Shown here: positions 1 through 35,219 of the stretch, piece by piece
How the letters are laid out: each line of letters starts with the position of its first letter
How positions within the stretch are numbered: the first letter of the stretch is position 1
Origin: Candidatus Methanophagales archaeon
GTDB taxonomy: Archaea > Halobacteriota > Syntropharchaeia > Alkanophagales > Methanospirareceae
Length of the DNA: 35,219 nt
Direction: 5' to 3'
Assembly: GCA_028572065.1 (NCBI GenBank)
Contig: JAPVWK010000006.1
Location: 1-35,219 of the forward strand
Notes under the pieces: generated by a model
The model's input: only the letters and a program-made list of their open reading frames with translations
The model's database searches: none
What the model was told of the DNA's origin: nothing
Position numbers and translations under genes: made by a program

Positions 1-2
1 CA

Positions 3-392
3 TTTGTACGTGAGCAGAAGCGATACCGCAGGAGAAAGAAGAGGAATTTAGTACAGCGACCTTATATTGAGGCTTTGAGGGTATTTGACGAGTTGAAGGC
101 GGAAATAGATTCTTTTGATAAGCACGTTCAGAAGCGGCTGATAAAGATCGAGAAGGGCTGGGAGCATTTTACAGCGTTCTATTTCGTGAAAGGTGCGCCG
201 GCTACGAACAATGGGGTCGAGAACTACTACTCAACAAGCCTGAAGACGCATAGAAAGAAGCAGCTCAGGAGCGATAGAGGGCTCGACAACCAGATAAAGC
301 TTTCGGCAATGAAGAGGGCTGGGCTACTGGGTAAAGGCAAGAAATCCTTACTGGAAGCGTTTTTAGTGTTTATACCGTTTTTGGATTCGTGA
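3..392 (+). CDS. Transposase, C-terminal part (5' end outside window)
   Basis: The frame is open from the window edge (FVREQKRYRRRKKRNLVQRPYIEALRVFDELK...) to TGA at 390-392. The tail ATNNGVENYYSTSLKTHRKKQLRSDRG resembles the DDE-transposase 'TNN..E...K..KK' C-terminal motif. IS family not assigned. Confidence 0.6.
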   Translation, partial: FVREQKRYRRRKKRNLVQRPYIEALRVFDELKAEIDSFDKHVQKRLIKIEKGWEHFTAFYFVKGAPATNNGVENYYSTSLKTHRKKQLRSDRGLDNQIKLSAMKRAGLLGKGKKSLLEAFLVFIPFLDS

Positions 393-448
393 TAAGGCGT
401 TTACGATTCAAGTTGGTGTGAATGAAGAGGGGTGGTTAGCGGTAGCTA

Positions 449-1066
449 TCACCTTTTTACTCGTGTAATGGCTGTTTTTGATGTTTTTGTACAGTTTTGG
501 GTAAGAATAATGTGGGTTTTGACAGGAAGTCGATGTGGGATTACTTTATGGTAGTTTACTATTTGCAAACACGATGAAAATGTGGGGTTCAATAGATGAA
601 AAAATAAAAAATCACTGACTTTTTCGATTGTGCCCTCTTTATCCCTTTGCTCGTGATGCCCGGTATAAAAAGCGACTGCTTCCCAAGAATCAATGATAAT
701 GATAGGATGTTCCATCTTTTCTGTCCTTGTATAAACCGCTTTCAGGAACTCAGGGACATTAGAATACTTAAGCGCTTTTATCGAGACCTCTTTTGCTACC
801 GATGTCGGCCCACTTGCGGACTTTGTAGCATCTATGATGTTATCAGGAGCTATCTTTTCCTTTATCCAGGGATGTTGCATATATAGCGTATCCGAATCAA
901 CCCGTGTGGAGAGATACGCGCCGTTTCCCTTCAGCGTGCTTAGCAAAGTAAGCGCAAATACTGTTTTCCCTGATCCCGGTGCCCCCTTTATCAAAAGCGT
1001 TTTCCCGTAATCTTCATTGAAAAAACATTTTATCTCTGCCGGAATCCATGAATAATCCTCTATCAT
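449..1066 (-). pseudogene. RecA/KaiC-like (RAD55-type) ATPase, C-terminus disrupted
   Basis: Walker A GAPGSGKT and Walker B-like HPIIIIDSW. Family-like sequence ends near KEGTIEKV (about 615). The remaining ~50 codons (SDFLFFHLLNPTFSS...) look like non-family sequence from the adjacent IS end. Confidence 0.6.
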
Positions 1067-1186
1067 TTGTAGTGTGAATATCCTTTATAGCATTTATTTA
1101 TTTGCCGTCTTTAATCTTACACAATCATCTATACATTTGTATAATCCTTTTATAATTCAAAGATCTAAAAACTCAAAGGCGAAGAG

Positions 1187-1558
1187 ATGCAAAGAAAGAA
1201 AAAGACGGACCCAAGGATTGATGGGTTAGTAGATGAACTGAAAAAAATTGCGAGAGAGAAAGAGGTTCCTATTTGGCGCGACATTGCGAAGCGTTTAGAG
1301 AAGCCCCGGGGGACTTATGCCGAGGTAAACCTGAGTAAGATAAATAGGTATTCAAATGCGAATGATCAGATAGTGGTACCAGGGAAGGTACTAAGCACGG
1401 GTGTGATTGATAAGCCAGTCACGGTTGCCGCTTTGAGCTTCAGCAAAAAGGCACTGGAAAAGATTAGCGAGGTCGAGGGGGGAGCAGGAAAGTGCATGGG
1501 TATCGAGGAATTAGCGAGAAATAACCCAAAAGGGTCGGGTGTGAAGATAATCATCTGA
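1187..1558 (+). CDS. rpl18e: Ribosomal protein L18e
   Basis: Protein matches the L18e pattern (WRDIAKRLEKPRGTYAEVNLSKINRY...VPGKVLSTG). First gene of the L18e-L13-S9-RpoN cluster. Confidence 0.93.
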   Translation: MQRKKKTDPRIDGLVDELKKIAREKEVPIWRDIAKRLEKPRGTYAEVNLSKINRYSNANDQIVVPGKVLSTGVIDKPVTVAALSFSKKALEKISEVEGGAGKCMGIEELARNNPKGSGVKIII

Positions 1559-1604
1559 GTATTAAAAATCAAAAATAAAGCTTTTTAAAAGTTTTATCAA
1601 AAAT

Positions 1605-2048
1605 GTGATGAGTGAAGAGATGGAGATAATAGATGGGGAAGGACTTATCCTAGGAAGATTAGCGAGCGAAGTAGCGAGTGAGTTGCTAAAAGAGCACGGG
1701 AAGAGAATAACTATCGTTAATGCCGAGCGCGTGTTAATAAGTGGATCCAAGGTGGCGATACTCAAGGACTACAAAAGAAGAAAGGATCAAGGCTCGAGAG
1801 AGCAAGGCCCCTACTTCCCAAAGATGCCGGATAGAATACTGAAGCGGACTATAAGGGGGATGCTACCGTATAAGAGAGAGCGGGGTAGAGATGCTTTTTC
1901 AAGATTGCGCGTGTATCTTGGCATACCGCGGGAATATGCGGGGCAAGAGCGGAAGCGCGTAGAAAATGCAGATGCAGAAAGGTTATCAATTGCGAAATAT
2001 GTGACTTTAGGAGAGGTGAGTGAGAAGTTAGGATGGGCACCAAAGTAA
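1605..2048 (+). CDS. rpl13: Ribosomal protein L13 (uL13)
   Basis: IIDGEGLILGRLAS...VNAERVLISG...RTIRGMLPYK. Archaeal uL13 pattern; cluster context. Confidence 0.95.
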   Translation: MMSEEMEIIDGEGLILGRLASEVASELLKEHGKRITIVNAERVLISGSKVAILKDYKRRKDQGSREQGPYFPKMPDRILKRTIRGMLPYKRERGRDAFSRLRVYLGIPREYAGQERKRVENADAERLSIAKYVTLGEVSEKLGWAPK

Positions 2049-2470
2049 AGGTAAAGAAGATAATAAACCAAGTAGGGAAACGGAAGACGGCAATTGCACG
2101 AGTAACAGTAAAAGAAGGTAAGGGCATTGTGAGAATAAACAAGAAGCCTTTGGAACTACTGGAACCAGAAGTGGTGAGGACAAAGATTTCTGAGCCGCTG
2201 TTTATTGCTTCGGAGCATCCTGATGTTGCTGGAGATGTTGGCAGTATCGAACTGGATGTAGAAGTGAAGGGTGGTGGTTTTATGGGTCAGGCAGAGGCAG
2301 CCCGAACTGCTATTGCTCGTGGGCTAGTGGACTGGACAGGGAACGAAGGACTAAAGGATATATATCTTGAATACGATAGAAGCTTATTGGTCAGCGATGT
2401 AAGACAGAAGGAGCCAAAGAAGTTTGGTGCGAAAGGTGCAAGAGCACACAGACAGAAGTCTTATAGGTGA
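2033..2470 (+). CDS. rps9: Ribosomal protein S9 (uS9)
   Basis: GKRKTAIARVTVKEGKG ... C-terminal KKFGAKGARAHRQKSYR. Overlaps the L13 3' end. Confidence 0.95.
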   Translation: MGTKVKVKKIINQVGKRKTAIARVTVKEGKGIVRINKKPLELLEPEVVRTKISEPLFIASEHPDVAGDVGSIELDVEVKGGGFMGQAEAARTAIARGLVDWTGNEGLKDIYLEYDRSLLVSDVRQKEPKKFGAKGARAHRQKSYR

Positions 2471-2494
2471 AGTATGCGAGGTAATTGTTGAACT

Positions 2495-2680
2495 ATGATT
2501 CCAGTTAGGTGCTTCACATGTGGAAAGCCAATATCAGAAGTGTGGGAAGACTATAAAGAGCGGATAAAACAGGAAGATCCTGGTAAGGTACTGGATGATT
2601 TGGGAGTAAAGAGATATTGCTGTCGGCGGATGCTATTATCGCATGTAGAGCTAATAGATGAGCTAGCGCCGTATGGCTGA
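2495..2680 (+). CDS. rpoN: DNA-directed RNA polymerase subunit N
   Basis: [13 protein letters not shown]...[25 protein letters not shown]. Typical archaeal RpoN with CxxC...CC. Confidence 0.96.
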
Positions 2681-2694
2681 TGGAAATGAGAGGG

Positions 2695-2769
2695 GGGGTT
2701 GTAGGGTAGCTTGGACTATCCTTCGGCGTTCGGGACGCCGCGACCTGAGTTCAAATCTCAGCAACCCCA
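2695..2769 (+). tRNA. tRNA-Pro(CGG)
   Basis: 7-bp acceptor stem GGGGTTG/CAACCCC, anticodon arm CGGCG-TTCGGGA-CGCCG giving anticodon CGG, T arm CTGAG-TTCAAAT-CTCAG. Confidence 0.92.
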
Positions 2770-2792
2770 TCTGACTATAGAAGGGCTAAAGG

Positions 2793-2984
2793 TTGGTCTG
2801 TTTGGAAAAAGAAAGAAAGAAATATACGAAATATGAAACCGCACGTATTATAGGCGCAAGGGCGCTGCAAATAGCCGCCGGTGCACCCGTGCTCATAGAA
2901 ACGGATGAAATAGACTCCATAGAGATAGCTATGCTGGAATTCGATAAAGGCGTTATCCCAATAACTGTGAAGCGAGAAGGCTAG
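2793..2984 (+). CDS. rpoK: DNA-directed RNA polymerase subunit K (omega-like)
   Basis: [26 protein letters not shown]...[16 protein letters not shown]. Start appears to be TTG. Confidence 0.93.
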
Positions 2985-3011
2985 GCGGAAGACTACAACG
3001 GACGATTAAAA

Positions 3012-4628
3012 TTACGTTTCTACCCTCTTGAATAACATCTTCGGTTTTCCCAACGCTTGCCCGCTCTCTATTGGTACCATTAACTCATCTAGCTTTACAG
3101 AATGTACATCACTTTCCATACCTATTTGATGCCACATTTCATCCATCTTTTCCGGCATCACCGGCTCTAGCAATATACACACCGCTTTTAATAGCTGTAA
3201 TGCGTTTTTGATTACGATTCCTGCCCTAGCCCTACCTTCTTCACCTTGTTTTATCAAATGCCAGGGCTCCTCACGATGGAAAAAACGGTTCCCGAAGTCC
3301 GCAAGTGCCATCACCGCATCAACAAGCTTCTTGAATTCGTACTCTTCCACCGCGTTTATCACTTCCGCGCGCCTCGCCTCTATCGCGGCAAATACCTCTT
3401 TTTCTATGTCGCCTTCGGGTACCACGGCGTAATTTTTACGAGCAAATGTAAGAACACGATGAACGAGATTTCCGAGAACGCCAACCAACTCATTGTTCAC
3501 ACGCATAGAATAGGAGTCCCAGGAGAAATCCAACTCCTTCGTGTGACTCGATTGTGCTACCAAATAATACCTTAACGTATCAGGATGAAAACGTTCTAAA
3601 AACTCTGTTGTCCATATCACGTTTCCCCTGCTCTTCGAGAATTTTTCACCATTTATTTTTACCATACCCGAGGCAACGACCGCATCAGGCAGCGAATACT
3701 CTGCCCCTTTAAGCATCGCCGGCCAGAATATGCAGTGATGATAAATGATGTCGGTGCCAATGAAATGAACAATAGCAGCTTCATCATCCTTCCAATATTT
3801 TTCCCAGCCCCCATTTCCCATTAGTAACTCTTCGGTAAACGATATATACCCAATGGGGGCATCTACCCAGACGTAAACAACCAGATCGTCACTACCCGGG
3901 AATTTAACGCCCCATTCTAAATTCCTTGTTATGCACCAATCCAATAGTTCTTTCTTTACCCATTCCCGTGCATAGTTCCGGGCATTCAGCGTACCACCCA
4001 GTTTATCCAGATATGAAGACAAGAACTCGGCAAATGTAGAAAGTGCAAAGAAGAACTGCTCCTGTTCCTTGAAGACCGCATCGTTCCCACAAATCTTACA
4101 TTTCGGCTCTATTATCTCACCTGGTTCAAGATGCTTACCACAGCCCTGATCACACTCATCGCCTCGAGCAATAGCGCCGCAGTGCAGGCATTTACCCTCC
4201 ACGTACCGATCAGGTAGGAACCGCCCACATGTATTGCAATACGCCTGTTTTACTACTTTCTTATAGACATAATCCTTCTCTATCAACTTATTCACTATTT
4301 CTTCCGTTCTTACATGGTTACTTTCTGAATCGGTCTGCCCGTAATAGTCGAAATCCACTTTCAGCGTTTTGAATACATGCTTGAAATGCTCGTGATACTT
4401 CTCGACCACCTTTTCAGGTGTGATGCCTTGTGCTTCTGCACTCAGCACAATCGGCGTCCCATGCGTATCGGAACCACTAATAAACCGTACATCGTAGCCC
4501 ATTTTCCGGAGCATCCGCACGTAGATGTCGGCGGGGACGTAAGTCCTGAGGTGCCCTATGTGGCACTCACCATTAACATAAGGCAGTGCGGAGGTTACCA
4601 AAACAGGCTTATCAACTGGAATCTTCAT
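3012..4628 (-). CDS. metG: Methionyl-tRNA synthetase
   Basis: [27 protein letters not shown] (HIGH), GSDTHGTPI, zinc knuckles, KFSKSRGN (KMSKS-like). Confidence 0.95.
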
Positions 4629-4688
4629 TTGTTAATAGCAATAGGGTCTACGCTAATAATAAAGGTACTTGTACAGCAGCGGGTAAGA

Positions 4689-4734
4689 AGCAGATTAAGA
4701 ATGGGGCGAGTAATCGCCCCATTCTTAATCTGCT
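4689..4734. repeat. Perfect inverted repeat: 21-bp stem, 4-nt loop
   Basis: AGCAGATTAAGAATGGGGCGA-gtaa-TCGCCCCATTCTTAATCTGCT. Absent from the equivalent place in duplication copy 2. Confidence 0.93.
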
Positions 4735-4912
4735 AACTAAACAATCAAGGTAAAAAAAATCATCGTACTTGTTTACCGCGGAGCCAAGATAAATATTTAA
4801 TCTATCTACCTTGCCTCACTGCTTTCTGCAACATTGACGGTAAACAAATACAATACATTCACTCACGGTTAGAAAAGCTCTAATTGTCGCTGAGATCCCC
4901 TAGCCTATGGTT

Positions 4913-5512
4913 TTAGTTATTATTGTTCCAACCAAACGTATTAGGGATACTCCCAATCACACTGTTCCCGTTACTAAAGCTCCAACCAAACGTATTAGGG
5001 ATACTCCCAATCACATCGTTCTCGTTATTAAAGCTCCAACCAAATGTATTAGGGATACTCCCAATCACATCGTTCTCGTTATTAAAGCTCCAACCAAACG
5101 TATTAGGGATACTCCCAATCACATCGTTCTCGTTATTAAAGCTCCAACCCGGTATTGTAGGTCTTTCTGGTACCTGCCCGATTGTACCGTTACCAGGCGG
5201 GAAAATGCGATAGCTCGGATTTCGGGATTGCCATCCAAACGTGGATTTATTCAGATACCGGGCACCGTCCATCATACTATATCTATTATTAACCCCGTCC
5301 TGTGGCGTCTCTGCCTCAAATGCCGGGAACCTCCACGAGGGTTGTCCTGCTGACGTATCCGTATCTATATTTGCTACCCTCTCAGTAAGCACTCCCGAGG
5401 GCCCCCGTACGTAATAGCCCTTTTGCTCGTTTGCAACTGCGGCACTAGCGAAAGCACTCAGGATAACTAATCCTGCCAGAGCCAACACCCCCAACTTTTT
5501 TGCTTTAATCAT
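4913..5512 (-). CDS. Secreted repeat protein of unknown family (paralog 1)
   Basis: N-terminal signal peptide MIKAKKLGVLALAGLVILSAFASAAVA. SD-like GGAGG upstream. C-terminal 18-aa repeats WSFNNENDVIGSIPNTFG. Homologous to the 5883-6353 product. Confidence 0.8.
   Translation of the reverse strand: MIKAKKLGVLALAGLVILSAFASAAVANEQKGYYVRGPSGVLTERVANIDTDTSAGQPSWRFPAFEAETPQDGVNNRYSMMDGARYLNKSTFGWQSRNPSYRIFPPGNGTIGQVPERPTIPGWSFNNENDVIGSIPNTFGWSFNNENDVIGSIPNTFGWSFNNENDVIGSIPNTFGWSFSNGNSVIGSIPNTFGWNNNN
4928..5143 (-). repeat. Four 54-bp tandem repeats in coding sequence (18-aa unit)
   Basis: Unit starts at 4928, 4982, 5036 and 5090, each beginning CCAACCAAA(C/T)GTATTAGGGATACTCCCAATCAC. Units 2-4 are nearly identical. 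Confidence 0.95.
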
Positions 5513-5605
5513 GTTATTTCCTCCTCTGTTCTATTCTGCATTAATATATTAGTCATAACCCCTTATAAACTTTCCGCTCCTATTCTATCATAAAAAGGGT
5601 TTGAG

Positions 5606-5656
5606 ATGAAGAAAATGGGTATTACCGATACGAGATTTGCAATGTATGATATAGGT
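5606..5656 (+). pseudogene. Truncated riboflavin synthase 5' fragment (duplication scar)
   Basis: MKKMGITDTRFAMYDIG matches [17 protein letters not shown] of the intact gene at 6442, then joins antisense metG 5' sequence. Confidence 0.85.
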
Positions 5657-5698
5657 GCGGAGGTTACCAGAACTGGCTTATCAACTGGAATATTTCAT
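5655..5698 (-). pseudogene. Truncated metG 5' fragment (duplication scar)
   Basis: Minus strand ATGAAATATTCCAGTTGATAAGCC versus metG ATGAAGATTCCAGTTGATAAGCC; a 1-nt insertion shifts the frame. Confidence 0.8.
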
Positions 5699-5882
5699 TT
5701 GCTAATAGCAATAGAGTCTACACTATTATTAAAAAATAGAGTTGGTAAAAAAAAACATTGTACTTGTTTACCGCGGAGCCAAGATGAATATCCATCCTAC
5801 CTCCCTTGTTTTCTGCATCCAACGGTAAACAAACACAATACAGTTACAAGGCTATCTTACGCACTCTTTGCCGGTGTCTCGC

Positions 5883-6353
5883 TTAGTTTTCACCAAAAAT
5901 TTTCCATCCGTCAAGAACCAGCAAATTGTTTCCGCTAGCCTGATTATTCATATACCACCGGACATTGTCCATCATACCGCCTCCCCTATAATCGTTCCAA
6001 CCAAACGTATTTTCTTCTGGTAACTGCCCTGTTACATTACCAGGCGGAAAAACGAAATAGCCCTTATATTGGGATTGCGTGGATTGATTCAGATAATCCC
6101 GGACATTGTCCGTTATACCGTATCCCCTATTAAGATCCCAACCCTGTGGCGTCTTGGCCCCCTCAGGGAACCCCCACGGGTGCATTGCTGGCGTATACGT
6201 CATGTTTATATCTGGTACTCTCTCAGTAAGCTCTCCCGATGGGCCCCGTACGTAATAGGTCTTTGCCCCATATGCGATTGACGTACTAGCCAAAACACTC
6301 AGGATAACTAATCCAGCCAAAGCCAATACCCCCACCCTTTTTGCTTTATTCAT
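5883..6353 (-). CDS. Secreted protein of unknown family (paralog 2)
   Basis: Signal peptide MNKAKRVGVLALAGLVILSVLASTSIAYG, then YYVRGPSGELTERV shared with paralog 1. SD-like AGGAGG upstream. Confidence 0.78.
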   Translation of the reverse strand: MNKAKRVGVLALAGLVILSVLASTSIAYGAKTYYVRGPSGELTERVPDINMTYTPAMHPWGFPEGAKTPQGWDLNRGYGITDNVRDYLNQSTQSQYKGYFVFPPGNVTGQLPEENTFGWNDYRGGGMMDNVRWYMNNQASGNNLLVLDGWKIFGEN

Positions 6354-6397
6354 ATTATTACCTCCTCTGTTACTATACTAATACTTATACATTGACC

Positions 6398-6906
<509 letters not shown>

Positions 6907-6908
6907 CC

Positions 6909-8438
6909 TTAACGCTGTGACAAATAGGGCGTATGCTGAAATAGTACCTCGTCTTGCTCATAACTACGGTTTAAACGTAGGGCGAGTTCTGCCTTTACCA
7001 ATTCCCTACTTAGGTAAGAAACGTGTTCAAGTACGGAAACCAGCCCCAGTCGCAGGATTGTGTCCATCACCTCTTTTGCATTCGTCCCTACTATTCGTTT
7101 ACCGGTGGGCGCATGTTTAGCACATATTTTTTTAGTGTTTTCGTCTTCTAATTCTATAATACCAATTCTAAAGCTACCTTTAGGGTCAAGGCGCCACTTG
7201 GCGTCCGCGTTTGCAATAATAAAGTCTTTTTCTGGAATCTTCATGACCGGCTTCGTTTTCTTTTCCTTAAACATCAACAGGTCAAGTCCAACGTCCTTTG
7301 GAGCACTTTTGCGTGTCTTCGCGAGCATCATCAGCTCTGATGCAACCCGCAACTCTCTTACACTGCCTTTCGCTTTAGCGCTGTATTCCGGTGTAAAAAG
7401 GAACTCCGCGTTCAATTCGGATGCGATACCCGCTAAAACTGCATTTACACCTACCGAGTCGGCATCTATAAGTTCTGTGACGTTACCAACACCGAAAAAC
7501 AGAGGTGTTTTTTTGTCTCGTAACCGGAATAGATAATAGTTGTAGATAGATTCTGCGAGTCCGTAACCAATGGCATTCAATACAGGGTCCGCGATTATGC
7601 GTCTTATGCCATGCACCTCAGCCAGTTTTAGGTTCTCGAACATACTCTCGTGTGATGTGTCAGAATCGGGAATTACAACTGCTGCTATATCATTTCCCAC
7701 TATTGCATCCGCCACAGCCGCGATATTTGCTTTATTCACACTGAGCACCATATCGGCACCGGATTCTATACCCGCGAGTATGAGTTCCGCATCTAACGTA
7801 TCCACGGAAATGGGCATGTCAGGTGCGAAATTTAGAGCGGCTTTTACAGCGTTCTTAACTTCGGCTGGTTTCGCACCGATATGAACGCCAATGTCTATAA
7901 TATCCGCGCCGCAATTCATGAAGTACGCCATTTTTTTGTGTAGTTCCGTTTCGCTCATCAAAGTTGCATCCACGAGCTCGGCACACACTTTCATTCGTGC
8001 GCCACCGCCGATTTTATTGCTCTTTATGCTGAACGTCTCTTTTACTTGGCGTTCTAATTCAAACAACTGTGTATACGCATCCTCTAATCGCTTTTCTGCC
8101 AGGAACTCCTCGGCAGGTATATGCGCAGAGAACTCCAGTTTATCTGCGGCTTTTAACGTTTCTACGAGGTCGTATGCGTTTCTGGGACCCAGCCGGACTG
8201 AAGTGGCTACCTCTTTCTCTAAACCCGTAAAATCCGCTTTGCAAAGGCCGGATACTAAAATAAGGTCGGGTATTTCAGAATGCTGTTCCAATGCTTTTTT
8301 CAGCGATTTGGGCGTGGAGAACGCGGCAATACTCAAGTCCTGTGTAAGCACTTCGCAGTCGAACGGTAAATTCACGGTTCTTAGTGCCGCCTTAACCATC
8401 CCTTCTGCTTTCTTTCCTGTTGCCAACAATATCTTCAT
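6909..8438 (-). CDS. Dihydropteroate synthase-related protein
   Basis: MKILLATGKKAEGMVK N-terminus, TIM-barrel segment with ADIIDIGVHIGAKPAEV and PISVDTLDAELILAGIESGADMVLSVN. Archaeal DHPS-like family. Confidence 0.85.
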   Translation of the reverse strand: MKILLATGKKAEGMVKAALRTVNLPFDCEVLTQDLSIAAFSTPKSLKKALEQHSEIPDLILVSGLCKADFTGLEKEVATSVRLGPRNAYDLVETLKAADKLEFSAHIPAEEFLAEKRLEDAYTQLFELERQVKETFSIKSNKIGGGARMKVCAELVDATLMSETELHKKMAYFMNCGADIIDIGVHIGAKPAEVKNAVKAALNFAPDMPISVDTLDAELILAGIESGADMVLSVNKANIAAVADAIVGNDIAAVVIPDSDTSHESMFENLKLAEVHGIRRIIADPVLNAIGYGLAESIYNYYLFRLRDKKTPLFFGVGNVTELIDADSVGVNAVLAGIASELNAEFLFTPEYSAKAKGSVRELRVASELMMLAKTRKSAPKDVGLDLLMFKEKKTKPVMKIPEKDFIIANADAKWRLDPKGSFRIGIIELEDENTKKICAKHAPTGKRIVGTNAKEVMDTILRLGLVSVLEHVSYLSRELVKAELALRLNRSYEQDEVLFQHTPYLSQR

Positions 8439-8470
8439 ACTCGCTTTTCCTGGTTACAAAAACTACAAGA

Positions 8471-8716
8471 TTATTTCGCCGCCACCTTTTCTATAATGCC
8501 TGCAACATCAGCCGGGTTTTTTGATACTGCCCCTTGCCACGTACCAAAACCGCAGTGTTCGTCAAATCCCTTCGTTTTCTTGGAGGGCACTAAATATCCC
8601 GCAGGTCGTCTGCCTGTTTTGAGCGCGAAAGAGCGTGTCGCGCGGTTATAACTCCAGTAATACTTTGGTTCTTCATAAGGCGAATTGATTATCAGTTGGT
8701 CAATTGTGGATTTCAT
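8471..8716 (-). pseudogene. Type III-like restriction subunit (Res) stub: N-terminus joined in frame to C-terminus
   Basis: STIDQLIINSPYEEPKYYWSYNRATRSFALKTGRRPAGY matches the N-terminus of large Res/helicase proteins. HCGFGTWQGAVSKNPADVAGIIEKVAAK resembles their extreme C-terminus. Helicase core absent (81 aa only). Start overlaps the HepT stop. Confidence 0.65.
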
Positions 8717-9057
8717 GTTTCATCCTCTGGTGGAACGATCCGCTCAAGTCTGGAGATTAAACCAGGTATGTCATGCTGAACAGTGTCCCAGACCTCGTTC
8801 AAATTTGCCCTGCCATAGGCATGGATGAGCAAATCACGCATCCGAGCCATTGCGGACCAGGGAATATCTGGATACATTCTCTGACACTCATCAGATAGGC
8901 GTTTAACTGCCTCCCCTATTAATTCCAGACACCGAATTACAGCGTACTGGCATTTCCGGTCGTCGAGAAAAGCAGTACTATCGAGCCCCGCCGTAAAATC
9001 TCTGACATCTTTAGCCGCGAGAAGGATATCGAGGAGATATGCAGCATCACGAGACAT
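8713..9057 (-). CDS. hepT: HepT-like (DUF86/HEPN) ribonuclease toxin
   Basis: HEPN motif RX4HXY present as RDLLIHAY; immediately downstream of a MNT-domain gene. Confidence 0.85.
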   Translation of the reverse strand: MSRDAAYLLDILLAAKDVRDFTAGLDSTAFLDDRKCQYAVIRCLELIGEAVKRLSDECQRMYPDIPWSAMARMRDLLIHAYGRANLNEVWDTVQHDIPGLISRLERIVPPEDET

Positions 9058-9361
9058 AGACCGCCTCCAGTGACGAGAGAATTGCCCTACGGCGGATGTA
9101 GTTCCGACTCTGCTCCACTGCCCGTCGTGTCAAGAGGTCTACCTCACGTCCACATATTTGCTTAAGTTCGTCCTGCATCTGTACGAGATCGAATAACGTA
9201 TGTTTTGCGTCATCCTCAAAGCTGACGAGCACGTCTATATCGCTATCGAATCGGAAGTCGTCACGAAGCACAGAGCCGAAGAACGAGAATTCGTGGATAT
9301 TCCATTTCTTACAGAATTCAGCAATCTCTTTTTTTGGTGGGGTGATCTGCGCTTTGGTCAA
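9047..9361 (-). CDS. mntA: MntA-like nucleotidyltransferase antitoxin
   Basis: GSVLRDDFRFDSDIDVLV matches the minimal nucleotidyltransferase GS...DxD motif; overlaps hepT. Confidence 0.85.
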   Translation of the reverse strand: MTKAQITPPKKEIAEFCKKWNIHEFSFFGSVLRDDFRFDSDIDVLVSFEDDAKHTLFDLVQMQDELKQICGREVDLLTRRAVEQSRNYIRRRAILSSLEAVYVS

Positions 9362-9468
9362 TGTTCTACCTCTATATTTTTAAAACTTTCAATGCTGCAG
9401 TCGTATCTCCAGCAATGTGCTAGCTCTTTGTGAGAGGAATTGACAATCGGTTGGTTCATTATTAGTTG

Positions 9469-11193
9469 TCATCGTACCCCCTCACTTGACGATAAATCTA
9501 TATTTTTTATCATATAGTTAACAAAATCTCTTGTCTTGGCAATTCTTCCAAATGTCCATTCTGTTTTATCTGCAAATTCAATAGCCAGTTCAAAGGTTTC
9601 GTGCCATGATTCAGTTAATATATCCTTTGAAAAATCATCCTCCGATAATGAAGTTACATCTGTAGCCTCATATTCCTTTTTGCCAAGCAATTTAATTGTT
9701 GAAAGCATTGCAAGATGAAATTTAAGATCTTTTATTTCTTGCGCTATATACTCCGTTGATTCATTGCGTAAAAAATTGTCAATTCTTTTCATTGTTTTTG
9801 CACAAAACAAATAAATGGCAGGATTTGTAGATTCACTGAAAACACGGTCATAGTCTGAATCTCTTTTTATTAAAGAAGATGGCCTAGCTCGTGCATTGTC
9901 AGGTTCACGTAAAATTATCGCCATAACAGTTTGTGCTAAATAGGGGATACCTATAATTCTATCAACGGGTTTCCCTATGTTTTTATAAAAATTCTTTCTG
10001 CGATCGTAGAACCAGTCATGTTGTAGAAAGTAATCTTCAATATTACGTTGAATTCGGTCGGTTGCCTTTAAGGATGCAATTGGAATTGCAGTTTGGAAAT
10101 TTGTTGCCTTAATAATACGATCTCGGGTTTCAGCATCATCTGTAACAATAATTCTTATTAAAATTGACCTTTCATCATTTTCCTCTACATTTTTTTCTTT
10201 AAAATAGTTATAGATAATGGTTGTTGTTTGTAATCCATTGACGACTTGTACATCGTCTAGAGTAATTGTTTTACCCGCAATACTTGCTTTTGAAGCTAAA
10301 ATGGTTATGCCGTTATTAAGCCACCAGAAATCCAATTCGTCGTCTGATCTAAGCGTTTGCCGAACATCTTTATTGACTTCAATGTCGCCCTGATAATCGC
10401 GAACATTTGACTCAAATATATATCGGCGCAAGTCACCACTTTCATCACTAACGAATTTGAAGTAATCTTCGAGGCTGGATAATACAACGTAGTTATTATC
10501 GCCTCTTGAAATATAGTTTTCAAGAAACCGAAGTTGTAAGGTGTAACTTTTTTCAAGGCGTGAAGCATCAAGCAATTCACGTGCTCCAACAAATTTAACC
10601 TCAACCATGGATCCGTGGAAATAGCGTTCAATCGTTTCTTTTAGAGTTTTTGCCCTGTTGCGAACATTGGGATGGATAGTTGAAGTATCTCCTTTACTAA
10701 CATAAACATAGTAGATTTTTAGTTCTGGATGGCGCGCTGCCAAACCGAGATATGCAGTGCGAAAAGCATCTGCCTTATTAATAATATCTGTATTATAGAC
10801 CGTCCGAAAGTCAGGCAGATCATTTTTTAGATTGAAGATGTCTGCCACTGTAGCATTAACACGGTCAACTACACTCTCCGAAAAGGTAGGCGAACGTTTA
10901 GCTTGAATTAAGAAAATCTCTAATACCGGATTCTTCTTAATTGCCTCTATGACTGTATCTTCGTTGAAAAGTTCATTGTTAATAAAAGTAAAAAATCCGT
11001 CGATTCCACCATCACCACTACCTCCGACTTTGCCAGAAAACAACTCATCATACGAGAGCTCATAATTTTTTAAAAGTTGTTCAAAAGTGAATACTTCAAA
11101 ATAATCACTATCTGACAGAGTGTCCGCGGTCTGTGTCTTTTTTTGTTTAAGTATACTATCCAAAATTATAATATCATTATCATTAGAACTCAT
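9469..11193 (-). CDS. AIPR (abortive infection phage resistance) family protein
   Basis: FWWLNNGITILA...VQVVNGLQTTTIIYNYF is the AIPR signature. The N-terminal half has SGDGGIDGFF...IFLIQAKRS, like a restriction-endonuclease fold. Confidence 0.85.
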   Translation of the reverse strand: MSSNDNDIIILDSILKQKKTQTADTLSDSDYFEVFTFEQLLKNYELSYDELFSGKVGGSGDGGIDGFFTFINNELFNEDTVIEAIKKNPVLEIFLIQAKRSPTFSESVVDRVNATVADIFNLKNDLPDFRTVYNTDIINKADAFRTAYLGLAARHPELKIYYVYVSKGDTSTIHPNVRNRAKTLKETIERYFHGSMVEVKFVGARELLDASRLEKSYTLQLRFLENYISRGDNNYVVLSSLEDYFKFVSDESGDLRRYIFESNVRDYQGDIEVNKDVRQTLRSDDELDFWWLNNGITILASKASIAGKTITLDDVQVVNGLQTTTIIYNYFKEKNVEENDERSILIRIIVTDDAETRDRIIKATNFQTAIPIASLKATDRIQRNIEDYFLQHDWFYDRRKNFYKNIGKPVDRIIGIPYLAQTVMAIILREPDNARARPSSLIKRDSDYDRVFSESTNPAIYLFCAKTMKRIDNFLRNESTEYIAQEIKDLKFHLAMLSTIKLLGKKEYEATDVTSLSEDDFSKDILTESWHETFELAIEFADKTEWTFGRIAKTRDFVNYMIKNIDLSSSEGVR

Positions 11194-11672
11194 TCTTCCA
11201 CCTCCACGATCTTTAAACTTTCAATTCCGCGGTCATCCACAATCTTCACAGCAATCTGCCAGATACCGCCTACTTCAAAGGGCAAGGAAACAGTACCGCG
11301 GTATACTTCGATTAGTTCCTCATCTACCTCTGCCCTCAGGTTCTTTGCCAACCGCGCCCAGCCGTCTTTTGCACCTGCCATCGGGAAGAATACCTGTCTT
11401 GGATAGAGACTTCTCTCGTCATAATCAGTGTCAAGCATCCACATAGCGATCTTTTCCGTGCCGCCTGATTCAATCGTACCGGTTTTTGTGCTGTAATAAT
11501 CAAACCCAAGAACCTCCACCCGATACTTACCCTTACCTTTCCATTCCTTTATCTTTTCCACACTCACATCCGGCTGACCAATGAGCCAGAAGCTCTCGTT
11601 GTTGGTGCGCTCTTTTCCTTTGTGGTCGTATTGGTCTATATGTTTCTTCCTGGATTTTTGGCGTCCTAGCAT
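11190..11672 (-). pseudogene. Type III-like DNA methyltransferase (Mod) stub: N-terminus joined in frame to C-terminus
   Basis: From internal Met MLGRQKSRKKHIDQYDHKGKERTNN (Mod-type N-terminus) directly to ESFWLIGQPDV...YRVEVLGFDYYSTKTGTIESGG.EKIAMWMLDTDYDERSLYPRQVFFPMAGAKDGW...IAVKIVDDRGIESLK (Mod C-terminal region). No DPPY/SAM-binding core. The ORF track start at 11789 is probably too far upstream. Confidence 0.65.
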
Positions 11673-11797
11673 TTGAACCTTCTCACGTATCGTGAATATT
11701 TCTATTAAGACCAGGGATACTATAAAATTTATTTGTGTTTTTATGTTTACACCTTTGTAAACATTTTCCCGTGCAAAAATGTATGCCACAATCGCAT

Positions 11798-12937
11798 TTA
11801 TGTGCCAACCAACGCCTGTCGTAACAGTTCCTTCTGCGGCGCCGAAAGATTCCTTGGCGTTTCCACAATTACACGCACATACAAATCGCCACGACCTTTA
11901 CCCCCAAGTTGCGGCATTCCCAGCCCACGCAAACGAAGCTTGGCATCGGTCTGTGTTTCAGCCGGTATTGTTAGCTTCACCTGCTTACCCTCGATAGTCC
12001 AGACCATGATTTCACCGCCTAATGCCGCCTGTGCGAAATCAATCGGTACTTTCAAAGATAGGTCATTGCCACGCCGTTCAAAGACCGGATGTGGTAGCAC
12101 GTTTAATACCACATACAGATTACCGGGTTTACCACCAATCTGCGACTCAGGAGGTCTACCTGCATTCGGTACCTTTATCTCATAGCCCGAACCCACACCC
12201 TTCTTAATCTTAAGCACGATCTTTGTACGCTTTGATACTGTGCCTTTACCGCCACATGCGCTGCATAAGTCAAAATTAGATTTGCCGGTGCCTTTACACT
12301 GCGGGCATACCGTAGCGGTTATCACATGGCTACCACCTCTACGTTGCACGTTTCGTATCTGACCGGCGCCGTTGCAATATGGACATGTACTGGATTTCCC
12401 GGAACGAGTTCCCGAACCGCCACACGCCTTGCATCTTCGCGACATCGGCACTTCTATTGTCTTCTCCGTGCCCATAGCAGCATCTTCGAGCGTTATGTTC
12501 AAACCCAACCGCACATCAGCACCGTGAACCGGTTTTTGTATCCTCTCTCCGCTATCAAATAGTGTGTCAAATATGCCACCGCTACCAGTAAATCCGGGGC
12601 TGGACGCCGATCTGAAGTACGAATTGAATATCGCACTGCCAAAGATGTCCTCAACATCCTGAGAATGTGTGAAATGGCTCCAATCGAACCCTTCTGGTCC
12701 AAACGCTTCATCCGCAACTCGTGACCCGATTTGGTCATACTTAGCTCGTTTTTCCTTGTCCACTAGCACCTCGTAAGCCTCTGAAATCTCTTTGAACTTC
12801 TCTTCCGCTTTTTTTTTGTCGCCTTTGTACGTATCCGGATGATATTGCTTCGCCAGCTTCCGATAGGCTCGTTTTATATCTTTCTCTTTGGCGTCTTTGC
12901 TAACGCCAAGTATCGCGTAATAATCTTTCTTTGGCAT
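11798..12937 (-). CDS. dnaJ: Chaperone DnaJ
   Basis: J domain with HPD ([29 protein letters not shown]); four zinc-binding CxxC-type repeats ([32 protein letters not shown]). Confidence 0.96.
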
Positions 12938-13054
12938 AATACCTCTGCACCAGTCTCAGATGCACTAATAAGCATCGGTTTCGCTTATAAATATAAAAAA
13001 CCCAAATCCCAATAGCGTTAGGATTTAGGCATTTAGTGCAATCCCGATTTCTGC

Positions 13055-14890
13055 TTATTCCTCCTCATCCACCACTTTATATTCCGCATCCGCGGTACTC
13101 GGCCCTTCTCCTTTTGGTGCTTCTTGCTGCTGATGCTGCGCTCCCGCTTGCTGATACGTCCGCGTGGAAATCTCGTGGAATGCTCGAGTCAGCTCCTCCA
13201 TATCAGCCCGTATCTTCTGGACCTCTTCGCTCTTCAGCGTCTCCTTCAGTCGTTCCGTAATAGCATTAATCCGCGTTCGCTCGTCACTCGTGACTTTATC
13301 GCCCAAATCCGTGAGTGCCTTTTCGGTTGTATATATAAGACTCTCCGCTTGATTCTTCGTTTCTATAGCGTCACGGCGTCTTTTATCTTCCTCTTCAAAC
13401 TGTTTCGCATCATCCACCATTCGATCTATATCACTTTGCGATAATTTGGTTGAAGCCGTAATCGTAATTACCTGCTGCTTGCCCGTGCCCCTATCCTTGG
13501 CTGTTACACTCAATATACCGTTAGAATCTATGTCGAAGGTAACCTCAATTTGTGGCACACCCCTTGGCGCGGGCAGAATATCCATCAAATGGAACCGTCC
13601 AAGAGACGTATTATCACGTGCAAATTCTCGTTCACCTTGCAGGACATTTATCTCGACACTAGTTTGATTATCGGCAGCAGTCGAAAAAATTTCACTTTTC
13701 TTTGTGGGAATTGTAGTGTTCCGCTCGATTAAATTCGTGCATACTCCTCCCAGGGTCTCAATACCAAGCGATAAAGGCGTAACGTCCAGCAGCAGCACAT
13801 CTTTCACTTCGCCCGTTAGCACGCCTGCTTGTATCGCAGCGCCCATAGCCACGCATTCCATCGGGTCAACGCCTCGCTCGCCTTTTACACCCACGTAATC
13901 CGAGATGAAATTCTGCACTATCGGCATCCTTGTCGGTCCACCCACGAATATGATCTTGGAGATGTCCGGCGGTGTGATTTTGGCATCTTTTAAAGCTTGA
14001 TCTACCGAGATTTTGCATTTATCTACTATGGGCCGCACGAGTTCCTCTAATTTCGCACGCGTTAGTTTCGTCACGAGATGCTTAGGACCCGAAGCGTCTG
14101 CGGTGATAAACGGCAGGTTTATATCTGTCTCAAGTACATTCGATAGCTCTATCTTCGCCTTTTCGCACGCCTCCCGCAATCTTTGCAACGCCATCTTGTC
14201 GTTCCGTACGTCTATTCCCGATTCCGTCTTGAACTCTTCCGCCACGTGATCCACAAGCGCGTTATCCATGTCCGTGCCGCCCAGTTCGGTATCGCCACTC
14301 GTGGACATAACCTCAAATACGCCTTCACTGAACTCCATTAACGTTACGTCCAGCGTACCACCACCGAAATCGAATACCAGTATCTTCTGCTCCGTCTCTG
14401 TTTTATCAACGCCATATGCCAGAGCCGCGGCTGTTGGTTCGTTTATTATTCGAACGACTTCCAGACCGGCAATCGCACCTGCATCTTTAGTCGCCGTCCT
14501 CTGGTTGTCGTTGAAGTATGCCGGCACCGTTAAGACCGCCTTGTCCACCTTATCGCCTAAGAACGATTCAGCATCGCGTTTTATCTTTTGTAGAATGAAT
14601 GCGGTTATTTGCTGCGGTGTGTATTCCTTGCCCTGAACCTTCACCTTATAGTCCGAGCCCATCTTGCGTTTGATCGCAATCACAGTACCTTCGGGATTGG
14701 ATACCGCCTGTCGTTTCGCGGGTTCACCAACCAGCATTTGCCCGTCTTTCGTGAATGCGACATATGACGGAAACGCTTTGCCACCGAGACTAGTCCCCTC
14801 TGCACTTGGTATAATCGTCGCTTTTCCGCCTATCAATGCGGCTGCTGCGGAATTGCTCGTTCCTACATCTATACCTATTGTTTTTGCCAT
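13055..14890 (-). CDS. dnaK: Chaperone DnaK (Hsp70)
   Basis: [50 protein letters not shown]; acidic C-terminus VVDEEE. Confidence 0.97.
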
Positions 14891-14975
14891 TTTTTAACAC
14901 CCTAAAATCTTTTTGTATATTGTGCTATATAGCTGTTTTTCCTTTATAAACTTTGACGCCGCATCAAGGATTACC

Positions 14976-15818
14976 TCACTTGGCAAGTTCTCTCGCCTTC
15001 TGGATATTCTCTTTGTCACCTCTCCGAGTATCAACAGGAGTTTCAAGTATCATCGGCAACGCCCTTATGCGGTCGTCTTTAAGTATAACCCGAAAACCAT
15101 CTTCGCCTATGTATCCAAGTCCGATATGCTCATGCCGGTCCAACCGCGAGTTCAAACCCGCTTTTGCGTCATTCAGATGGATTAGCTTCAGACGGTTAAG
15201 GCCTATAACCTTATCAAAAAGTAGTAGCGTTGCATTCAAAGCCTCAACAGTCCGTAATTCGTATCCCGCAACAAATGCGTGGCATGTATCGAAACAGACC
15301 CCTATTCTATCCTGATGCTCAATATCGTCTATGATATGGCGTATATCCTCAAAAGTGGTGCCCATACTGTTCTTTGTACCGGCGGTATTCTCAAGCAGCA
15401 GCATCACTTCGTTATCAACTTCACGAAATGCCGTGTTTAGCGCGTCCGCAATCCTCAAAAAACCCGCGGGTTTGCCCGAACCTCGATGACTACCAAGGTG
15501 TGTTACGATGTACGGGATTTGTAGAGTCTCGCACCGTCTCAATTCCGTGATAAGTGCTGCTACTGACTTGTCATAGACCTCATTGCTCGGTGCGGCGAGG
15601 TTTGGGAGGTATGGCATGTGATCCACAGGAGGGATTATCCCGGAATGCTTGACCTTCTCAATGAATCGTTCTATCTCAATCTCTTTGAGTTCCCGGATTT
15701 TCCAGCCCCTAGGGTTTGTCGAAAATATCTGGAACGTATCACAGTCTTTCTCTATTGCTCGGTCCACGGCCTTATCTATTGACCCTGCGATTGAGACATG
15801 AACGCCAACGCGAATCAT
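14976..15818 (-). CDS. nfo: Endonuclease IV (apurinic/apyrimidinic endonuclease)
   Basis: GVHVSIAGSIDKAVDRA, TFQIFSTNPRGW, VTHLGSHRGSG, LLENTAGTKNSMG, GVCFDTCHAFVAGY, LIHLNDAKAGLNSRLDRHEHIG. Confidence 0.95.
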   Translation of the reverse strand: MIRVGVHVSIAGSIDKAVDRAIEKDCDTFQIFSTNPRGWKIRELKEIEIERFIEKVKHSGIIPPVDHMPYLPNLAAPSNEVYDKSVAALITELRRCETLQIPYIVTHLGSHRGSGKPAGFLRIADALNTAFREVDNEVMLLLENTAGTKNSMGTTFEDIRHIIDDIEHQDRIGVCFDTCHAFVAGYELRTVEALNATLLLFDKVIGLNRLKLIHLNDAKAGLNSRLDRHEHIGLGYIGEDGFRVILKDDRIRALPMILETPVDTRRGDKENIQKARELAK

Positions 15819-15906
15819 TATCGGTTCTCCTATCCTAAAAGATTGATAGCTATAGATAAGTAATTTTCGTTTGATCCGTAACTCAGCCTAATTACGTATA
15901 GGCTGC

Positions 15907-16624
15907 GCGGCGAAAACAAGAATAAAGCGCGGGGAGCGCGTGCATGTGTATGAGCGGGAGAACTACAGGGATAGTTCAGGCAAAGTAAAACATCGCAATA
16001 CCCGCTATTTAGGTATATATAGAAATGACAATAAACAACGAAAAGCAGATAATTCCACCAAAAAAAAAAACGATTCAAAGAGTTTGAGGTTACAAAATCG
16101 GTGAAATACGGTGACATAGCAGTCCTTTACGATTTGTTCAAGCAATACGGACTTATCGAGTTATTAAACGGATTTATTCCAAGGTGAGAACTGCCCGCGT
16201 GGGCGAAGTTTTTGCCGCGCTTGCAATCAACCATATAATTGACAGAGAAACGCTCAACAAGTTTCCCAAATGGTATCAGGACACAGAATTGGAAGAACTC
16301 ACCTGCATCACCTCCAAGAAATTAAACGCCAGTAATCTTGGTGCGGTAATGAAGACATGCGGTAAAAAAGGCTCTGAGGGTATCGTTGACGTGTGCATTG
16401 AACTGTTCAACAAAATAAAGCATCTTGAGACAGAAACGTCTACACTGATCTATGACCTCACCTCCGCGTATTTTGGTAACGATGTGATTGAAAAGATATT
16501 CGATTGCTTCAAAAACTGTCTTGATTTTGGCGGAGAAAAGCAAGATAAAATTTCTGTGCTCACTAAAGAGCAAAAGGAGATTATTGAAAAGTTGGGTTTT
16601 GCAGATGCACTTTTCGGGTCGTAG
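15907..16624 (+). pseudogene. Degraded IS1634-like transposase, three frames
   Basis: Frame 1: VHVYERENYRDSSGKVKHRNTRYLGIYRND. Frame 3 after an A11 tract: FKEFEVTKSVKYGDIAVLYDLFKQYGLIELLNGFIPR*. Frame 2 (16184-16624): RTARVGEVFAALAINHIIDRETLNKFPKWYQDTELEEL...LIYDLTSAYFG. C-terminal half missing. Confidence 0.75.
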
Positions 16625-16669
16625 CCTATACAACGCTGAAAGTCCGGTAATAAAGCAATTTCACTCACT

Positions 16670-17284
16670 TTACGTAAACTTGCCCTGCTCAATTTCCCGT
16701 AGGCACGACTTCACTTTACTCACGATTTCGTTTAATTTCTCCTGTGAAACACTTTCACTTCTCACAATCTCGGATACGATACCAACAACTTTTCCAGGGG
16801 TCGCGCCTTCTTTATTCCTCGTGCTCACCCCGACTGCCTCGAAATCCTCAAATGATACAGGACTTTGGCAAAGAACAATTGCCGGTATCTTTACCCGTTT
16901 CAACACAAATCGTAATTTATAGATGAAATGTGCTTTTACATTACCGTGATGTTCTAAGAGAAGTTTATGTCGTCCGATTAGATCTATTTCCCTATGCTCT
17001 AATCCAAAGGTTGCAGCATGCCCACCACTTGATGGTGCATCTCTCGGTGTGCCACCACCGGCATTTAAAATTAATACACCCGTATTCACACCCTTTTCCC
17101 TTAACTCTATGGTTATCTCACATACCGGCTTTGGCACATGCCGGGGTCCAGGAGTCATGGCAACCGCGATTACATCGTTATGCCAGGCTTTCGCAAACGT
17201 CCCTCGTTGCGCGATGCCACCACCTAGCCCAAGTGCTTGCCCTTTTCTACATGCTACCAACTGTGTATCTCTACCAACTGACAT
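16670..17284 (-). CDS. mcrC: Methyl-coenzyme M reductase operon protein C
   Basis: GRDTQLVACRKGQALGLGGGIAQRGTFA...VIAVAMTPGPRHVPKPVCEITIELREKGVNTGVLILNAGGGTPRDAP...IYKLRFVLKRVKIPAIVLCQSPVSFEDFEAVGV. McrC pattern. Confidence 0.9.
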   Translation of the reverse strand: MSVGRDTQLVACRKGQALGLGGGIAQRGTFAKAWHNDVIAVAMTPGPRHVPKPVCEITIELREKGVNTGVLILNAGGGTPRDAPSSGGHAATFGLEHREIDLIGRHKLLLEHHGNVKAHFIYKLRFVLKRVKIPAIVLCQSPVSFEDFEAVGVSTRNKEGATPGKVVGIVSEIVRSESVSQEKLNEIVSKVKSCLREIEQGKFT

Positions 17285-17310
17285 AATAAACTAATTTACA
17301 CCTTACCATT

Positions 17311-18921
17311 TTAAGCCGCTTTCAAATCCTCTATCTTCGTTATTTTGCCATTCTCCATGTGCGCTATTCTATCACAGACCAGATTAACAAAGTCCATGTC
17401 GTGGGAGACGATCAAGAATGTAATGCCCAAATTCGCCCTTGCCGCCCGTATGGAATCCGCAACAAAGTTCTTTGTTACCGGGTCCATTGTCCCCGTTGGC
17501 TCATCAAGTATAGCGATTGCCGGTTCCTTCATCAGTATTTGTGCGAGTACTATCCTTTGCCGTTCTCCAACGCTTAGTTGTGTATGGTCTTTGGATAGTA
17601 TCTCCTCGGATTCTTCATCGCTAAATCCAATCCCTTCTAATATGAACTTCACCTTCATTCTCGCAAGTTCTTCGGGCGCCTGCACGCCTATACAACTTGT
17701 GAGGTTCTCTAATACCGACCTATCGGGATAGAGAGAATATTCCTGGTGTAACATAGACACGTGTGTTGCCGTTTGCTCCCCGCTTCCAGGTGTAGTCGCA
17801 CTCCATGAGATCCACACTCCGGTCTCCGCTACCCGCCCTACATCTATCCACTTCTCGCCGGACCTTATCATGACAGTGCCACCAGTTACCGGATCTATAT
17901 GCGATATAATCCTGGCCAGGCTCGTTTTGCCCGAACCGCTTTTGCCTAATAGCCCAAATATCTCATTCTCATTTATTGTTAGCGTAACATCATCCACCGC
18001 CTTTACCATCCCACGCCATACCGAATAATAATATTTCTTGCAATGCTCTATTTTTATCTTCGGTTCCCCGATTTTCTTATACTCTTCGCGCTCTTTTTGC
18101 CCGACCTGCTTCTCAAATTCTGCTAGGACCTCTTTTGAATTACCGTATTTCACTATTTCACCGTGTTCAAGCCATAACGTCTTTTTTGTTAGTGCATCAA
18201 TCACGTAAGGCCAGTGAGAAGTAACAACCATAGTCATTCCTTCTTTTGTACTATCAATAAGCGCTTTGTGCACGAGCTTTGCCGTCTCAAAGTCTAACGT
18301 GCCCGTGGGCTCATCTGCTAACAGTAGCATAGGATCTAAAGCAAGTTGTCGCGCGAGTACTACCCGTTGTTTCTCGCCACCACTAAGATCGCTCGCGGGA
18401 AAGGTGACCCGATGAACCATTTTCACTGCTTTCAGCAAGTCATAAGCACGTCTGAATCTTTTATCCGCGGGATATTTCCTATTCTCCAAAGCCTGTATTA
18501 CGTTATACATGACTGAATCGTCACCGTATAGCCCAAAAGTACGCTGCAACATGATGGCTACACTTCGCCTCACTATACGCCTTGTTTCATTGTCTGCCCA
18601 GTAATTTAGCTCCTTCAAGTCCAATGTTGTTCCGCACTTGATACACACCTCTCCTGCTTTACTCGGTACGCCCACCCACTCGCAGGAAGGGCACATTGCC
18701 ACTCTGAAGATAATTTCACCAGAAGTAGGTTTGTATTCCTCGGTCCCTCTTAGCATGTGAAGCAAAACAGATTTACCAGCACCGCTTCTCCCGAGCAGCC
18801 CTATAGGCTCCCCTTCATATATATCCACGCTCACGTTCTTCAGGACTTCTTTGCCGTCGAATTCTTTACATATATCTCGTATTCTTACGAATGGCTCTTT
18901 TTTAACCATTTTTACTCTCAC
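17311..18921 (-). CDS. atwA: MCR activation component A2, twin-ABC ATPase (paralog 2)
   Basis: Two ABC domains (GRSGAGKS / [16 protein letters not shown] / LSVGERQR) with the A2-type Cys-containing insert [22 protein letters not shown]. True start may be 18909. Confidence 0.9.
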
Positions 18922-18946
18922 CCATTATAATATTGATAAACTACTT

Positions 18947-20548
18947 TTAGAGATCCCTAAAATCTTCTATCTCCACTACTTTACCCTGCTCCATCTTCGC
19001 TACTCGATCACATACCTTCTCTGCAAAGTCGAGGTCATGCGTAACAATCACGAATGTTATGCCCAAATTCTCACGTGCTTTTATTATCGTCTCTCCCACG
19101 TATCTCTTTGTTACCGGGTCCATTGTACCCGTGGGCTCATCAAGCACTGCAATATTAGGCTCTTTCATCAGTAATTGCGCAATCAATACCCGCTGTTTCT
19201 CACCTACGCTCAGTTCATCATGCGTCTTTGGTAGAACCTCTGCTATTTCTTCATCGCTGAAGCCCACACCTTCAAGCACGAACTTCACCTTCATCTTTGC
19301 CAGATCATCGGGCATGCTCAAACCTATGCCGGTCGTAAGGTTCGCCCAGATAGTAAGTTTCGGGAATAACGAATATTCCTGATGTAAAACACCAACAAAA
19401 TGCGATCTCCACTCGGTCATACCGCCCACAATTACCCCGTTTTCTATGAATGTCCCCGCATCCTTCTTTGAAGCTTCATACCAACTCTCTCCGACTCGCA
19501 CCCAGGCGTTACCACCTGTTCCTGAATCCAAATGGCATACAATCCGCATTAAACTCGTCTTCCCCGCACCACTATGCCCTACAACACCGAATATCTCATT
19601 CTCATTTACTTCAAGCGTAACATCATCCACCGCCTTTACCACGCCTCGCGATGCCGAGAAGTAATACTTCTTCAGATGTTCCATTCGGATTATAGGATCG
19701 CCGAATTTTTTAAACTCCTCGCGCTGTATTTCTCCTACTTCCTTCTCAAATGCGGTCACCACATCATCCGTATTGCCATATTCTACTATCTCGCCCTTAT
19801 CAAACCATACCGTTTCCTCTGTCAACTCGCGAATTACATAAGGCCAATGAGAAGTGACGAGAAAAGTCGTCCCACCTCTTGTTGTCTCTATCAGTGCGCG
19901 GTGCACCACCTTTGCCGTCTCGTGGTCTAACGTACCCGTGGGCTCATCAGCCAAAAGTAAAATAGGTGCCAGCGCTAACTGTCTTGCAAGCACCATTCTC
20001 TGCTTCTCACCACCACTGAGGTCTCTCGTATCCGGCATGTTTACACGATGCAACATCTTTACGGATTCTAGTATTTCATATACCTTCTTCAGCCTCTTAC
20101 TCTTTGGATACCTTGTCCGTTCCAGTGCCTCTAATATATTCCAGATGACGCTTTCGTCACTATACAATGCGAAACTGCGTTGTAGCATGATAGCAATCGC
20201 ACTCTTTAGCGTTCGCCTCATCTCCTTATCCTGCCAGAAATTTACTTCCTTAAACTCGAATTCCGTAGCACATTTAGGACATTTATCCCCTACCCTGCTC
20301 GGGCCCTCTATCCAGGTACAGCCGGGGCAATACGCCAATCTGAATATTATGTCACCGCTATCCGGTGCGTATTCGTCAGTACCGCGAAGCATACGCAGTA
20401 ATACCGATTTCCCAGCGCCACTCTTTCCGAGCAGCCCTAACGGCTCCATCTCTTTTATATTCAGATTCACGTTCTTCAACACGGTTTTGTCTTCGAACTT
20501 CTTGTTCACATTCCGGACTTCTATAAACGTCTCTTTCTCTTCGCCCAT
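18947..20548 (-). CDS. atwA: MCR activation component A2, twin-ABC ATPase (paralog 1)
   Basis: Same architecture: GKSGAGKS / [16 protein letters not shown] / LSVGEKQR, CPGCTWIEGPSRVGDKCPKCATEF insert. Confidence 0.9.
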   Translation of the reverse strand: MGEEKETFIEVRNVNKKFEDKTVLKNVNLNIKEMEPLGLLGKSGAGKSVLLRMLRGTDEYAPDSGDIIFRLAYCPGCTWIEGPSRVGDKCPKCATEFEFKEVNFWQDKEMRRTLKSAIAIMLQRSFALYSDESVIWNILEALERTRYPKSKRLKKVYEILESVKMLHRVNMPDTRDLSGGEKQRMVLARQLALAPILLLADEPTGTLDHETAKVVHRALIETTRGGTTFLVTSHWPYVIRELTEETVWFDKGEIVEYGNTDDVVTAFEKEVGEIQREEFKKFGDPIIRMEHLKKYYFSASRGVVKAVDDVTLEVNENEIFGVVGHSGAGKTSLMRIVCHLDSGTGGNAWVRVGESWYEASKKDAGTFIENGVIVGGMTEWRSHFVGVLHQEYSLFPKLTIWANLTTGIGLSMPDDLAKMKVKFVLEGVGFSDEEIAEVLPKTHDELSVGEKQRVLIAQLLMKEPNIAVLDEPTGTMDPVTKRYVGETIIKARENLGITFVIVTHDLDFAEKVCDRVAKMEQGKVVEIEDFRDL

Positions 20549-20688
20549 CTCTATTTACCCCCTCATTTTCGGATTCGATTTTTATAATCAAGAAACAACA
20601 TAATCCCTGTCCTCGTGTTGCACAGAAATGTTGCCCCCATGTTTATGTTTAAACGTTTATTCTTCACTTATAAACTTTGCTATATTCT

Positions 20689-21057
20689 TCACCGCCTCTT
20701 CTTTAGCACCACTATATCGGGTCGCGGAGAAGCTTTCGAGCCTGCGAACTCGCGCTTGCAACGTTCGCACAGCTCCCTCGCGGTAAGTGTAACGACTTCT
20801 TCTGACCCCGGTAACTTCCGTGCATAGATGAATTCCGGCTCCACACCCACGGATTTACTTAATTCGCTCAGTATCGCATTTATCTTCGCTTTAAACACAT
20901 CAACATCATCGCTTTGCAGTCCTCTCAGATCAGCGGCATAGCCAACACAGCCACATGCCATCCCGAATACCTTCACCTCCGGCACGAATATGTTCCCTAC
21001 TAAATTCCGCAGTTCGCCCTCAAGTTTTCTCCTACTAGCACCTAGTTCTTCTTTCAC
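20689..21057 (-). CDS. Small Cys-containing protein of unknown function
   Basis: 122 aa with ACGCVGYAADLRG and LCERCKREF. ATG overlaps the stop of the upstream U32 gene by 4 nt. Confidence 0.7.
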   Translation of the reverse strand: MKEELGASRRKLEGELRNLVGNIFVPEVKVFGMACGCVGYAADLRGLQSDDVDVFKAKINAILSELSKSVGVEPEFIYARKLPGSEEVVTLTARELCERCKREFAGSKASPRPDIVVLKKRR

Positions 21058-22079
21058 TTTTTTATCACCTTCAATACCTTACTTGTTAGTTCATCACAAT
21101 ACCGGCAGTCATCACATATCTTTTTGCAGTTCTTCCATTGATCAATGCACCCATCCAGGAGCCCATTATCCAGATAAAAGGTATATCTAAGTTCTGAAGG
21201 GCAATCAAGTACTTCAAGCAGGTTGCCTTTGAGTTCCCTACGATGATATACTTCCATGCAATTTAAAATCCATCTAACCGCATTCGCTCTGCCCGAGATC
21301 TTGAATTCATCAATGCCTATTGCCTCATAAGCCTTCAAGTCTTCCGGCCTTATCCACGGCGACCGGATAATTTGCGCGGGGTCTCGAACACGGATGGATA
21401 TGCACTTATCAAAATAGTAATCACCAAAGGTATTTGGGGGTTGCACCTGAGCATTCTGGGAAGAAGCAGCACGAGACGATGTTATATGCGAGAAGAGGTT
21501 GAAATGCGCATGCCTGAAAGGGCACTTATACAGACAGCCTTCGTTCACGAGTACCCGAATGTCGCAATGGACCGCTTTCTTTATCGCTTTTAAAATCCCG
21601 AAGTCACGGTTTATGTTCGTGTCCACGGCGATTGCATCAGCCCCAAGCGCTTCAAAGAATTCAGCACGCTGTGGCGAATCCACATGTGCCACGCATGATA
21701 CGACAGTCTCCATCGAGTGTTCTCTTAAAAGCTCGACAAAATACGGCTCCGCCACCGTAACGCCATCAACGCCGGCTTTATTCAGCTCATTGAAATACCA
21801 GTCGAACGTCTTAAAACCATGCAAGGTCAGGTGATAGCCACCTAAGCATGAAGGGTTCATTACGATATTCAGCTTTACGTTGTGCTGATGTGCATAAGCT
21901 GTTTGTTCCTTTATCTCATCAACAAGCGCGGCATGTAGCGTTGCTCTTCCGCTACCCATAACATCCGGCGAGCCGGCCATATAAACCTCCGCTACATCTT
22001 TTAAACCCTCGGATTCTTTATACGCCAGTATCTCCTTCAAAGCAGGAAAATGCCCGGGATGCGGTATTATTAATCTCAT
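21054..22079 (-). CDS. U32-family protein (paralog A)
   Basis: IIPHPGHFPALKEI...EVYMAGSPDVMGSGR...NEGCLYKCPFRHAHFN; C-terminal Cys cluster CKKICDDCRYC. Confidence 0.8.
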   Translation of the reverse strand: MRLIIPHPGHFPALKEILAYKESEGLKDVAEVYMAGSPDVMGSGRATLHAALVDEIKEQTAYAHQHNVKLNIVMNPSCLGGYHLTLHGFKTFDWYFNELNKAGVDGVTVAEPYFVELLREHSMETVVSCVAHVDSPQRAEFFEALGADAIAVDTNINRDFGILKAIKKAVHCDIRVLVNEGCLYKCPFRHAHFNLFSHITSSRAASSQNAQVQPPNTFGDYYFDKCISIRVRDPAQIIRSPWIRPEDLKAYEAIGIDEFKISGRANAVRWILNCMEVYHRRELKGNLLEVLDCPSELRYTFYLDNGLLDGCIDQWKNCKKICDDCRYCDELTSKVLKVIKK

Positions 22080-23077
22080 TTGATAATTGTTAAGGCCTCC
22101 TTCGTCAGTTCATTACAATAACCACATTCGCCACAGACCTTTCGACACTTCTTCCAGTGCTCTATTGCGCCATCAAACTTGTCATTATCCATATAAAACA
22201 TATCCCTGAGTAGTTGTGGGCAGTCCAGAAGTTCAAGCAGGTTGCCTTTGAACGACCGGTGAGAATAAGATCGCATGCAATCTATAATCCAGTTCACCGC
22301 TTTTGTCCGCCCTGATAGCTTGAATGTATTTATTCCGATTGCTTCGTATTCTTTTAGGTCTTCCGGCCTTATCCAACCTGACTTGGTTATCTGTGTTGGA
22401 TCTCTCAAGCGGATATTTATGCACTTGTCGTAATAGAAGTCAGGAGCGAAAAGCGGAAAACGGGGTTGATTTAAACTGCTGAGATGCGAAGCGAGATTAT
22501 AATGCGAGTATCTGAACGGACACCTGTACAGACATCCCTCGTTCACGATTAACTTAACTTCGCAATTAACCGCCTTTACTATCGCTTTTAAAACATCAAA
22601 ATGCCGGTTTATGTTCGTATCTACGGTTAGCACATCCGCGCCGAGCTCTTCAAAGAATTTGGCTCGCTGTGGCGATTCGACATAAGATAAAACAGATACG
22701 ATAGTCTTCATCGGGAATTCGCGTAGGAGTTCCACAAGGTATGGCTCTGCCACTATAACACCGTCAACATCTGCTTTGTTCAGTTCGTTAAAATACCACT
22801 TGAACATCTTATAACCCTCAAATGTCAGGTGATGTGCCCCGGTACATGTGGAATTCATCACGATGTGCATTTTTATACCGTGTTGATGTGCATATTCTGT
22901 CTGTGCCTTTATTTCGTCTATTAGTGGCGCATGCAGCACACCTCTTCCGCTGCCCATCACTTCCGGAGACCCCCCCATAAAAACTTCTCCCACTTCGTTC
23001 AAGCCTTCTGCTTCTTTTACTTCTATTATCTCCTTCAGAGCGGGAAAATGTCCGGGATGCGGAATCATCAATTGCAT
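22076..23077 (-). CDS. U32-family protein (paralog B)
   Basis: MQLMIPHPGHFPALKEI...NEGCLYRCPFRYSHYN; C-terminal CRKVCGECGYC. Start moved to internal Met by alignment with paralog A; 4-nt overlap with paralog A. Confidence 0.8.
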   Translation of the reverse strand: MQLMIPHPGHFPALKEIIEVKEAEGLNEVGEVFMGGSPEVMGSGRGVLHAPLIDEIKAQTEYAHQHGIKMHIVMNSTCTGAHHLTFEGYKMFKWYFNELNKADVDGVIVAEPYLVELLREFPMKTIVSVLSYVESPQRAKFFEELGADVLTVDTNINRHFDVLKAIVKAVNCEVKLIVNEGCLYRCPFRYSHYNLASHLSSLNQPRFPLFAPDFYYDKCINIRLRDPTQITKSGWIRPEDLKEYEAIGINTFKLSGRTKAVNWIIDCMRSYSHRSFKGNLLELLDCPQLLRDMFYMDNDKFDGAIEHWKKCRKVCGECGYCNELTKEALTIIK

Positions 23078-23135
23078 TTTATATCTCGTGATCAATACTA
23101 ATTTCGTAATTGACGTATAAAAATGTTACAGAATA

Positions 23136-23172
23136 TAAAAAAAAAATAAAAAAAAGGGATAAAAAAGATCCC
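23136..23172 (-). terminator. Hairpin plus T-rich terminator after mtrH
   Basis: On the minus strand, just past the mtrH stop: GGGAT-CTTTTTT-ATCCC, then a T run, a single A, and another T run. Confidence 0.7.
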
Positions 23173-23174
23173 CC

Positions 23175-24149
23175 CTATGCACCCAGTTTCATTAGTGGAT
23201 GTGGTTCCAGTGCATCAATGTCGTGTTCTGCCTTGTTCGCCTCTGAAACAATCATATCCGTCATACCAACCAGTGGGAACGCTAACGAGGCATTCTCTAT
23301 TGGCCCGTAAAGCACGAAATCCTGACCCGCCACGACTGGTATAACGTTTGATGCTACGTCACATATCTTGAACACATCTGCGCCGAGTCCTTCCCAGCCA
23401 CCCGGTCCTTTCGTCGCATGCTCCTTCCGGAATTTTTTCAGCCAGGTCCACGCGGAAGGTGCATTGTGGATACCTAATCCTACGGGTATCCCGAATTTCG
23501 ATTTGACGGCAAAACCAGCCGCGACTGCTGAGCCCGCTCCGGCACCTATGGGCAGCGTGGCATTATCACACAATGGTTTCGTTATTCCCAGGTCCCGCGA
23601 CAGAGCCACCAAGCCTTTATCTATGGTGCCTGCTCCGGTCTCTAACAGATCTATCTTCCCTGCAACCGACGAATCCTTTGGGTTGAACGCCAATACAATT
23701 GACGCTTCGATGGGGGAATTCTTGATCGCTTCGATCTCTTCATCTGTACACGAGATGTTTATTGAGTTATACACCGCTCGCCCTGTCAGCCCAACTTCAT
23801 CTACATACTTGAGTCCTGCAACTTTTGTCTCTGCGACCGTAGAGTCAATCAAGAAAGGAACGTCACATACGTCTGTACAGAACGCAATCTCTTTCTCCAT
23901 CGCCTCGGGTGTCTCCGAAAATATCTGCATTATGCACGGATTACCGGTTAAATCCGAGAATTCCGATTGCTTATTCAAGACCTCTTCCGCGGCTTTCTTG
24001 TCAAATATCCCTTTGTCCTCATCCTCAACCAGATAATGCTTTGCATAGAATATCGTGCCACAAAGAACAGTTGCGCACTCGCCCGGCTGTCCTCCTATCT
24101 TCAATCCACCAATTTCATATATATCCTGTTCTCTATCAAATAAAAACAT
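23175..24149 (-). CDS. mtrH: Tetrahydromethanopterin S-methyltransferase subunit H
   Basis: FLFDREQDIYEIGGLKIGGQPGECATVLCGTIFYAKH...LIDSTVAETKVAGLKYVDEVGL. Confidence 0.96.
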   Translation of the reverse strand: MFLFDREQDIYEIGGLKIGGQPGECATVLCGTIFYAKHYLVEDEDKGIFDKKAAEEVLNKQSEFSDLTGNPCIMQIFSETPEAMEKEIAFCTDVCDVPFLIDSTVAETKVAGLKYVDEVGLTGRAVYNSINISCTDEEIEAIKNSPIEASIVLAFNPKDSSVAGKIDLLETGAGTIDKGLVALSRDLGITKPLCDNATLPIGAGAGSAVAAGFAVKSKFGIPVGLGIHNAPSAWTWLKKFRKEHATKGPGGWEGLGADVFKICDVASNVIPVVAGQDFVLYGPIENASLAFPLVGMTDMIVSEANKAEHDIDALEPHPLMKLGA

Positions 24150-24168
24150 AGTCCTTGTCCTCCTATTA

Positions 24169-24462
24169 TTATCCCATTAGGAATAGTACATACGTAACTA
24201 TTCCTATCATCACACCGTATAAAAGCCCGATTGTAAAGCCTAATCGTTCTCCCTGTCGTTGCCACAGTTCCCCGGCGACAAATTCCACGGTCTGGTCCAT
24301 CGTATTTATTCGGTCCAGCAGTTTTGTGTGCTCGGGTGGCGTTACTGATACTGGAACCGCAACCTCTTCCAGTTCATGTTCCAGTTTCGCCATAATATCG
24401 GCTTCGACTTCGGCTTCTATCTCCTGTTCAAGCTTCTCTTCTGTCTTTTTCTCTTCTCCCAT
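24169..24462 (-). CDS. mtrG: Tetrahydromethanopterin S-methyltransferase subunit G
   Basis: LLDRINTMDQTVEFVAGELWQRQGERLGFTIGLLYG, C-terminal TM helix; operon position. Confidence 0.88.
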   Translation of the reverse strand: MGEEKKTEEKLEQEIEAEVEADIMAKLEHELEEVAVPVSVTPPEHTKLLDRINTMDQTVEFVAGELWQRQGERLGFTIGLLYGVMIGIVTYVLFLMG

Positions 24463-24485
24463 TCTTCTTTTCTCCTTTTCTGTCC

Positions 24486-24683
24486 CTACAACACAAGTTT
24501 AAGCCCGACTAAAAAGAAACTCGTGAAGAGCCCGATTGCCAGTCCTTTTATCAATCCTGCCCAGAGCCCTGCTGCGAACCGAGAATCTCGGCCGATTATA
24601 GTTATAAAGTGTCTCAGGTCTTCTATACGTGCGGTTAAAACAGCCGTTTCCGGTGTTTGTTGTACTACTTTCGGTGCTGCCAT
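24486..24683 (-). CDS. mtrF: Tetrahydromethanopterin S-methyltransferase subunit F
   Basis: 65 aa, RIEDLRHFITIIGRDSRFAAGLWAG plus TM; operon position between mtrA and mtrG. Confidence 0.87.
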   Translation of the reverse strand: MAAPKVVQQTPETAVLTARIEDLRHFITIIGRDSRFAAGLWAGLIKGLAIGLFTSFFLVGLKLVL

Positions 24684-25415
24684 TTAGATCACCCCCATTA
24701 TTAACGGTAAAAGGAAGATGAGCGTGGCTAAGAACCCTACTAAGAGTCCAATTAACCCGTTCATCGAAAGCCCGGAAGTTAATTTCTGGTCTCGTGCAAT
24801 CAACTGTGTCTTATATGTTATCTGCTCTGTCGCACGGTCTATTGTAGCCATATGTGGAGATGCCGGCATTGCTAACGGCATTTCTATCTTGGCTGCTTCC
24901 TCGCCCTCGTCTCCTATTTTCACTACCATCGGATCTTCCGGATATGCCCCAGGATCCCTCGCTATGAGCTCCTGGACCTTTGCATTTATCTTGCCGTAGT
25001 CCTCTTCCCCGATCATGTCTATTACTTCGACCTGGTCTCTGAATCGGGCAACCGCTTCATCCGGTAAGTTCTCGATGAATGGAATTGCACCTGTGGATCC
25101 TACTACCTTGTGGCTCGACGGATCAACACCACCCTTCACCAGTGCAATCAATGTTCCACCACTTATATGCCCCGGTACTTCTGCACCTCCGGCTATGAGG
25201 AATCGTATGTTCGGATTTGAGACGACGTTCGTTATTATCTTCTCTAACCCGATGTTCTCTGTCTTGTCCGGTCCCTGGATCGCTACTCCTTTCAAATGTT
25301 CCATATGGAAATACGACCCATTTGATGATATAGCCACGCAACTCTGTGGGTCGCCCACCTCATAGTCACCGGTGACTAACGGCCATCCCTCTGGAACTTC
25401 TTTCTTGTCTGCCAT
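24684..25415 (-). CDS. mtrA: Tetrahydromethanopterin S-methyltransferase subunit A
   Basis: MADKKEVPEGWPLVTGDYEVGDPQSCVAISSNGS...FLIAGGAEVPGHISGGTL; C-terminal TM. Start moved from 25448 to internal Met. Confidence 0.95.
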   Translation of the reverse strand: MADKKEVPEGWPLVTGDYEVGDPQSCVAISSNGSYFHMEHLKGVAIQGPDKTENIGLEKIITNVVSNPNIRFLIAGGAEVPGHISGGTLIALVKGGVDPSSHKVVGSTGAIPFIENLPDEAVARFRDQVEVIDMIGEEDYGKINAKVQELIARDPGAYPEDPMVVKIGDEGEEAAKIEMPLAMPASPHMATIDRATEQITYKTQLIARDQKLTSGLSMNGLIGLLVGFLATLIFLLPLIMGVI

Positions 25416-25417
25416 TA

Positions 25418-25720
25418 TTATGCACCTCCGCCTAATACTAAGAACCACGCTGCAACCATTATTAGAGCAGTGGTCACCCCAATCATGAAGAACGTCATGA
25501 ACCCTGCTTTACTCATCATTCCGTCTCTGTTTGGCTGTGCCATGTTGAAAGTGGAGTAGGGATCAAGAGTTTTGAGCAAGTCGTTCACTGCCGCCTCCAG
25601 AACCGTTACCTGGTCTTCTATCGGTCCAAGAGTGACTTTATAGAATCCTGGTCTACTGGTACCTACGGTAAGCGTATCTGGATCAAGTACTATTCCATAT
25701 TTCTCATTTATTACTATCAT
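25418..25720 (-). CDS. mtrB: Tetrahydromethanopterin S-methyltransferase subunit B
   Basis: 100 aa with C-terminal TM, between mtrC and mtrA; MtrB-like GIVLDPDTLTV. Confidence 0.9.
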   Translation of the reverse strand: MIVINEKYGIVLDPDTLTVGTSRPGFYKVTLGPIEDQVTVLEAAVNDLLKTLDPYSTFNMAQPNRDGMMSKAGFMTFFMIGVTTALIMVAAWFLVLGGGA

Positions 25721-25737
25721 GTTTCCTTTTTTCCTCC

Positions 25738-26631
25738 TTACTCTATCGTTTTGATCATCCCTGTTCCGACTGTCTCGTACGCCTCATCCATGCACGCTTT
25801 GATGAACATCCTGAAGAAATATGCCCATACTGCCAATCCAAAGATCAATAGTGACACACCGTTCCAGAGTTTCCAGGGAGATGAGATCGTTACTGACGCA
25901 ATGCTCCCAAGTTCCCAAGAAAAGCTACTGAGTATAATCATCACAAAACCCAGTAAGGCACATAACAACCCTACAATCTCTACTGAACACATCCTCGTTC
26001 GTTCTCTGTTCTCATCAGGTCCGAGACATGCGTTATACGGATGGAGCAGCCCGAAACACGTGAAGATGAACATCAACGCAATTAGGCCGGTATTTAATAC
26101 CTGGTTTACCACGGCATTGAAGTTCAGCGAGCCAGTCACGATAGAACATTCAAGCAAGATAATGAGTGTCCCAGCCATACCTAATTCCATCATCGCACGT
26201 TCTAACTTCGGTATTTTCATCGCTATTACCTTCTCATGGTTCGATAGTATGCCAGCCACAAGACCGATAACGCCCATCAGGATGACGCCTACTAACACTG
26301 CCGGATATGCCACACCTTCAATGCTGCCATACTTTGCGAGTGCTAATCCGACCAACGCACCTACTACCCCAAAACCGGTAGCCAGCACGCCTATGGATGG
26401 AACGCCAGTCCCTAACCCATATTTAGACGTCTTTCGTACTGAGTCCATACCCCAGAGGAACGCTAAAATTAACGCTATCCCTTTTATCACCGCGGGTAAT
26501 CCCGTAAATACTACTACTATCGCAGCCACGATACCGGCTATAAGCCCCATCTCGGTCTCGTCAAGCGGTAATTTAAACGATAGTCCTTTTTTTGTCGGTT
26601 CTTCTTCCACTACTGCTGGTGTTACTGTCAT
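25738..26631 (-). CDS. mtrC: Tetrahydromethanopterin S-methyltransferase subunit C
   Basis: Multi-TM protein, HPYNACLGPDENRERTRMCSVE motif; operon position. Confidence 0.93.
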   Translation of the reverse strand: MTVTPAVVEEEPTKKGLSFKLPLDETEMGLIAGIVAAIVVVFTGLPAVIKGIALILAFLWGMDSVRKTSKYGLGTGVPSIGVLATGFGVVGALVGLALAKYGSIEGVAYPAVLVGVILMGVIGLVAGILSNHEKVIAMKIPKLERAMMELGMAGTLIILLECSIVTGSLNFNAVVNQVLNTGLIALMFIFTCFGLLHPYNACLGPDENRERTRMCSVEIVGLLCALLGFVMIILSSFSWELGSIASVTISSPWKLWNGVSLLIFGLAVWAYFFRMFIKACMDEAYETVGTGMIKTIE

Positions 26632-26632
26632 T

Positions 26633-27328
26633 TTACATCGTCCCTCCTACGGTTAAATAGCTTGCAATTACGACCATTATTCCACATAGCAGCGAAATAA
26701 CTAGAGATGTGACCATAGCAAATGGAAGTCGCTTGAACTTCGGATCATGGAATCCCTCGATTGTACCCCGTATGTTGTACGCTGCAATGATCGCATTCGG
26801 CACGAATATTGCTAAAGCCCCAATCGCGGCTGTTCCTGCTGAGAAGTCCGCGTAGTTCAGTAACGCGAAGTACATCAGCGCACCACCGAATCCACCTACG
26901 AAACCACCTAACATACCGGAGACATAGACACAATTTGGTACTCCATGTCCATCGGTTTGAGGTGTTTTGTACGGTGCCTGTGGTTCCTTAGTCAAAGGGT
27001 CCACATCTACTCTACCCGATACAGGCACAATCCCACAGCCAAAGGTGTAAAGGATATTCGCCATCAGCATTACTACACACATCATCACTGTCGCACCGAT
27101 TGCACCTGACAAAGCCACGAGCAGGAGACTGTCTGTGAACGTAGCCGCTGATGCCGCTGTGAATAAACCGGTCATTGCCGCACCGAGCATTATCTGCACT
27201 GTTCCCGTTGCTATGCCTGTTGCGGTGCCCATTGCTGCTGGTGCACCGCCCACTGGTAATAGATGAGCACCTAAACTTGCCAGTAACCCACCTGCTACTA
27301 CACATAAGATAATCAATATTGGTTCCAT
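26633..27328 (-). CDS. mtrD: Tetrahydromethanopterin S-methyltransferase subunit D
   Basis: Multi-TM, HLLPVGGAPAAMGTATGIATGT ... DGHGVPNCVYVSGMLGG. Confidence 0.94.
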   Translation of the reverse strand: MEPILIILCVVAGGLLASLGAHLLPVGGAPAAMGTATGIATGTVQIMLGAAMTGLFTAASAATFTDSLLLVALSGAIGATVMMCVVMLMANILYTFGCGIVPVSGRVDVDPLTKEPQAPYKTPQTDGHGVPNCVYVSGMLGGFVGGFGGALMYFALLNYADFSAGTAAIGALAIFVPNAIIAAYNIRGTIEGFHDPKFKRLPFAMVTSLVISLLCGIMVVIASYLTVGGTM

Positions 27329-27332
27329 ATTT

Positions 27333-28310
27333 TTACACTCCTACAAATGGTCCACATTTCTTTCTTACCCATCTCACAAACACATAGTTCACCACTGCTA
27401 ACGCTATTACAATGATGAGTCCCATCACGATAGCCCATGTCACTGCACTATTCCCGGCTGATGCGGCTAGATTTGGTAAATAGCCTCCAAGTTGCATACC
27501 AACCAAACTTCGCCAGTTCTCAAACAGGATGATGAGCCCGAAGGTCATCCCCGTAATAGGTCCACCGAATTTCGCACAGAACCCTGCTATGTCCCTTTGT
27601 GTCCGTACCCCGCAACCCGCGTATCGCGTTATCTTTCCGTGGTAAACTACACGCTTACCCTCACCAAACGGTCTGTCTTGAAACTCTCGCTCTGCTCCAT
27701 AATGGACATCACCAGTAGACGACCCAATTGCGCCCACAGTAATACCCCATATGAAACCGAGTAGTGGCAAGGCGAACGGATGGTTCAAAGCTGGATTCCC
27801 TGACAGAGTCCCTAAATTGCACTGTATGTATGCTATGCAGGTGATAAAGAACGTTGTCATAAAGGCATGCGTTGCTATAGGTAACAGATGCCCGTATAAC
27901 ACGTCAAGATAGATAGGTTGCTCGAAACGCTTCTGTGCCGCAGTTCTGCCGCAATGCGAAGACATCGAAAAGATGATATTAATCGCTGCCGCTACTGCTA
28001 CACCAATGGGAATTGCCAATACTGCCGCCTTCCATTCCTCACCTGGTACTAAAGGCTCCAGTTTTAGCAAAAGCAACCATGCTATCGTACCTGCTGTTGC
28101 ACAATACATTGCATTAGATAGTGGCTCACCGGAAATCGCTTTGTTAAAGAACCGATTCACTTGTCCAATTTGTGCTGCAAGTTGCACCTGCGAATTCGGA
28201 TTGCTCTGCGATCCTATATCTGATTCTAAGTCCTCAAACGTACATGCTAAGAACGCTAAGAACGCTATCACTAACATCCATGCAAATAGCAATACTACTA
28301 TTAGTCCCAT
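27333..28310 (-). CDS. mtrE: Tetrahydromethanopterin S-methyltransferase subunit E
   Basis: Multi-TM, SDIGSQSNPNSQVQLAAQIGQVNRFFNKAISGEP; first gene of mtrEDCBAFGH. Confidence 0.95.
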   Translation of the reverse strand: MGLIVVLLFAWMLVIAFLAFLACTFEDLESDIGSQSNPNSQVQLAAQIGQVNRFFNKAISGEPLSNAMYCATAGTIAWLLLLKLEPLVPGEEWKAAVLAIPIGVAVAAAINIIFSMSSHCGRTAAQKRFEQPIYLDVLYGHLLPIATHAFMTTFFITCIAYIQCNLGTLSGNPALNHPFALPLLGFIWGITVGAIGSSTGDVHYGAEREFQDRPFGEGKRVVYHGKITRYAGCGVRTQRDIAGFCAKFGGPITGMTFGLIILFENWRSLVGMQLGGYLPNLAASAGNSAVTWAIVMGLIIVIALAVVNYVFVRWVRKKCGPFVGV

Positions 28311-28334
28311 AAGAAAAGGTAACAGTTGTTAGCA

Positions 28335-28344
28335 CTATAAAAGG
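28335..28344 (-). promoter_or_regulatory. Putative TATA box of the mtr operon
   Basis: CCTTTTATAG on the minus strand about 25-35 nt upstream of the mtrE ATG, implying a very short leader. Confidence 0.45.
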
Positions 28345-28517
28345 TTTTCGCTTTTTCGCTATTTGTATTCCCGGAAGATAATAAGGTGCTATTACGGTAC
28401 GGGAATGAGTTATGGGTAATTAGGGGAATAAAATAGTAGTTCTTAAATAGGTAGTAGGGTATTATGAGAGTAATTGATTAGCGAGGGAAAACAACTAAGC
28501 AAAGGAGCGATAATGCA

Positions 28518-29954
28518 ATGGGTCTATTTGGAAAGAAACACCATCCGAAACTACTGAAGACGCAGCAAATGAGTTATAGTGACTTGTTTTTCACATTACG
28601 ACTTTCGCGGGGAAACCTTGCTTTACGACCCATCTTCATCGTGGCAAGCGTGGAACTCGGTAACAGCACCACAAAATCAATAGTGAGTGCGACTGACTTG
28701 AGTAGCGGGAAGACGTATATACTAGACAAAGCAGTCAGGATGACAAGGGAAGCTTTAGCGCAGGATGCTGCTTTTTGTCATACGATAACAAGGGTCGAAC
28801 TTTCTGAGGAGTCCATAGCCGATTTAGTATGTAAGACGCTGCAAGAATCCACAAGTGCCGCGGGGATAACAATTCCGGATTTACATTTCGTGGTTAGGTC
28901 ATCGGGAGTAACCGCGGGATTTACCACTGTCGAGGAGATGCAGGGAGTGATAACAGCACTGGCTAAGGGCTGCATGCTCGCAGGAGTCCCACCGCGACAG
29001 ATGATTTCACCTATGAGAGTAGAAGACATCCATTCCGATCTGAGGAAGTTCTCTCGGATGGAGAAGACATATTTTGATGGTGCTGTGACCAGTAACGAAG
29101 CACCCGCAGGTGAGTCGTTAGTATCGAATGAGATGGAGGGGGAGCTTGTAACCGCGGGGCTGAAGGAAGCGGCAAAATGGCTTGATGTTGACTATCGAAA
29201 CCCGGTACTATCATTAGATTTTGGGACTACGCTTGCAGGTCGTGTGACTGATGATCAACTGCCATATTCGAGAGTTACGGGTAGTTTCTGTGGGCTGGCG
29301 GGTGCAATACCCGATGCCTTTATTTCTCATGTTGTAAGCGAGAAATATCCCTCCGTGATTGATTGTCCAAAAAGTAAGTTAAAGCGGAAATTAAAGAGCG
29401 AGGTGGTACGAGAATATGCAGATGATGTCCTGAGGCATTTGAGAATAGAGAAAATCACGGCTGGTACACTGTTTGGTGGCTCGCCGATAAATGTGGCTGC
29501 CGCGGAAAAAGACGACGTTGCTTTGATAGGGATAGATGCAGGGGATAACCTTTCAGACCTGCCCAAGATAGCCGAGATTGGCAAAGAGCTTTATCGCGAG
29601 GAGAGCTTGTGCTATGTTATGGCAGTGATAGACGAAGTATCGGCATGTACCGTGGAGAAGTTGGTAGGGATAACAAAAGCGGAGGGCTTATTATTACCCG
29701 ATACGAAAATAGGAATAACCGGCAGAGCGGGAATAAGTGGTAAGAAACCCGAGTTGATACTGGAGAAGTTGAGTAATTTGTTTGATAGGAAGATGGATAA
29801 AGAGGTTATTTTTGTAGATGATGCGCTGGCGAGGGGTGCTGCAGTTCTTGGTAGATGTATGCACCAGTTTGGATCTCCCGGAAATCCGATTGGTGGGACT
29901 CAAGGCAGCGGGTGCATCTATGGCAAGAGAATAAAACGGCAAAAAGGGAAGTAG
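28518..29954 (+). CDS. mmp14: Methanogenesis marker protein 14
   Basis: VASVELGNSTTKSIVSATDLSSGKTYILDKAVRMTREAL...VRSSGVTAGF...FDGAVTSNEAPAGESLVS. Marker 14 pattern; divergent from mtr. Confidence 0.87.
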   Translation: MGLFGKKHHPKLLKTQQMSYSDLFFTLRLSRGNLALRPIFIVASVELGNSTTKSIVSATDLSSGKTYILDKAVRMTREALAQDAAFCHTITRVELSEESIADLVCKTLQESTSAAGITIPDLHFVVRSSGVTAGFTTVEEMQGVITALAKGCMLAGVPPRQMISPMRVEDIHSDLRKFSRMEKTYFDGAVTSNEAPAGESLVSNEMEGELVTAGLKEAAKWLDVDYRNPVLSLDFGTTLAGRVTDDQLPYSRVTGSFCGLAGAIPDAFISHVVSEKYPSVIDCPKSKLKRKLKSEVVREYADDVLRHLRIEKITAGTLFGGSPINVAAAEKDDVALIGIDAGDNLSDLPKIAEIGKELYREESLCYVMAVIDEVSACTVEKLVGITKAEGLLLPDTKIGITGRAGISGKKPELILEKLSNLFDRKMDKEVIFVDDALARGAAVLGRCMHQFGSPGNPIGGTQGSGCIYGKRIKRQKGK

Positions 29955-30064
29955 TATGTAGGTTAATTAGTTCATATGTTCTTGTGACTGACACATAAAA
30001 CCACTGTTAAAAAAGAATGCTTAAAGAAATATTATACCGTATCTATATAGTAAAGGAGTAGGAG

Positions 30065-30622
30065 ATGGAAGTAAAAGTAGAAGGCGGCGGCGAATTCTGC
30101 GATGCCAGTTATGAAAAAATTTGCATGAGTACATTAAGAGATATTAGTTTAGATAGTAACATTGACAGTGTGTACATGAATTGCAATGCTGCGGAGCATG
30201 TGTTTATAATTTCTGTTAAGATAGGCAGGGTGCAAAGCCCCATAACTGTGGGCGACATGACTATAAAGGGGGACGAGAGGTTGACGGTGACGACTGAGAC
30301 ACATGCGCCGAAATTGCTGGACTTATTATGGGATAGATACGGTGAGAAGGTAGAACAAATAAGCAGGTTAGAGATAGCGCTAAAAATAGATGATGACGAG
30401 ATGCAGAAGCTGATGAGTCATGTCGTCTATGACCCACGAGTAGATTTGAATACGCGGATAATGGATGGAATAGATAGGATATTGCCAGAGGGAGCACGGG
30501 TACGGCACCCCATCCGTTCTACCGGTAGAATTACCATTATCGCTTCTGAGAACCCGATAAAAGAAGAGTGGAAGGAGAAAGCGAAAGCGATGTTGAGTAA
30601 GATGACCAAGGGAGATTCGTAG
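30065..30622 (+). CDS. mmp17: Methanogenesis marker protein 17
   Basis: Length and sequence typical of marker 17; directly upstream of marker 7. Confidence 0.82.
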   Translation: MEVKVEGGGEFCDASYEKICMSTLRDISLDSNIDSVYMNCNAAEHVFIISVKIGRVQSPITVGDMTIKGDERLTVTTETHAPKLLDLLWDRYGEKVEQISRLEIALKIDDDEMQKLMSHVVYDPRVDLNTRIMDGIDRILPEGARVRHPIRSTGRITIIASENPIKEEWKEKAKAMLSKMTKGDS

Positions 30623-30624
30623 AT

Positions 30625-31518
30625 ATGTATAAAATAATGATGTTCACAGGTGGTGTATATAAGTTCAGCGAGTTGAAAGAGCGAGTGCATGATATAGGCG
30701 GGTTTGTACTGCAGGAGATGGTGATGCAGACGGAGACGATGATGCACCTGGCGTTTCCCGAGGAGGAAGAGCGAATAATTCGGGATAAAGCAAAAGAGAC
30801 GGGTGGTAAGTTAAAAGAGTTGCCATTAGCAGGTGCGGAAATAATGGTTGTCGTGCCGTCCTTAGGTAAGCATCACGCTGTGGATCCAATGTGTGACATA
30901 GCCGAGTTTTTACGTAGAAAGGGTGCGATTACAAATATGATGGGTCTGGCACGCGGTGTGGGGAAGAGGATAGCCCAGATAACGGCTCGTGAGAAGGAGA
31001 TAATAGAAGAATGTGACGCCGCGGTATTCGTATTTGGCGATTTTAAAGAATGCTTAGAAGTGAAATCGAAAATCTGTGAGGCGGTAGATGTACCTTACAT
31101 AATAGCCGGAGGAGATCTAGAAGTTGATATAGAGCATTATGTAGGGAATATAGGTAGAAAAACAGCAAGGATGAGGCATAAGGAAGAGATAGATATGTTA
31201 GAACTCCTGACAGAGAAAATAGAGTTACTTATTAATGACCGGAGGAGGGAATTAGATGAGGACCCTCTAGCTACTTCGCCTTTGTTTATTAAGGAGATAT
31301 TAGACCTGGTTCTACCACCAAAAGCAGGCGAGGAATTTTCAACAATTATGCAGCTTGAGGGGTTACGAGTGAAGATAGAAGCAGGGGACGAGGAGAAATT
31401 AAAAAACGTAGCGATAGGAAAGCGGAAACTATCGGATATTTGCGAGATAAAGAAATCCGAGTATGACGGTTATATACTGAAAATACTGCCGGAAGCGGTC
31501 ACAGGGAGTGTATTTTAA
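30625..31518 (+). CDS. mmp7: Methanogenesis marker protein 7
   Basis: MYKIMMFTGGVYKFSELKERVHDIGGFVLQEMVMQTE...PSLGKHHAVDPMCDIAEFLRRKGAITNMMGLARGVGKRIAQIT. Confidence 0.87.
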   Translation: MYKIMMFTGGVYKFSELKERVHDIGGFVLQEMVMQTETMMHLAFPEEEERIIRDKAKETGGKLKELPLAGAEIMVVVPSLGKHHAVDPMCDIAEFLRRKGAITNMMGLARGVGKRIAQITAREKEIIEECDAAVFVFGDFKECLEVKSKICEAVDVPYIIAGGDLEVDIEHYVGNIGRKTARMRHKEEIDMLELLTEKIELLINDRRRELDEDPLATSPLFIKEILDLVLPPKAGEEFSTIMQLEGLRVKIEAGDEEKLKNVAIGKRKLSDICEIKKSEYDGYILKILPEAVTGSVF

Positions 31519-31561
31519 ACAAGACGGGCACCCCACCATTTCCACTGGAACTCGGGTAAAC

Positions 31562-32242
31562 CTATACAGTCTCTAAGAAACTATCTATGTCGGTGTACAC
31601 TACATTCCCAACTACAATAACATTTGCATAGCGCTTCATCTCGGTTGCTTTCTCTTTTGTGTCTATCCCACCGCCATAGAACAAAGACGCTTCGTTTAAT
31701 ATGCCGCTTAGTCGCTTTAATAAATGTGGATCGCCATAAGTGCCGCTGTACTCGATATAAACGATAGGAATACGAAGATACTTCTCGGCATATTGTGCAT
31801 GAGCAATTACTTCTTCCGGATTTAACGCTGTGTTTGACTTTGTCAGTTTACCCACTGCTGAATCGGGATTCAAAACGATGTAGGCCTCAGGAACAACTTC
31901 GTGCCATTGTATTTCATGATTCATTATCCAGTCCACATGTTTACCTACAATCCATTTCAAATCGCCGGTATTCAGGACCAGTGGCACAAAGAGGTAATCT
32001 ACAGCGTCATATATCACTGCGTCTGGTGTTGCCGGCTCTAATATTTTCGGTATCGCGTAGTTTTTCAGGAGTGATATTAAATGAGATACGTTCTTGCCGG
32101 TGATGTTTTGTGTACCTGAGATCATTATAGCGTCTGTTCCGCTTTCGATTATCGTTTCCAAAGCGGATTCTGTGATTGGTTTATCAGGGTCAAGTTTGGT
32201 TATATGTCTCCAATCTTGCCAGGGCTCTTTCTTCGCAGTCAT
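31562..32242 (-). CDS. Geranylgeranylglyceryl phosphate synthase-like (PcrB/GGGPS family)
   Basis: WRHITKLDPDKP, GTDAIMISGTQNITGKNV, YIVLNPDSAVGKLTKS, IVYIEYSGTYGD, LFYGGGIDTKEKA. Start adjusted to internal Met at 32242. Confidence 0.9.
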   Translation of the reverse strand: MTAKKEPWQDWRHITKLDPDKPITESALETIIESGTDAIMISGTQNITGKNVSHLISLLKNYAIPKILEPATPDAVIYDAVDYLFVPLVLNTGDLKWIVGKHVDWIMNHEIQWHEVVPEAYIVLNPDSAVGKLTKSNTALNPEEVIAHAQYAEKYLRIPIVYIEYSGTYGDPHLLKRLSGILNEASLFYGGGIDTKEKATEMKRYANVIVVGNVVYTDIDSFLETV

Positions 32243-32265
32243 CGTTTTTAGATAGAACGCTGTAC

Positions 32266-32275
32266 CATATAAAAG
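32266..32275 (+). promoter_or_regulatory. Putative TATA box for the hypothetical gene at 32401
   Basis: CATATAAAAG just upstream of the divergent GGGPS start; not experimentally supported. Confidence 0.35.
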
Positions 32276-32400
32276 GGTGCGAGTAGGAGCAAAAAGAAGA
32301 AGACGAGGAAGAGGAAGAGACAATTGATGATGAACTCCTACAGAAAACGGTAAAGACGTTAACGGGTGAACTCCGGCGAAATTGGAAACGAGAAGACTTT

Positions 32401-32787
32401 ATGAACTCAAACAAGGATTGTTACGCTAACGTTTATTTTATAGGCACCGAGTTTAGCCGGTATTTGCATCAGGAGAAGTCTTTTGAATGGGTGACCGGGG
32501 ATTTGTTCTCCGAGGTGGTTCTAGAATATTTTGGCAATGTATCAAGAGGAAAACGAGGTTTTTATTTCACGTTTTCAAAAGAAAGGCTGGATGAGTTCAT
32601 TGGAAGCTATTTCGATAGACTTTCTCTTAATGATGCGAAGGGGATGGCGGTGTTGAAAGCAGTAGAATATTTTGCACGGTTTCTGCATCAGAAAGGGATT
32701 TATCGTGATAAAGAGTTAAAAAAGGTTGACAATGCGATAGAGGAGTTTAGTGTACCGTTAATGGAGATATATGAAAGGCAGGCGTGA
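32401..32787 (+). CDS. Hypothetical protein; N-terminus uncertain
   Basis: Open frame of 128 aa. The same frame stays open upstream to 32287 with an acidic stretch (EQKEEDEEEEETIDDELLQKTVKTLTGELRRNWKREDF) but no ATG/GTG/TTG. Confidence 0.6.
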   Translation: MNSNKDCYANVYFIGTEFSRYLHQEKSFEWVTGDLFSEVVLEYFGNVSRGKRGFYFTFSKERLDEFIGSYFDRLSLNDAKGMAVLKAVEYFARFLHQKGIYRDKELKKVDNAIEEFSVPLMEIYERQA

Positions 32788-33204
32788 AAGTATGGATTTT
32801 TGGATGGGTGGGAATGATAGATGAAGAAAGGGAGAATATGCACAAAACCTGGTACATATCGGTTTAAACAAACTTTTTGGTGGAAAGCATCAAAAATAAA
32901 AATCGAAAAGCTTTTATAGTCCTTTGATAAAGAGATAGTTTAAGTCATCGGCGGTCGTGCTTAAAGGCAGGCCTTGTACTTAAGTTACGGGGTATGGTAC
33001 TTCAGGAGCCTATCGTGAGGTTACGCGGAGGTCGGGTTGAATCGCGTGGCGGTATGGTTTTGGGGTGGGTTGGATAGCTTAATACAGGAGAAGAATAAAG
33101 AGAGCACGCGCTGATTGAAGTTCGTCCAGAAGGATTATAGGTGAACCCGGTTCGGATATACAACGTTTATATGTAACTTTGGCATCAGAATAAATAGTAG
33201 ATGA

Positions 33205-34314
33205 ATGCTTATGAACAAAATCAAAATAGGGATTGTAGGAATTGGGAACTGCGCAAGTTCATTAATTCAAGGTATGGAGTACTATAGAAATAAAGATAGC
33301 AAAGAGGCTATTGGCTTGATGCACTGGGAGATCGGTGGTTACAAGCCATACAATATTGAGATAGTAGCCGCATTCGACATAGATAGAAGGAAGGTGGGAA
33401 AGGATGTATCAGAAGCCATTTTTCAACTCCCTAACTGCACTACCATCTTTTGTAAGGATATTCCAAAGACAGGAACCATAGTTAAGATGGGCAGTGTTTT
33501 TGATGGCATTGCCGAGCACATGAGTAATTACAATGAAAGATACACCTACCTGCTTTCTGATCAGAGAGAGGCAAGTAAAGAAGAGGTGGTAGGAGAACTC
33601 AAAAGATCAGGTGCCGAAATGCTCTTGAATTACCTTCCTGTTGGATCTGAAGAAGCCATTAAATTTTATGCCGAATGTGCCTTGGATGCGGGTGTCGGAT
33701 ACATAAACAACGTGCCAGTCTTCATTGCCAGCAGTCCCGAATGGAGCCTGCGTTTTGAAAACGAGGGGGTACCCATCATAGGAGACGATATAAAATCCCA
33801 GCTCGGCGCCACCATAGTGCATCGGGTCTTGACCAACCTTTTTAAAAGGCGGGGTGTGAAACTTGAGCGGACCTATCAGCTCAATACAGGGGGGAACACG
33901 GATTTTTTAAACATGCTCGACAGAAACCGTCTGGCTTCTAAAAAAGAGTCCAAGACCGAAGCTGTACAATCACAAACCAAAGACCGTTTGGCAGATGAAA
34001 ACGTTCACATCGGTCCCAGCGATTGGGTGGCATGGCAGAAAGATAACAAGGTCTGTTTCATACGGATGGAGGGCAATCTTATCGGCGACGTTCCCATGAA
34101 CCTTGAATTGCGGCTTTCTGTGGAAGATTCTCCGAACTCTGCGGGAGTGGTAATAGATGCTATAAGATACTGCAAACTGGCACTTGAAAGAGGTAAAGGG
34201 GGTGTTCTCTATTCACCTTCAGCCTATTTTATGAAACACCCCCCAAAGCAGTTTACCGATGATGAGGCATATCATTTAACAGAGGATTTCATCAAAGGAA
34301 GAAGAGAAGATTAG
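33205..34314 (+). CDS. ino1: Myo-inositol-1-phosphate synthase family protein
   Basis: IKIGIVGIGNCASSLIQGMEYY, YLPVGSEEAIKFYAECALDAGVGYINNVPVFIAS, GDDIKSQLGATIVHRVL, NTGGNTDFLNML. Confidence 0.92.
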   Translation: MLMNKIKIGIVGIGNCASSLIQGMEYYRNKDSKEAIGLMHWEIGGYKPYNIEIVAAFDIDRRKVGKDVSEAIFQLPNCTTIFCKDIPKTGTIVKMGSVFDGIAEHMSNYNERYTYLLSDQREASKEEVVGELKRSGAEMLLNYLPVGSEEAIKFYAECALDAGVGYINNVPVFIASSPEWSLRFENEGVPIIGDDIKSQLGATIVHRVLTNLFKRRGVKLERTYQLNTGGNTDFLNMLDRNRLASKKESKTEAVQSQTKDRLADENVHIGPSDWVAWQKDNKVCFIRMEGNLIGDVPMNLELRLSVEDSPNSAGVVIDAIRYCKLALERGKGGVLYSPSAYFMKHPPKQFTDDEAYHLTEDFIKGRRED

Positions 34315-34336
34315 CGGAAAGCGAAGGATTTGACCA

Positions 34337-35219
34337 ATGAAAATCGCCTATGTATCTACTCATCTTCCCACACAATGTGGGATAGCAACCTATACGGATT
34401 ATCTCATTCATGGTATAAGAAAAGCAGACCCCGCATCAGAAGTTAAGATCGTTGCCGAGCAGGGAGCATCTCCAATAAAGGATGATAATCTTGAAGTGAT
34501 CCCCTGTTGGGATAGAAACGAGAATTATGTAGACCCTATCATTTCACACACAAAGGGTTTCGATGTCATTCATATTCAACACGAATATAGTATTTACAAC
34601 TTTAATGACAGATTACCCACTCTGCTCAAGGGATTGGATGAAAAAGCTAAAAAGATAATCACCATCCACTGTGTAAGACCCGCTCAATTCTCTGAAAGAG
34701 GGGCTGTCGATGAGGATTTTGCCGCAAGAATTGCTACACTTGCAGATGCGGTCATCGTGCATCTACCAACCCAGGAAGCAATACTCACTCGGCTGGGTGT
34801 ACCATCAAAAAAGATCCATATTATCCCTCATGGAACAGAACTCAACGATGAAGACAAAGAACTTTCGCGCAAAAGGCTTGGGCTGCCAGTGGATGCAAAG
34901 ATACTCCTCATGATCGGATTTATCAAGAGGCACAAGTGTCTACACATCGTCCTTGATACCCTTGTTGAGATACTGGAAAAATTCAAAGACGTGTATTTAT
35001 TTGTAGCAGGTGGTCTTGCACCAACCGCTTTAAAGAGTGATATAAAGTACGCAGAATATATAGGTAGAAAGATAGAGGAACTAGGGCTTCAAAAGAATGT
35101 CATTTATCCAAATAAATTCTTCCCAAACGAAGATGTTCCCTATCTGCTTAGCTCTGCGGACATCGTCCTTTTCCCGTACTATGAGGAAGACCGATCTGCC
35201 TCTGGCTCATTTCATCTGG
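34337..35219 (+). CDS. GT4-type glycosyltransferase, truncated at window edge
   Basis: ATG at 34337 open to the end: MKIAYVSTHLPTQCGIATYTDYLIHGIRK...FDVIHIQHEYSIYN...IIPHGTE...KILLMIGFIKRHKCLHIVLDTL...LFPYYEEDRSASG. Absent from the ORF track because there is no stop in the window. Confidence 0.88.
   Translation, partial: MKIAYVSTHLPTQCGIATYTDYLIHGIRKADPASEVKIVAEQGASPIKDDNLEVIPCWDRNENYVDPIISHTKGFDVIHIQHEYSIYNFNDRLPTLLKGLDEKAKKIITIHCVRPAQFSERGAVDEDFAARIATLADAVIVHLPTQEAILTRLGVPSKKIHIIPHGTELNDEDKELSRKRLGLPVDAKILLMIGFIKRHKCLHIVLDTLVEILEKFKDVYLFVAGGLAPTALKSDIKYAEYIGRKIEELGLQKNVIYPNKFFPNEDVPYLLSSADIVLFPYYEEDRSASGSFHL

Follow-up and report, generated by a model that had tools for sequence, protein, structure and literature searches.

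Two bodies of work bear on the genes described here, one on the modified residues of methyl-coenzyme M reductase (MCR) and the other on the oxygen-independent hydroxylases of the U32 family. Reports of hydroxytryptophan in MCR date from 2012, 2017 and 2025. The organisms are strict anaerobes, and we know of no oxygen source for the modification. The enzyme of ANME-1 carries 7-hydroxytryptophan at alpha333 and that of M. formicicus 6-hydroxytryptophan at alpha429 (PMC9118554), 6-hydroxytryptophan is also present in the MCRs of ANME-2c and ANME-2d (PMC12413448), and no enzyme has been assigned to the modification (PMC7581889). U32 proteins bind a [4Fe-4S] cluster and hydroxylate aromatic rings without O2, with RlhA and TrhP needing prephenate (PMC6747719, PMC6599085); the reference cysteine motif of the Fe-S U32 hydroxylases is CX6CX15CX3/4C (PMC6747719).

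Here we describe two U32 genes and a gene for a DUF5402 protein, lying together in a window of 35,219 nucleotides that is the entire contig (C6) of a 2.16-Mb ANME-1 genome, 83% complete, and we follow their relatives through other archaeal genomes. The coupled unit of one U32 protein and DUF5402 is the best candidate that we found for an O2-free enzyme of MCR tryptophan hydroxylation.

Organisation of the locus

The three genes form a triad of minus-strand ORFs (Table 1) in which U32a overlaps U32b, and U32b the DUF5402 gene, by 4 nt each (ATGA and GTGA), and the triad lies between mtrH and two component A2 homologues that are followed by McrC. An earlier note on this DNA had described this layout, together with the paralogy of the two U32-type genes, their EGCLY(K/R)CPFR and C-terminal CX3CX2CX2C motifs (CRKVCGECGYC, CKKICDDCRYC) and a small cysteine-containing protein of 122 aa. 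The ORFs and the TIGR03269 and TIGR03264 matches bear out the layout, both U32 proteins score above the PF01136 cut-off and are 61-62% identical to each other, both sequences contain the two motifs, the first as NEGCLY(K/R)CPFR, and the small protein can now be identified as a DUF5402 member with four invariant cysteines. The arrangement is more than a product of chance, since dozens of genomes share it and the adjacency of U32 and DUF5402 genes with a 4-nt overlap is found across lineages.

Further features of the window deserve mention. Methanogenesis markers 14, 17 and 7 are divergent from mtrE. The two A2 homologues stand in tandem beside McrC, where the ANME-1 loci L128 and L134 have one A2 match. 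Finally, positions 9469-11193 encode a 574-aa protein whose 36-bit match to MzaE, an anti-phage protein of the AIPR family, is weak and below the cut-off, and a 95-aa ORF at 15830-16117, between an nfo-like gene and McrC, has no Pfam or NCBIfam match.

Table 1. Features of the triad and its neighbours in the window.
Feature	Position	Strand	Basis
U32a, first gene of the triad, U32 family (PF01136), 333 aa	22076..23077	-	ORF with ATG at 23077; Pfam match
U32a C182-X3-C186 motif (EGCLYRCPFR)	22520..22534	-	Sequence and alignment
U32b, U32-family protein, 341 aa	21054..22079	-	ORF; Pfam match
U32b C182-X3-C186 motif (EGCLYKCPFR)	21522..21536	-	Of 55 sequences, all have C182 and at least 90% have C186
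U32b C-terminal CX3CX2CX2C (C318, C322, C325, C328), predicted second metal site	21096..21128	-	C322, C325 and C328 invariant; C318 at least 90%
DUF5402 (PF17393) protein, 122 aa, GTG start	20689..21057	-	ORF; Pfam match
DUF5402 CGC motif (C35, C37)	20947..20955	-	Both Cys invariant in 39 sequences
DUF5402 CxxC motif (C97, C100)	20758..20769	-	Both Cys invariant in 39 sequences
mtrH, the final gene of the mtrEDCBAFGH cluster (23175-28310), immediately upstream of the three genes	23175..24149	-	Likeness to mtr clusters of other genomes
Component A2 homologue 1, an MCR activation ATPase, on the downstream side of the triad	18947..20548	-	TIGR03269, 633 bits
Component A2 homologue 2	17311..18921	-	TIGR03269, 668 bits
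McrC (MCR operon protein C)	16670..17284	-	TIGR03264, 242 bits

Conserved cysteines and predicted folds

The two U32 proteins match PF01136 with scores of 38.8 and 40.3 bits, where the cut-off is 22.4; the E-values of the pair, given here in no matching order, are 2.9e-10 and 7.9e-10. U32b is predicted to fold as a TIM barrel (AlphaFold model, pLDDT 90.4), and the closest fold to this model in the PDB is that of the U32 protein MK0906 (5d88, E 1e-13). Alignment of 55 sequences gave a conserved cysteine set made up of C78, C182-X3-C186 and C226 together with C318, C322, C325 and C328, and nine cysteines are conserved or nearly so in the U32 family. In the secondary structure of the model C78 comes after strand 3 and the C182/C186 pair after strand 7, a placement that we read as probably bringing them to the mouth of the barrel, where the cofactors of U32 proteins are expected. 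When the E. coli U32 proteins were searched with the family profile it scored 30 bits with RlhA, 20 with UbiU and 19 with TrhP, and left UbiV unmatched.

The family name U32, and the fact that the best fold match MK0906 was deposited as a peptidase, would fit a peptidase, or else a chaperone without catalytic activity that assists MCR/Mtr assembly. We consider this improbable, given that the nine conserved or nearly conserved U32 cysteines and the four invariant cysteines of DUF5402 point to redox or metal chemistry, that MK0906 lacks the C182/C186 pair and is therefore a poor functional proxy, and that the chemistry demonstrated for U32 members is Fe-S hydroxylation (PMC6747719).

The 122-aa protein matches PF17393/DUF5402 over its full length, scoring 132.6 bits where the cut-off is 25 (E 9.5e-39). 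Its predicted structure is compact and of the alpha/beta type (pLDDT 92), the CGC motif lying in the first hairpin and the CxxC motif at the start of a later helix, and a structure search with the model returned no solved fold at E <= 0.001. In the collection of papers searched, none mentions DUF5402 and none treats U32 with ANME and mcr, and DUF5402 was not found on the plasmids searched. Three loci of Syntrophoarchaeum and Alkanophagales (L045, L047 and L049) have DUF5402 tandemly doubled as one ORF, which suggests that the protein may act in a two-domain or dimeric form.

The conserved unit is one U32 protein with DUF5402

DUF5402 was found in 72 of 295 genomes sampled from the phylum, and a U32 protein of the same type (>400 bits) in essentially the same genomes, the exceptions being truncations in metagenome-assembled genomes (MAGs) and two weaker relatives (~268 bits, in G004 and G020) without DUF5402. 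The class of Ca. Methanoperedens gave the same picture: DUF5402 is present in 113 of 238 genomes and U32 in 114, all 113 DUF5402-positive genomes also carry U32, and the sole mismatch is a truncated U32 in G342. Among the matches listed by a genome-wide scan (80 loci), almost all have DUF5402 after U32, in most cases overlapping by 4 nt, and the organisms named at these loci, where a name was given, are all methane- or alkane-metabolising archaea.

One genome appears to have caught the two genes in the course of loss. Adjacent remnants of U32 (the first ~90 residues) and of DUF5402 (fragments) lie upstream of mtrE near 92200-92674 of contig C12 of G168 (L218), while in sister genomes of the same genus the genes are intact (G085, G090 and G202) or both missing (G012). 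Such joint decay would be expected of two components of a single system.

The earlier note had suggested that the U32-U32 pair is the functional unit, in the manner of UbiU-UbiV. Comparison does not support this view, as each locus of Methanosarcinaceae, ANME-2, Methanoliparum and Syntrophoarchaeum has one U32 gene, and outside ANME-1 the usual unit is one U32 with DUF5402. A maximum-likelihood tree groups the ANME-1 proteins U32a and U32b in one clade (100/97), placed within clade I beside Methanoliparum and one Methanoperedens copy, while clade II (100/100) comprises Methanosarcinaceae, ANME-2a-c, ANME-3 and the second Methanoperedens copy. Judged by this tree, the pair is an ANME-1 duplication, and with single U32 genes the rule elsewhere a two-U32 heterodimer can be ruled out as the general unit. 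Two U32-DUF5402 copies of different clades also occur in Ca. Methanoperedens nitroreducens (L082 and L084), one of them a few genes upstream of mcrBDGA and the other elsewhere.

Restriction to MCR-bearing lineages and linkage to mcr and mtr genes

The DUF5402 unit occurs only in MCR-bearing, that is methane- or alkane-activating, lineages. Outside the ANME-1 family all 30 DUF5402-positive genomes of the phylum sample (295 genomes) carry mcrA, and none of the 116 mcrA-negative genomes carries DUF5402; we made these counts from two tables, and within the ANME-1 family, which they leave aside, the mcrA-less MAGs are incomplete. The earlier note had raised the prospect of a scatter through non-methane archaea with no link to MCR, and this result favours the link for the DUF5402-coupled family.

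Two distant U32 relatives have all the conserved cysteines and stand without DUF5402 (L213, G020:C1:491598-492575; L214, G004:C1:115367-116275). One is in an mcrA-positive genome, near hydrogenase- and AOR-like genes; the other has formylmethanofuran dehydrogenase- and Cdh-like neighbours, and its genome gave no mcrA match. These gene names are our reading of the sequences. The two relatives show what appears to be a wider C1-archaeal branch of U32 that is not bound to MCR.

Gene order ties the unit to MCR in several ways. A genome that we call Methanoliparum-like for its two mcrA genes and its small size (G007) has the order mcrBDCGA-U32-DUF5402, Syntrophoarchaeum has mcrA-U32-DUF5402, and in Methanoperedens U32-DUF5402 lies a few genes upstream of mcrBDGA. 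The order is U32-DUF5402-mtrEDCBAFGH in Methanolobus, Methanococcoides and ANME-3, and mtrH-U32(-U32)-DUF5402-A2-McrC in ANME-1. A tRNA or rRNA hydroxylase like TrhP or RlhA, co-regulated with the methanogenesis genes, seems quite unlikely against this background: these characterised relatives do act on RNA (PMC6599085), and RlhA is the top scorer of the E. coli U32 proteins with the family profile, but an RNA target gives no reason for a restriction to MCR, the unit is missing from every mcrA-negative genome of the phylum sample once the ANME-1 family is set aside, and in the Methanoliparum mcr cluster it is placed directly downstream of mcrA.

The earlier note had also allowed for another target needed for MCR/Mtr function. 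Methanosarcinaceae and ANME-1 have the unit directly beside mtr, each in its own arrangement, as would suit a modification of the Mtr complex or of its cobamide (for example benzimidazole hydroxylation); we nevertheless rate this as very unlikely, since three other lineages have the unit linked to mcr and not to mtr, and the unit is absent from E. thermophilum (G314), in which mtrE is present. Moreover, U32-DUF5402 is kept in Syntrophoarchaeum (G082), Alkanophagales (G118 and G147) and G297, in which mtrE was not detected, and this disfavours Mtr as the sole target.

Correspondence with hydroxytryptophan in MCR structures

Organisms were tied to MCR structures by McrA identity. The McrA of the window genome, encoded on another contig, is ~97% identical to PDB 3SQG (by visual count, ~16 of 579 residues differ), which is the ANME-1 MCR from Black Sea mats with 7-hydroxy-Trp333. 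The McrA of G299 is ~97% identical to 9qm5 (ANME-2c) and U32-DUF5402 is present in that genome; the McrA of G298 is close to 9qqt/9qr1, and the unit is present in Methanoperedens (ANME-2d). Both genes are absent from G455, whose McrA is 100% identical to that of M. barkeri (1e6y), and from G314, whose McrA is 100% identical to that of the ethane oxidiser E. thermophilum (7b1s), and in both cases the MCR has no hydroxytryptophan. M. acetivorans likewise lacks DUF5402 and has an MCR without hydroxytryptophan. DUF5402 is present in M. jannaschii, which we take to be in the same family as M. formicicus and used as a proxy for it.

The modification and the unit thus agree in three positive and three negative lineages, a match with an exact probability of ~1 in 20 by chance, and also in one proxy; the lineages are not fully independent. 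This phyletic match is suggestive and is not proof. The comparison leaves aside M. marburgensis, M. wolfeii, M. kandleri, M. thermolithotrophicus, M. maripaludis and Methermicoccus, the McrA of the last (7nkg) having no near-identical match among the 83 genomes tried.

Conservation of the substrate was uninformative. The tryptophan equivalent to alpha333 is kept almost everywhere, including the alkyl-CoM reductases (ACRs) of Syntrophoarchaeum and Alkanophaga, and that equivalent to alpha429 is found in all canonical MCRs sampled and lost in these ACRs, so that only an alpha333-type site could be the target in Syntrophoarchaeum and Alkanophaga. Both tryptophans are also conserved in the MCRs of organisms that lack the unit, and McrA conservation therefore does not discriminate between organisms with and without it. 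In Methanoperedens two copies, of clades I and II, are frequent, whereas only 6-hydroxytryptophan is reported in its MCR, and the clade I copy may thus have a different target.

Proposed function and mechanism

Our preferred reading, to which we give a little less than an even chance, is that U32 and DUF5402, which are translationally coupled, together make up an Fe-S hydroxylase acting without O2 on an alpha-subunit tryptophan in methyl- and alkyl-CoM reductases; its Fe-S binding, chemistry, oxygen donor and target residue are what we infer from the evidence above. The enzyme would place a hydroxyl group on a tryptophan in the active-site region of the MCR alpha subunit during maturation, at alpha333 in 3SQG numbering (7-hydroxy, ANME-1) and/or at the equivalent of M. 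formicicus alpha429 (6-hydroxy, ANME-2). The U32 TIM barrel, holding a [4Fe-4S] cluster, would hydroxylate the aromatic indole ring as RlhA, TrhP and UbiU-UbiV hydroxylate theirs, with prephenate as the likely source of oxygen, and the C-terminal CX3CX2CX2C site and the four-cysteine DUF5402 protein would either provide electrons or hold McrA in place for the reaction. The duplicated U32 subunits of ANME-1 may pair or divide two targets between them.

A bolder version is possible but doubtful: U32-DUF5402 would be the first protein-directed O2-independent tryptophan hydroxylase, with clade I making 7-hydroxytryptophan (ANME-1) and clade II 6-hydroxytryptophan (ANME-2c, ANME-2d and, by prediction, ANME-3, Methanolobus and Methanococcoides), and would act on alkyl-CoM reductases too.

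The linkage of the unit to mcr, A2 and McrC would equally suit a change to MCR or its cofactor other than on tryptophan, such as methionine sulfoxide, another modified residue, an F430 variant, or an assembly or activation step with A2 and McrC, and we regard this as rather unlikely. Methionine sulfoxide can arise as a handling artefact, which weakens its case as a target. S-oxymethionine does occur in the ANME-1 MCR as well (PMC7581889), and ANME-1 has two U32 paralogues, but didehydroaspartate is found in M. barkeri and M. acetivorans (PMC8070964), both of which lack DUF5402. Methylthio-F430 is specific to ANME-1, and ANME-2 MCRs have canonical F430 (PMC12413448) although ANME-2 carry the unit; F430, a substrate suggested in the earlier note, is for this reason unlikely, and synthesis of methylthio-F430 by U32-DUF5402 is disfavoured. 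The broader proposal of that note, an anaerobic modification system linked to MCR, holds insofar as Fe-S modification is the best reading and hydroxylation of an MCR residue has phyletic support; the U32 pair as its unit finds no support.

U32-DUF5402 is thereby a specific two-gene candidate for the origin of MCR hydroxytryptophan, and it yields predictions for methanogens that are in culture and open to genetics. If the reading is right, O2-independent U32 hydroxylation would be extended from RNA and quinones to proteins, DUF5402 would gain a function, and parts would be at hand for making native-like ANME MCR in a host.

Comparison with known systems

By sequence (E 2.4e-18) as well as by fold, the best PDB match is MK0906 of Methanopyrus kandleri, which differs in a shorter chain (254 aa) and in an aligned part without the EGCxxxCP cysteines. 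With RlhA and TrhP the unit shares the U32 domain, the K-I-x-GR region and the expected hydroxylation of an aromatic ring; it differs from these RNA hydroxylases in its restriction to MCR-bearing lineages, its cysteine motif and the lack of RNA-related genes among the neighbours seen, and the profile matches are of 30 and 19 bits only.

UbiU-UbiV, the O2-independent ubiquinone hydroxylases of E. coli, belong to the same fold family and are single-domain proteins of similar length (292-331 aa, compared with 333-341 aa here), encoded like the ANME-1 pair by tandem genes, and cysteine ligands and O2-free action are expected of U32-DUF5402 also. They differ in being an obligate heterodimer of two U32 proteins with one [4Fe-4S] cluster each, where one U32 with DUF5402 is the rule, and in the weak profile match (20 bits to UbiU, none to UbiV). 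The cysteine spacing of the window proteins departs from CX6CX15CX3/4C and from its UbiU/UbiV variants, and these proteins have the additional C-terminal CX3CX2CX2C. The enzymes already known to modify MCR, YcaO/TfuA, Mmp10, MgmA and McmA, carry out thioamidation or methylation, and none hydroxylates or belongs to U32 (PMC7581889, PMC11796369); they resemble the proposed U32-DUF5402 hydroxylase in being dedicated enzymes for single MCR modifications with a patchy distribution.
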